DNA from: Gammaproteobacteria bacterium
Lineage (GTDB): Bacteria > Pseudomonadota > Gammaproteobacteria > Enterobacterales > Psychrobiaceae
Length of the DNA: 64,000 bases
Reading direction: 5' to 3'
Assembly: GCA_013214945.1 (NCBI GenBank)
Contig: JABSRT010000005.1
Location: 186,001 to 250,000, forward strand
Numbering within the stretch: position 1 is the first letter of the stretch; every line of letters starts with the position of its first letter. Made by a program: the position numbers and the translations under genes. The notes under the pieces are model-generated. The model was not told where the DNA came from and searched no databases. It was given only the letters and a program-made list of their open reading frames with translations. Shown in pieces: positions 1 through 64,000 of the stretch.

Positions 1-2
1 TA

Positions 3-191
3 GATCAATGTCGTGGCCACAGTGATGAAACACGAGGTTACCACTACCATTCAGCTGGCCCGGGTGAAAATGCATTTATTGGCTGCTTTGCCGGTAAAAT
101 AGTACAAAGCGAGCGTTCTGATGGCCCTTCAGGTGGTGAAGAACCACCTGAAAGTACAGACCTACCTCCTGTTCCTTTAGAAGAAGCATAG
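3..191 (+). CDS. YHYH-domain protein, C-terminal part (5' end outside window)
   Basis: The open frame enters from the left edge and stops at a TAG ending at 191, giving 63 residues. It contains the motif RGYHYHSAGPGENAFIGCF, which is the signature end of the YHYH protein family (secreted or lipoprotein-type proteins of unknown biochemical role). After the motif comes an acidic Ser/Pro/Glu-rich tail of about 30 residues (SGGEEPPEST onwards), probably unstructured. The start, any signal peptide and most of the domain are missing, so nothing can be said about localisation from this piece. Family call is confident from the motif; function is unknown. Confidence 0.75.
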   Translation, partial: DQCRGHSDETRGYHYHSAGPGENAFIGCFAGKIVQSERSDGPSGGEEPPESTDLPPVPLEEA

Positions 192-383
192 AACTTTGAA
201 ACTGCTTACCCAAATTTAGTTAGTCGTAAGTGGTACCAAGCGAAGTAACTCCAGCTATTTCAGCACCTTGCTGGTTGAATAAAATATTTACGCTGGCATT
301 AGGCACGGCATGAATAAAAAATTCAGCGAGCCTTATATCATTATTGAGTAGTTGTTATGGATTATTTATTTGATCCACCGCTC

Positions 384-1208
384 TTAATAGCCAGCCATAA
401 TTTGGTCGATCAGACCATTTTGTTTTAGCGTGGTTATTGCGGCGTTTATTCGCAGCAGCATCGGTTGATTTTTTTTGGGTTGTTGATTGCAAAATACGAG
501 GTAATTGTCCACTAGTGCCAACGGTATTGGCGCGATTTTTAATTGATCCATATCGATGCCAGCATTCTGAGCTGCATATTCGACGGTCGCACGTCCAGGA
601 TTTAAAATCACCACCTCCACTCGACCTTTTAATAATAATTTTAGCATTGTCGTTGGTTCCTGCAGCGTTGCTACTGTAAATTTACCAACGGCCTGCTCAA
701 ACTCATCGCCAAATGTTCCACCACGTAAGTAGGCTATATGTTTATCGTTTAAGTCACTCATTTTTTTATACTCAAAGCTCGAATCGGCTCGGGTAACAAC
801 CACCGCCTTATCTGGCACTATCGACAATGAGTAGCTTAAGCTTTTTTGCCGTTCTTTGTTTTTGAATACCCCGGTCATCAGGCCTTCACATTTTTTTGTC
901 AGCTCTAAGCCACGATTAAACGGGACCCCTTTGGCAATAAATTTAATTTTTGCCTGGCTTAAAATTGCTGCCGCTACATCGAAGGCAAATCCTTTAGCTT
1001 GCCCCCGTTGATTGGTCCAAGCCTTTGGTTTTTGCTGACTGTTGTAGAACAACGTTATCGGGACTGCTGCGCTGACAACTAATTCAAAAGCATCAGTCTG
1101 AGGTTTTACGGTCAACACAGGGGGTTCGGGTTGGCTCGCTTGAGTATTCAAGGCGATCGCTGCAACATTAATGAGTAAAATAATGTAGTGAGTTTTATTC
1201 AATTGCAT
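384..1208 (-). CDS. Periplasmic solute-binding protein, family 3 (amino-acid-type)
   Basis: A 274-residue protein beginning with a hydrophobic signal peptide (about residues 7-24, ending TQAS-Q). The mature part has the layout of type-3 extracellular solute-binding domains: an early aromatic/GxAxGFAFDVAAAIL segment, a central KHIAYLRGGTFGDEF segment, and a C-terminal LLRINAAITTLKQNG LIDQI helix. Such proteins bind amino acids or related small molecules in the periplasm. Many in marine gammaproteobacteria occur without permease genes, and none is seen next to this one, so it may be an orphan receptor-like binding protein rather than a transporter component. The ligand cannot be read from the sequence. 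Confidence 0.75.
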   Translation of the reverse strand: MQLNKTHYIILLINVAAIALNTQASQPEPPVLTVKPQTDAFELVVSAAVPITLFYNSQQKPKAWTNQRGQAKGFAFDVAAAILSQAKIKFIAKGVPFNRGLELTKKCEGLMTGVFKNKERQKSLSYSLSIVPDKAVVVTRADSSFEYKKMSDLNDKHIAYLRGGTFGDEFEQAVGKFTVATLQEPTTMLKLLLKGRVEVVILNPGRATVEYAAQNAGIDMDQLKIAPIPLALVDNYLVFCNQQPKKNQPMLLRINAAITTLKQNGLIDQIMAGY

Positions 1209-1475
1209 TGCTCCGTCATTTAAACCTGTGACTATTGGAACTGTTGTAATTTATGATGTGAGTAAAATTCTAGTTGTTGGAAATAGCTGGCGACTCTAAT
1301 TGAGCGCAGCGTTACGTAATAAAAAGTAGTTTAGTACAATTTTTCATACATAGGAGCGGTATTGCTGATAAGCGATTTTAGATGGGACGAAGCGAGACAA
1401 AATAAGATGAATGGTTGTGTCGATAGCGGTGACATTGTTAGCGCGAATTAGATATCCGCGCTAACAATACTGGAA

Positions 1476-2006
1476 TTACTTTTTCCAGTTAGCCCACGGA
1501 TCGACATCGGCAGCTGGTGCAGCTGGCGTGTGAGAACGGCTAGACGGTCTGCTTGAGCTAGAACCAGAGCGTGCGTTTGAGCTTGGGCGTGAACCTGAGT
1601 TAGGACGCCCAGTTCGACCGCCGCGTTCAAACATTGCAGCTTTGCTTTCGCGCACTTCACGTAACTGTTCGGCATCTTCCAAACTTAACTCGGCAGGGGT
1701 GCCCGGCTGTTGTTCGATTGGCATGGTGCGGTCACGCGGTGGTAATTCAAACTGCGAATCAGAGGCACGCGGTAAACTTTTTAATTGATACAAATAAAAT
1801 GCTTCAACTTTTTCACGCGCCCACACGGTTTTCTTTAAAAACTTATTGGCAGACTCAATGCTTGGTTTGTTTTTAAAACAATTGATATTTAAGTAAGCAA
1901 AAAGAATTTCAAAACTGTAGTGATCAACAAGTTCAACCAACATCGCTTCTAAGCCAACGCCGTGCAGTGGGTTATTTTGGTAATTACCGTCGTTATTATT
2001 CGTCAT
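1476..2006 (-). CDS. VF530-type DNA-binding protein (DUF2132) with a basic Ser/Arg tail
   Basis: The N-terminal 75 residues match the small VF530/DUF2132 fold: [20 protein letters not shown], then [30 protein letters not shown]. The family is described structurally as a small DNA-binding-like helical domain; its cellular role is not established. Here it is followed by about 100 extra residues, ending in a low-complexity Arg/Ser/Gly/Pro tail (residues roughly 130-165) that looks disordered and could bind nucleic acid; that is inference. The ATG at 2006 is preferred to an in-frame TTG 15 bases upstream because a GGA lies at about -10 of the ATG and nothing suitable precedes the TTG. 176 residues. 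Confidence 0.7.
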
Positions 2007-2239
2007 AGGGAGTCCAACCAAAAGGGGATAATGGCGTTATTATACCTGCTGACGTTAAGACAACATAGCGCTCAATGCGCTAGTTGATAGGCCGGACGGG
2101 AAAGCAGAGCAACAGTAAAAAATTGGACTCCCAAAGTTATTAGTATTTAATGAAAAAATCAGCTGAAATAAATACATTGCTTAGAATTAGGTTAGCTTTA
2201 TTGTCACCAAAACCTCTGGCTGTTTAGTTAGTGTTCTGA

Positions 2240-2920
2240 TTATTTATATAAATGAAACAATGATAACAAATGACTATATATCCACGCTAATTCACCATGG
2301 CGAAATAATGATACAACTTGCTGATCATCCATTTTTTGTAGCTTGCGCTCATCAATCACCCAAAGGTTATTTTTATCGCCTTTATAACTAAGAGGCATCA
2401 GTAACTCCAGTTGCTGCAGCTTCGCCACCCAAGCTGCAGTTTTAATACTCGAATGCTGAAAGCTAATTAAAGTTTTCATCGCCTGCTTCAACGCAGGCCC
2501 CTGCACCTTTTCAGTAAACAGCGGCAAGGAGCCAGATTTAGGTAGCCGAGAGAAACCTGCGTACGCCTCATCAATACATACGTTTAGCTTGGCTTGTTCA
2601 TGGCTTGCTGACAGAACAAATGGATACAACTTAATAAATTCAGGAATATAGCGACCAATCCATCTCCCTTGAGCATCAATCCAATCATTTTCACCAGCTT
2701 TAGTGCCTAGCAATACCATTGGCTGAATCGACGATTCGCAGTTCTGAGTAAATACAATGGCGCACTGGCTCGCCACTTTGACGAACTCATCTACATTAAT
2801 CAATACGCTATTAGTGTTTTTTGCGTAGGTATAGTTACCAGCAATAGGCACTAACCAGTAATTACAGTGGTGTACACTATTTAATAAGACTGGCTTTTTA
2901 TAGTAAATAAACTCTTTCAT
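2240..2920 (-). CDS. SapC-like protein
   Basis: A 226-residue cytoplasmic-looking protein (no signal peptide). It matches the SapC family pattern: a proline/leucine start (KKPVLLN), a vaILVNVDEFVKVASQCAIVF-like segment, then GENDWIDAQGRWIGRYIPEF followed by IKLYPFVL. SapC was named for a gene next to an S-layer protein in Campylobacter, but most members have no known function and occur without S-layer genes, as here. ATG start at 2920 with only a weak AAAG upstream. No operon partner: the gene stands alone with 233 bases after it and about 360 before it. Family call good, role unknown. Confidence 0.7.
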   Translation of the reverse strand: MKEFIYYKKPVLLNSVHHCNYWLVPIAGNYTYAKNTNSVLINVDEFVKVASQCAIVFTQNCESSIQPMVLLGTKAGENDWIDAQGRWIGRYIPEFIKLYPFVLSASHEQAKLNVCIDEAYAGFSRLPKSGSLPLFTEKVQGPALKQAMKTLISFQHSSIKTAAWVAKLQQLELLMPLSYKGDKNNLWVIDERKLQKMDDQQVVSLFRHGELAWIYSHLLSLFHLYK

Positions 2921-3282
2921 GCAAGCTTTTCTCTATCTGTGCGTTATAAATTATTTAGAGGCTAAACAAACCAACTTTATCTTAGGTAACACCTACTACT
3001 TTAAAAAACTTCAATTACTTTACAACCAACCAAAATATGCAGATATTAGGTGATTATAATTCGATGGTAACAATCCGCACCCATTATTCCAATACTTCAA
3101 CACGGCAATTCGGTCGTTTTTAACACAATCTCATATTAAAACAAAAAACGGACATTGGTTAAAAAAAAAATATAAAAATAAAACTGTGTATAATCAAAGA
3201 TTGAGGTTTACCGATTACCATTTGGTATAACAGGTTTTAAATATTTTAATAAAAATTATTCCCTTAAAAACACCGACCAATC
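2921..3282. other. Intergenic, about 360 bases
   Basis: Divergent spacer between the SapC-like gene (minus) and the acetyltransferase gene (plus). It is very AT-rich with an A-run near 3161-3170 and must hold promoters for both sides, but no convincing operator, hairpin or small gene was seen. Confidence 0.5.
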
Positions 3283-3750
3283 TTGCCGAAGAATAACTTG
3301 ACAAATTCAGATATAAATTACCAACAATTACCCGCGATAAAACTGCCGCTAGCCAATAAGTTTTATCGACAAGTGGGCGCCCGAGCCAAAGCCAGTGGCG
3401 GTGATATGGTGTGGGTTGCCCGAGACAACTCAACAGCAAAAAGTGCGACATCTACCGCCGTCATTATCGCGGTCGCTCGTCTGGCACCGATAGTCAATAA
3501 ATACCACTTATTAACCGGTGTTTATGTTGACGATAATTATCGCCAGCAAGGCATTGCCTCGCAGCTAATCGAAGCATTAGTTAATCAACAATCACCTTGT
3601 TATACTTTTGCGCTTAACCATCTTGAACTCTTTTATTTGCGCTTAGGTTTTGAACCGATCGCCGATGACAATTTACCTTGTGAGCTGGCGCAAAGGTTTA
3701 GGGCTTACCAGCAACAAGGGCGTAAAATAGTTGCTATGATTAAAAAATAA
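3283..3750 (+). CDS. GNAT-family N-acetyltransferase
   Basis: 155 residues with the acetyl-CoA binding core of the GNAT fold: strand LLTGVYVDDNYRQQGIASQLIEAL, where the RQQGIA turn is the pyrophosphate-binding Q/RxxGxG/A motif A, followed by a late FYLRLGFEP segment typical of motif B. The N-terminal part (LPLANKFYRQVGARAKASGGDMVWVAR) resembles a GNAT subgroup common in Shewanella and relatives whose acceptor substrate is unknown. No ATG precedes the domain: TTG at 3283 or TTG at 3298 are the possible starts, and 3298 has a GAAG about 5 bases upstream, so the shorter form is also plausible. It lies 54 bases before add and may share a transcript. Confidence 0.75.
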   Translation: MPKNNLTNSDINYQQLPAIKLPLANKFYRQVGARAKASGGDMVWVARDNSTAKSATSTAVIIAVARLAPIVNKYHLLTGVYVDDNYRQQGIASQLIEALVNQQSPCYTFALNHLELFYLRLGFEPIADDNLPCELAQRFRAYQQQGRKIVAMIKK

Positions 3751-3804
3751 CAGCTACCCGTTCGGATCAGTAGTTCAAATAATATAGCGATGTAGGACAA
3801 TATA

Positions 3805-4806
3805 ATGATAAATAAAAGCATTCCTCTTACCGATATTCACCGCCATCTCGATGGTAATATTCGGCTGCAAACCATTCTCGATTTAGCACAAACCTTTAAT
3901 GTTAAGCTACCAGCTAACAACCTAATTGCGTTAAAACCCCACGTTCAAGTCGTTGAAAAAGAACCGTCGTTAGTGGCTTTTTTAAGTAAACTCGATTGGA
4001 TGGTTGGCGTTTTGGGCGATTATGAAGCAGTGCGCCGCGTTGCTTATGAAAATGTGGCAGACGCCTTCAATGCAGGCATCGACTATACCGAATTACGCTT
4101 TAGCCCAGGTTATATGGCGATGAGCCATAAATTACATGCTCAAGGCGTGGTTGAAGCTGTGGTTGAAGGCATAAAGCAAGGCCAAGCAGACTTTGATGTG
4201 AAGGTTAACTTGATTGGTATTTTGTCGCGTACCTTTGGCGTTGACGCTTGTCAGGTTGAATTAGATGCCTTGTTAAGTCAGAAAGATCAGTTGGTTGCTG
4301 TCGATTTAGCCGGTGACGAACTAGGCTTTCCAAGCCACCTGTTTTTAAACCAATTTAAGCAAGCCCGCGACAGTGGTTTGCAAATTACCGCGCACGCTGG
4401 TGAAGCGGCTGGGGCTGAAGCTATTTGGTATGCGATTGAGCAACTGGGTGCTAACCGCATTGGCCACGGGGTTAAAGCGATTGAAGATCCTAAGTTAATG
4501 GATTATCTGGCCCAGCACCAAATTGGGATCGAGTCTTGCCCAACTAGTAACATTCAAACCAGCACAGTCGCAAGCTATCAAGCGCACCCGATTAAGCAGT
4601 TTTTAAAACACGGCTTGTTAGTATCACTTAATACTGATGATCCCGGTGTTAGCGACATTGAGATTGGTTATGAATATAACCAAGCGGCTAAGATGATTGG
4701 CCTAACGGATAATGAGTTGCTGCAATTGCAACAAAATGGTCTGAAAATGGCTTACTTGTCGCCGCAGGAAAAACAACAGTTAATCGACAAGTGTAACAAG
4801 CGCTAA
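3805..4806 (+). CDS. add: Adenosine deaminase
   Basis: 333 residues, the usual length of bacterial Add. It converts adenosine (and deoxyadenosine) to inosine in purine salvage in the cytoplasm, using a zinc ion. Metal and catalytic motifs are all visible: HRHLDGN near residue 12 (two zinc-binding histidines), HAGEA near residue 197 (zinc His and catalytic Glu), the GHG motif near 219, and SLNTDDP near 276 (zinc and catalytic Asp). ATG at 3805 with AGGA a few bases upstream. A hairpin terminator follows at 4911-4938. Confident. Confidence 0.95.
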
Positions 4807-4910
4807 GGGTTTGGCGTCCTGCGTCGCTCTAACTCCTAAATCCATTTAGTCGTTAACATCATCGCTCTTTGACATCCTGTCACCGCGATATACCGTTCGT
4901 CCTGAACATA

Positions 4911-4938
4911 AAAAAGGCAACCATTTGGCTGCCTTTTT
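4911..4938. terminator. Bidirectional Rho-independent terminator between add and the yehS-like gene
   Basis: A nine-base stem, AAAAAGGCA pairing with TGCCTTTTT around a ten-base spacer, with T-runs in both directions. It sits between two convergent genes, so it can end both transcripts. Confidence 0.8.
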
Positions 4939-4959
4939 AGTGTCTAAATTACCGAATAA

Positions 4960-5448
4960 TTACGCTTTTTTATCTTCACCTGGACGGTATTTTTCACACA
5001 CACCCATTAAGAAGTTACGCATCATTTGGTCGCCACAAGGCTTGTAGTTGCGGTGATTGCGATTTCTAAAGAATGCACCCAATTCTGACTTAGTAAATTT
5101 AAAGTCAGCAATTTTCATGATTTCAAGCATATCTTTTTCATGCAGTTCTAACGCAATGCGTAGCTTTTTCAAAATAATATTATTATTTAAACGCACAGTC
5201 TCAGTGCTTGGCTGATAAGGGCCTGCACCTTCTTTAACACCGCGTCGCTGGATAATTAGACCATCAAGAAAACGCTCAAGTACCACATCAGTACATTCAA
5301 CGAAACCCGCTTCTAGCTCTTTCTTTAGCAAATCGCTGATCGCTGCTGGTTTCATTACATAATCGGCAAAAGCAAAAGTTTTCACCATTTCGCTTTCACG
5401 TAAATTAAGTGCGTAACGTAAACGGCGTAATACTAGGTTGTTGATCAT
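4960..5448 (-). CDS. DUF1456 family protein (YehS-like)
   Basis: 162 residues made of two similar halves, each a small helical DUF1456 repeat: NNLVLRRLRYALNLRESEM in the first half and NNIILKKLRIALELHEKDM in the second. This duplicated architecture is the standard form of E. coli YehS-type proteins, whose function is not known. The ATG at 5448 is chosen because an ideal GGAG lies six to seven bases upstream; an in-frame TTG 12 bases earlier overlaps that ribosome-binding site and is unlikely to be used. The gene is monocistronic, convergent with add. Confidence 0.8.
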   Translation of the reverse strand: MINNLVLRRLRYALNLRESEMVKTFAFADYVMKPAAISDLLKKELEAGFVECTDVVLERFLDGLIIQRRGVKEGAGPYQPSTETVRLNNNIILKKLRIALELHEKDMLEIMKIADFKFTKSELGAFFRNRNHRNYKPCGDQMMRNFLMGVCEKYRPGEDKKA

Positions 5449-5551
5449 AATTAACTCCAAAAATTTAGGTCGCTAAATTACCACAATAACGGTTTAATAT
5501 CTAACAATGGCACCTAAAACTGTGAATTGCTCAATACCCTAAAAGAATAAC

Positions 5552-5567
5552 AGCGCCCAGTGGCGCT
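5552..5567 (-). terminator. Terminator downstream of the chemoreceptor gene
   Basis: AGCGCC-CAGT-GGCGCT forms a six-base GC stem with a four-base loop; on the minus strand it is followed by a T-rich stretch (TGTTATTCTTTT). It lies 26 bases past the chemoreceptor stop codon. Confidence 0.65.
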
Positions 5568-5592
5568 ATTATTATTAAATTCCAGCGTTAGC

Positions 5593-7455
5593 TTAGGCGA
5601 CAGGGCTGCAACGAAAACGCTTGGTCATCATCAACAGCTCGGTTGATTTTTCACTGGTATCATTAACATAACGCTCAATTACCTGACTTTGTTCTTTATT
5701 GTTCGAGACATTAGCTGCGACACTGTCCATGCTTTTAGCAATCATGGTCGTAGACTCAGAAACATCTTCAATATTAACCGACAGCTCTTTGTTACGCTCG
5801 GTCACATCTTGCACCAGCAATTTAATTTGTTCGACCGCGGTTGCCGCTTTATCGCCTAAATCTCTACCGTGCTTAACGTGTTGACTGCCCTCGTCCATGG
5901 CCAGTAATAACGACTGGGTACCATTTTGCATTTCACCGATAATGTCAGCAATATCTTGGGTGGCTTGCACGGTTTTACCCGCAAGATTACGGACCTCATC
6001 AGCAACAACCGAAAAACCACGCCCTGCCTCACCTGCACGCGCCGCTTCAATGGCGGCATTAAGCGCCAGCAAGTTGGTTTGTCCGGCTAAACTGTTGATC
6101 ATCTCAATCACGCCATCAACTCGTTTTGATGATACTTCTAATTCTCGCACCTGACTATTGAGCTTATCAAACACTATGCTTAATTCACTCAAACTTCCAA
6201 TGGCACTGTTGATAACCTCACCACCCTGTTCCGCCGACAAATGAGCTTGTTGAGCTTGCTGATGCGCAGCGTCTATCGCTTGCGACATATCGTTAATAGT
6301 ACAGCTGATCTGCTCTGTCGCTGTCGCCATCGACATTGCTTGCTGATCTGTTTCTAGATTGTTGCTGACCATTTCTGACAAGTTACTCGATAAGTCGGAT
6401 GCACCTTGATCTAACGTTTGGCTACTGTCCGTAACTCGGGTTAACACTTCACTCAGTGCTGATGTCATTTTATTAACGGCCATGCCGACTTTGTCTAGCT
6501 CATCGTTGCGAGCTTCGTTAACCGCCAAACGTTGGGTTAAATCGCCATCGGCTAATTTATACAAAACCTGAGACATATTCTCTAAGGTCGTTACCACGTC
6601 ATGACTAATCCGAATTAAAAAACCCACGACCAATAAAGCCACGCCAATACACACCCCTAAGATTAATAACTTAGCTTGCGCATTCGCCTCTTGTGCGTTG
6701 GTTTGCGCCAACAGTAACTGATTCTGCAGGTAAATATTCGAACTTTCAATGCCAGATGCAAAGGTCTGATAAGCTAAATCGGCCTGGTTTTGTTGTTCAG
6801 CCATGCCCGAAATGGCGTCGACTAAAGCAGATAGCGCAACCTTAACTTCAGCCACTTTATCGCCGTAATAATCATCGAACGACATTCTTTTTGTTTCGGC
6901 TTCAAAGATTTCTAAACCTGCATAAGCTTGTTGGCGCTGCTCTGGTCCACGATGCTCAAGATAGGCATCGACGCCCACTTCAAACTTACGCCAATGTTTG
7001 GCAAACGTTGAAAACATTGAGCTTTTAATCGCCTCCATTTTATCGCTTAGCACTTGACGATAACCCTGTCCTGGCCCAACTCCCAATAGCTCTTTTTGTT
7101 GTTGCCATTGCTGTTTATGCTCAACCCAAGCTTGTAATGATTTTTTGATATCAGCAATAACTTCAGCTTCGGTGCCAGTAAGCTCACCTTGTAACGATTG
7201 TAGCTTATCGTCAAATGTTGGAATTAATTGCTGTAACGCCGCCCCGTCTGGTTTACTGTGCAAGTTCAATACTTGCAGCTGCAAAGTTTTTAGCAAGTTA
7301 GCGTTATTATTTATTTTATCGACTCGCTGCGAAGCTGAGCTAAGCACTTCTAGGGTGTTAAATGAAATGCCAGAAAGAACCGTGAAACCGACCAAGGCCA
7401 AAATTATTACTAGCCGCAGCTTACTTTTAAAGCCAAGTTGATATTTAAAAATCAT
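5593..7455 (-). CDS. Methyl-accepting chemotaxis protein
   Basis: About 620 residues. A membrane helix near residues 14-33 ([16 protein letters not shown]), a periplasmic helical sensor region of roughly 230 residues, a second membrane helix ([19 protein letters not shown]), a HAMP linker with the DGDLTQRL sequence, and a long cytoplasmic coiled-coil signalling domain. The hairpin tip that binds CheA/CheW is clear: [20 protein letters not shown] then [18 protein letters not shown]. It would report on an unknown periplasmic ligand to the flagellar chemotaxis kinase. Three possible ATGs lie at the 5' end (7476, 7458, 7455); 7455 has AGGA at six bases, the best spacing. No che genes are nearby. 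Ends with an FRCSPVA tail, so no methyltransferase-docking pentapeptide is present. Confidence 0.9.
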
Positions 7456-7845
7456 CATACATCCTGCTGTTATCATGGTTTAAGAAGCGATTGCCTGCGA
7501 CAAAAAATAGCATCAGGCGACACCGAGCATTAAAAGTCGATTAAGACAATTACGCTTAATTTCTATGTTATTTTCAGTGTCGCTGTACGAGGCTGAGTTA
7601 ATAATTCAGCAAAAGCGATGCGAGAGATGCCTGCAATTGATAATCGATCCATGATAAGAAACAACATAACTAATACTTTAATACTACAAAACGATCTAAA
7701 TAACCACAATGTTTTAACATTTTTTAAGCGTTTCCAGATTACTTATTTAGCAATACCATTGTTATGGTGTAAATTATAATAATAGTATCGCTATCAGTAG
7801 CGCTCTTTCATGCGCCAATTTTGGTACTAAAGTACTAGTTAATTA
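7456..7845. other. Intergenic upstream of the chemoreceptor, with a weak hairpin after ccoG
   Basis: About 390 bases between ccoG and the chemoreceptor, both on the minus strand. It contains a short inverted repeat, CGCTA-tcag-TAGCG at 7789-7802, followed on the minus strand by an A/T-rich run; this could be a weak ccoG terminator. The remainder is AT-rich and presumably holds the chemoreceptor promoter. Confidence 0.4.
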
Positions 7846-9228
7846 CTACATTGCATAAAATCGAGTTTCTGCATTGGTCTTAATATCTGGGTTTGCTGCT
7901 GCCGTAATGCTTAACGTTAATTTAGTTACTGATTGTTTTATATCATCGGTGGCTGCGGTTAAGGTGACTATCACGGTCACTGATTGGCCCGCGGCAACTG
8001 AAATTGGCTTATTAATGCTGCTTTGGATCCCAACGAGTCCTAATACCCTAAGCTGATACTCCATAGTGGTCGTTGATTTATTTAGTAGTTTCAATTGGTA
8101 ACTATTTTCAATGTCGTCATTATTGTTAATGCGATATAACACATTGCGATCTCGTGATACTGCGACTTCTAGCGGCACTGTTTGCACGACCGAAACAATC
8201 ATTGCAGTCACCACCAGCAACGAAATAAGTGCATAACCAATAATTTTAGGCCGGATAAAACCAGCGCCAGCACCTGCTAACCTCGCCTCGCTGGTATAAC
8301 TGATTAAGCCAGGGGCATAATTGAATTGCGCCATCGTTTGGTTGCAGGCATCAACACAAGCGCCACAATCAATACATTCGTATTGCAGGCCATCACGAAT
8401 ATCGATGCCAACCGGACAAACATCGACACACAAGTTACAGTCAACACAGTCGCCTAACCCCATCGCCTTATGATCGTCTTTACGCTTGCGCCTACCACGC
8501 CCTTCTCCACGATTTTCATCATAAGCGACCACTAAAGTTTCTTGGTCAAACATCACCGACTGAAAACGGGCATAAGGACACATGTGATGACACATTTTTT
8601 CACGTAGCCACCCGGCGTTACCATAAGTACAAATGGTGAATAAACCGACCCAAAAACTGATTGAACCAGACCATTGCAACTGCGCCATGGTGCGATATAA
8701 CTCGATCACTGGGATAAAATAAGAAACAAAAGTGGTGGCACTAAAAAAAGCCACCAGCAGCCACGCGCTATGTTTTAGGATTTTTTTTCTCAACTTATTG
8801 AGTGACCATGGCTGCTGGTCGAGTTTAATTCTTTGGTTGCGGCTGCCTTCGATTTTTTCTTCGATCCAGACAAAGCCAAACATCCAAACGGTTTGTGGGC
8901 ATAAAAAACCGCACCAGACCCGCCCTAACCAACTCGTCATAAAAAACAAAATAAAAGCGGCAACCATAAACATGCCTGCGATCAGGGTAAAATCTTGCGG
9001 AAATAAGGTCATGCCAAACACATGAAACTGTAACAAATCAAGGTCGAGCAAAATTGCAGGTTTGCCATTAATCGTCAGCCATGGCAGCGCAATAAACAGC
9101 AACATTAAAAAGCCGCCGATATAACGCCTTAAACGCTGAAAGTAACCGTGCTGTTGTCGCACATAAATGGTGCCATCGGTTGATTTGGGGGTAATTATAA
9201 GATCTTTCGGGTTTATCTCGATTGTCAT
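7846..9228 (-). CDS. ccoG: Cytochrome c oxidase accessory protein CcoG (FixG/RdxA family)
   Basis: 460 residues. An inner-membrane iron-sulfur protein needed for copper delivery during assembly of cbb3-type cytochrome oxidase. It has about five membrane helices (two near residues 37-55 and 75-96, two near 155-205, one near 328-350), a CGFLCP motif in the membrane part, and two ferredoxin-type clusters: GDCVDCNLCVDVCP and ECIDCGACVDACN. The C-terminal 110 residues form the periplasmic immunoglobulin-like domain of the family. Unusually, no ccoNOPQ, ccoI or ccoS genes flank it. A sigma-54 promoter and repeated palindromes lie upstream and match a site before the neighbouring activator gene, so local sigma-54 control is likely. 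Confidence 0.93.
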   Translation of the reverse strand: MTIEINPKDLIITPKSTDGTIYVRQQHGYFQRLRRYIGGFLMLLFIALPWLTINGKPAILLDLDLLQFHVFGMTLFPQDFTLIAGMFMVAAFILFFMTSWLGRVWCGFLCPQTVWMFGFVWIEEKIEGSRNQRIKLDQQPWSLNKLRKKILKHSAWLLVAFFSATTFVSYFIPVIELYRTMAQLQWSGSISFWVGLFTICTYGNAGWLREKMCHHMCPYARFQSVMFDQETLVVAYDENRGEGRGRRKRKDDHKAMGLGDCVDCNLCVDVCPVGIDIRDGLQYECIDCGACVDACNQTMAQFNYAPGLISYTSEARLAGAGAGFIRPKIIGYALISLLVVTAMIVSVVQTVPLEVAVSRDRNVLYRINNNDDIENSYQLKLLNKSTTTMEYQLRVLGLVGIQSSINKPISVAAGQSVTVIVTLTAATDDIKQSVTKLTLSITAAANPDIKTNAETRFYAM

Positions 9229-9268
9229 GGTTTTTATCTGTCGTTGGATTAATGCTCCCCCTTAGATA

Positions 9269-9284
9269 GCAATAATCGAACCAA
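9269..9284 (-). promoter_or_regulatory. Candidate sigma-54 promoter of ccoG
   Basis: Minus strand reads TTGGTTCGATTATTGC. The GG and GC dinucleotides are separated by exactly ten bases, the invariant sigma-54 -24/-12 spacing, and TTGC matches the -12 element; the -24 box departs from TGGCAC after the GG. Transcription would begin near 9258, about 30 bases before the ccoG ATG. Confidence 0.6.
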
Positions 9285-9347
9285 ACCGACAAACACCTTA
9301 ATGCAATGAAAAATAACGAATTAATATTTGACTCAGCGTCAACCAGG

Positions 9348-9381
9348 CCACGATATTTCACCTATACTCGATATATCGTGG
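9348..9381. promoter_or_regulatory. Paired upstream activator sites for the sigma-54 regulator
   Basis: A perfect palindrome CGATATATCG at 9369-9378 lies inside CTCGATATATCGTGG (9367-9381); a degenerate partner in the opposite direction, CCACGATATTTC, lies at 9348-9359, centre to centre about 18 bases. They are roughly 80-110 bases upstream of the sigma-54 promoter, the normal place for enhancer sites. The same 15-base sequence recurs before the activator gene. Confidence 0.65.
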
Positions 9382-9406
9382 CTTAGCTTTCATGATTTAA
9401 TTAATA

Positions 9407-10834
9407 TTAAACAGGCCGTTTAATCTGTAATTTATTCATGCGCGAGCGCAAAGTGCTGTCAGGCATCCCTAAAATAATAGCGGCACCGTCTTGGCCACCA
9501 ATACGCCACTGGCAGTGCTGCAATACCTTAGTAATGTGATCTTTTTCGACTTGGGCCAAGTTTAATAACTGTGGCTTTTTGACCAGTTGATGATCGAGCA
9601 AATTTTGTTTTAGTTCTAAAATATGACCACTGGCCAAGATAACCTCGCGCTCCAACACGTTTTGCAGCTCGCGGATATTACCCGGCCAGCTATATTGCTT
9701 AAACGTTGCTAAGGTTTTATTGCTAATCGCAGTTATCTGTTTTCCAAGCTTTTTATTAAGCTTTTCGATTATCACCTGACACAGTGACGCCAAATCTTGC
9801 TGACGTTGGCGCAGTGGCGGCAACTCAATTGGAAAAACATTAAGCCGGTAATAGAGGTCCATCCGAAACAGTCCCTGTTGGACCATTTGCATCAAATTAC
9901 GGTTGGTTGCAGCAATGATCCTAATATCAACTTTAATGGTGGTGCTGCCGCCGACACGCTCAAATTCGTGCTCTTGCAATACCCGCAGTAACTTGCTTTG
10001 CGCCTCCAGCGACAGTTCGCCGATCTCATCAAGAAACAAAGTACTGTGATTAGCCAGTTCAAACCGCCCTTTACGCCTTTCAGTCGCGCCAGTAAACGAT
10101 CCCTTCTCATGACCAAATAATTCAGATTCGAGCAAACTAGCACTAAAGGCGGCGCAATTAACTTTAACCATCGCCGAATGAGCACGCGAACTTAAGCGAT
10201 GAAGATTTCTGGCCACCAGCTCTTTGCCAGTGCCACTTTCCCCTAATATCAAGACCGTACTGTCGGTGGCTGCGACTAATTCCAGCTGCTGGGTCATTTG
10301 TTTAAAGACTTGACTGTGCCCCACTAAACCGTCAATCGACCACTGCTGCTGCAATTCGGCCTGTAAGTAGGTGTTTTCTGCTTTTAACTGCTCGGTTAAT
10401 TGGCCAACTCGAGTCAATGCTTCACGCAATGATTGCTCCGTGGCGACTTGCTCGCTGACATCGCGAAACACGGCGACTACGCCAATAATCTGTTTGTTTC
10501 GATAAACTGGGGTGGTGGTATATTCAACCGGGAAATAACTGCCGTCTTTGCGCCAAAAGACTTCGCCTTTGACCTGGCGGCTGATGCCGTCTAACAAGGT
10601 GCCATAAATTTTGCAGTCACAGGCAGGATAATCAGAACCATCAGCGTGACTATGATGATGATATTGATGAATGTTATGACCTAGCAATTCCGATGATAAC
10701 CAGCCGGTCATTTGCTCGGCTGCCGGATTAATAAAAACAGCATCGCCGTTGAGATCAAATCCATAAATACCTTCACCTACGGCATTGAGCAGTAACTCAG
10801 AATTAGCTAAGTATTGTTTTATATTGGTCGTCAT
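9407..10834 (-). CDS. Sigma-54-dependent transcriptional activator with N-terminal PAS domain
   Basis: 475 residues. PAS sensor at about 5-125 (with [20 protein letters not shown] and a closing [21 protein letters not shown]), a short coiled coil (about 125-160), an AAA+ domain at about 165-395 and a Fis-type helix-turn-helix at the end ([19 protein letters not shown]). Walker A GESGTGKE, Walker [10 protein letters not shown] and the sigma-54 contact loop GSFTGA are all intact, so it should be an active enhancer-binding protein. Two cysteines in the PAS domain (YPACDCKIY) could matter for redox or metal sensing, which is inference. The ATG at 10834 is preferred over a GTG at 10846 that lies within the palindromic site. 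It very probably controls ccoG downstream and itself. Confidence 0.9.
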
Positions 10835-10842
10835 TGCAATGC

Positions 10843-10857
10843 CCACGATATATCGAG
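10843..10857. promoter_or_regulatory. Activator site in front of the sigma-54 regulator gene
   Basis: CCACGATATATCGAG, an exact 15-base copy (opposite orientation) of the main site upstream of ccoG. It lies only 9 bases upstream of the regulator's ATG, overlapping the ribosome-binding region, where binding would be expected to repress, suggesting negative autoregulation. Confidence 0.6.
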
Positions 10858-10878
10858 GCTTTATGTTAGCTTAAATAA

Positions 10879-12909
10879 TTAACTGTTAACAGTTGGTTTA
10901 TTTGATACGAGGTGACTCTGCCATCTTAAATTTTCCCAATGCAGCACTAATGTTTTAAGCTGCGCTTTAATGTCATCGTTTGCCATCGCAGCTTGTAACG
11001 TCAACCAGCGACGACTGCCTAGGGGCATCACTTGCATATTGCGCAGGTCGAAAATTATTTGCTGTGAACCGCCATAGCGTAAACCAATTCGGTTAGGGTT
11101 GTTTAACGGCCCAATAAGTTGAAACACAAACTTATTTTCATCGGTTTGATCCTTAGTTGTTTTTTTCTGACCAAAAACGAAATTTAAAATATGATTTTTA
11201 ACCTCTGACAGACCAAAAGGTTCAGCTATATCAAAATCTTTTTGATTGGTTAAAAATGGAATTTTTGTTTGCTGCTCACTCATATAAAAACCATGCCCGA
11301 GGTGATTATTATCAAACAACTCCTCGCCGTGATCGCCGGTAATAATAAGTAAGGTATTGTCCCATTGCCCTTTACTTTTTAATTCGTTTATTATCTCGCC
11401 AATATAGTTATCCGCATGATTCATCGCGTTCCAATACGTGCGATGGAGCCAATCTTTATTTTCAATGCTAATTTTTGATCGTGGGATCCCTGCTGCAACA
11501 AACTCTGTTTTCATTTTTGAATGATAATAAGGAAAGTGACCCGCTTGCATATTAAAGTAAATATACTGCGGTTGTTGCCAGTCGAGCCCATCAGAATAGC
11601 CTTTAAACTGCTGCCATAATGTTTCTTCACTTAATTTTATGCTGCTAGGTAAACGGGATGGAAAAACTCGCAGGTCGACCCCGGTCTGGGCATCATAAAA
11701 GTAATCGGCATACTTTTTAGTGCCAAGTTTCTTATCGAGCCTGCCCCATGTTTCATCCTGACCTGAGAACACAGCTAGCTGGAATCCATTAGCGTCTAAA
11801 ATGGGATAAAGTGATTGCTCCGGCTTAATTTTACCGATCCGGCCAGAGAACAAACTGCCAAGAGATGATGCGGTGTAACCCGTGTGGCTATAAGCTTGCT
11901 GAAAAGATTTACCCTGCTGTTTTATCTTCATTAAATTAGGGGCAACTAACTTACCATTAATCCGTTTTCCTATGACGTCAGCTCGAGCACTTTCCATCAC
12001 AATAATCATGATATGTTTAAGTGGAGCTGCAAACTGGTGCTTGTCAAACTTAGTTGCGCTAGTTATCTCAGCTGCAGTGTTCGTGACCTTAAAGTCTCCG
12101 AACAAATTATCTTCATCGATGCCATTGCCTGGAATATCTAACGCACCAGGGTAATTATTTGCGTTAAAAATTGAAAAATCAATCGGGTAAGAAAAACTAC
12201 CAAAACCATCACCGTCAATATCACTTAGCTTATCTAAGCTGGCAACAATCAGAGAAAACGCGTTGCTTTTATTTAAGTTGTAGCGGACATCTTGATATTG
12301 ATTAACAAGTAAGGTGCTGCAGATTGTAATAACGAACACCACCAACACCTGAGCGCTATAATATTGTTTAGATTTAGCTATTACGGCTTGCTCTGCGGCA
12401 GCCCATCTTAACAAACGACCTTTAACCACAGCATAAATTGCGATATACAAAATGAATAAAACCGCACAGCCAATCAGCAGCAATACAAACTCTTCCATCA
12501 CGTACATTAAGGCATTTTGTAGTTCTCCACCGGCAATATTTTTAATCAAAATTAAATTCATCGCATCAGAAAAGTATTTGTGGAGTTGAAACTGAATAAC
12601 TAAGGCTGAAGCGGTTATGATGCCCGCCGTCATCATAAAGTGAAAGGCGATTAAACTATCATTTTTTTGAAATCTACCCAAAATCAGCTTAAAAATAATG
12701 TAACCTGTCCCATAAATAACACTGTTATAAGCGAGTAACAAAACACAGAAAAGTACCACCTCAATTGCGCCAATTAATTGATGCGATTGTAAGAAGCCAC
12801 CAGAAAACATTTGGTACTTTATTTCTAATAATATTAATTCGGCAACCGAGCAAAGAAAAATAGTGACTGTAAGTAAGAGCGATGAAACACGAAGTTTATT
12901 TATGATCAT
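10879..12909 (-). CDS. Membrane-anchored sulfatase / phosphoethanolamine-transferase-like enzyme
   Basis: 676 residues. About five membrane helices in the first 210 residues, then a periplasmic alkaline-phosphatase-superfamily domain. Catalytic features: MIIVMESARADVIGK (metal-binding acidic residue), SHTGYTASSLGSLFSG (nucleophile Thr/Ser region) and LLIITGDHGEELFDNNHLGHGF (metal-binding Asp-His and His). Between the membrane part and the enzyme lies DIDGDGFG followed by NNYPGALDIPGNGIDEDN, which resembles the MopE-like putative metal-binding repeat. LTA synthase, EptA-like and sulfatase enzymes share this layout, so the substrate (phospholipid head group, lipid A or sulfated polymer) cannot be assigned. 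It stands alone, 32 bases upstream of the sigma-54 regulator site. Confidence 0.75.
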   Translation of the reverse strand: MIINKLRVSSLLLTVTIFLCSVAELILLEIKYQMFSGGFLQSHQLIGAIEVVLFCVLLLAYNSVIYGTGYIIFKLILGRFQKNDSLIAFHFMMTAGIITASALVIQFQLHKYFSDAMNLILIKNIAGGELQNALMYVMEEFVLLLIGCAVLFILYIAIYAVVKGRLLRWAAAEQAVIAKSKQYYSAQVLVVFVITICSTLLVNQYQDVRYNLNKSNAFSLIVASLDKLSDIDGDGFGSFSYPIDFSIFNANNYPGALDIPGNGIDEDNLFGDFKVTNTAAEITSATKFDKHQFAAPLKHIMIIVMESARADVIGKRINGKLVAPNLMKIKQQGKSFQQAYSHTGYTASSLGSLFSGRIGKIKPEQSLYPILDANGFQLAVFSGQDETWGRLDKKLGTKKYADYFYDAQTGVDLRVFPSRLPSSIKLSEETLWQQFKGYSDGLDWQQPQYIYFNMQAGHFPYYHSKMKTEFVAAGIPRSKISIENKDWLHRTYWNAMNHADNYIGEIINELKSKGQWDNTLLIITGDHGEELFDNNHLGHGFYMSEQQTKIPFLTNQKDFDIAEPFGLSEVKNHILNFVFGQKKTTKDQTDENKFVFQLIGPLNNPNRIGLRYGGSQQIIFDLRNMQVMPLGSRRWLTLQAAMANDDIKAQLKTLVLHWENLRWQSHLVSNKPTVNS

Positions 12910-13290
12910 TGTTAACTATCCGTAGTTATATTTATTCCAATGGCATGTTTTGCTCCATTTACTATAGCAGAGTTTTTTTTTATGAAATGACCAGTCAGAT
13001 ATATTTTAGAGCGCGAATTTAAGCATCATTTATCACCGCTATTATCCTTGGCTAGCGCTTGATTAAATATTATAAGAACAATGCAGGAGCTATTGCCGAG
13101 ATGCTGCTCTGCGCCTCAAACGAAGGCTAAATCCTGATGCCATTAGCATCTGGAAGTCCGCCGAGTAGTAATGGGTTTACGGCGACTTACTGTACGAATG
13201 ACGACACAGTGATACAACATGGCCCGACATCTTAGTAAAACAGAGCCAATCAGCTCACTTGGGCATATAAGTTTAGAGCTAGTTAGGCAA
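12910..13290. other. Intergenic, about 380 bases
   Basis: Lies between hemN and the sulfatase-like gene (both minus). A T-run at 12972-12980 and a short inverted repeat GATGC-cattA-GCATC at 13136-13150 are visible, but the repeat has no T-tail and no gene or known RNA family was recognised. The sulfatase promoter must be in the left-hand part. Confidence 0.4.
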
Positions 13291-14661
13291 TTAAATCACG
13301 CGGGAAAACTGCTGTTGCCGCGCTCGGTCTCGTAAATAAACATCAAAACACATGCAGATATTACGGATGAGCAATTCACCTTTGGCGGTAACGGTTAGTG
13401 TGCGGTTTTGATAGGTAACCAATTGGTCATCAATGAACGTTTGCAGCAACTGCAGATCTTGGGCAAAGTATTGTTCAAAGTTCAGATCCCACATCGCTTC
13501 AATGCTGGCAAAGTCTAATTCAAAATGACAAATAAGCTGTTTAATGACTTTGCGGCGAATAAAATCATCTTGATTAAGGCTAACACCTTTCCATAACGCG
13601 TGTTCTTGGCGATCGATATCGCTGTAATAGTGCTTAATATCTTTTTGGTTTTGGGCATAACAGTTGCCAATTTGGCTAATTGCCGACACGCCTAATCCCA
13701 ATAAGTCACACTCTTGTTGGGTCGTATAACCTTGGAAATTTCGATGCAGTTCGCCCTTATTTTGCAAAATAGCTAATTCGTCATCGGGTTTGGCAAAGTG
13801 ATCCATGCCAATGTATTGATAACCAGCCGCCACTAACTGGTTAATGGTATTTTCTAAAATTTGCAGCTTGTCACGTGGGCTAGGCATGTCGCTGTCTTTT
13901 AATTTGCGCTGAGCCGCAAATATCGCTGGCATATGGGCATAGTTAAACACCGACAAACGATCCGGTGATAACTCAATCACCCGCTCAATCGTTTTAGTAA
14001 AGCTCTCTGGTGTCTGGAGCGGCAAGCCATAAATTAAATCAATGCTGGTCGAGACAAATCCTAATTCGCGGGCCCGTTCAATCATCGCAAAAATAAATTC
14101 TTCAGATTGTTCACGGTTAACCGCTTGTTGCACTTCTTTATTAAAGTCTTGCACCCCGAGGCTAATCCGATTAAAACCTTCTTGGCGCAAGTGATCTAGG
14201 GTATCTAATTCAATTTCTCGCGGATCAATTTCTATACTAAACTCACCCTCGGCGGCAAAGTTAAATTCGCTTTTTAATAACGCGACCAATGCTGAAATTT
14301 GTTGTTTGTTTAAAAATGTTGGCGTACCGCCGCCCCAATGCATTTGCGTGACGGTTTGGTGTTTAAATAATTTTGCTCGCTGCTTTATTTCACGCGCTAA
14401 ATATTCTAAATACTGATCGGCCTTGTGCCGATGGCGGGTAATTATTTTATTGCAGCCACAGTAGTAACACAGCATGTGACAAAACGGGATGTGGATATAT
14501 AGCGACAACTTTTCACTGGAGCTGCCGTCTATTGCCGTTACTAGGTTATCAATGGCAAAGGAATCATCGAACTCCAACGCGGTTGGATATGAGGTGTAAC
14601 GCGGACCACTGTAATTGTACTTTTCAATCAGCGCTTGATCCCATTGAATTTTCTTTTGCAT
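13291..14661 (-). CDS. hemN: Oxygen-independent coproporphyrinogen III oxidase (radical SAM)
   Basis: 456 residues, the length of E. coli HemN. It performs the oxidative decarboxylation of coproporphyrinogen III to protoporphyrinogen IX in haem synthesis without oxygen. The radical-SAM cluster motif with the extra HemN cysteine is seen in HIPFCHMLCYYCGCNK (CxxxCxxCxC), preceded by the family's RYTSYPTALEF start. Further hallmarks are HWGGGTPTFL, EIDPREI, LGVQDF and the C-terminal HemN domain. ATG at 14661 with GGAGAA eight bases upstream. An FNR-like box lies 66-79 bases upstream, fitting induction when oxygen is scarce. Confident. Confidence 0.95.
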   Translation of the reverse strand: MQKKIQWDQALIEKYNYSGPRYTSYPTALEFDDSFAIDNLVTAIDGSSSEKLSLYIHIPFCHMLCYYCGCNKIITRHRHKADQYLEYLAREIKQRAKLFKHQTVTQMHWGGGTPTFLNKQQISALVALLKSEFNFAAEGEFSIEIDPREIELDTLDHLRQEGFNRISLGVQDFNKEVQQAVNREQSEEFIFAMIERARELGFVSTSIDLIYGLPLQTPESFTKTIERVIELSPDRLSVFNYAHMPAIFAAQRKLKDSDMPSPRDKLQILENTINQLVAAGYQYIGMDHFAKPDDELAILQNKGELHRNFQGYTTQQECDLLGLGVSAISQIGNCYAQNQKDIKHYYSDIDRQEHALWKGVSLNQDDFIRRKVIKQLICHFELDFASIEAMWDLNFEQYFAQDLQLLQTFIDDQLVTYQNRTLTVTAKGELLIRNICMCFDVYLRDRARQQQFSRVI

Positions 14662-14726
14662 TGAGTGTTCTCCCGCGAACTTTGCTACTTAATTCGATAT
14701 TATTGACCAACTAAGCCCAATAAACT

Positions 14727-14740
14727 TTGATCGATAGCAA
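14727..14740 (-). promoter_or_regulatory. FNR-like box upstream of hemN
   Basis: TTGATCGATAGCAA matches the FNR consensus TTGAT-N4-ATCAA at nine of ten positions and lies 66-79 bases before the hemN start codon, a position suited to class II activation. CRP sites share part of this pattern, but the gene's role favours FNR. Confidence 0.6.
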
Positions 14741-14825
14741 GTTAAGGTCGCGAGCACAGCTTGTTTGTTGATAATTGAGCGGTTTCGTAGCACTATTTAG
14801 GTAATTAATTATATAGGTTGGTCTG

Positions 14826-15413
14826 ATGACATCAGCAAAAGCTAAAACCAAGGCAGATAAGCAACAAAAACATCAAGCGATTATCGATGTCGCCGCCGCA
14901 TTATTTCAACAAGAACAACATTTACCGACCGTCGCCACCATCGCCAAAAATAGCGGCCAAGCCAAAGGCACTATCTATTTATATTTTTCTTGTAAAGAGT
15001 CGCTATTTTTAAGCTTGCTGCAGCAAAAATATCAGCAGTGGTTTGACCATATCGAGCAAACCCTAACTGGAACTCATCAATTATCCGAGTTAATTAATTG
15101 TTTTGCTCGTCCAACCAGTGATGATGTTTTTTTAAATTTAGCCGCGTTGTCATCCAGTACGCTGGAACCTGCGGTAGACGATGAATTTATCGCGACGTAC
15201 CGACAGTGGTTTCAAGCTGAATTAGTTAAACTAGCCGAGCTGCTTAGTCTGAAATATCCGGTATTAAGTACTTCGTTGGCGCTAAACTTAATGAGCAACA
15301 GCCATGCGTTAATGCTGGGAGTTTGGCAACAAACTCGTCATCAAGATCAATTGTTTGGATCAGAAATAACGCCAGCGCTCGCCAGATTATGGAAAGGTTA
15401 TTTTTCTGGTTAA
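14826..15413 (+). CDS. TetR-family transcriptional regulator
   Basis: 195 residues. The N-terminal helix-turn-helix is typical: AIIDVAAALFQQEQHLPTVA, then IAKNSGQAKGTIYLYFSCKESLF. The C-terminal helical ligand-binding domain is not recognisable beyond general TetR style, so ligand and targets are unknown. The first 15 residues are Lys-rich and lack structure. It is transcribed divergently from hemN and lies upstream of the molybdenum cofactor cluster, separated by about 240 bases with an FNR-like box and a riboswitch, so it is probably a separate unit. ATG at 14826; only TTGG-type weak ribosome-binding sequence precedes it. Confidence 0.85.
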   Translation: MTSAKAKTKADKQQKHQAIIDVAAALFQQEQHLPTVATIAKNSGQAKGTIYLYFSCKESLFLSLLQQKYQQWFDHIEQTLTGTHQLSELINCFARPTSDDVFLNLAALSSSTLEPAVDDEFIATYRQWFQAELVKLAELLSLKYPVLSTSLALNLMSNSHALMLGVWQQTRHQDQLFGSEITPALARLWKGYFSG

Positions 15414-15469
15414 CATAACCACCTGAAAAACTACAATTTTATTCTTTATTTAAACTAATTTGAGCGCCT

Positions 15470-15483
15470 TTGATACAGGTCAA
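15470..15483 (+). promoter_or_regulatory. FNR-like box of the moaA operon
   Basis: TTGATACAGGTCAA matches TTGAT-N4-ATCAA at nine of ten positions. If it is centred at -41.5, transcription starts near 15518 and a TATTTA lies at the -10 position (15506-15511), just before the riboswitch. E. coli moaA is also FNR-activated, which supports the call. Confidence 0.6.
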
Positions 15484-15532
15484 ATTTCATCCTTACTATT
15501 TTTTTTATTTATGGCATGATGTAAAGCATATA

Positions 15533-15645
15533 AACCGAAGCGTTTTCGGCCTAAGTTTCCACTGCGGGAATATGGCGCTAACGCCGTGATCTTAGAATCG
15601 CCAGGGTAGTTGATAGAAATATAGCTGCCTCCCACATTTGGAAAG
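15533..15645 (+). ncRNA. Probable Moco (molybdenum cofactor) riboswitch in the moaA leader
   Basis: The leader just before moaA folds into several stems (CCGAAGCGTTTTCGG at its start; GGCG-ctaa-CGCC in the middle) and ends with the conserved-looking segments CAGGGTAGTTGATAG and GCTGCCTCCCACA followed by GGAAAGGT, which serves as the moaA ribosome-binding site. Moco-motif RNAs occupy exactly this position upstream of moaA in gammaproteobacteria and reduce expression when cofactor is plentiful. The assignment rests on remembered consensus and context; a covariance-model search would decide. Confidence 0.7.
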
Positions 15646-15653
15646 GTCTAAAT

Positions 15654-16631
15654 ATGCAGTTAAGTGACTCCTTTGGTCGCAAATTTTACTATTTGCGATT
15701 ATCCATTACCGACGTGTGCAATTTTAAGTGTGAATACTGCTTGCCCGACGGTTATCAGCACACCAAAAAAAATTGTTTTATCTCGCTCGATGAAATTCGC
15801 CGCACGGTTGAAGCTTTCGCCCAAGTTGGCACCCAAAAAGTTCGGATCACCGGTGGTGAACCGGCATTACGTAAAGATTTAACTCAAATAATCGAAACCA
15901 TTGCCGCGACCCCGCAAATCCAAAAAATAGCCATGACCACCAACGGTTATAATCTGGCTAAAAAAGCTCAGCAATGGTTTGATGCCGGCCTCAACCAAAT
16001 CAACATTAGTGTCGATAGCCTTAATGCTAATTCCTTTAATAAAATTACTGGGGTTAACCGCTTTGATGACGTGATGCGCGGCATCGACAAGGCACTAGAA
16101 GTTGGCTTTGACAAAATAAAAATTAATTCCGTACTAATTAAGAATTTTAATGATCATGAATTAGGGCTGTTTTTAGATTTTATCAAACAACGACCCGTTG
16201 AAATGCGCTTTATTGAATTAATGGAATGTGGCGATACCAATAGTTTTTATCAAAAACACCATTATTCAGGCGAACACATCAAACAACGCCTTGAAGCAAA
16301 CAATTGGCAACTCAATGAAAATGCCAAAGACGCCGGTCCAGCTCAAGTTTATAGCCACCCAGATTACCAAGGGCAACTCGGCTTAATCATGCCTTACTCA
16401 CAAGATTTTTGTGCTACCTGCAATCGCTTACGGGTAAGTTCGTTAGGCAAAATGCATTTATGTTTGTTTGGTGATTACGGCATTGATATTCGCGATTTAT
16501 TACAGCGTGATGATCAGCGCCAACAACTGGTTAGTCGATTGCATGAAGCCGTCGCCACTAAAGATGTCAGTCACTACCTTCATCAAGGCAACACGGGGCA
16601 AACCCCACATTTAGCCTCGATTGGTGGTTAA
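15654..16631 (+). CDS. moaA: GTP 3',8-cyclase (molybdopterin synthesis, radical SAM)
   Basis: 325 residues, standard length. MoaA rearranges GTP to 3',8-cyclo-GTP, the first step of molybdenum cofactor synthesis, together with MoaC. The radical-SAM motif is CNFKCEYC (CxxxCxxC) after LRLSITDVCN-type context, SAM-binding ITGGEPALRKD follows, and the C-terminal second 4Fe-4S cluster is CATCNRLRVSSLGKMHLC. The protein ends in Gly-Gly, as MoaA does; that tail is needed for activity. ATG at 15654 preceded by GGAAAGG, part of the presumed riboswitch. First gene of a twelve-gene molybdenum block. Confidence 0.96.
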   Translation: MQLSDSFGRKFYYLRLSITDVCNFKCEYCLPDGYQHTKKNCFISLDEIRRTVEAFAQVGTQKVRITGGEPALRKDLTQIIETIAATPQIQKIAMTTNGYNLAKKAQQWFDAGLNQINISVDSLNANSFNKITGVNRFDDVMRGIDKALEVGFDKIKINSVLIKNFNDHELGLFLDFIKQRPVEMRFIELMECGDTNSFYQKHHYSGEHIKQRLEANNWQLNENAKDAGPAQVYSHPDYQGQLGLIMPYSQDFCATCNRLRVSSLGKMHLCLFGDYGIDIRDLLQRDDQRQQLVSRLHEAVATKDVSHYLHQGNTGQTPHLASIGG

Positions 16632-16642
16632 CCTCGGCCAAG

Positions 16643-16656
16643 CTGAGATAGATCAA
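16643..16656 (+). promoter_or_regulatory. Weak FNR-like site before the napE/napF genes
   Basis: CTGAGATAGATCAA has a good right half (ATCAA) and a poor left half (CTGAG), eight of ten consensus bases. Its place between moaA and the NapE-like gene would allow extra anaerobic initiation there. Low confidence. Confidence 0.3.
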
Positions 16657-16742
16657 AGTAAATAGTTTGAATTACGCCACAATGACCACATTAACGGCCA
16701 ATGCTAACGGTCATCATAATTAATAGGTTATGGGTAACTCAA

Positions 16743-16871
16743 ATGATAAACAACGATAAGCAGTCAGCTAAACAAGAATTAAATTTGGTGCCACTGATCG
16801 CTATTTTTGCTCCCATCGCGACAATGATGGTTGTAGCAATGACCAGCTTGCAGGTAATAATTCATGGTTAG
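16743..16871 (+). CDS. Small single-span membrane peptide, NapE-like
   Basis: A 42-residue frame: a polar N-terminus (MINNDKQSAKQELN) followed by one hydrophobic helix (LVPLIAIFAPIATMMVVAMT) and a short tail. NapE proteins of periplasmic nitrate reductase operons have this size and layout (charged start, single helix with an APxxA-like segment), and the gene lies 24 bases before napF, as in napEF arrangements. The ribosome-binding site is weak. Sequence this short cannot prove homology, so NapE is a contextual suggestion. Confidence 0.5.
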   Translation: MINNDKQSAKQELNLVPLIAIFAPIATMMVVAMTSLQVIIHG

Positions 16872-16895
16872 CGATGCTCTAAGGTGTACTAAGCG

Positions 16896-17426
16896 GTGAC
16901 AACACAAAACATTTCATTATCACGACGCAATTTATTGCGAGGAAAATTTAGCGCCGCCCAAGGCAGCCTGACTTCTCAAACCGCGGTGCGCTTGCCTTGG
17001 AGCATTAGCGAACAACACTTTACCGACCACTGTAGCCGCTGCAATGATTGTATTAACGCCTGCCCTCAAAATATCATCGTTAAGGGCAGCGGCGGTTTTC
17101 CCGAAATAAATTTCGCCTTAGGTGAATGTACTTTTTGCCAAGACTGCGTTGTTAGTTGCAACGTGCCATTATTTACCGACATTGCCACCACCACCCCTTG
17201 GCCTTACAAAGCCGTCATTAATGATAAATGCTTGGCCCAAAACAATGTTCATTGTCAAAGTTGCCAAGACAGCTGCGAACCTTACGCGATTAAATTTGCT
17301 CCGCGCCTTGGCGGCGTATCACAACCAAAAATAGAGCTGCTTGATTGTACTGGCTGTGGCGGCTGTGTCAGTATTTGCCCAACCAATGCCATTAGCATTA
17401 ACCTGATTGCAGAATCCGCATCATGA
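16896..17426 (+). CDS. napF: Ferredoxin-type protein NapF
   Basis: 176 residues. The family's N-terminal SLSRRNLLRGKF is present, followed by iron-sulfur cysteine sets CSRCNDCINACP, CTFCQDCVVSC, a looser CxxC group (CQSCQDSC) and CTGCGGCVSICP. NapF is a cytoplasmic protein thought to help mature the catalytic subunit NapA of periplasmic nitrate reductase, perhaps with its molybdenum cofactor and cluster. Here no napDABC genes are present; instead napF sits inside the Moco gene block and its last codons overlap mobA by four bases (ATGA). GTG start at 16896 with AAGG upstream. Its location suggests a general maturation role for a molybdoenzyme encoded elsewhere. Confidence 0.88.
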   Translation: MTTQNISLSRRNLLRGKFSAAQGSLTSQTAVRLPWSISEQHFTDHCSRCNDCINACPQNIIVKGSGGFPEINFALGECTFCQDCVVSCNVPLFTDIATTTPWPYKAVINDKCLAQNNVHCQSCQDSCEPYAIKFAPRLGGVSQPKIELLDCTGCGGCVSICPTNAISINLIAESAS

Positions 17427-18034
17427 ACCAGCGCCTGAACATTGCAGGGTTAGTACTAGCCGGTGGCAAGTCGAGCCGAATGGGTCAAGACAAAGCGTTG
17501 CTCGAACTCAATAATGAAAGCTTGCTGACTCGTAACAGCCGAATTTTAAGTCAAGCCGGCTGCAGCGAAGTTTTTATTAGTGGTGACAATAAAGGCAATC
17601 GCCAGCAACAAAATGCAATTGCAGACCAAGTTGATGATCTTGGCCCTGTCGGCGGTATCTTAACGGTGCTCCAGCACCTGCTTGCTCACGATTACCAGTG
17701 GTTAGTGATTGTTGCTGTTGATATGCCGCATTTGTGCCCACAACTACTGCAACCACTCTTTAATCAACTAAATCGCGGTAATGGCTGTTATTTTGCTGAC
17801 AGTTTATTTCCAATGATCATTAAGATCGATCATGCCGTCGTGTGCACGATCAACCAACAACTAAGCACTAACGACAAAAGATCACGATCTGTTTATCGAC
17901 TGATCAATAATTTGGCCCTAGATCAAATAACCACAGATCAAACTCAAGCCGATAATTTTATTAATGTTAATACACCTGAGCAATGGCAAGACTGTCTATT
18001 AGGACAAGCGCCAACTCACCACAACCGAGGTTAA
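17423..18034 (+). CDS. mobA: Molybdenum cofactor guanylyltransferase
   Basis: 203 residues, normal length. MobA adds GMP to Mo-molybdopterin to form the bis-MGD precursor used by DMSO-reductase-family enzymes. The nucleotide-binding signature LVLAGGKSSRMGQDKALLE is at residues about 11-29, with a following DDLGPVGGIL and the VAVDMPHL metal-site motif near residue 98. The start codon overlaps the napF stop (ATGA), implying translational coupling. It is followed two bases later by moaB. Confident. Confidence 0.94.
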   Translation: MNQRLNIAGLVLAGGKSSRMGQDKALLELNNESLLTRNSRILSQAGCSEVFISGDNKGNRQQQNAIADQVDDLGPVGGILTVLQHLLAHDYQWLVIVAVDMPHLCPQLLQPLFNQLNRGNGCYFADSLFPMIIKIDHAVVCTINQQLSTNDKRSRSVYRLINNLALDQITTDQTQADNFINVNTPEQWQDCLLGQAPTHHNRG

Positions 18035-18035
18035 T

Positions 18036-18554
18036 ATGGGACACCAAGCAACAAAAGAATTTAAGCCACTAAATATTGCCGTATTAACGGTGTCTGATAC
18101 CCGAGATGAAACCACTGATAGTTCGGGTAAATTTCTAGCAGATTCGTTAATGACCGCTGGTCATACACTAAGTGATAAGCAAATTGTAATCGATGATGTT
18201 TATAAAATTAGAGCCGTTATTTCTCAATGGGTTGCCAGTGAACAAATTCAGGTAATCATTTGTACTGGGGGCACCGGGTTTACCAAGCGCGACCGCACAC
18301 CAGAGGCGATCAAGGTATTGTTAGATCGTGAAATAGAAGGTTTTGGTGAGTTATTTCGCCATATTTCATATACCGAAATTGGTACATCAACCGTGCAATC
18401 TCGCGCCTTTGGTGGCTTTGCCAATGGCACTGGAATTTTTTGCTTGCCAGGTTCAACAGGTGCTTGCCGTACTGGCTGGGATGGAATATTGCTAGAACAA
18501 CTCGATATTCGCCACACGCCGTGTAATTTCGCCGCGCATGTAAAGCAGGTATAA
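18036..18554 (+). CDS. moaB: Molybdenum cofactor biosynthesis protein B (MoaB/MogA fold)
   Basis: 172 residues of the MoaB/MogA molybdopterin-binding fold: [18 protein letters not shown] at the start, [17 protein letters not shown] near residue 71 and the [14 protein letters not shown] loop near residue 131. The family adenylylates molybdopterin in many organisms; in E. coli MogA does this and MoaB has no clear function. The N-terminal sequence and RDRTPEA context favour the MoaB subgroup. No moeA or mogA is in the window, so this could be the working adenylyltransferase or a spare. Packed between mobA and moaC with gaps of one or two bases. Confidence 0.9.
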
Positions 18555-18556
18555 AC

Positions 18557-19042
18557 ATGGCGAATTTAACCCACCTTAATGCCAATGGCGAAGCCCACAT
18601 GGTTGATGTAACAACCAAAGCGGTGACCGAACGAGAAGCACGCGCTCAAGCTGTCATTAAGATGTCCGATCAAACATTAGCGATGATTATTAAGGGCGAT
18701 CACCATAAAGGCGACGTCTTCGCGACCGCGCGTTTAGCTGGCATTATGGCCGCGAAAAAAACCTCTGACATTATTCCCTTGTGCCACCCACTGATGTTAA
18801 CTAAGGTAGAAGTCGATTTGATTGCCGAACCAGAGCTTAATCAGGTTCGAATTTTAACCCGATGTAAACTTTCGGGAAAAACGGGGGTCGAGATGGAAGC
18901 GTTAACCGCCGCGACCGCAGCTGCATTGACCATTTACGATATGTGCAAAGCGATCCAGAAAGATATGGTGATCGAACAGGTTAAGTTATTAACCAAAACC
19001 GGCGGCAAGTCGGGCGACTGGTGCCATCAGGCCGATAATTAG
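18557..19042 (+). CDS. moaC: Cyclic pyranopterin monophosphate synthase
   Basis: 161 residues, standard length. MoaC converts 3',8-cyclo-GTP from MoaA to cyclic pyranopterin monophosphate. Conserved features: [16 protein letters not shown] near the start, [20 protein letters not shown] with the catalytic lysines, IPLCHPL around residue 74, and the late [21 protein letters not shown] and KTGGKSGDW motifs. It starts two bases after moaB, within the co-directional operon. Confident. Confidence 0.96.
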
Positions 19043-19050
19043 GAATAACG

Positions 19051-19302
19051 ATGTTAAAAATTTTATTTTTTGCCCAAACCCGCGAACTCGTTGGTTGCGA
19101 TGGCCTCGAGCTTGAGTTTTCTCCAGCGCTGAGCAATATCGAAACCATTCGCCATCAATTAGCCGCTACCGCAGACAAGTGGGATTTGGCATTGCAACGC
19201 GATAAGTTACTGGTGGCGGTCAATCAAGAAATGAGCAGCTGGGATGTCGTAATAAAAGACGGCGACGAAGTGGCCTTTTTTCCACCGGTCACTGGCGGTT
19301 AA
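19051..19302 (+). CDS. moaD: Molybdopterin synthase sulfur carrier subunit
   Basis: 83 residues, a ubiquitin-like protein ending in PPVTGG. The terminal Gly-Gly is adenylated and thiocarboxylated, then donates sulfur to cyclic pyranopterin monophosphate within the MoaD-MoaE synthase. Start MLKILFFAQTRELVG and late DGDEVAFFPPVTGG are typical. It lies eight bases after moaC and three before moaE. The activating enzyme MoeB is not in the window. Confidence 0.95.
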   Translation: MLKILFFAQTRELVGCDGLELEFSPALSNIETIRHQLAATADKWDLALQRDKLLVAVNQEMSSWDVVIKDGDEVAFFPPVTGG

Positions 19303-19305
19303 CTG

Positions 19306-19776
19306 ATGATCAGTGTGCAAACTCAAGATTTCGACATTGGTGCGCTTTACCAGCAACTCAACAACGATCAGCTTAATCCTCATGGTTACGGCGCCATTGT
19401 TACTTTTGTTGGTAAGGTCCGTGATTTTAACCAACAGCAGCACGTTGCGGCCATGTCGTTAGAGCATTATCCGGGCATGACCGAAAAGTCTTTAGCGGCG
19501 ATAATACAACAAGCGAAATCACGCTGGCCAATTGGCGAGCCAATTATTATTCACCGAGTTGGTCAGCTGCAACCGGGCGACCAAATTGTTTATATTGGTG
19601 TGACGAGTGCTCACCGTAAAGCGGCGTTTGAAGCCTGTGAATTTTTAATCGATTACTTAAAAATTAAAGCACCTTTTTGGAAAAAAGAACAAACGGATCA
19701 GGGATTGGTTTGGGTTGATGCGCGCGAAACAGATCAGGCGGCAGCGACTCGTTGGCAGCCGGAGCACGAGCAATGA
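19306..19776 (+). CDS. moaE: Molybdopterin synthase catalytic subunit
   Basis: 156 residues. MoaE inserts two sulfurs from MoaD into cyclic pyranopterin monophosphate to make molybdopterin. Recognised by GAIVTFVGKVRDFNQ, MSLEHYPGMTEKSL, the HRVGQLQPGD segment, and the catalytic-site region AAFEACEFLIDYLKIKAPFWKKE. The stop overlaps the modA start (ATGA), linking cofactor synthesis directly to molybdate uptake. Confident. Confidence 0.95.
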   Translation: MISVQTQDFDIGALYQQLNNDQLNPHGYGAIVTFVGKVRDFNQQQHVAAMSLEHYPGMTEKSLAAIIQQAKSRWPIGEPIIIHRVGQLQPGDQIVYIGVTSAHRKAAFEACEFLIDYLKIKAPFWKKEQTDQGLVWVDARETDQAAATRWQPEHEQ

Positions 19777-20537
19777 TAAACCGTCTTTTACCAACGATTT
19801 TTTTGTTACTTTTTATTAGCCATTCAAACGTTCAATCAGCCGAACTAAAACTGGCAGTAGCGGCTAATTTCAAGACCACTATCGATGCCATTGTTAAAGA
19901 TTTTGAACGGCAAAGTCCCGATAGAATCACCGTTATTGTCGCCTCGTCTGGCACCTTGTTTAGTCAGATATCTCATGGCGCGCCTTATGATTTGTTTTTG
20001 TCGGCCGACAGTGAACGACCACAACTATTAGTAAAACAACACTTAGCTTTGGCCGATTCCTTATTTACTTATGCGCTTGGCCAATTGGCATTTTGGGCAC
20101 CGGCTCAGTACTTACCACAACAGCACAACATTGACTCATTCATATCATCACAGCAAGGTAAGTTAGCAATCGCCAACCCAAGATTAGCTCCGTATGGCAA
20201 ATCAGCATATACCTACATTAAAAACAGACAATTGTTAGATCAGGTAAAAAGCAAACTTGTGCGTGGTAACAATGTGGTACAAACTTTTCAGTTTGTCGAG
20301 TCGGGCAATGCTCAATCTGGCATTGTCTCTTATTCACAACTAATTAATGCTGGGGTGACCAATCACTTTAGTTTGTTACCCGCTGAGCAATATCCTAAAA
20401 TTATTCAGCAAGGTGTAATCCTTAGTAGCAGCAACAATGTTGCGCTGGCTCGTCAGCTAATTAGCTTTATAAAAAACCACAGCGCCACCGCTATTTTAAA
20501 TGCCGGTTATTTACTTGAGCCTGATGATGTCAGCTGA
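19773..20537 (+). CDS. modA: Molybdate ABC transporter, periplasmic binding protein
   Basis: 254 residues from the ATG at 19773, which overlaps the moaE stop; a frame extension 21 bases upstream lies in moaE and lacks a signal peptide start. Signal peptide at about residues 1-23 (LLPTIFLLLFISHS), mature protein beginning ELKLAVAANFKTTIDAI. The oxyanion-binding features ASSGTLFSQI, GAPYDLFLSAD and the later NPRLAPYGKSAY match ModA. It captures molybdate or tungstate in the periplasm for ModBC. Overlaps modB by 14 bases. Confidence 0.94.
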   Translation: MINRLLPTIFLLLFISHSNVQSAELKLAVAANFKTTIDAIVKDFERQSPDRITVIVASSGTLFSQISHGAPYDLFLSADSERPQLLVKQHLALADSLFTYALGQLAFWAPAQYLPQQHNIDSFISSQQGKLAIANPRLAPYGKSAYTYIKNRQLLDQVKSKLVRGNNVVQTFQFVESGNAQSGIVSYSQLINAGVTNHFSLLPAEQYPKIIQQGVILSSSNNVALARQLISFIKNHSATAILNAGYLLEPDDVS

Positions 20538-21195
20538 TTTAACCGCCCTGCTGCTAACCCTCAAACTGGCATTTTTAACCACGGCATTTTTATTGGTGAT
20601 CGGGCCTTGTATTGCTTGGTGGCTAGCGAAAAGCCAGTCACGATTACGGCCTTTTTTTGAAGCCTTAGTTGCCTTACCGTTAGTGCTGCCGCCAACCGTA
20701 TTGGGCTTTTATTTACTGCTGGCGTTTTCGCCTAATTACCTGCCCGGCGCGATATGGCAATCGGCTACTGGCACCACCCTTGCTTTTAGTTTCACCGGCT
20801 TATTTATTGGCTCAATTATTTATTCATTGCCTTTTGTGGTGCAGCCGCTGCAAGCGGGTTTTGTGACGCTGGGCAACAAGGAACTTGAAGCCGCCACCAC
20901 GTTGGGCCTGTCAAAATGGCGCCGTTTTCGTTACATCGTTTTACCAATGACTAAACGGAGTTTTTTACTCGCCGCAGTCATGGGTTTTGCCCACACCTTG
21001 GGTGAATTTGGCGTGGTATTGATGATCGGGGGCAATATTCCCGGTGAAACTCAGGTGTTGGCGATCGCCCTATTCGAACATGTTGAAGCCTTGGAATATC
21101 AACAAGCGCATCAAATGGCGGCCGGTTTGTTAATTAGCTCGTTGGTGATGTTATTGCTGATTTACACCCTGTTACAGCAAAAAGATAAAACCTAA
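20524..21195 (+). CDS. modB: Molybdate ABC transporter permease
   Basis: About 223 residues with five membrane helices (first at residues 12-32 with TLKLAFLTTAFLLVIG) and the permease coupling loop EAATTLGLSKWRRFRYIVLP. Family-specific features include LVLPPTVLGFYLLLAF and FAHTLGEFGVVLMIGGNIPGET. Two adjacent ATGs (20524, 20527) inside the modA 3' end are both possible; either is translationally coupled. The stop shares a base with the modC start (TAATG). Forms the inner-membrane channel for molybdate. Confidence 0.94.
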   Translation: MMSADLTALLLTLKLAFLTTAFLLVIGPCIAWWLAKSQSRLRPFFEALVALPLVLPPTVLGFYLLLAFSPNYLPGAIWQSATGTTLAFSFTGLFIGSIIYSLPFVVQPLQAGFVTLGNKELEAATTLGLSKWRRFRYIVLPMTKRSFLLAAVMGFAHTLGEFGVVLMIGGNIPGETQVLAIALFEHVEALEYQQAHQMAAGLLISSLVMLLLIYTLLQQKDKT

Positions 21196-21992
21196 TGTCA
21201 TTACAGATTAATATTAACCATCAACATCCACACTTTACGCTTAATTTAAAATGTCAGTTTCCAGCGACCGGCATAAGTGGCGTTTTTGGTCACTCTGGCT
21301 CAGGTAAAACCACCCTATTACGCTGCATTGCCGGATTAGAAACTCAGGTTAGCGGCCAAATTAATTTTCACGGTCAGCAATGGCTAGGCACTAAACGGCC
21401 AGTTAAGGCACAGCAGCGTAAAGTTGGTTTGGTATTTCAAGATAGTCGACTGTTTCCGCATTTGTCTGTTTTTCAAAACCTGACCTTAGTTCAAGCCCAA
21501 GTGAGTAACCCGACGCTCGATATTATGCAGCTGTGTGACGACTTTGGCATTATGGCGTTATTAACCAAACCCGCTCATTCGCTGTCATCGGGCCAACAGC
21601 AACGGGTTGCTATTATTCGCAGCTTGGTTGCACAACCGCAGTTATTATTGCTAGATGAGCCCCTCTCGGCGCTAGATATGCCAGCTAAGGAGCAACTGAT
21701 GGGCTTAATAAAAGATTTTAGCGAGCAACATCATTTGCCAATGATCTATGTTAGCCACAGTGCTCGCGAGATTTCGCAATTATGTGATCAGTTATTGATG
21801 TTAGAGCACGGCGAGATGATCGACTTTGGCCCGGCCCAACGTTTATTAAAAGATCATGGCTATTTAGGCCAGCATGGATTAATTCGCGAGATCAATCATC
21901 AAACGAATACCCTAACCATTGAGTTATCAGACGAAGAGCTGGCCAATTTAAGCGTGCAAACCGAAGTTTATTTGCTTAAACATCGTTCGTAA
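21195..21992 (+). CDS. modC: Molybdate ABC transporter ATP-binding protein, short form
   Basis: 265 residues. Complete ATPase domain: Walker A GHSGSGKTT, Q-loop FQDSRLFPH, signature LSSGQQQR, Walker B LLLLDEP and the switch His in YVSHSA. E. coli-type ModC is about 350 residues because it ends with a TOBE/Mop molybdate-binding domain; here only about 45 residues follow the ATPase core, so the regulatory domain is missing or reduced to a remnant. Feedback inhibition by molybdate through that domain is therefore not expected. It is the last gene of the molybdenum block; no modE is present. Confidence 0.92.
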   Translation: MSLQININHQHPHFTLNLKCQFPATGISGVFGHSGSGKTTLLRCIAGLETQVSGQINFHGQQWLGTKRPVKAQQRKVGLVFQDSRLFPHLSVFQNLTLVQAQVSNPTLDIMQLCDDFGIMALLTKPAHSLSSGQQQRVAIIRSLVAQPQLLLLDEPLSALDMPAKEQLMGLIKDFSEQHHLPMIYVSHSAREISQLCDQLLMLEHGEMIDFGPAQRLLKDHGYLGQHGLIREINHQTNTLTIELSDEELANLSVQTEVYLLKHRS

Positions 21993-22018
21993 TACCTCCG
22001 TCGCTCGTTATAGTGTTG

Positions 22019-22909
22019 TTAGCTACAGTTACTACGAATAATGGACGGGAAAATCTGTCGGCGGTAACCGCTCGGTGAAATGCCAACCAGCTGCTTAAAG
22101 TAACGCCCCATGTGGCTCTGATTTGAAAAACCACAGGCCAAGGCGATTTCAGCTAACCCCTGCTGGCTTGCTCCCAATAGGTGTTTAACCCGCTCAACCC
22201 TAACTTCGGTTAAATATTGCTGTGGCGTTTGCGCCATGCTTTGTTTGAACATTCGACAAAAATGATATTCACTCAGCTGCGCCAACTCTGCGAGTTCGTG
22301 TAAATATATCTGACGCTGATAATTAGCCTGGATAAAGTCGCAGATAAGCTGGGTTACGCGCGGCGCCAAACCGCCTTTAACCAAACGCAGCTGTTTAGTA
22401 ATACTGGTATTTTGCAACAAGGTTACCAAAATGGTGTCGGTGACCTGCTCCATCATTAATTGACTGTCGCTGCTATCCCAATTGATACTCGACATGGTGT
22501 GACGCACTAAAGCCTCAAGTGCTGGGTGCTCGCTAAAGGTTAATTCTGGCAATTGTATCAATCGAGGATCAAGATCAAACACCCGTAATGCCAATTGCTT
22601 AAGATGATTATCGTCAAAATATAGGTGCATAAATTGTTGTGGTTCACCAAGCTGCCACCGACTTTCACTGCCTTTGGGCATTAAACAAAAACGTCCTGGT
22701 GCACCATACACCGATTGAATGTCGGTGCGATGAGTTTGAAAGCCACCTTCAATATACATGCTCAGCGTATGCTGTTGGTCGTTGATATAAAATAAGCGGT
22801 CTTGTTCGTTTTGATAATGCGCCCAGCGTAAACCCTTCGTTAACGCTCGCTGGCGAAAACAAAGTTTATTCGATAACTCAAAGCTGACATGTGAAGCTGG
22901 TTTATTCAT
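22019..22909 (-). CDS. AraC-family transcriptional regulator
   Basis: 296 residues. The C-terminal 100 residues hold the paired AraC helix-turn-helix: YLHELAELAQLSEYHFCRMF, then VKHLLGASQQGLAEIALACGFSNQSHMGRYFKQLVGISPSGYR. The N-terminal 170 residues look like a cupin-type ligand domain and match no specific regulator I know. It is divergent from the EamA transporter gene 162 bases away, so it may regulate that exporter; this is inferred from position only. Convergent with modC, with a 26-base gap. Confidence 0.88.
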   Translation of the reverse strand: MNKPASHVSFELSNKLCFRQRALTKGLRWAHYQNEQDRLFYINDQQHTLSMYIEGGFQTHRTDIQSVYGAPGRFCLMPKGSESRWQLGEPQQFMHLYFDDNHLKQLALRVFDLDPRLIQLPELTFSEHPALEALVRHTMSSINWDSSDSQLMMEQVTDTILVTLLQNTSITKQLRLVKGGLAPRVTQLICDFIQANYQRQIYLHELAELAQLSEYHFCRMFKQSMAQTPQQYLTEVRVERVKHLLGASQQGLAEIALACGFSNQSHMGRYFKQLVGISPSGYRRQIFPSIIRSNCS

Positions 22910-23071
22910 TTGCCCAGCCTAACGATAAATCTGCAACAGCTCAACCTAATCACTCGCCTATTGAAATAGTAACCGCAATATTGTGTTAATTAGCCAAATA
23001 TCGTGACAGCTTGCTGCCGTTATTGAGCCGATAATGCCAACCAACTTAGAACTGTTTATTTAGAGGCTACT

Positions 23072-23983
23072 ATGTCGGCACTACTGTATTTATTAATGAT
23101 TTTTGTTTGGGGATTTTCGTGGATCGCAATTAAGTGGCAGCAAGGCGATGTCGCGATGGAAGTATCAATTTTTTATCGTTTTGCGATTGCTGCCAGTTTA
23201 ATGTTTATTATTGGCAAATTATTTAATAAGTTACAAAACACCAAAGTATCTCATCACAAATTCTTTGCCTTGCAGGGACTCTGCTTGTTTTGTTGTAATT
23301 TTATTGCCTTTTATAGCGCGACTTCTTACATTGCCAGTGGTTTAGTGGCCGTAGTCATGGCGACCGCGCCAATATTTAATGCCATTCATGGCCGCTTATT
23401 TTATAAAACGCCTACCAGCGCAAATTTCTGGCTCGGTGCTGTGGTGGGCCTTAGTGGCCTATCGTTATTATTTGCCACTGATTTAGTCGCGACTCAATGG
23501 TCACAAGATGTGTTGATTGGTCTGTTGTATGCACTGGCTGGTACTTGGTTTTTTTCTATCGGTAATATGATTAGTATTCACAACAGTCGCCAAGCGATTG
23601 AACCTTTTACTGCCACCAGTTATGCGATGCTTTATGGCTGCATTGCACTGTTCGGATTAATTTTAATCAAAGGCTTAAGTTTTAACTTCGATCCGAGCTT
23701 ACATTATATCGGCGGTTTGCTTTATTTAGCGGCGCCAGCCTCGGTGATTGGTTTTACGGTTTACCTGATTTTAGTTGACCGATTAGGGGCTAACAATGCC
23801 GCTTATTTATTGGTCATTACTCCAATAATCGCATTATCGGCTTCGACGCTCTATGAGGGCTACCAGTGGACGATAAATTCAACCTTTGGTTTGCTCCTAG
23901 TAATTGCTGGTAATGTATTAATTCAACGTAAAAAGCCGCTGTTAGCTGCCATTATGACAAACAAACAGCAAACCGAGACTTAA
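23072..23983 (+). CDS. EamA/DMT-family drug/metabolite transporter
   Basis: 303 residues with about ten membrane helices arranged as two EamA repeats, one from residue 1 to 135 and the other from 145 to 290. Family features include WGFSWIAIKWQ at the start, GLVAVVMATAPIFNAI at the end of helix four and NNAAYLLVITPIIALSAS in the second repeat. These proteins export amino acids, nucleosides or other metabolites; substrate unknown. ATG at 23072 with AGAGG upstream. Divergent from the AraC gene. Confidence 0.88.
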   Translation: MSALLYLLMIFVWGFSWIAIKWQQGDVAMEVSIFYRFAIAASLMFIIGKLFNKLQNTKVSHHKFFALQGLCLFCCNFIAFYSATSYIASGLVAVVMATAPIFNAIHGRLFYKTPTSANFWLGAVVGLSGLSLLFATDLVATQWSQDVLIGLLYALAGTWFFSIGNMISIHNSRQAIEPFTATSYAMLYGCIALFGLILIKGLSFNFDPSLHYIGGLLYLAAPASVIGFTVYLILVDRLGANNAAYLLVITPIIALSASTLYEGYQWTINSTFGLLLVIAGNVLIQRKKPLLAAIMTNKQQTET

Positions 23984-24012
23984 TCACTATAAATGCCATT
24001 GGCTGTGATCTG

Positions 24013-25194
24013 TTAAGCTGAAAAGTAAAAACTGGTCAGGGTTAAATCATCCGGCCAAGGACGCTTGTATTGCGTGTTAATAGTGGCTAATAATTTATCA
24101 AAACCTGCTGCATGATCATGGGCGAAGTAGCCAATGATTTGCTCTTCATCGATTAAGTTACCCGTAACATCGGGTGACTCAGTTAACGCGTCACTATAGA
24201 GTAATAACGTGTCACCTGGCGCAAAATCTATAGTATGAGTTTGGTATTTAATACCTTTAATTGTGCCAAATAAAAAACCGCTGCCATCAATTATTTCAGC
24301 ACTGCCATTATGACGAAACACCAATGGTGCAGGGCAACTAGCCGTCGCATAAGTCAAACTATGATCTTGGGTATTAATAATGCCGTAAAACACGGTACAA
24401 AACTGTCCAGTGGGCAGTAGTGCGGCTAATTCATTGTTAAGCTGAGATAAAAACTCCCCGGGATCGTCATATTGTTCGTAAAATTGCTGCATTAAGGTGT
24501 GTAATCTAAAGGTATTTAATGCGGCATTAATGCCATGACCAGAAAAATCAATCAGGTAAACAATTAATTGATGATCGGACAACTGATGAATTCCCCAAAA
24601 ATCACCACCAAGTTCAGAGCAGGTGAGTTCATGGTGTCTAATATCAATGTTGTATCGGTCTTTAACCTTACTCAGTACCGTGGCCGACGGGATTAAGATC
24701 TTTTGTGTTTGCGAAGCCATTGCCAATTCGTCTTGGACTCGACTGTGAAACTGAGCCAACTCGGCATGCCATCGGGTGCGTTCAAGGTGTGAAAAAATCC
24801 GGGCAATAAACTCGGCTTGATCAATAGGTTTAGCGACATAGTCACAAGCGCCAGCGGCAAAAATTTGTTGTTTGTCTTCGCTGCGATTACGCCCGGTTTG
24901 GGTAATAATAGGGATGTGTTTTAGGGCTGGATTTGAACTTATTCTTTTACAAAATTCAATGCCATTCATTTCTGGCATTTCAATATCAAGAATGATCAGG
25001 TCGGGTTGGTTATTTTGAATTTTCTCGAAACCTTCAACGCCATTAACCGCTTCATCAATATAAATAAACCCCGTGGTTTCTAATATATGTCTTAACACCA
25101 AACGTTCAAATCGATTGTCTTCGATAATCAGTAGTTTACTTGTTTTAGTAAACTGCTCTCTGGTGACAGGTTCCAGTGTCATAGTATCTGGCAT
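24013..25194 (-). CDS. Response regulator with PP2C/SpoIIE-type phosphatase output
   Basis: 393 residues from ATG 25194 (AAGGA about ten bases upstream); an in-frame TTG at 25218 is a weaker alternative. Receiver domain about 20-140: acidic pair IIEDN, phospho-acceptor LDIEMPEMNG, TQTGR and VAKPID with the conserved lysine. After a helical linker comes an RsbU/SpoIIE phosphatase domain (about 195-390) with LGGDFWG and YLIDFSGHG metal-binding aspartates and a late DTLLLYSDALTES. Such proteins dephosphorylate anti-sigma-factor antagonists in partner-switching systems; no antagonist or HPt gene adjoins, so partner and signal are unknown. It occupies the position after mnmG where rsmG lies in many relatives. 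Confidence 0.88.
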   Translation of the reverse strand: MPDTMTLEPVTREQFTKTSKLLIIEDNRFERLVLRHILETTGFIYIDEAVNGVEGFEKIQNNQPDLIILDIEMPEMNGIEFCKRISSNPALKHIPIITQTGRNRSEDKQQIFAAGACDYVAKPIDQAEFIARIFSHLERTRWHAELAQFHSRVQDELAMASQTQKILIPSATVLSKVKDRYNIDIRHHELTCSELGGDFWGIHQLSDHQLIVYLIDFSGHGINAALNTFRLHTLMQQFYEQYDDPGEFLSQLNNELAALLPTGQFCTVFYGIINTQDHSLTYATASCPAPLVFRHNGSAEIIDGSGFLFGTIKGIKYQTHTIDFAPGDTLLLYSDALTESPDVTGNLIDEEQIIGYFAHDHAAGFDKLLATINTQYKRPWPDDLTLTSFYFSA

Positions 25195-25275
25195 TTCTGT
25201 GGCGTCCTTGCACAGCAATAGTAATTTATTAGTAAGTTACAACGAACGAGATAAAAGTAAAGCCATTGCGAACAT

Positions 25276-25306
25276 AAATGCCAGTTAATTTTAAAAACTG
25301 GCATTT
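25276..25306 (-). terminator. Hairpin downstream of mnmG
   Basis: AAATGCCAGTT and AACTGGCATTT form an 11-base perfect stem around nine bases, 22 bases after the mnmG stop. The T-run on the minus strand is short, so termination efficiency is uncertain. Confidence 0.55.
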
Positions 25307-25327
25307 AGTTATTAATTCATTAAACAA

Positions 25328-27217
25328 TTAACTCGCTTTTTTGATCAAACCTTTCTTTTTCATAAAAATAAGTAACAGTGAAATGGCGGCCGGAGTAATA
25401 CCTGAGATACGCCCCGCCATGCCAACGGTTGCTGGGCGAGCTTCGGTTAACTTAGCAATAACTTCGTTGGATAAACCAGATATTTGATCGAAGGGTAAAT
25501 CAACCGGCAACAAGGTGTTTTCATGACTTTGTTGCTTTTTTACTTCTTCAAGCTGGCGTGTAATGTAACCCGCATATTTAATTTGAGTTTGCACTTGATA
25601 AGCTGCTGCTGGATTGCTTAAACCAGGTCCGCAACCATCAATGGTCATTAATGTCTTGTAATCGACCTCAGGGCGGCGTAACAGATCTTCTAAACTGGCT
25701 TCACGACTCATTGCCGATTTTAGGGTTTTATTGAGTTGTTCTGCTTGAAGGCTTTTTGCTTGAACCCAGTGTGAACGCAGGCGTTGTTTTTCTAGCTCAA
25801 CCGCTTCGGCTTTTTCACTAAACAACTGCCAACGATGATCGTCGACTAAGCCCATGTTACGACCAATTTCGGTTAGGCGTAAATCGGCGTTGTCTTCACG
25901 TAACAATAAACGATATTCGGCACGACTAGTAAACATGCGGTAAGGTTCGGTGGTGCCTAATGTTGACAGATCATCAATTAATACGCCGACATAAGCCTCG
26001 TCACGACGTGGAGTCCATGACTCTAGGCCTTGAGCTTGTCGAGCGGCATTCATGCCAGCGATAAGCCCCTGTGCGCCCGCTTCTTCATAACCTGTGGTGC
26101 CATTAATTTGGCCGGCGAAGAATAAACCATTGATAAATTTGTTTTCAAGACTAGGTTTTAGGTCGCGAGGATCAAAATAGTCATACTCAATGGCGTAACC
26201 AGGGCGCGTGATAAAGGCGTTTTCAAAACCATGCATCGATTGAACTAATTTAACCTGGACATCAAAAGGTAAGCTAGTTGATATGCCATTTGGATAAATT
26301 TCGTTAGTGGTTAAGCCTTCAGGTTCAATAAAAATCTGATGAGAGTTTTTATCAGCAAAACGGGTTACTTTATCTTCAATTGAAGGACAGTAACGAGGAC
26401 CAGTGCCTTCGATAACCCCAGTAAACATTGGGCTACGATCTAAACCTTGACGAATAATATCATGTGTTTTCTCATTGGTATGAGTGATATGACAAGGTAT
26501 TTGCTGAGGATGATCTTTTACATTGCCAATGTACGAAAACGTTGGCAGTGGAGTATCACCTGGTTGGGCTTCCAATTTAGAAAAATCAATTGAGCGAGCG
26601 TCAATGCGTGGTGGTGTTCCGGTTTTTAACCGGCCAACTCGTAACGGTAATTCTCGTAGTCGATCAGCCAAGCCAATTGAAGCGGGATCACCAGCGCGGC
26701 CACCGGTATGATTTTCTAAACCAATATGAATGCGACCACCAAGGAACGTACCAACGGTTAATACCACACTGGTGGCTTTAAATTTAACGCCCATTTGGGT
26801 AACAACACCACAAACTTGATTGTTTTCAACGATAAGATCTTCACAAGATTGTTGAAAAATCATTAAGTTAGGCTGGTTTTCTAATTTGGAGCGAACAGCA
26901 GCTTTGTACAAAGCACGATCTGTTTGCGCTCGGGTAGCACGAACCGCTGGTCCCTTGCTTGAATTTAACGTTCTAAATTGAATGCCAGACAGGTCAGTGG
27001 CTTGGGCCATGTAACCACCAAGCGCATCAATTTCTTTTACCAAGTGCCCCTTGCCAATGCCACCGATTGCTGGGTTGCAAGACATCAAACCTAACGTATC
27101 GATGTTATGGGTCAACAAGAGAGTTTTTTGCCCCATCCGTGCGGCCGCCAAAGCTGCTTCGGTACCAGCATGACCACCACCAATCACAATGACATCAAAT
27201 TGTTTATTAAATAACAT
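25328..27217 (-). CDS. mnmG: tRNA uridine 5-carboxymethylaminomethyl modification enzyme MnmG (GidA)
   Basis: 629 residues, the usual length. With MnmE it installs the cmnm5 group on wobble U34 of certain tRNAs using FAD and methylenetetrahydrofolate. FAD-binding [17 protein letters not shown] is at residues 12-28; other conserved motifs are [51 protein letters not shown] and YCPSIEDK. It reads away from oriC, as in E. coli. Unlike the usual arrangement, rsmG, parA and parB do not follow. Confident. Confidence 0.97.
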
Positions 27218-27316
27218 TACTCACCACACGACTCTCAAAAAGGGGAGCATATTCTAACATTGTCAGCCGCGATCTAAAACGATCATTTCAGCAGTGGAGA
27301 TCACATAATATAAATA

Positions 27317-27357
27317 GATCTTTTTAAAGATCTTTATTATCTCTTATTATTAATGAT
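27317..27357. other. AT-rich DNA unwinding element with 13-mer repeats
   Basis: GATCTTTTTAAAG (27317-27329) and GATCTTTATTATC (27329-27341) resemble the E. coli 13-mers GATCTnTTnTTTT and are followed by a third AT-rich unit ending in GATC at 27354-27357. They lie on the mnmG side of the DnaA boxes, as in E. coli. Confidence 0.75.
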
Positions 27358-27474
27358 CGGGGTGATCTGTTAGTAACCGATCTAAGATCTTGATAGGCAT
27401 GATCTTAATCGAGATCAAAACCAGTTGAGGGATCAGGATCTTTCTTGGTTACAAGCTGTGCATAAAAAGGGCAC

Positions 27475-27483
27475 TTATCCACA
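27475..27483 (+). other. DnaA box (perfect consensus)
   Basis: TTATCCACA, identical to the high-affinity DnaA consensus, in the centre of oriC. Confidence 0.85.
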
Positions 27484-27545
27484 GGCAAAATAAAGGCAAA
27501 ACTTATGCAGAGGATAATATTTTTTAAAAGGTGGATATAAGCAAG

Positions 27546-27554
27546 TTATCCACA
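27546..27554 (+). other. DnaA box (perfect consensus)
   Basis: A second exact TTATCCACA, 71 bases from the first, towards mioC. Confidence 0.85.
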
Positions 27555-27730
27555 GTTTAATTTGACTAAAAATGGAGCGACCGCTCGAAATGTGACCATG
27601 AATGTGTGTTGATCTGTTAATTTGGATCGCGATCCGATCGTTGGGGCTTAATTTAAATGATTGATAAATGTGATCGGGATCGGCAATAAAATGCGATCCT
27701 CAAGCGGGGAACTTGAGGTTTTGTTCAATA

Positions 27731-28174
27731 TTAAAGCGTGTTTAGCCATAAATTTAACCAGCGTTCGGCATTTTCTTCTGGTAATTCTTGCTCGAGAATA
27801 TCGATCATATTGAGAGAATAGGCTCTCGTTGCTCCTAAGCTATCGAGCAGGGTGTCCATGACAATACCTGCATTGCAAAATGTGTCATAACTGGTATCAC
27901 CAAGTCCACACACAGCAAAGTTAATGTTAGATAAATCAGGTGCTTGCTGTTTTAGTTGCTCAAAGAAAGGTTCTATATTGTCAGGGAAATCTCCAGCGCC
28001 ATGGGTTGAGGTACAAACCAACCATAGCTGGTTTTTAGAGAGATCGTAATGAGCAATATCAGGATCTAAATTGATAGAAACTTGATGATCCTTGCTTAAC
28101 ATTTCTGCTAAATGATCGGCTATATATTCGCTGGCGCCCAGCATTGATCCTACTATTATTGATATATTACTCAT
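27731..28174 (-). CDS. mioC: Flavodoxin-like protein MioC
   Basis: 147 residues, flavodoxin fold: ISIIVGSMLGASEYIADHL (phosphate loop for FMN), CTSTHGAGDFPDNIEPF and FAVCGLGDTSYDTFCNAG, all as in E. coli MioC. MioC is an FMN electron carrier reported to support biotin synthase in vitro. Its location flanking oriC and transcription toward oriC match E. coli, where mioC transcription influences origin behaviour. ATG at 28174; starts eight bases after the upstream TetR gene stop, so it is probably cotranscribed with it. Confidence 0.92.
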   Translation of the reverse strand: MSNISIIVGSMLGASEYIADHLAEMLSKDHQVSINLDPDIAHYDLSKNQLWLVCTSTHGAGDFPDNIEPFFEQLKQQAPDLSNINFAVCGLGDTSYDTFCNAGIVMDTLLDSLGATRAYSLNMIDILEQELPEENAERWLNLWLNTL

Positions 28175-28182
28175 GGTGTTAC

Positions 28183-28815
28183 CTAATTTTTAAGTGGATT
28201 ATTGTGGCCCATAACAGCGCTGAGGCAAAATTGTTGGCATTGTTGAATTAGTTTGATTCGTTCGAATGTTGGCATGGCTTTGTCTTGCCATTGCATTGGT
28301 GTTAATAATGATTCAATAAGAATACCGATTATTGCGTTAGAGGTCATTGTTACATCTTGATTATAAAATACTTTTTGTTCTATTCCCCGATCTATTATAT
28401 CAATAAATATGCCTCTAAATTCGGCTTTATATTGTTGGCGTTGCTCACTAATTATCGGTGATATTGGTTCGGCAAATAAGGCATAGGCCAGCTTATCGGC
28501 CATTAATGCTTTGGCAAAAAACTGATCTAATGCGCTATTTAATTGAATTGTGACATCTTGAGATTGATTAATGATTTTAAGATCAAGCACTAGATCAGCT
28601 GATGATAGATCACTATATACTTGCATCAGCAATTGATCCTTTGAGCTGTAGTGCTTATATACGGATCCTACAGCCAGTCCCGATTTTGCGGCTACTTTAA
28701 TGATGCTTAGCGCGCTAAAACCTTGCTCTGATACTATCTCTAATGCCGCATTTAATAAGTTTTTTCGCTGTAACTCCATATGGGCACGGGTTTTATCGGT
28801 CGGGCGGTAGGCCAT
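28183..28815 (-). CDS. TetR-family transcriptional regulator
   Basis: 210 residues from ATG 28815, which has a GAG at a suitable distance; a GTG nine bases earlier is the alternative. Helix-turn-helix: NLLNAALEIVSEQGFSALSI followed by VAAKSGLAVGSVYKHYSSKDQLL. The C-terminal domain (IDIIDRGIEQKVFYNQDVTMTSNAIIGILIESLL) resembles FabR/PsrA-like or generic TetR ligand domains without a clear subgroup. It is eight bases upstream of mioC on the same strand, an uncommon partner. Target unknown. Confidence 0.85.
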   Translation of the reverse strand: MAYRPTDKTRAHMELQRKNLLNAALEIVSEQGFSALSIIKVAAKSGLAVGSVYKHYSSKDQLLMQVYSDLSSADLVLDLKIINQSQDVTIQLNSALDQFFAKALMADKLAYALFAEPISPIISEQRQQYKAEFRGIFIDIIDRGIEQKVFYNQDVTMTSNAIIGILIESLLTPMQWQDKAMPTFERIKLIQQCQQFCLSAVMGHNNPLKN

Positions 28816-28911
28816 AATAATCACTCAAGCTTTAAAAGTTTAAGTTAACGTTATTGGCGACAAAGATAAAGCGAATTGTAATTCATAATTTGATCTTAAG
28901 TTTATTATGGC

Positions 28912-29496
28912 TTATTGGTTACTTGGATCCTCGGCTAATAATGCCTGATATCTTGCCGGTAAGATGATCTTAGGATATTGCTGGCGGATCTGTTTTAGCT
29001 GCTCGATAGCTTGGGGCTTTTTATCCGCTAACAACAGCTGCTCTATAGCCTGATAGTTTATCTTTGGCTGGTCGCTAATTTTAGTTTGTGGTGGCGAGAG
29101 TTCTTCAGCTAGAGGCACAGCACTTGGGGCCATATCTGCAGTGGCCATCCGCTGTAGTGCCTGTGGCGCTGCTTTTTTACGACTTAATTGAGCGCTGACA
29201 GATTGCGGTTGCATTTCGCTTAACTCGAGAGCGGGTTCGGGCTGGCCAAATTGGTAATATTGCGGGTAATTGAGCACTAAAATACCGATTAGGGCGACAC
29301 TTGCAGCAATACTATAAGGAATATATTTGGTGCTGGCTGACGATAGTTCTTTTGTTGCTTTGAGCTGCGCTAATGCTTGGTTTAATATTTTTTGATCTAT
29401 TTCAGACGATGGTTTCTCGTTGGCTTGTTGCTGGTATAAGGCGGCTAACTGTTGTTCTTGCTTTCGTGTTGACTGATTATCTGGATTATTACTCAT
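28912..29496 (-). CDS. Anti-sigma-factor-like membrane protein
   Basis: 194 residues, overlapping the ECF sigma gene by eight bases. One membrane helix (about residues 61-80, IPYSIAASVALIGILVLNY) separates a cytoplasmic N-terminal part (Gln/Glu-rich, starting SNNPDNQSTRKQEQQLAAL) from a periplasmic C-terminal part ending in a helical YQAIEQLLLADKKPQAIEQLKQI segment. This topology and position downstream of a sigma factor suggest it controls that sigma factor, but no zinc-anti-sigma HxxxCxxC motif is present and no family was recognised. Third gene of the VWA-sigma operon. Confidence 0.6.
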   Translation of the reverse strand: MSNNPDNQSTRKQEQQLAALYQQQANEKPSSEIDQKILNQALAQLKATKELSSASTKYIPYSIAASVALIGILVLNYPQYYQFGQPEPALELSEMQPQSVSAQLSRKKAAPQALQRMATADMAPSAVPLAEELSPPQTKISDQPKINYQAIEQLLLADKKPQAIEQLKQIRQQYPKIILPARYQALLAEDPSNQ

Positions 29497-30016
29497 GAAA
29501 GCTCCGTAAACATTGAGTTAAGCTTGTCACAGCGTATCTTATTCGGCTTTTGGTCGCTTCAATGCTGGCGTCGACAATTAAAGCGATATCAGTGATGGTT
29601 AGTCCGGTTTCTTGTTTTATTATAAATGCCTCTAATTGGACCGCGGGCAACTTGCCTAAGCAATGATTCAGTTGTTGCCGTTGTTTTTGTGCCAGCATAT
29701 TTTGTTCTGGCGAGGCGTTAGGGTGCAGATCTAATGCCTCGTCAGGCTCCGAACTGACCACGCTATTCACTAGTGTTAAGTGTTTATGGTGATCGACCAA
29801 CAAATTATGGGCGATGCGATAAAACCAAGTGGTAAATAACGCAGTATGGCGATAGCTCGTTTGCGATTTTATTACCCGGCTCCAAAGCTCTTGTAATAAA
29901 TCTTCAGCTTGATGATGATTGCGGCATTGGCGCAGAAAGTAACGATAACTTGCTGCTTTATGGCGTTGATAGAGCTTTCCAAAAGCAAGATGGCTGCCAG
30001 CGCAATATTTTTTCAT
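29489..30016 (-). CDS. ECF-type RNA polymerase sigma factor (sigma-70 family)
   Basis: At least 175 residues. Region 2: YRYFLRQCRNHHQAEDLLQELWSRV with HTALFTTWFYRIAHNLLVDHHK; region 4: LGKLPAVQLEAFIIKQETGLTITDIALIVDASIEATKSRIRYAVTSL. The first ATG (30016) cuts into the domain: the bases just upstream, in frame and without a stop, read DNLSDAQL, which is the normal N-terminal sequence of this family (LSDxQLMxxY). No ATG, GTG or TTG precedes them, only ATT (30052), ATC (30043) or CTG (30019). AAGGA lies eight bases before the ATC. The real start may be a rare codon. Downstream of the VWA gene and overlapping the anti-sigma-like gene. Confidence 0.82.
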   Translation of the reverse strand: MKKYCAGSHLAFGKLYQRHKAASYRYFLRQCRNHHQAEDLLQELWSRVIKSQTSYRHTALFTTWFYRIAHNLLVDHHKHLTLVNSVVSSEPDEALDLHPNASPEQNMLAQKQRQQLNHCLGKLPAVQLEAFIIKQETGLTITDIALIVDASIEATKSRIRYAVTSLTQCLRSFHE

Positions 30017-30065
30017 CAGTTGAGCATCGCTTAAATTATCGATTGTGCTAATCCTTGTCGTGCAG

Positions 30066-31805
30066 TTATTGGTTAGTTGGTGTTGGGTTTAGCAAGGATA
30101 CCGTTCTAACTAATTGAATAAATTCATGACGATAACCAAAGTCGTCAATTCCTTTATAACGATTTGCTAGCTCAATAACATCTTGATAAGTATATTTTCC
30201 AAGGTACTTTCCACCTTGGAGTAGTTGACCAAATGCTGCGACTGCCGTGGCAAATTTAAAATCATTGGTTGCAGCGGTTGATAATAAATTACGTGCAACA
30301 ACTTTTGTTATTAGTTTACTATGCGCGGAATTTGGCTGTTTGTAACGTAATTTTATCATCGCTATTTCAGATGATAGGCTTGGTTGTTTTGTGATTGATT
30401 TATAGCGCAATGGGTCTATTTGCTTGTTTGTGGCATTCGTGAGGGTCAGCTCATAAATTGCGGTCACGTCATGTCCGGCGCCAATATCGCCGGCGTCTAC
30501 TTTGTCGTTATTGAAATCTTCGCGCGCTAGTTGGCGGTTTTCATAACCAAGCAACCGATATTCAGCCACTTGGTCTGGATTAAATTCGACCTGGATTTTG
30601 ACATCTTTAGCGATGATTTGCAGCGTTGAACTCAGTTGGTCAACTAGCACTTTACGTGCTTCGTTTATATTATCGATATAGGCATAATTACCGTTACCAA
30701 TATCCGCTAACTGCTCCATTAGGTGGTCATTATAATTACCTTGGCCAAAGCCTAGGGTGGTCAGGCCGATCCCTGATTTACGTTGTGTTTCGATTAATGA
30801 TTTTAGGCTCTCTATGTTAGTGGTACCGACATTAAAATCGCCGTCGGTTGCTAAAATTACCCGATTAATGCCATCACTAATAAAAGATTGCTTGGCCAGT
30901 TGATACGCCAGTTCGATGCCTTGACTGCCGTGCGTTGAACCGCCAGCGCGCAACTGACTTAATGCCATATTTATCGCTTGATGATTATTGCCTGCTGTTG
31001 GTTGCAACACCACGCCAGCAGCTCCGGCGTAAACGACAATTGATACCCGATCATTTTTACCCAATTGCGACGTCAGCATCATTAATGATTTTTTCAGTAA
31101 TGGCAGCTTATTCGCTTGATTCATTGAACCTGATACATCGAGCAAAAAGACTAAATTGGCGTTACCGAGTTGATTGGTTGCTACTTGGTAGCCTTTTAAG
31201 CCAATTTTTAACAATTTTCGGTCGCTGTTCCATGGCGCAGCGTACATTTCTGTATCAATTAGAAAGGGCTGCTTAGTGGTGGTTGGCACGGGGTATTGAT
31301 AATTAAAATAATTGATTAACTCTTCAAGTCGTACCGCTGCTTTGGGTGGTAAATTACCTTGATTGATCATGCGGCGGATATTGCTGTAACTGCCGGTGTC
31401 GACATCAATCGAAAAAGTCGATACTGGCTGTTGTTGCACCAGTTTTACCGGATTATTGGCGAGCGTTTGATAGCTTTCACTATTTTTTTCATCAGTATTG
31501 ATCACCGGGTAAGCAGGGATGTTTGGTGGCGGCAGGTAATGATTCATATCTGCTGTGGTCATTAAGCGTTGTTTGGTATTCACCAGTTTGCTTCTAACCA
31601 ATTTAGCATGACTAGATATCGGCATAGGCAGCATTGCCGGTTCTGCGAGTATTTCAGTCGTTGGGGAGCCTTGAATTGGCGTGGTTATTTGTTGATTGGG
31701 CTGTTTTTTATTGGTTTGCGCTGGGCTCGATTGGCCACTACAACCAATTAAAGTTAGCAGTAAACCAAGTGAAATTGATGATGTTAGCAGTATTTTAGTA
31801 GGCAT
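30066..31805 (-). CDS. Von Willebrand factor type A domain lipoprotein (YfbK-like)
   Basis: 579 residues. Lipoprotein signal with lipobox LIGC at about residue 22. The N-terminal VWA-associated segment (STFSIDVDTGSYSNIRRMINQGNLPPKAAVRLEELINYF) is characteristic of the YfbK group. The VWA domain has a full metal-ion site: DVSGSMNQ, the later threonine, and ATDGDFNVG; a C-terminal DUF3520-type region ends near FIQLVRTVSLL. Function of YfbK-type proteins is unknown; they are likely to bind a partner at the envelope. First gene of an operon with an ECF sigma and an anti-sigma-like protein, suggesting the signal concerns the envelope. Confidence 0.85.
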   Translation of the reverse strand: MPTKILLTSSISLGLLLTLIGCSGQSSPAQTNKKQPNQQITTPIQGSPTTEILAEPAMLPMPISSHAKLVRSKLVNTKQRLMTTADMNHYLPPPNIPAYPVINTDEKNSESYQTLANNPVKLVQQQPVSTFSIDVDTGSYSNIRRMINQGNLPPKAAVRLEELINYFNYQYPVPTTTKQPFLIDTEMYAAPWNSDRKLLKIGLKGYQVATNQLGNANLVFLLDVSGSMNQANKLPLLKKSLMMLTSQLGKNDRVSIVVYAGAAGVVLQPTAGNNHQAINMALSQLRAGGSTHGSQGIELAYQLAKQSFISDGINRVILATDGDFNVGTTNIESLKSLIETQRKSGIGLTTLGFGQGNYNDHLMEQLADIGNGNYAYIDNINEARKVLVDQLSSTLQIIAKDVKIQVEFNPDQVAEYRLLGYENRQLAREDFNNDKVDAGDIGAGHDVTAIYELTLTNATNKQIDPLRYKSITKQPSLSSEIAMIKLRYKQPNSAHSKLITKVVARNLLSTAATNDFKFATAVAAFGQLLQGGKYLGKYTYQDVIELANRYKGIDDFGYRHEFIQLVRTVSLLNPTPTNQ

Positions 31806-32080
31806 AATAAAAATCCTTAGGGGTTAGTTAAGGGTATAAACGATGCAAAGATCAAAAAGGGTTATTTATTTTATTGGGTTAGATATGTAAACGTGATCTT
31901 TGTCACGTTTTGTTGGGTGGTGGTCGTCGTAATAATCAATCTGCTGGGGGCTGCTTAGTTGAAGTTGTATACTTGAGGACTGTTTTAGCGGTTGTAAATT
32001 AACGATGTTTTTTCAGAAAAACATTCGGATATTATGTCGTAATCTAACATTTTGTTAGCCACCATTTTTATGAGACCCAG

Positions 32081-33481
32081 ATGAAAGAAGTAAAATTCCG
32101 TTGGATAGATCAGTTTTTGATCCACATGACTTTAAAAACTAAATTCGCACTATTGTCGATTATTCCAATCATATTATTAGTGACGCTAACCTTGTTAATA
32201 AGCAATAAATTTGAAAATATATTAACAAGTAACAATAATAGTCAGTTGCAACAACAGATTAATATCAATGATATTATCGACAAGGCTCAAGCTTATATTC
32301 CGCTGTCGCAGCGACAGACATTTTTATCAGAGATTAGCCATTTAAACGTTGCGCAACCATCGATGGTGGGGCGAGCTGCTTATAATCAGACTGCTGCCAA
32401 TGATGTTAGTGATTATCATGGGTTTGTTTATTCTATTTTGGCCGGCTCAATATTTATTATTTTTTTGGCTGGTTATTACATTTCAACCTTTGTTGGTGGC
32501 GCACTTTTTGTCACGGTTACGGCGTTGAAAAAAGCGGCTGATGGCGACTTAACCCATCGATTAAATTTCTTTGAGGTTAAGGATGAATTTAGTACCTTAG
32601 CGGTCAGTGTTGATACGCTTGTTGAGCGTCAACATACCTTGGTGCAACAAATATCTCAGGCCAGCTGTCAGGTTCGTCAAGGTGTTGAGTCGTTTAGATT
32701 AACAGCTCAGACCGGTCAGTCATTGGCGTCAACGCAAAGTCAGCACCTCGACTCGTTAGCGACTGCAATGGAGCAAATGACCACGGCGGTCAAGGACGTT
32801 GCTTACAACGCTGAGTCGTCGACGGCTGAGATTAAAGCGTCTAATGATCAGGTGATTAAGGGCTCTAAGGGGGTTGAAACCACGGTTGAAGCAATTAATG
32901 TGCTGTCGAGTGAAATTGACAATGCGTCTAACGCCGTAACTACCCTTAATGAAAACGCCAGCAAAATTGATGAGGTAGTATCGAGCATTAATGCTATTTC
33001 ACAACAAACGAATCTATTGGCTTTAAATGCTGCCATTGAAGCGGCGCGGGCAGGGGAACAGGGACGTGGCTTTGCGGTTGTCGCAGATGAAGTAAGAACC
33101 TTAGCGGGCAGAACTCAAGCCGCTACGGTTGAAATTAAAGCGATGATTGAAGACTTGCAAGCAGGCACGCAAAACCTCACTCAGGTGATGGAGCGTACTG
33201 TAGCATTAGCACAAGACGGTAAAAAACACGTGATGATGACTGGCAATGATTTAAATCATATTGCCCAACATAGTATTAAGGTGCTTGAGTTAAGTACCTT
33301 AATTGCAACGTCGGCCGAGCAGCAGTCGTTGGCGGCGAATGATATTGGTGCCAGTATGCTGGAGATCCGGTCTCAATCTCATGATGTCGAGCAATCGGCT
33401 AATCAGTCGGTATTGAGTTGTGATGATTTGTATCAAACGGCAGAGCAGTTAGATAAGTTAATGATTGGGCTTAAAATATAA
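32081..33481 (+). CDS. Methyl-accepting chemotaxis protein, short sensor region
   Basis: 466 residues. Membrane helices at about 18-42 ([19 protein letters not shown]) and 122-144 ([19 protein letters not shown]), separated by only about 80 periplasmic residues. HAMP follows ([15 protein letters not shown]), then the signalling domain with tip [20 protein letters not shown] and [19 protein letters not shown]. The sensor loop is too short for a full dCACHE or four-helix bundle, so it may sense through a small loop or the membrane. ATG at 32081; divergent from the VWA operon. Confidence 0.9.
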
Positions 33482-33488
33482 TAAATAA

Positions 33489-33520
33489 TTCACCTTACGT
33501 CCGGGTGGTCGTAAGGTGAA
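33489..33520. terminator. Hairpin between convergent chemoreceptor and mnmE
   Basis: TTCACCTTACG and CGTAAGGTGAA form an 11-base perfect stem with a ten-base loop directly after the chemoreceptor stop. T-runs are weak on both strands (ATTATTTAT on the minus strand), so it may end transcription imperfectly or protect the mRNA end. Confidence 0.55.
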
Positions 33521-33544
33521 ACATTCGTTTATGCGGTAGTCTGG

Positions 33545-34930
33545 TTATTTACCAATACAAAAAGAAGTAAATATTCGACTCAGCAAATCATCGGAACTAA
33601 ATTCACCCGTAATTTCGCTCAGGTGATTTTGCGCAATGCGTAATTCTTCAGCCAATAGCTCTCCGGCGTTATAAGACACTAACTGTTCTTTACCTATATC
33701 AATATGGCTAGTGGCATGGTCAAGTGCTTCTATGTGTCTGCGACGCGCCATAAAGCTGCCTTCGGTAACACTCTGATAACCCATACATTGCTTGAGGTGG
33801 TTTTTTAATTCGGCGATGCCTGCACCGGTCTTGGCTGATATATTGAAAATAGGGTAGTTGTTTTCAGTTGATCCCCCAGTATTGTCGCCGCTAAGATCCG
33901 CTTTATTGCGAATAACAGATAAACCAACACCCGCGGGGATTTTTTCGAGAAATTCAGGCCATATTTTGTGCGGATCGCTGTGCTCGGTTTCTGTGCCATC
34001 GACCATAAAGAGAATGCGATCGGCCTGATTAATTTCTTGCCATGCGCGCTCAATTCCAATTTGTTCTATTTTATCTGGGCTTTCACGTAGGCCAGCGGTA
34101 TCAATAATATGCAATGGCATGCCGTCAATATGGATATGCTCACGCAGCACATCACGCGTGGTACCAGCAATGTCGGTCACAATAGCAAGTTCCTGACCGG
34201 AAAGGGCGTTAAGCAACGATGATTTACCGGCATTAGGGCGACCGGCGATCACTACCCGCATTCCTTCACGCAACAAGCTGCCTTGACGGGCTTGATTACG
34301 GACATTCGCTAAATGCTCAATAATGGCGTTTAAATCTGTTAGTACTTTGCCATCAGACAGAAAATCGATTTCTTCTTCTGGAAAATCAATCGCGGCTTCA
34401 ACATAAATGCGTAACCGAATTAAGCTTTCTACCAAGTTATTAATGTGGTTTGAAAACTCACCTTTCATTGATTGTACGGCTGACTTTGCCGCTTGTTCTG
34501 ACGTCGCATCAATTAAATCGGCAATGGCTTCAGCTTGCGCCAAATCCATTTTGTCGTTCATAAAAGCACGTTCTGAAAACTCACCAGGACGCGCAGTGCG
34601 GATCCCCTCTATTTGCAAAATCCGCTTAATGAGCATATCGACAATCACTGGGCCGCCGTGACCTTGCAGTTCTAACACATCTTCGCCAGTGAACGAGTTG
34701 GGATTATTGAAAAATAGGGCGATGCCTTGATCTAACTCGCTGCCATCTTTATTCAAAAATGCACAATAATCGGCATATCTAGGTTTGGGTACTTTGCCTA
34801 GTATTTGCTGCGCAACTTGCTGGACTAATGGGCCTGAGATTCTGACTATGCCAACACCGCCGCGACCCGGTGGGGTAGCTTGGGCTACTATGGTGTCAGT
34901 TTCGAAGCTCGACATTTGATTGATGGTCAT
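33545..34930 (-). CDS. mnmE: tRNA modification GTPase MnmE (TrmE)
   Basis: 461 residues. Partner of MnmG for wobble uridine modification. Features: N-terminal tetrahydrofolate-binding domain ([22 protein letters not shown]), helical domain, inserted GTPase with [14 protein letters not shown] (G1), DIAGTTRD (G2), DTAGL (G3) and NKAD (G4), and the C-terminal FCIGK with the essential cysteine. ATG at 34930. A terminator at 35038-35062 separates it from yidC, so it probably has its own promoter. Confidence 0.97.
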
Positions 34931-35037
34931 AATGGGTTCTTGGTAAATATAATTGGCGAGATTTTAGCATACCCAAGGAGAGAGTTTCTAATATTGACTA
35001 GATTGCACTAAAAATAGCGGGCAGGTAGCGCAGACAT

Positions 35038-35062
35038 AAAAAAGCCTGCACGAGGCAGGCTT
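35038..35062 (-). terminator. Terminator of the rpmH-rnpA-yidD-yidC operon
   Basis: On the minus strand AAGCCTGC-CTCGT-GCAGGCTT followed by a T-run; eight-base GC-rich stem, 22 bases after the yidC stop codon. Confidence 0.85.
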
Positions 35063-35083
35063 ATATTTTCTAGCAAGCTAAAT

Positions 35084-36709
35084 CTATTTCAGACCTTTTT
35101 TCTCAAGGTTTTTGTAGATGATGGTTTGCTGGATCAGAGTCACAATATTACTGGTTACCCAGTAAAGTACTAATCCTGATGGGAACCATAGGAAGAAGAC
35201 TGTGAAAATGACAGGCATAAACTGCATCATTTTTTGCTGCATTGGATCCGTTGACATTGATGGCTGCATTTTGCTCATTAAGAACATGCTGGCACCCATT
35301 AATAATGGCAATACGTAATAAGGGTCAAGTGCTGATAAATCGTCAATCCATAACATAAATGGTGCATGACGTAGTTCAACCGACTCTTGCAACATCCAGA
35401 ATAGACCAAGGAAAATAGGCATTTGCAATACTAATGGTAAACAGCCACCTAAAGGATTGACCTTTTCTTTTTTGTATAGCTCCATGGTCGCTTGACCCAT
35501 CTTTTGACGGTCATCACCAAAGCGTTCTTTTAATTCAGCCATCTTAGGCTGAAGCTGACGCATTTTAGCCATTGACGTGTATTGCGCTTTGGTCAGTGGG
35601 TACATTACACCACGAACAGCGAAGGTCAGCATAATAATTGCAAAACCCCAGTTGCCGACTAAGCCATAAAAGAAAGTGATTAACATATGTAGCGGCTGAG
35701 CCAACCACCATAGGAAACCATAATCAACGGTCAAATCAAGGTAGGGTGCGGTAGCCTCAAGGCGATCTTGTAATTTTGGTCCGGTATACAGTACAGCGGA
35801 GATCTCGCCAGTGCTATTAGCGGCAATAGTAATAGGTTCTGCTTTAAAACCAATGGCGCCATGATCGTCGCCAATAATACGACTGTATAATACGTTTTCA
35901 GATTCACCATTTGGGATCCAAGCTGTGACGAAGTAATGCTGTAGCATCGCAACCCAACCACCCGTGGTGATTTCTTTTAGCTTAGCATCTTCCATATCGC
36001 CGAAGTCGTACTTGCTGTATTTATCTTCTTCGGTTGAAAAAGCACCACCGCGATATAGCTGCATCATCATGCTGCTTTCTTCAGTTGGCTTATCAATGCT
36101 CTGCTTTAACTGTGCATACATCTGCAGCTGAATGTTTTGATCGCTGTTATTGTTAATGCGGTAGGTAACCGACACTTGATAACTGTCGCGATTAAAACCA
36201 AAAACTTTTTCAAAATTAATGCCTTGGTCATTGGTGTAAGTTAATACAACCTCAAAGGCGTCTTGGCCATCGGCTAATTGATAGCTGTCTTGGCTGACCT
36301 CATATTGTGGACGACCGTCTTTACTAGAATCTGGACCATTAGCACCGATTAAACCGCTTTGCGCGACAAAGGTGTAATTTGGCAGTTGTTCTAATAGTTT
36401 CAAGCTATCAGCTGATCCCATTTCAACGGGGTAGGCCATTAATGATGATTCTACAATGTCACCACCTAGGGTATCGATAGCGATCGTAAGTAAATCAGTC
36501 ACAACCGTAATTGTTTTGCGTTGCGTTTGGGCGTTTGGCTGTGATTGCGCTAAGACAGTGCTGCTAGCAGGAATATCCGCGTTAACGGTATTTGCAGTTT
36601 GTTCAATAGATTGTGGCTGTTGCGGCGCGTTATCTATTTGCCATTGTTGGTACAGCAAAAAAGATACGAAGAGTAAGCCCGCAATTAGCAAATTACGTTG
36701 TGATTCCAT
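35084..36709 (-). CDS. yidC: Membrane protein insertase YidC
   Basis: 541 residues, the gammaproteobacterial length. An N-terminal membrane anchor ([19 protein letters not shown]), a large periplasmic beta-sandwich domain to about residue 335, and five conserved C-terminal helices including [29 protein letters not shown] (with the hydrophilic-groove arginine), [46 protein letters not shown]. It inserts and folds inner-membrane proteins alone or with SecYEG. Preceded by yidD with a six-base gap. Confidence 0.97.
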
Positions 36710-36715
36710 AAGGCG

Positions 36716-36979
36716 TTAATTTCTTTTGTTGTTGGTTAAATAATCTTTATCTGGGACAGGGTCACTGCCGCCAGGATTAAAAGGATGACATCTTAATAGA
36801 CGTTTGCTCGCTAACCAAGTCCCTTTTTGCAGGCCATGGATATTAATTGCCTCAATAGCATATTGAGAACAAGTCGGTGTAAAGCGACAGCGTGGACCAA
36901 GCAGTGGGCTAATAATTACTTGATAGCCCCGTACTAAGCCTATTGCTGCTCTTTGTAACGGCGAGCGATTTTTTTCCAT
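36716..36979 (-). CDS. yidD: Membrane protein insertion efficiency factor YidD
   Basis: 87 residues. The family core is clear: [37 protein letters not shown], followed by [18 protein letters not shown]. It is a small amphipathic protein that assists YidC-dependent insertion. Overlaps rnpA by 40 bases, as commonly found. ATG at 36979. Confidence 0.95.
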
Positions 36980-37302
36980 AGTCTATTAGTAAGTATATTT
37001 AGCTCATTATTATCCAATTTTCCAATTCCGCCTTTGGCTATGATGACATAATCAAGGGCAAGTAAATTGTGCTGATATAAACGAAAATTCTCACGAAGAA
37101 CGCGTTTAACCTGGTTACGGTCAACTGCTAATTTTAACTGTTTTTTTGGTATTGCTAAGCCAAGTCTTGGGTGACCAAGGGTATTGGGACAGGCTAAAAT
37201 GGTGAGTTGAGGTGAACCGGCACGAAGTGGTTTTTTGAATACAGTTTTGAAATCATCGGGAGTTAAGAGCCTTAACTCCCGAGGATAAGAATAATTAACC
37301 AT
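36940..37302 (-). CDS. rnpA: Ribonuclease P protein component
   Basis: 120 residues, small and basic. It binds the RNase P RNA and helps mature the 5' ends of tRNAs. The signature RNxxKR appears as [16 protein letters not shown], with the preceding [17 protein letters not shown] motif. Ten bases after rpmH; overlaps yidD. ATG at 37302. Confidence 0.96.
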
Positions 37303-37312
37303 GGGTCAATTA

Positions 37313-37447
37313 TTACGCGCTTAGCTTTGCACGGCCTTTAGAACGACGACGTGCAAGAACAGCACGTCCGCCCTTTGTAGCCGAACGAGCACGGAAACCG
37401 TGGTTGCGCTTGCGTTTTAAAACGCTAGGTTGGAAAGTACGTTTCAT
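37313..37447 (-). CDS. rpmH: 50S ribosomal protein L34
   Basis: 44 residues from the ATG at 37447: [18 protein letters not shown], then [20 protein letters not shown], the nearly invariant L34 sequence. An apparent 17-residue upstream extension does not belong to the family. First gene of the rpmH-rnpA-yidD-yidC operon, divergent from dnaA. Confidence 0.98.
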
Positions 37448-37855
37448 GTTAATAACTCGATCGAATTTAAACGTTACATTAAGTGTAAATTGCATCATTA
37501 CAACTTACACACCCTATTAAAAGGGACGCGAGAGTTTAAAAAATGACAGCCAATTTGTCAATGATAAAAGCCATTTATTGCACTATTTATCGTGGGTAAG
37601 ATCACGTTTTTGTTACAAAACGGCATGTATAAATCAATTGGTTGCTTCTATCTCATTGTTTTTAAATGGTTATAAGTAAACATCAGGCAGATCCTTGGCA
37701 AGATCCTTTTTTTTTGATGATCGATCCGTAACTATTGTTTAATTATTCGGTAATATATTTACATTAGTAGTAAAATTTTCATTGTTTTACTGGTGATTTT
37801 AGGGTTCAAAGGCTAAAATGTTGGCCCTTTTTGTGGTTTATTTTTGGAGAAGTTA
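37448..37855. promoter_or_regulatory. rpmH-dnaA divergent promoter region
   Basis: About 400 AT-rich bases. Five GATC sites fall between 37600 and 37726, four of them clustered at 37690-37726, which would make dnaA transcription sensitive to Dam methylation and SeqA. A T9 run follows at 37707-37715. No DnaA box close to TTATCCACA was found, so autoregulation through perfect boxes is not apparent. Promoter elements were not assigned. Confidence 0.5.
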
Positions 37856-39226
37856 GTGACTGCTTGGATTTGGCAACAGTGCTTAAATAGGTTACAGGAT
37901 GAATTGCCTGCAACACAGTTCAGCATGTGGATTAGACCCTTGCAAGCGGTGCTTGAAGACGACACGTTAACTCTCTATGCGCCAAATCGTTTTGTGCTAG
38001 ATTGGGTCCGAGACAAGTACTTAGATAATATCAATAACTTTTTGGTCGATGTGATGGGTAACGAAGCCCCTACCTTGCGCTTTGATATTGGCAGTAAACC
38101 TGTTGCTAAGCCGCCGCAGAGTAAACGCCCTGATCAGCCAGTTAGGCAGCAGCCCATATTAAAACCGAGCTGGGAACAAGACTCAGATTTGCCGCAAGCG
38201 GTATTGAGCAGCAACATCAATCGTAATTATACCTTTGATAACTTTGTTGAGGGTAAGTCGAATCAGCTTGGTCGCGCCGCAGCGATTCAGGTTTCGCAAA
38301 ATCCAGGCGGCGCTTATAATCCGTTATTTTTGTATGGCGGTACCGGGTTGGGTAAAACTCACCTGTTACATGCGGTCGGCAATGGTATTTTAGAAGCAAA
38401 TCCTAATGCGAAAGTTGTGTATATGCATTCCGAGCGCTTTGTGCAAGACATGGTGAAGGCCTTGCGCAACAACGCGATTGAAGAATTTAAGCGTTATTAC
38501 CGTAGTGTTGACGCGCTATTGATCGATGATATTCAGTTTTTTGCCAATAAAGAACGCTCGCAAGAAGAGTTTTTTCATACTTTTAATGCCTTACTCGAAG
38601 GAAATCATCAGGTCATTTTAACCAGTGATAAATATCCGAGAGAAATTGTCGGGGTTGAAGATCGGTTGAAGTCACGGTTTGGCTGGGGCCTAACGGTTGC
38701 GATTGAGCCGCCTGAATTAGAAACTCGGGTTGCCATTTTGCAACGAAAAGCCGATGAGCACAAAATACATTTACCAGACGAGGTGGCCTTTTTTATTGCC
38801 AAGCGCTTGCGTTCAAATGTGCGTGAACTCGAAGGGGCTTTGAACCGAGTGATGGCGAACGCTAACTTTACTGGCCGGCCAATTACCATTGATTTTGTTA
38901 AAGAAGCGCTGCGTGATTTGTTGGCACTGCAAGCAAAATTAGTCACGATTGATAATATTCAAAAAACTGTCGCTGAATATTACAAGATTAAAATTTCTGA
39001 TTTGCTGTCAAAGCGCCGAACTCGCTCGGTTGCCCGGCCTCGTCAAATGGCGATGGCTTTGTCTAAAGAGCTCACTAATCATAGTTTACCTGAAATTGGC
39101 GAGGCTTTTGGTGGTCGTGACCACACCACGGTGTTGCATGCGTGTCGTCGCATTAAAGCGCTCCGTGAAGAGAATCATGATATAAAAGAAGACTATTCTA
39201 ACTTAATCAGAACGTTGTCATCATAA
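37856..39226 (+). CDS. dnaA: Chromosomal replication initiator DnaA
   Basis: 456 residues. The GTG at 37856 is the start: GGAG lies six bases upstream and the protein then begins with [27 protein letters not shown] as in E. coli, which also uses GTG. A TTG 12 bases earlier overlaps the ribosome-binding site. Domain I (1-85), linker (86-120), AAA+ ([19 protein letters not shown]; Walker [10 protein letters not shown]; Walker B LLIDDIQF) and the DNA-binding domain IV with [15 protein letters not shown]. It binds the boxes in oriC about 10 kb away. Confident. Confidence 0.98.
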
Positions 39227-39284
39227 ACACAGATTAGTGTTATGGTCGATTTAACTATATTGCCATTTTTTATCAGGAAATCTC

Positions 39285-40385
39285 ATGAAATTTACTATTT
39301 CCAGAGAGCAGCTACTTAAACCATTAACGTTAGTTTCTGGAGCAGTTGAACGTCGTCACACCATGGCGGTGTTGTCTAATGTTTTACTGGAAGTTAGTGA
39401 ACACTTACTTAAAGTTACAGCAACAGATCTTGAAGTTGAATTAATCGGAACCGTCGAGCTTGAAGGGGCGGTTGAGACCGGTCGCACGACTGTGCCAGCC
39501 AAGAAGTTTCTTGATATCTGTAAGGGCCTGCAAGATGGCGCCGATATCAAGATTAATATCGAGGGCGAGCGGATGATTATTCGTTCGGGTCGCAGCCGTT
39601 TTACCTTGTCGATCTTGTCGGCCGATGACTTTCCTAATATAGATAACTGGCAAAGTGACACCGAATTTGTGTTGCCACAGCATTTGTTACGCTCGGTTAT
39701 CGAAAGTACCCAGTTCTCAATGGCCAATCAAGATGTCCGTTATTATCTTAACGGCATGTTGTTTGAAACCAATAACGACGAATTAAAAACCGTGGCGACC
39801 GATGGCCATCGTTTGGCGGTCAGTAGCCGTAAAATCAATGCCCAGTTGCCGAATAAACAGGTAATAGTACCGCGTAAAGGGGTGGTTGAGTTATTGCGGT
39901 TAATCGAAGCTACCGATGATCCGGTGGCGGTTCAAATTGGTGAAAATCATCTACGTGCCAAGATTAACAATGCGGTGTTTACCACAAAATTGGTTGACGG
40001 TCGTTTTCCTGACTATCAGCGCGTGCTGCCTCGTGGCGGTGATAAGGTTATTATTACTTCGCGGCTTGAATTTAAACAGGCGCTGGCGCGTGCTTCAATT
40101 TTATCTAATGAGAAGTTTCGTGGCGTACGGTTTAATTTTTCAGCCAATGAGTTGAAAATAACCGCCAATAACCCAGAGCAAGAAGAGTCACAAGAAATAG
40201 TGGACTTAGATTACCAATTTGACGATTTAGAAATTGGTTTTAATGTCAGTTATGTGCTGGACGCGCTTAATGCCCTTAAGAGCGATCAGGTTAAGATGAC
40301 CTTAGGCGACGCTAATAGCAGTGGCTTAATCGAGGCGGCTGATAGCTCTGAGTCGATGTACGTTGTCATGCCAATGCGGCTTTAG
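39285..40385 (+). CDS. dnaN: DNA polymerase III beta sliding clamp
   Basis: 366 residues, three-domain clamp. Starts MKFTISREQLLKPL, contains the typical TRHTMAVLSNVLLE-like segment, DGHRLAVS and ends with YVVMPMRL. Ring-shaped processivity factor for replication and repair polymerases. ATG at 39285 with AGGAAA upstream; 58 bases after dnaA and directly abutting recF (stop TAG then ATG). Confidence 0.98.
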   Translation: MKFTISREQLLKPLTLVSGAVERRHTMAVLSNVLLEVSEHLLKVTATDLEVELIGTVELEGAVETGRTTVPAKKFLDICKGLQDGADIKINIEGERMIIRSGRSRFTLSILSADDFPNIDNWQSDTEFVLPQHLLRSVIESTQFSMANQDVRYYLNGMLFETNNDELKTVATDGHRLAVSSRKINAQLPNKQVIVPRKGVVELLRLIEATDDPVAVQIGENHLRAKINNAVFTTKLVDGRFPDYQRVLPRGGDKVIITSRLEFKQALARASILSNEKFRGVRFNFSANELKITANNPEQEESQEIVDLDYQFDDLEIGFNVSYVLDALNALKSDQVKMTLGDANSSGLIEAADSSESMYVVMPMRL

Positions 40386-43888
<3,503 letters not shown>

Positions 43889-43910
43889 ATAAGTTTAATC
43901 GTGATGTTAA

Positions 43911-43935
43911 AAGGAGCCTACTGGCTCCTTTTTTT
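43911..43935 (+). terminator. Rho-independent terminator of the dnaA-gyrB operon
   Basis: AAGGAGCC-TACT-GGCTCCTT, an eight-base stem with a four-base loop and a T-run to 43935, 23 bases after the gyrB stop. Confidence 0.9.
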
Positions 43936-44013
43936 ATGGCGGTAATATGGTGTAATTAGATTATATAGCTCAATTAGTGATAACCTAAATTATCAGTATA
44001 AAAAGGAGTTAAT

Positions 44014-45024
44014 ATGAGTTGGTTTAAGGATTTAATGAACCGAGGTAAGTCAGCCTCCGATACGGCTAAGCTAGAGCAAAGTAAGCCATTTCAAGCGGCA
44101 CCACAGAGTCAAAAAGAACGATCAAGCAAGGTCAGTGTTGATTTGATTAACTCTGAGCATTTATTTTATGATTTGCTCTTTGGCAAAGAAGCAGAGAGTC
44201 TAGAAATTGAAAATAACCTAGAGACAAAAATTGTCGAAGCGGTCGGTGATCTGTTGATCAACCCTGACAGTATGACATTAGAACCTTTCCCCAAAGCCTT
44301 GAAAGATGCCTTACAAAAAATTGATAGCGGGGCACCTATTGACCAGGTCGAGTTAAGTTTACAACAAGATCCTATCATGGCTACTCAAGTCGTAAAACTA
44401 GCAAATAGCGCTGCTTTTAGGCGAACCGACCAAGAGGTTAATAGCCTAAAAATGGCGATTAATTTTATTGGTCTCGACTCGCTTAAGCAGGTGGTTACAG
44501 CGGCCTCGCTTGGTGGGTTGATGAAAGTGAGTCCTATTTATTTTAAGCTATTTGGTGAGAAAGTTTGGCAGCACTCTATTACCACCGCTAAATATTGCGA
44601 AGAGGCGGCTAAGGATCAAGGCTTAGATCCTTATGCTGCATTCTTTGTTGGTTTAATTCATGATATTGGAAAAATAGCGGTGTTTAAGGCGCTAGTTGAA
44701 GCGATGCAGCAATCGATGCCTGGGATACAACCTGGCTCAATTCATTTTAGGAAAATGATGAGTTCTATGTCTAAACAGTTGACGGTTAATATTGTTAAGC
44801 AATGGAACTTGCCACAAGCGATAGTGTTGCCACTGCAACAACATATGGCTTATAAGGCGATGGCCGAACCTTGCGCGTTAACTAAAATATTAGTTCAATC
44901 GAAGTTGTTAAGTGAAGTGTCTTTACTGCTTGAGGCAAAATTAATTAATGAATTAGACGCTGAATTAATTTTAATCAAAAATAATATCAAGCCGGAGCTA
45001 TTAATATTGACTAACCAGGCTTAA
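44014..45024 (+). CDS. HDOD-domain signalling protein
   Basis: 336 residues. The HDOD domain spans about 105-290: KALQKIDSGAPIDQVELSLQQDPIMATQVVKLANSAAFRR, then LGLDSLKQVVTAAS-like segment and FFVGLIHDIGKIAVFKAL, an HD-like motif. HDOD proteins are thought to act in signal transduction and c-di-GMP or stress-related regulation; they usually lack catalysis. The N-terminal 100 residues are Lys/Ser-rich then acidic, with no known domain. AAGGAG six bases before the ATG. Monocistronic, terminator after. Confidence 0.85.
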   Translation: MSWFKDLMNRGKSASDTAKLEQSKPFQAAPQSQKERSSKVSVDLINSEHLFYDLLFGKEAESLEIENNLETKIVEAVGDLLINPDSMTLEPFPKALKDALQKIDSGAPIDQVELSLQQDPIMATQVVKLANSAAFRRTDQEVNSLKMAINFIGLDSLKQVVTAASLGGLMKVSPIYFKLFGEKVWQHSITTAKYCEEAAKDQGLDPYAAFFVGLIHDIGKIAVFKALVEAMQQSMPGIQPGSIHFRKMMSSMSKQLTVNIVKQWNLPQAIVLPLQQHMAYKAMAEPCALTKILVQSKLLSEVSLLLEAKLINELDAELILIKNNIKPELLILTNQA

Positions 45025-45042
45025 GTTTTTGTTGTTGGATAT

Positions 45043-45068
45043 AAAACGCCGCAATAATGCGGCGTTTT
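45043..45068. terminator. Bidirectional terminator between the HDOD gene and glyS
   Basis: AAAACGCCGC-AATAAT-GCGGCGTTTT, ten-base stem with A/T-runs on both sides between convergent genes. Confidence 0.9.
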
Positions 45069-45094
45069 TATGAGTAAATATTTAGCCAATCAAC

Positions 45095-47164
45095 TTAACT
45101 TTGCAATAGCGAGATGTCTGCGACATTAAGGAATTGATTTCTTAAGTTGTTGAGCAGCGCCAAACGGTTAAGTTTAATAGCTTGGTCATCGCACATTACC
45201 ATCACGTTATCGAAAAATAGATCGACCGGTTCTTTTAGCTGTGCCAGCTGAGTCAATGCTTGGTCGTAATCGCTAGCCGCAAAAACCGGAATTAAAGTTT
45301 CAGTTAACGAAGCAACAACTTTAGCCAATTCAATTTCAGCCGGTTCAGATAATAAACTAACGTCGACGATTTCAGCGATAGTATCTGTCGTTTTAGCGAG
45401 GATGTTACCAACGCGTTTGTTGGCTGCTGCAAGCGGTTTAGAAGCCTCTAATGCTCTAAATGCTGTCACTGCCTCAATGCGTTTGTTGAAATCACTCGGG
45501 CGGGTTGGGCGGCGTGCCATAACCGCTTTCACGATATCGGTAGAGATGTTTTGATCTTGGTACCAGGCGTTAAATCGACCTAACATAAAATCAACGACTG
45601 ACTTTTCAACTTCATGGCTTAACTTATCACCGTAAAGGTCAGCAGCTGCTTTAACCAGATCTACTAAATCTAAATCAAGGTCTTTTTCAACCATAATGCG
45701 CAATGCGCCAATTGCTGCGCGACGAAGCGCAAACGGGTCTTTGTCGCCTTTAGGGATTTGGCCAATACCAAAGATGCCGACCAAGGTATCAAACTTGTCA
45801 GCTAAGGCTACCGAGCAGCTGACTAGTGAGTCAGGCAACCGATCACCCGAAAAACGTGGCATATACTGTTCATTCAACGCGAGAGCTACCTGCTCTGACT
45901 CGCCATCAAAACGGGCGTAATACATGCCCATCACACCCTGAACATCTGGGAATTCCAATACCATATCGGTCATCAAATCGGTCTTACATAGCAAGCCAGC
46001 TCGTTCAGCGTCGACAGCATTGGTACCAATTTGGGTCGCGATGATTTTTGCTAAGGCAGAAATCCTACGTGACTTTTCAGCCAGTGTACCTAACTGCTTT
46101 TGGAATAAAATATTATCTAAGCTACCAATTCGACTTTCTAAAGTGACTTTTTGATCTTGCTTGAAGAAGAATTCAGCATCGGCAAGGCGAGGGCGTACTA
46201 CCTTTTCATTGCCCTTAATAACTTGTTCTGGTTCTTTGCTGTCAATATTTGAAACAAAGATAAAGCGCGCCATTAATTTCCCATTATTATCTAATAATGG
46301 GAAATATTTTTGGTTGTCTTTCATGGTGTAAATTAGTGCTTCGGCAGGAACATCGAGAAACTTTTCTTCAAAACTGCCAACGTAAGTAATCGGCCACTCA
46401 ACAATAGAGCTTACTTCGTCCAGCAAATCTTCGTCGATATCTGCTACGCCATTCTCAGCTTTTGCAGCAGCAATTACTTGCTCTTTTACTAGCGCTTTTC
46501 GCTCTTCGTAATCGGCTATAACATAGCCTTTTTCGCGTAATAATTTAGCATAGTTATCTGCATGATCTAACACTAACTCTTGGTCACAATGAAAACGGTG
46601 TCCGCGAATAATACGTGCCGACTTACAACCTAATATGGTGGCATCAACTAATTGATCACCAAATAAAATGGTTAGAGTCTTGGTTGGGCGAATAAATTGC
46701 ATGGTATTGCTGCCCCAACGCATTGGTTTAGCGATTGGTAACTTTGCTAAGGCTTGCTCAACCATTGCAGGAATAAGCTCAATAGTGGCTTGTCCTTTAA
46801 CTTGTGCTTTAAACAGTAACCACTCGCCTTTATCTGTCTTTATGCGTTCAGCCTGTTCTACAGTAATACCGTTTGAACGTGCCCAACCTTGTGCTGCTTT
46901 GGTGGCATTGCCGTCACTATCAAATGCTGATGAAATCGCTGGCCCGCGTTTTTCAACCACTTTGTCAGACTGACCACTAGACAATTGCTTAACAGACACT
47001 GCTAAACGACGAGGTGATGCTAAAAAGCTAACCGAGTCAAAAGCAATATCTGCTTTTATTAATAGTTGTTCGATATTGTCACTGAAGGCTTGCGCCAGTG
47101 TCCGTAATGATTTCGGTGGCAGCTCTTCAGTACCTAATTCAATAATTAAATTTTGAGCAGTCAT
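45095..47164 (-). CDS. glyS: Glycyl-tRNA synthetase beta subunit
   Basis: 689 residues from the ATG at 47164, where [20 protein letters not shown] is the family start; the frame extension upstream lies in glyQ. GGAG in the last glyQ codons is eight bases upstream, implying coupling. Contains the tRNA_synt_2f core and a C-terminal anticodon-binding region ([22 protein letters not shown]). It pairs with GlyQ in the bacterial heterotetrameric enzyme that charges tRNA-Gly. Confidence 0.96.
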
Positions 47165-47165
47165 A

Positions 47166-48095
47166 TTATTTTTCTCCACCGCTATTTTCATTGCTTTTAT
47201 TTTTACATAACGGGAAGCCTAGTGCTTCTCGTGCCGCATAATAAGATAAAGCAACGGCTTTAGACAAAGCGCGTACGCGTAAGATATAGCGCTGACGCTC
47301 GGTCACTGAGATAGCATGACGAGCATCTAACAAGTTAAAGGCATGAGATGCCTTCATGACTTGCTCGTAAGCGGGTAATGGTAGGCCGGCTTCGACTAGC
47401 TTTTTGCTGTCTTTTTCACATTGGTCAAATAATGTGAATAAAGATTCAACATCAGCATGTTCAAAATTGTAAGTCGACTGTTCAACTTCATTTTGATGAA
47501 ACACATCACCGTAGGTTATTTTACCTAATGGGCCATCGGTCCAAACAAGATCGTAGATGCTATCAACGCCTTGAATATACATCGCTAAGCGTTCTAGGCC
47601 GTAAGTGATTTCACCAGTAACGGGTGAGCATTCTAATCCGCCTACTTGTTGGAAATAGGTAAATTGAGATATCTCCATACCATTAAGCCAGATTTCCCAA
47701 CCTAAACCCCAGGCGCCAAGTGTTGGTGATTCCCAATTGTCTTCAACGAAACGGATATCGTGAACTAAAGGGTCAACCCCAAGCTCTTTGAGAGACTCTA
47801 AATACAGTTCCTGAATGTTATCTGGATTTGGCTTAAGCACGACCTGAAATTGATAATATTGCTGCAGACGGTTAGGGTTTTCACCATAACGACCATCGGT
47901 AGGACGACGACATGGTTGTACATAAGCACTGCTCATTGGCTCAGGGCCAAGTGAACGTAAGAAAGTTTGTGGATGGAAGGTGCCTGCACCAACCTCCATA
48001 TCTAAAGGCTGAACAATAACGCAGCCCTGTCTTGACCAATAGTCTTGCAGCGCAAGGATTAGTCCTTGGAATGTCTTTGTGTCGTAATTAGGCAT
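47166..48095 (-). CDS. glyQ: Glycyl-tRNA synthetase alpha subunit
   Basis: 309 residues. Class II catalytic subunit: [36 protein letters not shown] at the start, the signature [22 protein letters not shown] and [20 protein letters not shown]. It forms glycyl-adenylate and charges tRNA-Gly with GlyS. ATG at 48095; glyS begins after a one-base gap. Confidence 0.97.
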
Positions 48096-48608
48096 AATAT
48101 CAGTAACAACTCTAGCCGGTGATTAAAAAAAAGACGTTAATTATAGCATTGTCCATAGGTTTGAGAGTAGCGTAATTTACCAACATTGCGATATACTCGC
48201 AGAGAACAAGTCTAACGTCATAAATCTGATATTTAGTATCAGCTATCCATTTTTTGTTCAAATGCCCACCTAGTCATTTCGAACTTTGCATTGGCCTATT
48301 TTGTCAAACAAAGCTTGGTATCACGCTAATTAATTCTTGATGTTCCACGTGGAACATTCAACAATTATTACTTAGTTATATTTTTATATCGCATTATTAT
48401 TATTGAATTTCTTTATTAGATTTAAGTCAAATTGGCTTACTTCTCAGAGGTTATTACTGTAATCTGAACTATAATATAGGGATATATTAGAGGAAAGTTT
48501 GCTAAGGATGGCGGTGCTTTTATTAGTCCATAGAGTTTAGCAATACTTTTAATTTACCAACTCGATTGCAAGTCGTGATGTTATTAACTAAAAGGAAAAG
48601 CATAAATA
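48096..48608. other. Intergenic between glyQ and the fapF-like gene, with a parS site
   Basis: About 510 bases separating two divergent genes. It holds a perfect parS-like palindrome at 48341-48356 and AT-rich flanks. Promoters for glyQ (minus) and the fapF-like gene (plus, AAAAGGAAAA ribosome site at 48591) must be here; none was assigned with confidence. Confidence 0.5.
48341..48356. other. parS centromere-like ParB binding site
   Basis: TGTTCCACGTGGAACA, a perfect 16-base palindrome identical to the parS form known from Pseudomonas and related gammaproteobacteria. Position about 21 kb from oriC fits chromosomal ParABS. parA and parB are outside this window. Confidence 0.85.
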
Positions 48609-49898
48609 ATGCGAAATATAAAAGCCAAAGATAGGATGCTTCCTTGCCTGCGCTATAAATTATCTCCAGTTCTTGTCGCAATACTTACTGCTACTATCTC
48701 TGCTAATAGCTTTTCAGCGCAACCCGTAACTTTAAAAAAGCAAGTAAGCGTTAATGAAAACAAAGCGCAAGCGCAAGGGCTAGAATTACAGCGCCAAAGA
48801 CAGTTAATTGAAACGCAAGGAAAAGCGATTGAGCAACTGAAAAGTCAACTTGATGCTTTAAGTAATACCAGAACAATCAGTAAATCAAAAGCAAAAGTAA
48901 AACCGAAAAATACTCAAAGTAAAAAAGCTCAAAGTAAAACCTCCAAGATTAAACCCGTTGGCAAAGCGCCGGCAAAAAAATCGCCATCAGAAAATGTGCC
49001 AGATCTATCAACTGTAAATAATAAAGTAGGTGGAGTACTTACCGCCGCCGGCAGCTTTATTTTAGAGCCTTCATTTGGCTATTCATATACCGATAATAAT
49101 AGAGTATTTCTCGATGGTTATACTTTTATTCCGTCCTTGGTTGTCGGGATTATTGATTTAAGAGAGGTGCACCGCCATAGTTTTGTTAGCAGTCTTGCTG
49201 CAAGGTATGGCATTTCAGATCGTTGGGAAGTTGAAATGAAACTACCGTATATTGCGCGTAATGACACTCAACGTTCGCGACCTGTCAGCATTGATAGTAG
49301 TCAAGATGAAATATTTAATGCCAGTGGTAAAGGGATCGGAGACTTAGAGTTATCAACCCGTTTTCAAATAAATTCTGGTCAAGGTGGTGGTGTGATTTAT
49401 GTTGCAAATCTTGCGGCAACTATCCCAACCGGCATTAGCCCATATGATGTTGACTATGTTACCTCCGTGGCTGGTTCTAAGTTTCCTACTGAATTGCCGA
49501 CGGGTTCAGGTTATGTCAGCATCTCACCGAGTATTAGTGCAATATACTCAACAGCTCCTGGCGTACTGTTTGGCAATATAAATTATGGCTACACCATGGC
49601 AACTGATGAAGACAGTGGAAAAATAGACTCCGGTGATAGCATGGGTTTTAGCTTTGGTTTGGGACTATCATTAAATCAGAGAACATCATTAAGTTTAAGC
49701 TATTCACAAAAGCACGTATTCAAATCTGAAATAGATGGTCAAACAGTCGATGGTAGTGACCTTGATATTGGTCAGTTTATTGTTGGTTATTCTTTCCGTT
49801 ATTCGCCTAAAACTAATGTCAATTTATCGGTAGGAATAGGCACAACAGATGATGCGCCAGATGTTAGGTTAACACTGAGATTTCCAATGAAATTTTAA
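48609..49898 (+). CDS. FapF-like outer-membrane export barrel
   Basis: 429 residues. Signal peptide about 15-37 (PVLVAILTATISANSFSA), a helical coiled-coil segment (about 45-85, EQLKSQLDAL), a Lys/Ser/Pro linker (86-130) and a C-terminal beta barrel starting GSFILEPSFGYSYTDNNRVF and ending LRFPMKF with the terminal aromatic. Segments such as SLAARYGISDRWEVEMKLPYI, GKGIGDLELSTRFQI and FPTELPTGSGY match remembered FapF proteins, the trimeric channel that exports Fap amyloid subunits in Pseudomonas. Here it is convergent with the candidate subunit and peptidase genes rather than at the end of one operon. Homology call strong; export role inferred. Confidence 0.82.
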   Translation: MRNIKAKDRMLPCLRYKLSPVLVAILTATISANSFSAQPVTLKKQVSVNENKAQAQGLELQRQRQLIETQGKAIEQLKSQLDALSNTRTISKSKAKVKPKNTQSKKAQSKTSKIKPVGKAPAKKSPSENVPDLSTVNNKVGGVLTAAGSFILEPSFGYSYTDNNRVFLDGYTFIPSLVVGIIDLREVHRHSFVSSLAARYGISDRWEVEMKLPYIARNDTQRSRPVSIDSSQDEIFNASGKGIGDLELSTRFQINSGQGGGVIYVANLAATIPTGISPYDVDYVTSVAGSKFPTELPTGSGYVSISPSISAIYSTAPGVLFGNINYGYTMATDEDSGKIDSGDSMGFSFGLGLSLNQRTSLSLSYSQKHVFKSEIDGQTVDGSDLDIGQFIVGYSFRYSPKTNVNLSVGIGTTDDAPDVRLTLRFPMKF

Positions 49899-49929
49899 TG
49901 TAAGTGCTGTAGTTGATTAGCAATAGATG

Positions 49930-49958
49930 AAACGCGTGCCGCTATGCATGCGTTTTTT
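49930..49958 (+). terminator. Terminator of the fapF-like gene
   Basis: AAACGCGTGC-CGCTAT-GCATGCGTTT with one G-T pair, then a T-run; 31 bases after the stop codon. Confidence 0.85.
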
Positions 49959-50226
49959 TATGATCATATGTACGATAAAGTTAATTGGGCATTAATTACC
50001 TTCGGTTTGCTTTATTTATTATGGAGCAGTTCATAAAAACATCATAGTTAGAATTTGCTAGGGTGGTATTTAACGCGTAGAGCACGTTGTAAAGCATACT
50101 GATGGATACCAATTACGAATCGACAACGCACAGTAAAGAGTGTTCTTTGATGGGAAAATATATTGAAAGTTTTGTGGTAGCAGATTGGTTAACGGTTTGT
50201 AGCTGTAAATGGGATATATGTGAAAT
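49959..50226. other. Intergenic between convergent fapF-like and exported-protein genes
   Basis: About 270 bases after the terminator. A short minus-strand frame here lacks a signal peptide, ribosome-binding site or known motif, so it is not called. No clear terminator for the minus-strand operon was seen. Confidence 0.35.
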
Positions 50227-50730
50227 TTAGTTGTGCAAGTTAGGCAAGACATACAGACTAAAATAGTCACTACTGCTTATATTATGGTTAACACTATTTA
50301 GATTTCTGATGTCGATATTGATGGTGTTAATAGCACTGATAATTTGATTATCAAGACTGTTTTGAATTATCGATGTCAGCGGAGAATTGGTCAGTTTAGA
50401 AGATAGGTTTAATTGACCACCTTGAACGAGTAACTGATTGACAGGAGATTGATAATTGTAACTGTATGTTTCAGTACCATTGGTAAGAATATACTTGTTA
50501 ATGCTAATATCTACGATAATGCCATTGGGTAAAATGAAACCGCCACGACTAGCATCAAGCTCTGCTGAACTGACCGCTAGCCAGCTGTACCTTTCACTAC
50601 TGTAATTTTTCTGGTAGAGAGTTGTAGAGTTGATTGCTTCAGCTTGACTGTAAAATGATATAACAAACGATAATAAAATTGTTATACCGATAGTTTTAAA
50701 TCTGACAATGTTTGAGATGAAATTGCTCAT
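50227..50730 (-). CDS. Exported protein of unknown function with Gly-Gly motif
   Basis: 167 residues with a signal peptide (about 11-31, FKTIGITILLSFVISFYSQA). Residues 56-70 read AELDASRGGFILPNG; the LxxxRGG pattern resembles the double-glycine leader sites cut by C39 peptidases, and a C39 peptidase gene lies 21 bases upstream. The rest is Asn/Ser/Ile-rich with a predicted beta character (GIIVDISINKYILTNG, QLLVQGGQLNLSS), no cysteine. The fourth gene of the repeat-protein operon. Position suggests a minor subunit, nucleator or chaperone of the secreted fibre; FapA or FapE equivalence cannot be shown. Start ATG 50730 follows GGGAG closely. Confidence 0.65.
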   Translation of the reverse strand: MSNFISNIVRFKTIGITILLSFVISFYSQAEAINSTTLYQKNYSSERYSWLAVSSAELDASRGGFILPNGIIVDISINKYILTNGTETYSYNYQSPVNQLLVQGGQLNLSSKLTNSPLTSIIQNSLDNQIISAINTINIDIRNLNSVNHNISSSDYFSLYVLPNLHN

Positions 50731-50751
50731 AACTCCCAGTTTCCTTATTGT

Positions 50752-51444
50752 TTAAAAATCGATCCTAGGTGGTTGCAGCATATTAAATAATCCTAGACTA
50801 GATCTGTCGACGGCTTCGGCTAATGGTGCCTTTACTCTTAGTGCCCAGTCTGATTTGTCTCGATAATGGTTGGACGCAATTTCTTTTTTGTCTTGAATGA
50901 CAAAAATAATTCTATTTCCCCACATTTCCTTAAATTCATTGAGCGCTATTACCTTAACCCCAGCGGCTGGATCACCAATCAAAACTTCATGGTTATTACT
51001 AGACTTTATTATTACAAAGTGAAGATAACCATTATTGTTAATGATTGTGATCGCCGGAACCTGAGCTTTTTCAAGTTGCTTCAGTGTTATATGAAAGCCA
51101 TTAGATTTGTAACCCCGTTGTGATAAGTAGCGTTGCATATCTAATAATGAAAAACCCTTACTTTGGATTTTTAGTTGATCTCCGTGTTCATACATCTCAC
51201 TAAATACACTATATTCACTGACCGTATCGTCATAATGAAAACTAAGTAAACTAGCTAGAGCTGCAGAGCCACAACTAAAATCGAATTGCTGTTTATAAAC
51301 TGTTTTAAAGCGCTGCTCAGCGATACTTGATACCGCGATTGAAAAATTCCCACCACTGGCGATAGTATTAAGACTAACCATTCCAGCAATGCTTGGCTGA
51401 CTTAGCAATGCACAAGCTGTCAATATCAAAAGTTTAATTTTCAC
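50752..51444 (-). CDS. Stand-alone exported C39-family peptidase (FapD-like)
   Basis: 230 residues. Signal peptide (LLILTACALLSQPSIAG), then a C39 cysteine peptidase domain: oxyanion glutamine and catalytic cysteine in KQQFDFSCGSAALASLL (Cys58), catalytic histidine in NGYLHFVII (His142) and aspartate in VLIGDPAAG (Asp158). C39 domains usually sit on ABC exporters and cut leaders after Gly-Gly; a free periplasmic form next to a FapF-like barrel is typical of FapD in Fap amyloid operons. GTG start at 51444 with AAGG upstream. Flanked by two small exported proteins that each carry a Gly-Gly motif. Confidence 0.85.
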   Translation of the reverse strand: MKIKLLILTACALLSQPSIAGMVSLNTIASGGNFSIAVSSIAEQRFKTVYKQQFDFSCGSAALASLLSFHYDDTVSEYSVFSEMYEHGDQLKIQSKGFSLLDMQRYLSQRGYKSNGFHITLKQLEKAQVPAITIINNNGYLHFVIIKSSNNHEVLIGDPAAGVKVIALNEFKEMWGNRIIFVIQDKKEIASNHYRDKSDWALRVKAPLAEAVDRSSLGLFNMLQPPRIDF

Positions 51445-51466
51445 AATTCACCTTATTATGTCCGTA

Positions 51467-51832
51467 TTAATCTGTGCTAATCGTAATCGTTATTATGGTC
51501 GAGTCTTGGATAATTACATTATTACCGGTGTTTTGGATAATTGAAAATACCCCACTAGCCCCAGTAAATGAACTGTGGTCAATGATATTTAGACCCGTAA
51601 CGCTGTTGGTCACTTGATTATTGGTTAATTCAGCATCTAAACTAGCATTACTATTAGCTAATATATCTATGCCACCACCTAGGCCACTTTCCTCGGCTAA
51701 GTCTTCTAGTTGAACAGCGTTTTGTTGCATGAACTCCAATGGGTCTGACTCCGATGCACTAACAACGGGATGGATCATTAGCATCAGTAAGGTAAGTGGC
51801 ATATGAATGTATGTTAATTGCAGTGACCTCAT
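51467..51832 (-). CDS. Small exported protein with Gly-Gly motif and Asn-rich beta tail
   Basis: 121 residues; signal peptide about 8-26 (PLTLLMLMIHPVVSA). Then an acidic helical stretch and QLEDLAEESGLGGGIDIL with Gly-Gly at 52-54, like a C39 leader site. The rest (LDAELTNNQVTNSVTG, then FSIIQNTGNNVIIQDSTIITI) has the alternating Asn/hydrophobic look of amyloid or curlin-like repeats; no cysteine. Excellent AGGAGG five bases before ATG 51832. Separated from the big repeat gene by a strong hairpin, so probably made at lower level: a candidate minor or nucleating subunit. Confidence 0.65.
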   Translation of the reverse strand: MRSLQLTYIHMPLTLLMLMIHPVVSASESDPLEFMQQNAVQLEDLAEESGLGGGIDILANSNASLDAELTNNQVTNSVTGLNIIDHSSFTGASGVFSIIQNTGNNVIIQDSTIITITISTD

Positions 51833-51862
51833 AGCTCCCTCCTTTCATCTGTCTTGGTAAAA

Positions 51863-51891
51863 GTTGCTGGTAGCATATAACTACCAGCAAC
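51863..51891 (-). terminator. Strong hairpin between the repeat-protein gene and downstream genes
   Basis: GTTGCTGGTAG and CTACCAGCAAC, an 11-base perfect stem with seven-base loop, followed on the minus strand by TTTT. It lies 33 bases after the repeat-protein stop and 31 before the next start, so it is likely a partial terminator or 3' stabiliser that sets the ratio of major to minor components. Confidence 0.7.
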
Positions 51892-51923
51892 ATTAGTGCT
51901 TACTCTAAGCTGGTTGTTCTAGC

Positions 51924-53570
51924 TTATTGGCTACTAGCAGGATTAACATTTACGTTGCCCTGGAATGATATCTGTTGCTGAGTTAATGAACCATGACCAA
52001 GATTTTGGACATTTTGATTAATACCAGCAGTACCATTGAACGAATCGCTAATGTTATTACTTGTAACCGTACCTTCAGACTCTGTTACGTTATAAGTAAG
52101 AGTATTACCAGTCACCGTGCCATCCAAGCTTGATGAGTTCATGCTGTAAGTAATCTCATTAGTTGCCGTACCGCCATTGTTAGCTGCTGCAGTTCCCCAG
52201 CCCTCACTCCAAGCCTGGCTGTTGTCGCTGTTATCGCTGTTGTCGCTGTTATCGCTGTTATCGACAGTTGCGGTGCTGCCATTGTTAGCTGCTGCGGAAC
52301 CTGTCGCATTGGCAGTAGCCATACTGTTATCAGAGTTATCGTTGTAGCTATTAGAGTTTGCTGAGCTGCCATTGTTAGCCGCTGCTTCAGTAGCAATTGC
52401 TGAGCTATTATCAGAGCTGTCTGAGTTATCAGAATTATCAGAATTATCGTTACCGCTATCAATTGCAGAGAATGCACTGCTGCCGTTGTTAGCAGCTGCA
52501 CCTGTTGCTGTTGCTTGACTGCTGTCATTATCAGAGTTATCAGAATTATCAGAGTTATCAGAGCTATCGTTACCGCTATCAATTGCAGAGAATGCACTGC
52601 TGCCGTTGTTAGCTGCAGCGCCGGTTGCTGTTGCTTGGCTGCTGTCATTATCAGAGTTATCAGAGCTATCAGAGTGAGTTGAGTTATCTGAGTTGTTTGA
52701 GTTATCAGAATTGTCAGAGTTGTCTGAATTGTTTGAATTGTCTGAGTTATCAGAGCTGTCCGTTAATGAAAAAGCAAGGCTGCCATTATTAGCTGCAGCG
52801 CCCGTTGCACTTGCTGAACTAGTTACTGAATTATCTGAGTTGTCTGAATTATTAGAGTTGTCAGAGTTATCTGAGTTGTCTGAATTATTAGAGTTATCAG
52901 AATTATCTGAGTCGTTATTACCAATATCAGTGAATGATGCATCGTCTAATGTGCTGTTATCAGAGCTATTAGAGTTATCAGAGTTGTCTGAATTATTAGA
53001 GTTATCAGAATTATCTGAATCGTTATTACCGATGTCGGTGAATGATGCATCGTCTAATGTGCTGTTATCAGAGTTGTTAGAGTTATCTGAATTATCTGAA
53101 TTGTTAGAGTTATCTGAATTATCAGAATCATCATTAGCAATATCAGTAAAACTGGCGTCATCTAACATGCTGTTATCCGAGTTATTTGAGGCATCAGAGT
53201 TATCAGAATTGTTTGAGTTATCAGAATTGTCCGAATCATCATTAGCAATATCAGTAAAGCTTGCGTCGTCTAACGTGCTGTTATCAGAGTTATCTGAATT
53301 ATCAGAATCATCATTAGCAACATCAGAAAAGCTTGCGTCGTCTAACGTACTGTTGTCTGAGTTATTGGTATTATCAGAATTATCGGTCGTGGCTTGTGAG
53401 TTCTCGTTAGCTGATGATGAACCGTCGCCAGAAGTGTCAGAGCTGGCTGTTGCTGTTTGTGAGTCAGTAACCTCGGTGGCGGTATTTGTAGGGTTTGCCA
53501 GTGCTGAAGTGGTAGCCCCTAATAGAATAGCCATACTTGCTGCGAGTAAAGTTTTATTAAAATTTTGCAT
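51924..53570 (-). CDS. Exported Asp/Asn/Ser-rich repeat protein, candidate fibre subunit
   Basis: 548 residues; signal peptide (about 6-25, KTLLAASMAILLGATTSALA). Residues about 65-465 are low-complexity DNS tripeptide tracts in which two short modules recur: LDDASFTDI (five copies, about 38 residues apart) and AAANNGS (six copies). The C-terminal 85 residues are non-repetitive: EITYSMNSSSLDGTVTGNTL and GINQNVQNLGHGSLTQQQI, with a Gln/Asn-rich pattern seen in amyloid repeats. Very acidic, no cysteine (FapB/FapC reportedly end in CxC). Ideal GGAG before the ATG and first in its operon. Likely the main secreted structural protein; function inferred. Confidence 0.75.
   Translation of the reverse strand: MQNFNKTLLAASMAILLGATTSALANPTNTATEVTDSQTATASSDTSGDGSSSANENSQATTDNSDNTNNSDNSTLDDASFSDVANDDSDNSDNSDNSTLDDASFTDIANDDSDNSDNSNNSDNSDASNNSDNSMLDDASFTDIANDDSDNSDNSNNSDNSDNSNNSDNSTLDDASFTDIGNNDSDNSDNSNNSDNSDNSNSSDNSTLDDASFTDIGNNDSDNSDNSNNSDNSDNSDNSNNSDNSDNSVTSSASATGAAANNGSLAFSLTDSSDNSDNSNNSDNSDNSDNSNNSDNSTHSDSSDNSDNDSSQATATGAAANNGSSAFSAIDSGNDSSDNSDNSDNSDNDSSQATATGAAANNGSSAFSAIDSGNDNSDNSDNSDSSDNSSAIATEAAANNGSSANSNSYNDNSDNSMATANATGSAAANNGSTATVDNSDNSDNSDNSDNSQAWSEGWGTAAANNGGTATNEITYSMNSSSLDGTVTGNTLTYNVTESEGTVTSNNISDSFNGTAGINQNVQNLGHGSLTQQQISFQGNVNVNPASSQ
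52220..53370 (-). repeat. Coding tandem-repeat tract (DNS-rich)
   Basis: Nine-base and shorter units encoding Asp-Asn-Ser, repeated many times with synonymous changes (GATAACTCA, GATAATTCA and similar), interrupted by the LDDASF and AAANNGS module codons. The internal identity makes the tract prone to recombination, slippage and assembly errors; the copy number here should be treated with care. Confidence 0.85.
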
Positions 53571-53987
53571 ATTATGCTCCGTAAATTAATTTTTTCACCA
53601 TTTCATTCCCAAACAACTAACAACAAGCAATGGTAATGGCAATGTGCTTAATGTAAGCGTGGTAAGTTAGCGCTTGGTTGATATTCTCATTCTCATCAAC
53701 TTAAAATTCCATAAAAAGCAGGTCAAAAGATCCTTAAAAAAATCGTAATTTTAGTGTCGATATTTTTTACACTTCATTAATTTTAATTTAATGGCTGTTT
53801 TTTACATGTTGATTTTTATTGTTTTTATGTGTGTGGCTTGTTTTATGCAAACCAAGTGGCGTGTATGTTTTTTTAATTAAGGCTCTAAAAATAAAGACTT
53901 TTTATACCTTAGAGAAAAGTTTTGATTGTAGAGATAAGCCGTAGACACAAAGGACTAAATAACTAGCGGGCTATAAGGATTTTGAGA
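53571..53987. promoter_or_regulatory. Divergent promoter region, repeat protein and winged-helix regulator
   Basis: About 415 bases, very AT-rich, between the repeat-protein gene (minus) and its divergent regulator (plus). AAGGA at 53976 serves the regulator. No defined operator was recognised; its length leaves room for several sites. Confidence 0.5.
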
Positions 53988-54749
53988 ATGATTCACCGTG
54001 TGCAAAATAACGGTATCTTACTGATATCTGATGATAAATTTATTGTCGGGTTATTAACCGGATGCTGTGTGAGCCGAGACTATTATTTAGATAATATTTC
54101 TTGTGCTAATTTCCTCCAAAATAAGGCAACAGATCATGTATATAACAATATTTTAATCGACACTCGTAAAATGAGCGAGTCACTTATTGAGGTCTGTTTA
54201 GACCTACTGCAAAGTATTAATCACCAGTATCATATTCCGGTTTGTGTGATACACCTTGCTAGCGCAATTGAGATGTTAAAAAATCACGCTTGGATTGATT
54301 GTTGTTTGTGTGAACCGACAAATGAGTTGTTAGGTGACTATTTAAATAAGGTTTGTATTCAAGGCAATAATGAGCGACGAAATAATGCACGTCGTCGAGC
54401 TAGGGAGCGTAGAGGAGGTTTAGAAATTAACCTCGAAGAGCTCGATAATAATTGTTGTGAAATTGGGCCCTTTAAGATTGACCGTAATTGCCAAGTAGTT
54501 ACATATAACGGTACCGATTTAGAGTTAACAACTAAAGAGTTTAAACTTTTTAGTTTACTGGCTGACTCTTTTGAGCGTGTTTGTACGACAGACTGCATCA
54601 TTAAACATCTGTGGCCTGAGACTCATCGTGCAACCAAGTCTGACTTATATCAATATATGCATCTGTTGAGAAAAAAAGTAGAGCATGACCCTGATAACCC
54701 GCATTGGATTCTAACGGTTAAAGGTGTTGGCTATAAGCTGAAAATATAA
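53988..54749 (+). CDS. Winged-helix regulator with degenerate receiver domain
   Basis: 253 residues from ATG 53988 (AAGGA eight bases upstream; a TTG six bases earlier is too close). N-terminal receiver-like domain: ILLISDDKF with acidic pair, ILIDTRKM with a possible phospho-acceptor Asp58, but the conserved lysine position reads CCLCEPTNE, so it lacks the switch Lys and may work without phosphorylation. An Arg-rich linker (NNERRNNARRRARERRGG) leads to an OmpR-type winged helix: LELTTKEFKLFSLLADSF then DLYQYMHLLRKKVEHDP and GVGYKLKI. No kinase adjoins. Divergent from the repeat-protein operon, the obvious candidate target. Confidence 0.82.
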   Translation: MIHRVQNNGILLISDDKFIVGLLTGCCVSRDYYLDNISCANFLQNKATDHVYNNILIDTRKMSESLIEVCLDLLQSINHQYHIPVCVIHLASAIEMLKNHAWIDCCLCEPTNELLGDYLNKVCIQGNNERRNNARRRARERRGGLEINLEELDNNCCEIGPFKIDRNCQVVTYNGTDLELTTKEFKLFSLLADSFERVCTTDCIIKHLWPETHRATKSDLYQYMHLLRKKVEHDPDNPHWILTVKGVGYKLKI

Positions 54750-54786
54750 ATGACTTTAATCTGAAATCTAAGTTGTTGAGTGGGTT

Positions 54787-54833
54787 TATGTGATAAAAAA
54801 AGGGTAATAATATTACCCTTTTTTTATCACATA
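54787..54833. terminator. Bidirectional terminator overlapping the tusA stop codon
   Basis: A perfect 22-base stem with a three-base loop, 54787-54808 pairing with 54812-54833, with a seven-base A/T-run in each arm. It ends both the regulator transcript and tusA, whose last codons and stop lie in the stem. Confidence 0.9.
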
Positions 54834-55043
54834 GGTATAAGGCAGAGAGTTAACTTGGGAATTGATTAACTCATGATCCATAAAACGACAGAAGCTTGGA
54901 ATATCTCTTGTGGTTGAAGGGTCATCAGCGGTGACTACTAGAGTTTCTCCACTGTTCAGTTTACGGATAGTTTTTCTTAGCATCATGACAGGCTCTGGAC
55001 AGCGTAATCCGATGGCATCTAAACTATGTTCAACATTGGCCAT
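54813..55043 (-). CDS. tusA: Sulfur carrier protein TusA
   Basis: 76 residues. [19 protein letters not shown] carries the CPxP motif with the active-site cysteine that takes persulfide from IscS and passes it to the TusBCD relay for tRNA 2-thiouridine synthesis. The later [20 protein letters not shown] is also conserved. ATG at 55043. Its 3' end doubles as half of a terminator hairpin. Monocistronic. Confidence 0.95.
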
Positions 55044-55130
55044 TGTTTATCTCAATTTTAAATAAAATTAATTCTAACGGCTCTCATTAAATAATCAACA
55101 TCGTGCTATTAAAAAGTTGCGCTAGAACAA

Positions 55131-55166
55131 AAAAAGGCTGCATAAGATAAATTATGCAGCCTTTTT
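55131..55166. terminator. Terminator downstream of fadA
   Basis: AAAAAGGCTGCATAA and TTATGCAGCCTTTTT form a perfect 15-base stem around six bases, 18 bases after the fadA stop; T-runs on both strands. Confidence 0.9.
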
Positions 55167-55183
55167 ATTCTTGATCGAGCTAG

Positions 55184-56371
<1,188 letters not shown>

Positions 56372-58525
56372 TTAAGCGTTGTAGTAGGTTGCGCCAGCAG
56401 CAGCTTTTTCACGCATGCCGTCAGTCACTTTATACATTGCACCAAGGTGAGCATAGCTATCTGCTAGTTCAACAAAGGTTGCAACACCCATAGTATCGAT
56501 ATACTGGAATATGCCACCACGGAAAGGAGGGAAACCAAGACCAAATACTAAGCCGATATCAGCTTCGCCAGGGGTCGCGATAATGCCTTCTTCTAAACAG
56601 CGAACTGTTTCGATAACCATTGGGATCATGGTACGAGCGATGATTTCGTCGCTGCTGAATTGAGTTGTTTCAGCGCTAACAGCTTTTAGTAGCTCGTAAG
56701 CTTCTGGTGCTGGATCTTTCTTAGCGCGACCACGTTTATCTAAAGAGTGATTGTAGAAACCTTTGTCGTTCTTTTGACCATATCGACCAGCTTCATACAT
56801 AGCATCGATAGAATCTTTGCTATCTTTTGCCATGCGGTCAGGGAAACCTTTAGCCATTACATCTTGAGCGTGGTGAGCTGTATCCATACCAACAACATCA
56901 AGTAGGAACGCAGGACCCATTGGCCAGCCAAATTCTTTTTCCATCACTTTATCAACCTTGACGAAATCTGCGCCATCGCTGATTAACTTAGCGAAACCGC
57001 CAAAGTATGGGAATAGAACGCGGTTAATGAAGAAACCAGGACAATCATTAACAACGATTGGTGATTTACCCATTTTAGCCGCGTAAGCCACTACCGTCGC
57101 GATAGTTTCATCAGAGGTGTTTTCACCACGAATGATTTCAACTAAAGGCATCTTATGTACAGGGTTAAAGAAGTGCATGCCACAGAATTTTTCAGGGCGT
57201 TTAAGATTCTTAGCCAGTTCATTGATTGAGATAGTTGAAGTATTTGAAGTGACGATCGCGTCGTCGCTAACATAACCTTCAACTTCAGCTAATACCATGC
57301 CTTTAACTTTAGGGTTTTCAACCACAGCTTCAACGACGATATCAACATCTTTAACCGACTCGTAATTTAGCGTTGCGGTGATGCTGTTAAGGGTCTTAGC
57401 TAACTTAGCGCCGTCAATACGCTTGCGCTTAAGTTGTTTGTTTAGAATGCCAGACGCTTCATTTAGACCAAGATCTAGTGCTGCTTGGTTAATGTCTTTC
57501 ATCACAATCGGCGTGCCTTTGCTCGCTGATTGGTAAGCGATACCGCCACCCATGATACCAGCACCAAGTACAGCGGCAGTTTCAACTTTTAATGCTGTTT
57601 TAGCTGCTTTCTTAGAGTTGGCTTTAATCAGTTGATCATTTAAGAAAATACCAACCAATGAGCGAGCAACATCAGTTTTAGCTAGTTTAACAAAACCTTT
57701 AGTTTCGACTAGTAAAGCTTTGTCACGCGTCATGCTCGCGCTCTTCTCTATACACTTAAGTGCGGTCATCGGTGCTGGGTAATGTTTACCGGCTTTCGAT
57801 GCAACCATGCCTTTAGCGGTGGAGAATGACATCATATTTTCAATTGGCGATAGTGTTAATGGTGCTTGCTTTTCAGCACGACGCGCTAGCCAATCGAACT
57901 TACCAGCAATCGCATCTTCTAACATTGCAATGGCACAATCGCGTAACTTTTCAGGAGCCACTACGGCATCAACCGCACCGACTTTAAGTGCTTTGTCTGC
58001 TTTATTATTCGTTGCGCCAGTGATCCACATTAATGCGTTATCACAACCGATAAGACGAGGTAAACGTACTGTCCCACCCCAACCAGGCATAATACCTAGT
58101 TTGGTTTCTGGTAAACCAAGTACTGCAGTGGTATCGGCAATACGGTAATCTGCTAGTAACACCGCTTCACAACCGCCACCTAGTGCAAAGCCATTAATGG
58201 CAGCAATGGTTGGGCAGTTTAGATCTTCAAAGCCGTTAAATGTTTTATTGACAGAAGCTAACCATTCGCTTAGTTGCTCTTGGGGCGCGTCAAAGTGGGT
58301 GGTGAACTCGGTGATGTCTGCGCCAACAATAAATGCTGACTTACCACTGGTCATTACCACACCTTTAAGATCGGTTAGACCTTGAAGAACCTCAACTGCT
58401 GATTGAAACGATTGAAGAGTCTGTTGGTCAAATTTGTTGACCGAACCATCTTTTGCGTCAAATTTTAACTCTGCAATACCATCTTTAATGTAGCTTACAG
58501 AGAGGGTGCTTGATTCATAAATCAT
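56372..58525 (-). CDS. fadB: Fatty-acid oxidation complex alpha subunit (enoyl-CoA hydratase / 3-hydroxyacyl-CoA dehydrogenase)
   Basis: 717 residues, normal FadB length. N-terminal crotonase domain ([46 protein letters not shown] with the catalytic glutamates) and C-terminal dehydrogenase with NAD site [13 protein letters not shown], then [18 protein letters not shown] and [16 protein letters not shown]. Two steps of beta-oxidation, with fadA next. A PsrA-like palindrome lies about 130-150 bases upstream of the start. Confidence 0.96.
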
Positions 58526-58893
58526 TATTATTTTCCCTCGTCGATAACGTCAGTCGACATACAATGTTACAGACCAATATTGGCCCAATTTTGAATATAA
58601 TTATTTTATAGCAACAACCAAGTTTCTCTTGTGTTGGGTGAAATTTCAACTGTTAATTTAAACAAATGTTTGAACTTGGGGGTTGTTTGGCTTGGCCGTG
58701 CTAATAATCACTATAATTTCATTGGTTTAGAGCATTAACTCTAAAGTTGATTTTTGTTTTAAGCTGAAGAAACAGAGAGTTGTTTTTTATTATTACTAAG
58801 CTTGGCAGCGTATTATGGGTAAATTATCAATCAATTTATTATTATTGAGTAGCATACGGTATGATAAAAATATTAAATTTATCCGGAGTGGTC
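58526..58893. other. Intergenic between fadB and pepQ
   Basis: About 370 bases with divergent promoters. Apart from the PsrA-like palindrome, AT-rich with no clear additional feature. Confidence 0.4.
58657..58674. promoter_or_regulatory. PsrA-like operator upstream of fadB
   Basis: TTTAAACAAATGTTTGAA fits the PsrA-type pattern TTCAAAC-N4-GTTTGAA with one mismatch. PsrA regulates fatty-acid degradation genes in Shewanella and Pseudomonas and is released by acyl-CoA or fatty acids. It sits in the fadB-pepQ divergent region. Confidence 0.5.
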
Positions 58894-60213
58894 ATGGAAC
58901 AGTTAAATACACTTTTTGCCCAACATATTAGTGAACTCAATGCACGTGCGAAAACAATTATGGCGCGTGAGAATATTAAAACTTTGATTATTCACTCTGG
59001 GCAACCACGCAGACAATTTTTAGATGACATGGATTACCCGTTTAAAGTCAACCCGCACTTTAAAGCATGGTTACCTGTTATCAATAATCCTCATTGTTGG
59101 TTGATTATTGATGGTCTGAACAAACCGACCGTGGTTTTTTATCGTCCGGTTGATTTTTGGCATAAGGTGCCCGATGAACCGAATGACTTTTGGACTGAGC
59201 AATTTGATATTGTCTATCTAAAAAAACCCGATCAAATCGCCGATTATTTACCGCATGATCTTGGGCGAGCGGCTTATATTGGGGAGCATATAGAAGTCGC
59301 TGAGATATTAAATATTGGGTTGTTAAACCCCGAAGAACTGATCTCCTATTGCCATTATCACCGTGCGTATAAAACTGATTATGAAATGCATTGTTTGCGC
59401 CAAGCAAATAAAATAGCAGCGCTTGGGCACCAGGCTGCTAAAGCTGCTTTTCTTGCGCAGCAGTCTGAGTATGATATTCAAATCGCTTACCTGAAAGCGA
59501 CGAGACAGACCGAAAATGAAGTACCCTACGGTAATATTATTGCGTTAAATAATCATGGGGCAATTTTGCATTACACCGTATTAGAGCAAGAGGCTCCAGT
59601 AACATTTAATTCATTTTTAATTGATGCTGGTGCAAACTTTAATGGTTACGCTTCTGACATTACACGTTCATATTCCTTTGTTGATGATGAGTTTGCTCAA
59701 TTAATTGAAGCGCTAAATAAAAAAGAACTAGCGATCATTGAGCGGATAAAACCAGGGGTTAGCTATGTTGATTTACACGTTGCGATGCATACTTTAATTG
59801 CTGAGTTACTTGAGCAGTTTGATTTTGTTCGATTGCCAGCCGCTGATATTGTGGCAAAACAGATCACCAGCATTTTTTTTCCCCACGGTCTTGGTCATTT
59901 TTTAGGACTGCAAGTGCATGATGTTGGCGGATTTATGGCCGACGAGCGCGGAACACATCTTGCGGCGCCAGCTGAGCATCCGTTTTTACGTTGTACCCGT
60001 GTGATTGCTGCGCGTCATGTTCTGACGATTGAGCCTGGGCTATATTTTATCGACAGTCTGTTAGATGAATTAAAATTATCCGATAATTCTGGTTATATTA
60101 ATTGGGATAAAATCGAACAATTTAAGAAGTTTGGTGGCATTCGCATTGAAGATAACATTATTGTTCATCAGGGCCATATCGAAAATATGACCCGCGATGC
60201 TGGCATTGAGTAG
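58894..60213 (+). CDS. pepQ: Xaa-Pro dipeptidase
   Basis: 439 residues from ATG 58894, which has GGAG five bases upstream; the frame's 11-residue upstream extension lacks family similarity. Cytoplasmic metallopeptidase that cuts dipeptides with C-terminal proline. Pita-bread fold metal ligands: FLIDAGANFNGYASDITRSY (two Asp), FPHGLGHFLGLQVHD (His), LTIEPGLYF and GGIRIEDNI (two Glu). Overlaps yigZ at its 3' end, as a pepQ-yigZ pair downstream of fadBA is common in Shewanella and E. coli. Confidence 0.95.
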   Translation: MEQLNTLFAQHISELNARAKTIMARENIKTLIIHSGQPRRQFLDDMDYPFKVNPHFKAWLPVINNPHCWLIIDGLNKPTVVFYRPVDFWHKVPDEPNDFWTEQFDIVYLKKPDQIADYLPHDLGRAAYIGEHIEVAEILNIGLLNPEELISYCHYHRAYKTDYEMHCLRQANKIAALGHQAAKAAFLAQQSEYDIQIAYLKATRQTENEVPYGNIIALNNHGAILHYTVLEQEAPVTFNSFLIDAGANFNGYASDITRSYSFVDDEFAQLIEALNKKELAIIERIKPGVSYVDLHVAMHTLIAELLEQFDFVRLPAADIVAKQITSIFFPHGLGHFLGLQVHDVGGFMADERGTHLAAPAEHPFLRCTRVIAARHVLTIEPGLYFIDSLLDELKLSDNSGYINWDKIEQFKKFGGIRIEDNIIVHQGHIENMTRDAGIE

Positions 60214-60838
60214 TACTTTGAAACAAACTCCTTACCAAGCATTATCTAGTCCGTTAATGGTGCAAACAGAAGTTAAACGCAGTAAATTCTTGGCTTATAT
60301 TTCACCGACTCAAGGTGCTGTGCAAGCTAAAGCTTTTATCAATAAAATTAAGCGGCTTCATCCCGACGCCAGCCACAATTGCTGGGCTTATGTGGCTAGT
60401 CGTCCTGAAAATACTGTTGATATTGGTTATTCTGATGATGGTGAGCCATCGGGCTGTGCTGGGCGGCCCATGTTAAATGTATTGCAAGGCAGTGGCATTG
60501 GCGAGATCACCGTGGTTGTTAGTCGCTACTTTGGCGGTACAAAGCTAGGAACTGGTGGCATGGCGCGGGCGTATGCCGGAGCCGTGAGTGCTGTATTAGC
60601 CCAGGCGGTTACCGTGGAGAAAGCGGTATTAACCGAGTTATCATTTAGTTGTGATTATGCGTGGAGCAATCTGGTTGAGCAGCTAATTACGAAATATAAA
60701 GCCGGACTTATTCAGGCAAATTATCAAGCGACAATTGATTATCACATTGAGATAGATATCCGCCAAGCCGAGTCGTTTGTTGAGCAACTTAAGCAAAGTT
60801 CAAATGGTCAAATTTGCGTTGTTAAGTCACAACCCTGA
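60197..60838 (+). CDS. yigZ: YigZ/IMPACT-family protein
   Basis: Up to 213 residues. The IMPACT domain is unmistakable: VKRSKFLAYISPTQ, HNCWAYVASRPE, GYSDDGEPSGCAGRPMLNVL, VVVSRYFGGTKLGTGGMARAYAGA; a C-terminal DUF1949-like domain follows. Cellular function not established in bacteria. The ATG at 60197 has no ribosome-binding sequence; a TTG at 60218, four bases after the pepQ stop, gives MKQTPYQALSS and is a plausible real start through coupling. Confidence 0.88.
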   Translation: MLALSSTLKQTPYQALSSPLMVQTEVKRSKFLAYISPTQGAVQAKAFINKIKRLHPDASHNCWAYVASRPENTVDIGYSDDGEPSGCAGRPMLNVLQGSGIGEITVVVSRYFGGTKLGTGGMARAYAGAVSAVLAQAVTVEKAVLTELSFSCDYAWSNLVEQLITKYKAGLIQANYQATIDYHIEIDIRQAESFVEQLKQSSNGQICVVKSQP

Positions 60839-60948
60839 TGATCGCATCTCTTTATTAAGGATATTATTGCTCTACTGTCACCCTAACTCGACTCCGTTGC
60901 GGATATTGACTACAATATAGTTTCCTCAAAAAAATTAACGACATATCT

Positions 60949-62310
60949 ATGGAATTACATCTTGTTATTTTGGCCGCTGGTAAGGGCACTCGAATGCGTT
61001 CATCTTTGCCAAAGGTTCTGCACCATATTGCCGAAAAACCTATGGTTGAGCATGTTATTGACGCAACCGCTGGCTTGGACGTCGCTAGTACGCAATTAGT
61101 TTATGGCCATGGCGGTGATCTTATTCAGCAAACGCTAGCACATCGTGATGTCAGCTGGGTTTTGCAAGCAGAGCAATTAGGTACCGGTCACGCAGTTGCC
61201 CAAGCGATGCCAATGTTACCTGACAGCGGTAAAGTGCTAATTTTGTATGGTGATGTCCCTTTAATTAGTACTGAGACGCTACAGCGTTTAATCGCTGTTC
61301 AACCACTAGGTGGTATCGGTTTACTGACTGTTGCATTGCCTGATCCTACCGGTTACGGTCGCATTGTACGTACCGACGGCGAGATCGTTGGCATTGTCGA
61401 GCAAAAAGATGCTACACCACAGCAGTTAAGTATTAGCGAAGTTAATACGGGTATTTTGGTCGCAGACGCTGTTGATTTGAAACATTGGCTGGCTAATTTA
61501 GGCAATGATAATGCGCAGCAAGAATATTATCTGACAGATATTATTGCGATGGCTCATCAACAGGGTAAGCAGATTATTGCAGCTCATCCCGCTTCAACCG
61601 TTGAAGTAGAGGGCGTTAACAATAAAATGCAATTAGCTCAGCTCGAACGGGCTTATCAATTGCAGCAAGCGCAAGCATTAATGATTGCCGGTGCAACATT
61701 GCGTGATCCGGCCAGAATCGATATTCGTGGTGAAATCATTATTGGTCAAGACGTTGAGATAGATGTTAACTTTATTGCCCAAGGTAAAGTTACTCTGGGT
61801 GATAATGTCGTGATTGGCGCTAATTGTATTCTTAAAAATTGTACCGTTGCGGCTAACTCTGAAATAAAACCAAACTCAATTATTGAAGATTCAATTATTG
61901 GTAGCGGCTGTTCTGTCGGGCCGTTTGCTCGGTTGCGCCCAGGTACTCAAATGAGTGATGATTCGCATGTTGGCAATTTTGTTGAGATGAAAAAGGTCAA
62001 ACTTGGTAAGGGCTCAAAAGCAGGGCATTTAGCTTATCTCGGCGATTCAATTATCGGTGTTAACGTAAATATAGGTGCTGGTACTATTACGTGTAATTAT
62101 GATGGCGCTAATAAACACCTGACTGAAATCGGTGATAATGCCTTTATTGGTTCTGATACCCAGCTGGTTGCCCCAGTCAAAATAGGTGCTGGTGCTACTA
62201 TCGGCGCTGGCGCGACGATTACTAGCGAAGTGGCTGATAATGAGCTGGTGATAACACGCGTTAAACAACGTCATATAAAAAATTGGGTTCGTCCCCAGAA
62301 GAAAAAATAA
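60949..62310 (+). CDS. glmU: Bifunctional UDP-GlcNAc pyrophosphorylase / GlcN-1-P acetyltransferase
   Basis: 453 residues. N-terminal nucleotidyltransferase with [21 protein letters not shown] and C-terminal left-handed beta helix with hexapeptide repeats ([39 protein letters not shown]). Produces UDP-GlcNAc, the precursor of peptidoglycan and lipopolysaccharide. Precedes glmS by 15 bases; in E. coli this pair follows the atp operon, which is not next to it here. Confidence 0.97.
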
Positions 62311-62325
62311 TAAGGAACATTAAAT

Positions 62326-64000
62326 ATGTGTGGAATTGTTGGCGCTGTGGCGCAACGTGATGTTAGTGAAATTCTGTTACAAGGCTTACAAAGATTAGAA
62401 TATCGCGGCTACGACTCAGCTGGATTAGCAGTATTATCTGGGCCTAACCAGTTTGAGCGTGTTCGCAGCGTTGGTAAGGTACAAAGTTTAGTTGATAAAG
62501 TAAAAGGGCATAATGTTAGTGGCGGTACCGGCATTGCGCATACTCGTTGGGCCACTCATGGTGGGGTTACCGAAGCAAATGCTCACCCGCATGCTTCCGG
62601 TAATGATTTAATCATTGTGCATAACGGCATAATTGAAAATCATCATGAATTACGTACCGAGCTAAAAGCCAAAGGTTATGTCTTTACATCTGATACCGAC
62701 ACTGAGGTGTTGGCTCACTTAATTGCTGAAAATAACAAAACCGCTGACAGTTTGTTAGCCGCGGTACAGCTGACCACTAAGATGGTCCGTGGTGCTTACG
62801 GTACGGTTATTATGGATTGTAATGATCCTGAGCGCTTGGTCGTTGCGCGATCTGGCAGTCCGTTAGTGATTGGCTTAGGCATTGGTGAAAACTTTATTGC
62901 TTCAGACCTACGCGCCTTGTTGCCAGTAACACATAACTTCATGTATCTAGAAGAAGGCGATGTTGCTGAAATCACTCGTTTTGAAATTAATGTTTTAGAC
63001 AGCGATGGCAATGCGGTTGAGCGTGTAGCTAAAGTGACAGACATTTCTGTTGAGTCCGATGGTAAAGGCGAATATCGCCATTACATGCTTAAAGAAATTT
63101 ATGAGCAGCCACAAAGTGTCCGAAATACTTTGGCGGGTCGTCTGGTCGATGGTGTCGTGGTTGAAGATACTTTTGGTGCCGGATCTTCAAAAGTGTTTGA
63201 TGACGTTGAACATGTTCAAATTATTGCCTGTGGCACCAGTTACCATGCGGCAATGGTTGCTCGCTATTGGTTGGAAGATCTTGCGGGTATTTCGTGTAAT
63301 GTCGAAATAGCCTCTGAATTTAGATACCGCCGTTCATTTGTCCACACTAATAGCTTGTTAGTGACTATTTCTCAGTCGGGTGAAACCGCCGATACACTGG
63401 CAGCATTACGCTTAGCACAAGAGCTAGGTTATATGTCTTCGCTGGTCTTGTGTAATGTTGACGGATCATCATTAGTACGTGAATCTGATTTAGCCTTTAT
63501 GACTAAAGCGGGTACTGAAATAGGCGTAGCTTCAACGAAAGCATTTACCACTCAGCTAGTTGGATTGCTAATGATGGTGTTAGCTATTGGCCAAAAGCGT
63601 GGAATGAGCAGTGAAAAACAGCAGGCTATTGTTGCAGCCCTTAACTCATTGCCAGCTAAGCTTGAAGAAAGCTTATCGTTAAGCGGCTCAATTGAAGCAT
63701 TAGCGCCAGAGTTTGCTGATAAGCAGCATTCGTTATTTCTTGGTCGTGGCGATCAATACCCAATAGCGATGGAAGGCGCGCTTAAGCTCAAAGAGATTTC
63801 ATATATTCATGCCGAAGCTTATGCAGCCGGCGAGTTAAAGCACGGTCCATTAGCCTTGATCGATGCTGACATGCCGATTATTGTCGTTGCGCCGAACAAT
63901 GAGTTACTCGAGAAGCTGCAATCAAATGTTGAAGAAGTTCGTGCTCGCGGTGGCATTCTTTATGTCTTTGCCGACAGTGCAAGCCAGTTTGCTGGTGATG
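62326..64000 (+). CDS. glmS: Glutamine-fructose-6-phosphate aminotransferase (3' end outside window)
   Basis: 558 residues visible of about 610. Begins [12 protein letters not shown] with the N-terminal nucleophile Cys2 of the glutaminase domain; conserved [33 protein letters not shown]. The SIS isomerase domains follow, including [18 protein letters not shown] and [13 protein letters not shown]. Makes glucosamine-6-phosphate, feeding GlmM and GlmU. AAGGAAC upstream of ATG. The frame stays open to the window end. Confidence 0.96.

Follow-up and report, generated by a model that had tools for sequence, protein, structure and literature searches.

A putative sister class of Fap systems, delineated from sequence, that includes a locus with an Asp-Asn-Ser-rich cargo

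When Fap-like export genes surround an exported protein dominated by Asp-Asn-Ser (DNS) tracts, is the locus a scrambled fapABCDEF operon or a secretion system of another kind? The question arises from the window, by which we mean the whole 64,000-nucleotide stretch analyzed here, from a gammaproteobacterium of the family Psychrobiaceae. The original prediction described a rearranged Fap-like amyloid locus in which the machinery was conserved and the cargo was not. All of the open reading frames that it drew upon were found where it had placed them, and the features considered below are as follows.

48609-49898, plus strand: FapF-like barrel of the outer membrane; its N-terminal region is long and polar.
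49929-49956, plus strand: terminator-like hairpin with a T-run after fapF, listed for its position only (4 such sites in the region versus 4.3 expected from shuffles).
50227-50730, minus strand: FapE-like exported protein, 167 aa, with an N-terminal signal region, a double-glycine leader, a beta segment, and a C-terminal QN repeat.
50539-50574, minus strand: double-glycine-type leader VSSAELDASRGG, residues 53 to 64; predicted cut after Gly64 and before Phe65.
50752-51444, minus strand: 230-aa FapD-like C39 cysteine peptidase, stand-alone, with a GTG start codon and a signal region assigned by inspection.
51467-51832, minus strand: FapB-like small exported protein, 121 aa, with one Fap-like repeat and a weak leader-like segment.
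51476-51577, minus strand: the one Fap-like repeat that the small protein contains (SSFTGASGVFSIIQNTGNNVIIQ...; alignment A4).
51924-53570, minus strand: cargo or subunit, a 548-aa exported low-complexity protein rich in Asp, Asn, and Ser.
51945-52058, minus strand: the one Fap-like repeat in the C-terminal part of the cargo (NNISDSFNGTAGINQNVQNLGHGSLTQQQISFQGNVNV).
52161-53393, minus strand: period-3 DNS tract in which AAANNG spacers occur.
53982-54749, plus strand: OmpR-type winged-helix regulator, divergent from the cargo and presumed to act locally (Trans_reg_C, E = 2.6e-18).

Profile comparisons bore out both machinery assignments of the original prediction. The product of 48609-49898 matched the FapF model NF058560 (E = 3.4e-48; 164.5 bits, below the curated cut-off of 700) and the solved FapF structure 5o67 (E = 7.9e-33, residues 124 to 429), and its translation, read by eye, contains the PTG motif of FapF that is described in the available text of PMC6173800. 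The product of 50752-51444 matched the FapD model NF058616 (E = 4.5e-39; 134 bits, below the cut-off of 330) and Pfam C39 (E = 6.7e-20), and Cys58, His142, and Asp158 are invariant in a seven-row alignment (A2). Judged by these matches, the two proteins are clear relatives of FapF and FapD yet lie below the curated equivalog cut-offs. Two small exported proteins had also been foreseen; both are present but are not anonymous, the 167-aa protein being FapE-like by profile and the 121-aa protein FapB-like by position and repeat. Type II FapE-like proteins (the class is defined below) aligned with canonical FapE at 1.3e-8 with an N-terminal profile and at 1.5e-6 with a longer one (reversed control, 0.44). 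The 167-aa protein of the window hit only two Pfam or NCBIfam families, both below threshold (0.035 and 0.075), and neither this protein nor its fragment alone matched the NCBIfam FapE model. The divergent regulator was recovered as predicted. As anticipated, fapF is separate from and convergent to the other four genes, so that the window differs from the single fapABCDEF operon of Pseudomonas. No FapA was recognized among the window proteins in a library that may lack a FapA model; FapA is often missing from published fap loci (PMC3792158).

The same gene set (cargo, small protein, FapD, and FapE-like protein, plus FapF) was examined in 105 loci, which we call type II, from Alpha-, Beta-, and Gammaproteobacteria, Desulfobulbia, Desulfuromonadia, and Myxococcia; 80 of these came from a genome scan and were chosen because their FapD resembles that of the window, which biases the frequencies given here, and 8 of the 105 (the window, L014 to L018, L020, and L021) were used as seeds in at least one profile. 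The FapE-like profile matched 105/105 loci, with six weak assignments of 18 to 28 bits (L045, L163, L051, L020, L088, and L042), and the small-protein profile matched 103/105 (L042 and L093 lack the protein). Of the 105 loci, 17 (L150 to L166) came from a separate sample of 370 Gammaproteobacteria, and both proteins were found by profile search in all 17. The small-protein gene, fapD, and the FapE-like gene keep their order on one strand in 103 of the 105 related loci, which excludes chance. For comparison we assembled 18 loci, including the best 16 of 35 lower-scoring places in the 370-genome sample (L133 to L148) and L149; no FapE was found in L147 and L148 and no canonical repeat in 2 of the 18, which leaves no more than 16 as proper canonical fap loci. 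The FapE-like profile matched none of 17 comparison loci (L133 to L148 and L149). In a FapD tree, from which L016 and L021 were excluded for their short FapD (as they were from alignment A2), a branch with a support of 96 split type II rows from type I rows and two outliers. Besides the window sequence, alignment A3 contains 40 of the 54 proteins that were eligible, and A4 contains 41 of 74.

By these sequence criteria, the window locus is a member of a large, poorly annotated sister class of Fap systems. In this the original prediction was right: the neighbors are co-conserved, the cargo is unlike FapC, and the system is a distinct one. Its supposed rearrangement is thus not a one-off: FapF lies downstream on the opposite strand in 39 of the 99 type II loci having a FapF, versus the same strand downstream in 16 of the 18 comparison loci (FapF was not found in the other 2). 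A homologue of the regulator lay within the fetched DNA of 9/105 type II loci, the window included. At the thresholds used, no second FapF was detected in the window's genome. Neither FapF nor a stand-alone FapD was found in any of eight congeners, several with incomplete genomes (the sole FapD match, in G008, was a 708-residue frame); the locus is therefore patchy in the genus.

We consider it reasonably probable that this type II locus, related to Fap, serves export and assembly and works as follows. All five products would reach the periplasm or outer membrane via Sec, as their signal regions, assigned by inspection, suggest. FapD would cut the FapE-like protein after its double-glycine leader (RGG|F), and probably, at a less strict form of the leader, the small FapB-like protein as well. 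This processing would license export through the FapF barrel, by which the DNS protein would exit unfolded. At the cell surface, the single C-terminal repeat of the cargo and the repeat of the small protein may stack into, or cap, a beta assembly, leaving outside a tract of approximately 400 Asp, Asn, and Ser residues as a highly hydrated polyanionic brush able to bind divalent cations. We infer that the mature DNS protein would form such a brush on a single-rung fiber or matrix.

Analysis of the cargo bears on the last of these steps. Neither it nor the 121-aa protein matches a Pfam or NCBIfam family at an E value of 1, and a search with the 548-aa protein at the same threshold found no second DNS protein in the window's genome. 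The cargo is free of cysteine and, after residue 24, of lysine and arginine, leaving 94 acidic and 0 basic residues. The subunit had been described as consisting of DNS tracts; it is indeed DNS-rich with a period of 3, but it ends in a conserved repeat that it shares with the small protein (hhalign, 1.9e-8). Among the 105 loci, the cargo is rich in Asp, Asn, and Ser in 35, with Colwellia, Paraglaciecola, and Nitrosomonas represented, and rich in Gly in 46. Cargos were found in 74/105 loci by regular expression and in 93/105 by a composition rule; none was recognized in the remaining 12, some of which are cut off by the end of their contig. One Fap-like repeat, usually at the end of the cargo, was counted in 84/93 cargos with a C-terminal profile that itself drew on 81 cargo proteins, the majority of which were then among those counted. 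The small-protein repeat aligned in register with the canonical Fap repeat (2.7e-4), the cargo repeat did so weakly (0.011), and the C-terminus of the FapE-like protein did not match it (0.39); the small protein aligned with the FapE-like protein at 6.3e-8. AlphaFold2 models of the FapE-like protein (pLDDT 66) and the small protein (pLDDT 58, useless) were weak, and therefore no fold supports the repeat.

These properties might also suit a secreted but nonamyloid product, in which the DNS protein is a cation-binding or antiadhesive polyanionic surface polymer held by its C-terminal repeat and no fiber is made. The charge of the window cargo, the presence of a single repeat per cargo, and the switch to Gly-rich filler across lineages with retention of the C-terminus are all as such a polymer would have them. 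Against it, exported proteins of this locus have the repeat in common, and the small-protein copy is in register with the amyloid repeat. We rate this alternative as rather unlikely and retain the assembly model.

How far the class departs from canonical Fap was apparent from the repeats. Type II loci share with Pseudomonas Fap the C39 peptidase FapD, the FapE leader pattern, the FapF barrel (with the PTG motif in the window protein), exported subunits, and a Fap-like repeat, which the small protein carries and the cargo shows weakly. They differ in that the small protein and most cargos have one repeat rather than three, and in having a DNS or Gly-rich low-complexity protein as cargo. At an E value of 1e-3, a canonical-repeat profile matched 16/18 comparison loci but 0/103 small proteins and 0/93 cargos of type II, and for this reason screens anchored on the repeat probably miss the class. 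In the 2025 survey, which used a screen anchored on the FapB/C repeat, FapB and FapC almost invariably have three repeats, and Fap is regarded as an evolutionarily "fixed" amyloid (PMC12822426). The profile that missed type II was a comparable one built here, not the published profile itself, and the result bears on that view.

The same comparison weighs upon the idea that the locus is an ordinary canonical Fap operon that has been reshuffled, with a FapC linker that drifted to DNS repeats and a normal Fap amyloid fiber as its product. In its favor, FapD, FapE, and FapF are homologous; the departures from the canonical operon reported most often are a missing fapA and a separate fapF, in such genera as Aeromonas, Shewanella, and Vibrio; and Vibrio FapB has one repeat (PMC3792158). 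We disfavor this idea as improbable, given the failure of the canonical-repeat profile on type II proteins, the single repeat of most cargos, and a leader pattern (L...RG[GRM]) that is present in 59/103 FapB-like proteins (only 59, and the window protein reads EESG-LGGG, with no leader Arg), whereas a similar pattern occurs in 0/15 canonical FapB proteins. The lack of a cysteine tail, which the original prediction had stressed, is real in the window cargo, but it does not discriminate: CxxC occurs in the last 60 residues of only 3/16 canonical FapC proteins, and we rejected missing cysteines as a mark of the class.

In type II FapE-like proteins the leader follows the pattern ...EL..xRGG|F, with GG at -2/-1 in 100/105 proteins, Leu or Met at -7 in 104/105, and Glu at -8 in only 47/105; among 41 aligned sequences, R62 and G64 are invariant and L58 and G63 are at least 90% conserved. 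Canonical FapE has the same leader but ends in RG(R/K)(Y/F) (16/16). Because the leader score favors GG by construction, FapD, FapF, and shuffled sequences were run as controls. Scores of at least 12 were obtained for 81/105 FapE-like proteins versus 0/105 FapD, 0/99 FapF, and 0/105 in each of three shuffles; at a score of 10, the figures were 101/105 versus 13/105, 16/99, and 1 to 7/105. The low-confidence AlphaFold2 model of the FapE-like protein has a helix at residues 55 to 61. For the leader fragments of seven type II proteins, the NCBIfam FapE model was the only family reported, weakly and in three of the seven (E = 0.015 to 0.077; positions 12 to 52), and NCBIfam and Pfam together returned no leader family. 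One weak baculovirus-family match was also seen in these searches.

Double-glycine leaders of class II microcins have an upstream LSxxELxx pattern. As far as the available text of PMC10233263 goes, these systems likewise combine a C39 peptidase with a leader ending in GG or GA, after which the cut follows; there, the C39 domain is part of an inner-membrane ABC transporter, whereas FapD stands alone, is exported, and would do its work once Sec export is complete. Since C39 peptidases cut after such leaders, the FapE-like protein is likely a FapD substrate. This agrees with hints in the portion of PMC5557850 available to us, in which no FapE peptides come from the first ~70 residues, FapE is suspected from GG/GA motifs, FapC secretion requires the active-site Cys of FapD, and the FapD substrate is called unclear (in 2017). 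The wording of 2025 is no firmer, FapD being "thought to" process both FapE and FapF (PMC12822426). The leader thus offers a residue-exact and quickly testable prediction of a FapD substrate.

Alternatively, the essential target of FapD might be the plug or linker of FapF, the FapE leader being a structural element. One target that has been proposed is a GG/GA close to the plug of FapF (PMC5557850, same portion), and the window FapF carries KVGGVLTAAG. In the 73 type II FapF proteins where the VLTP motif was found, GG precedes it in 21 and PG in 34, compared with GG in 100/105 FapE-like proteins. We thus rejected FapF as a conserved GG-bearing target and give its being the essential one little credence; with GG in 21/73, it may possibly be an additional one.

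If the type II model holds, export of the Fap type extends further than has been supposed, with cargo that varies far more. More tentatively, and somewhat short of probable in our view, Fap may be one branch of a wider pathway running from Sec through a second, double-glycine leader and trimming by a stand-alone periplasmic C39 peptidase to a FapF-type barrel; type II would build single-repeat, brush-coated fibers in which the polyelectrolyte or Gly-rich filler can be exchanged, and branches elsewhere (Acinetobacter plasmids) may use the pathway for quite different small proteins. Lys-free polyanionic or Gly-rich brush subunits would represent new material designs. Adjacent FapD and FapF are recorded in five further phyla by Rouse 2018 (PMC6173800); the available text mentions no cargo, leader, or repeat, and these loci may overlap with type II.

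The fil locus of Acinetobacter (FilA to FilF), annotated as a putative pilus system, likewise pairs a C39 peptidase with a FapF-like barrel but has other partner proteins. The window proteins match FilB (1e-33) and FilC (1.9e-25), as a Fil-type system would require; the FapD and FapF models outscore these, and no Fil partner was matched among six window proteins, which makes that assignment very improbable. A scan of the region for promoters gave 19 sigma-70-like sites versus 23.3 expected, and none is claimed. Finally, the notion that the DNS frame is a satellite artifact rather than a gene, prompted by its low complexity and by an antisense frame that also crosses it, can be dismissed as extremely improbable, since the 33 copies of NSDNS, encoded by 21 different 15-mers, are not those of a recently copied DNA satellite, the C-terminus is conserved, and relatives have the frame in the same position.

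The region 48609-54749 of the window holds genes for five exported proteins, whose signal regions were judged by inspection, and for one regulator. Two of these genes gave clear family matches:

48609-49898, + strand: FapF-like protein (FapF model, 3.4e-48; solved FapF structure, 7.9e-33)
50752-51444, - strand: FapD-like C39 protein (FapD model, 4.5e-39; Cys58, His142, and Asp158 kept)

The original prediction had identified this pair as FapF-like and FapD-like. The matches uphold the kinship, but neither protein reached the high curated cutoffs, which makes them relatives rather than equivalogs of the Pseudomonas proteins. Pfam and NCBIfam gave no convincing family for the 121-residue small protein, the 167-residue FapE-like protein, or the 548-residue Asp-Asn-Ser (DNS) protein, here called the cargo, and at an E value of 1 no NCBIfam model matched the partners encoded at the type II loci of Colwellia (L027) and Telluria (L071). 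Where public records include gene tables, these label the partner genes hypothetical or transporter or omit them. A 298-amino-acid antisense ORF of Ser-Glu-Leu repeats (52693-53589, + strand) crosses the DNS tract and is most likely a mechanical by-product of its codons.

Type II denotes a sister class of the canonical (type I) Fap systems, comprising cargo, small protein, FapD, and FapE-like protein, plus FapF. A one-genome-per-species scan yielded at least 579 confirmed stretches of either class, of which the best 80 were retained. With 7 loci from a plasmid collection, 17 from 370 sampled Gammaproteobacteria genomes, and the window, this gave 105 type II loci, a count that is not unbiased since the scan loci were selected by likeness to the window FapD. 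The expectation that the neighbors would be conserved together was borne out: profiles detected the FapE-like partner in all 105 loci (six of them weakly) and the small protein in 103. Within the 370-genome sample, FapD scored at least 248 bits in 18 genomes, the window's own among them, and the next score was 215; both partners were present in the loci fetched from the 17 others. Among 17 lower-scoring loci (the best 16 of 35 such places, L133 to L148, plus L149 from genome G057), the FapE-like profile had no matches, and the small-protein profile matched weakly in five (18.5 to 25.5 bits), at FapB-sized proteins. In a quick FapD tree with 37 of 119 inner branches open, the 103 type II rows lie together on one side of a branch with support of 96, and every type I row lies on the other, along with two outliers. 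L149 (G057:C1:22700-33300), from a genome of the window's order, is a canonical fap operon; thus, both classes occur within that order.

Of 99 type II loci with a FapF, 39 resemble the window in having it downstream on the opposite strand; in 48 it is downstream on the same strand. A homologue of the window regulator was found in 9/105 type II loci, the window included (genera Colwellia, Paraglaciecola, Kineobactrum, Methylobacter, and Methylomonas), and a sigma-54-type activator in the fetched DNA of 45/105 type II loci and 14 of the 18 comparison loci, at most 16 of which are canonical fap loci proper. In two Massilia genomes (L081 and L098), the type II genes for FapF, the small protein, and the FapE-like protein are each present twice within one stretch.

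In single profile-profile comparisons, the small-protein repeat matched the cargo (1.9e-8), the FapE-like protein (6.3e-8), and, in identical register, the canonical Fap repeat (2.7e-4). The cargo repeat gave 0.011 against the canonical repeat and 0.014 against the FapE-like protein, which itself gave 0.39 against the canonical repeat. It is therefore the small protein that ties the type II set to Fap, the cargo's own tie being weak. At a threshold of 1e-3, a profile built from 35 canonical repeats matched 16/18 comparison loci; among the type II proteins, it matched 0/103 small proteins and 0/93 cargos. In Indioceanicola profundi (L020:6717-8902), a type II small protein adjoins a cargo with many Fap-like repeats, and this locus looks intermediate.

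By composition, the cargo was Gly-rich in 46 of the 105 loci, DNS-rich in 35, and mixed in 12; in the other 12, no cargo was recognized. The DNS/Gly label requires three changes on the FapD tree, where the window falls among DNS loci in a clade of eight rows (SH-aLRT, 99), closest to Colwellia. Whichever filler is present, the C terminus is mostly kept, its repeat profile occurring once in 84 of 93 cargos, four times in 3, and not at all in 6. Past residue 24, the window cargo has 94 acidic and no basic residues (medians for DNS cargos, 14.8% Asp/Glu and 1.1% Lys/Arg). AAANNG motifs repeat between its tracts (window 52160-52660). Since ANNG occurs in both DNS (19/35) and Gly (19/46) cargos, the two fillers may have a common ancestry. 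Four Nitrosomonas loci (L036, L038, L039, and L041) carry a tandem pair of cargo paralogues with differing DNS filler. The locus on a plasmid of Vibrio sp. SCSIO 43009 (L016:7605-9625) looks damaged, with a cargo that lacks the C terminus and a short small protein and FapD.

The FapE-like protein bears a double-glycine-type leader, with a predicted FapD cut between Gly64 and Phe65. Arg62, Gly64, and Asn124 are invariant in an alignment of 41 sequences, and Leu58 and Gly63 are also among the best-conserved residues. Across all 105 proteins, positions -2/-1 are GG in 100 (the exceptions are L020, L031, L045, L049, and L058), -3 is Arg in 103, -7 is Leu or Met in 104, and +1 is Phe in 88; the bacteriocin leader consensus is LSxxELxxIxGG. 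A leader score of at least 12 was reached by 81/105 FapE-like proteins and by no FapD, FapF, or shuffled control; at 10 or more, the figures were 101/105 versus 13/105 FapD, 16/99 FapF, and 1 to 7 of 105 shuffles. The pattern recurs in canonical FapE, where it ends RG(R/K)(Y/F), at all 16 loci for which a candidate ORF was available. In the small protein, the leader is looser (score of at least 10 in 52/103 versus 3/103 shuffled); the window's own small protein lacks the Arg, and a similar pattern was found in 0/15 canonical FapB proteins. GG or GA precedes the cut site of C39 peptidases, according to PMC10233263.

According to Rouse 2017 (PMC5557850), FapC secretion requires the FapD cysteine, and no peptides were detected from the first ~70 residues of FapE. 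The authors found canonical C39 sequences to be lacking in Fap proteins, considered FapE a candidate because of its GG/GA motifs, and left the FapD target open. FapE as the suspected target is their idea; the present analysis adds a leader whose conservation extends from FapE to the proteins of type II. Judging from homology and gene anatomy, the locus proteins would reach the periplasm or outer membrane by Sec export, FapD would trim the leader-bearing protein, and exit would be through FapF; the repeat may support single-rung stacking, with the DNS tract forming a brush. The available portions of earlier work report fapD/fapF colocalization in five further phyla (Rouse 2018, PMC6173800), and fapA loss, fapF lying apart, and a Vibrio FapB with one repeat (Dueholm 2013, PMC3792158); a 2025 review describes Fap as "fixed" and its three repeats as almost invariable (PMC12822426). 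In these and related sources, likewise available in part (PMC5135000, PMC6173795, and PMC7764130), and in the other literature within reach, which mostly excluded subscription papers, preprints, and supplements, we found no description of type II loci as a class, of a DNS cargo, or of a leader ending RGG.

Two Acinetobacter plasmids (L022 and L169) encode a FapF-like barrel, which is partial in L169, and a C39 peptidase that stands alone, together with small exported proteins:

L022:5447-5773, small exported protein
L022:7340-7807, small exported protein
L022:8254-8637, small exported protein
L169:404-970, small exported protein

These proteins have a common leader ending ELS(R/N)QEMKDTQGA, after which their C termini differ; the plasmids possibly represent another branch of C39/FapF-type export. 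In the Acinetobacter fil locus, FilA (L171:6714-7553) carries MDDAALSAATGQDGINI past its signal region, which by eye resembles the type II small-protein leader (ELDGATGREGIDV in Nitrosomonas).
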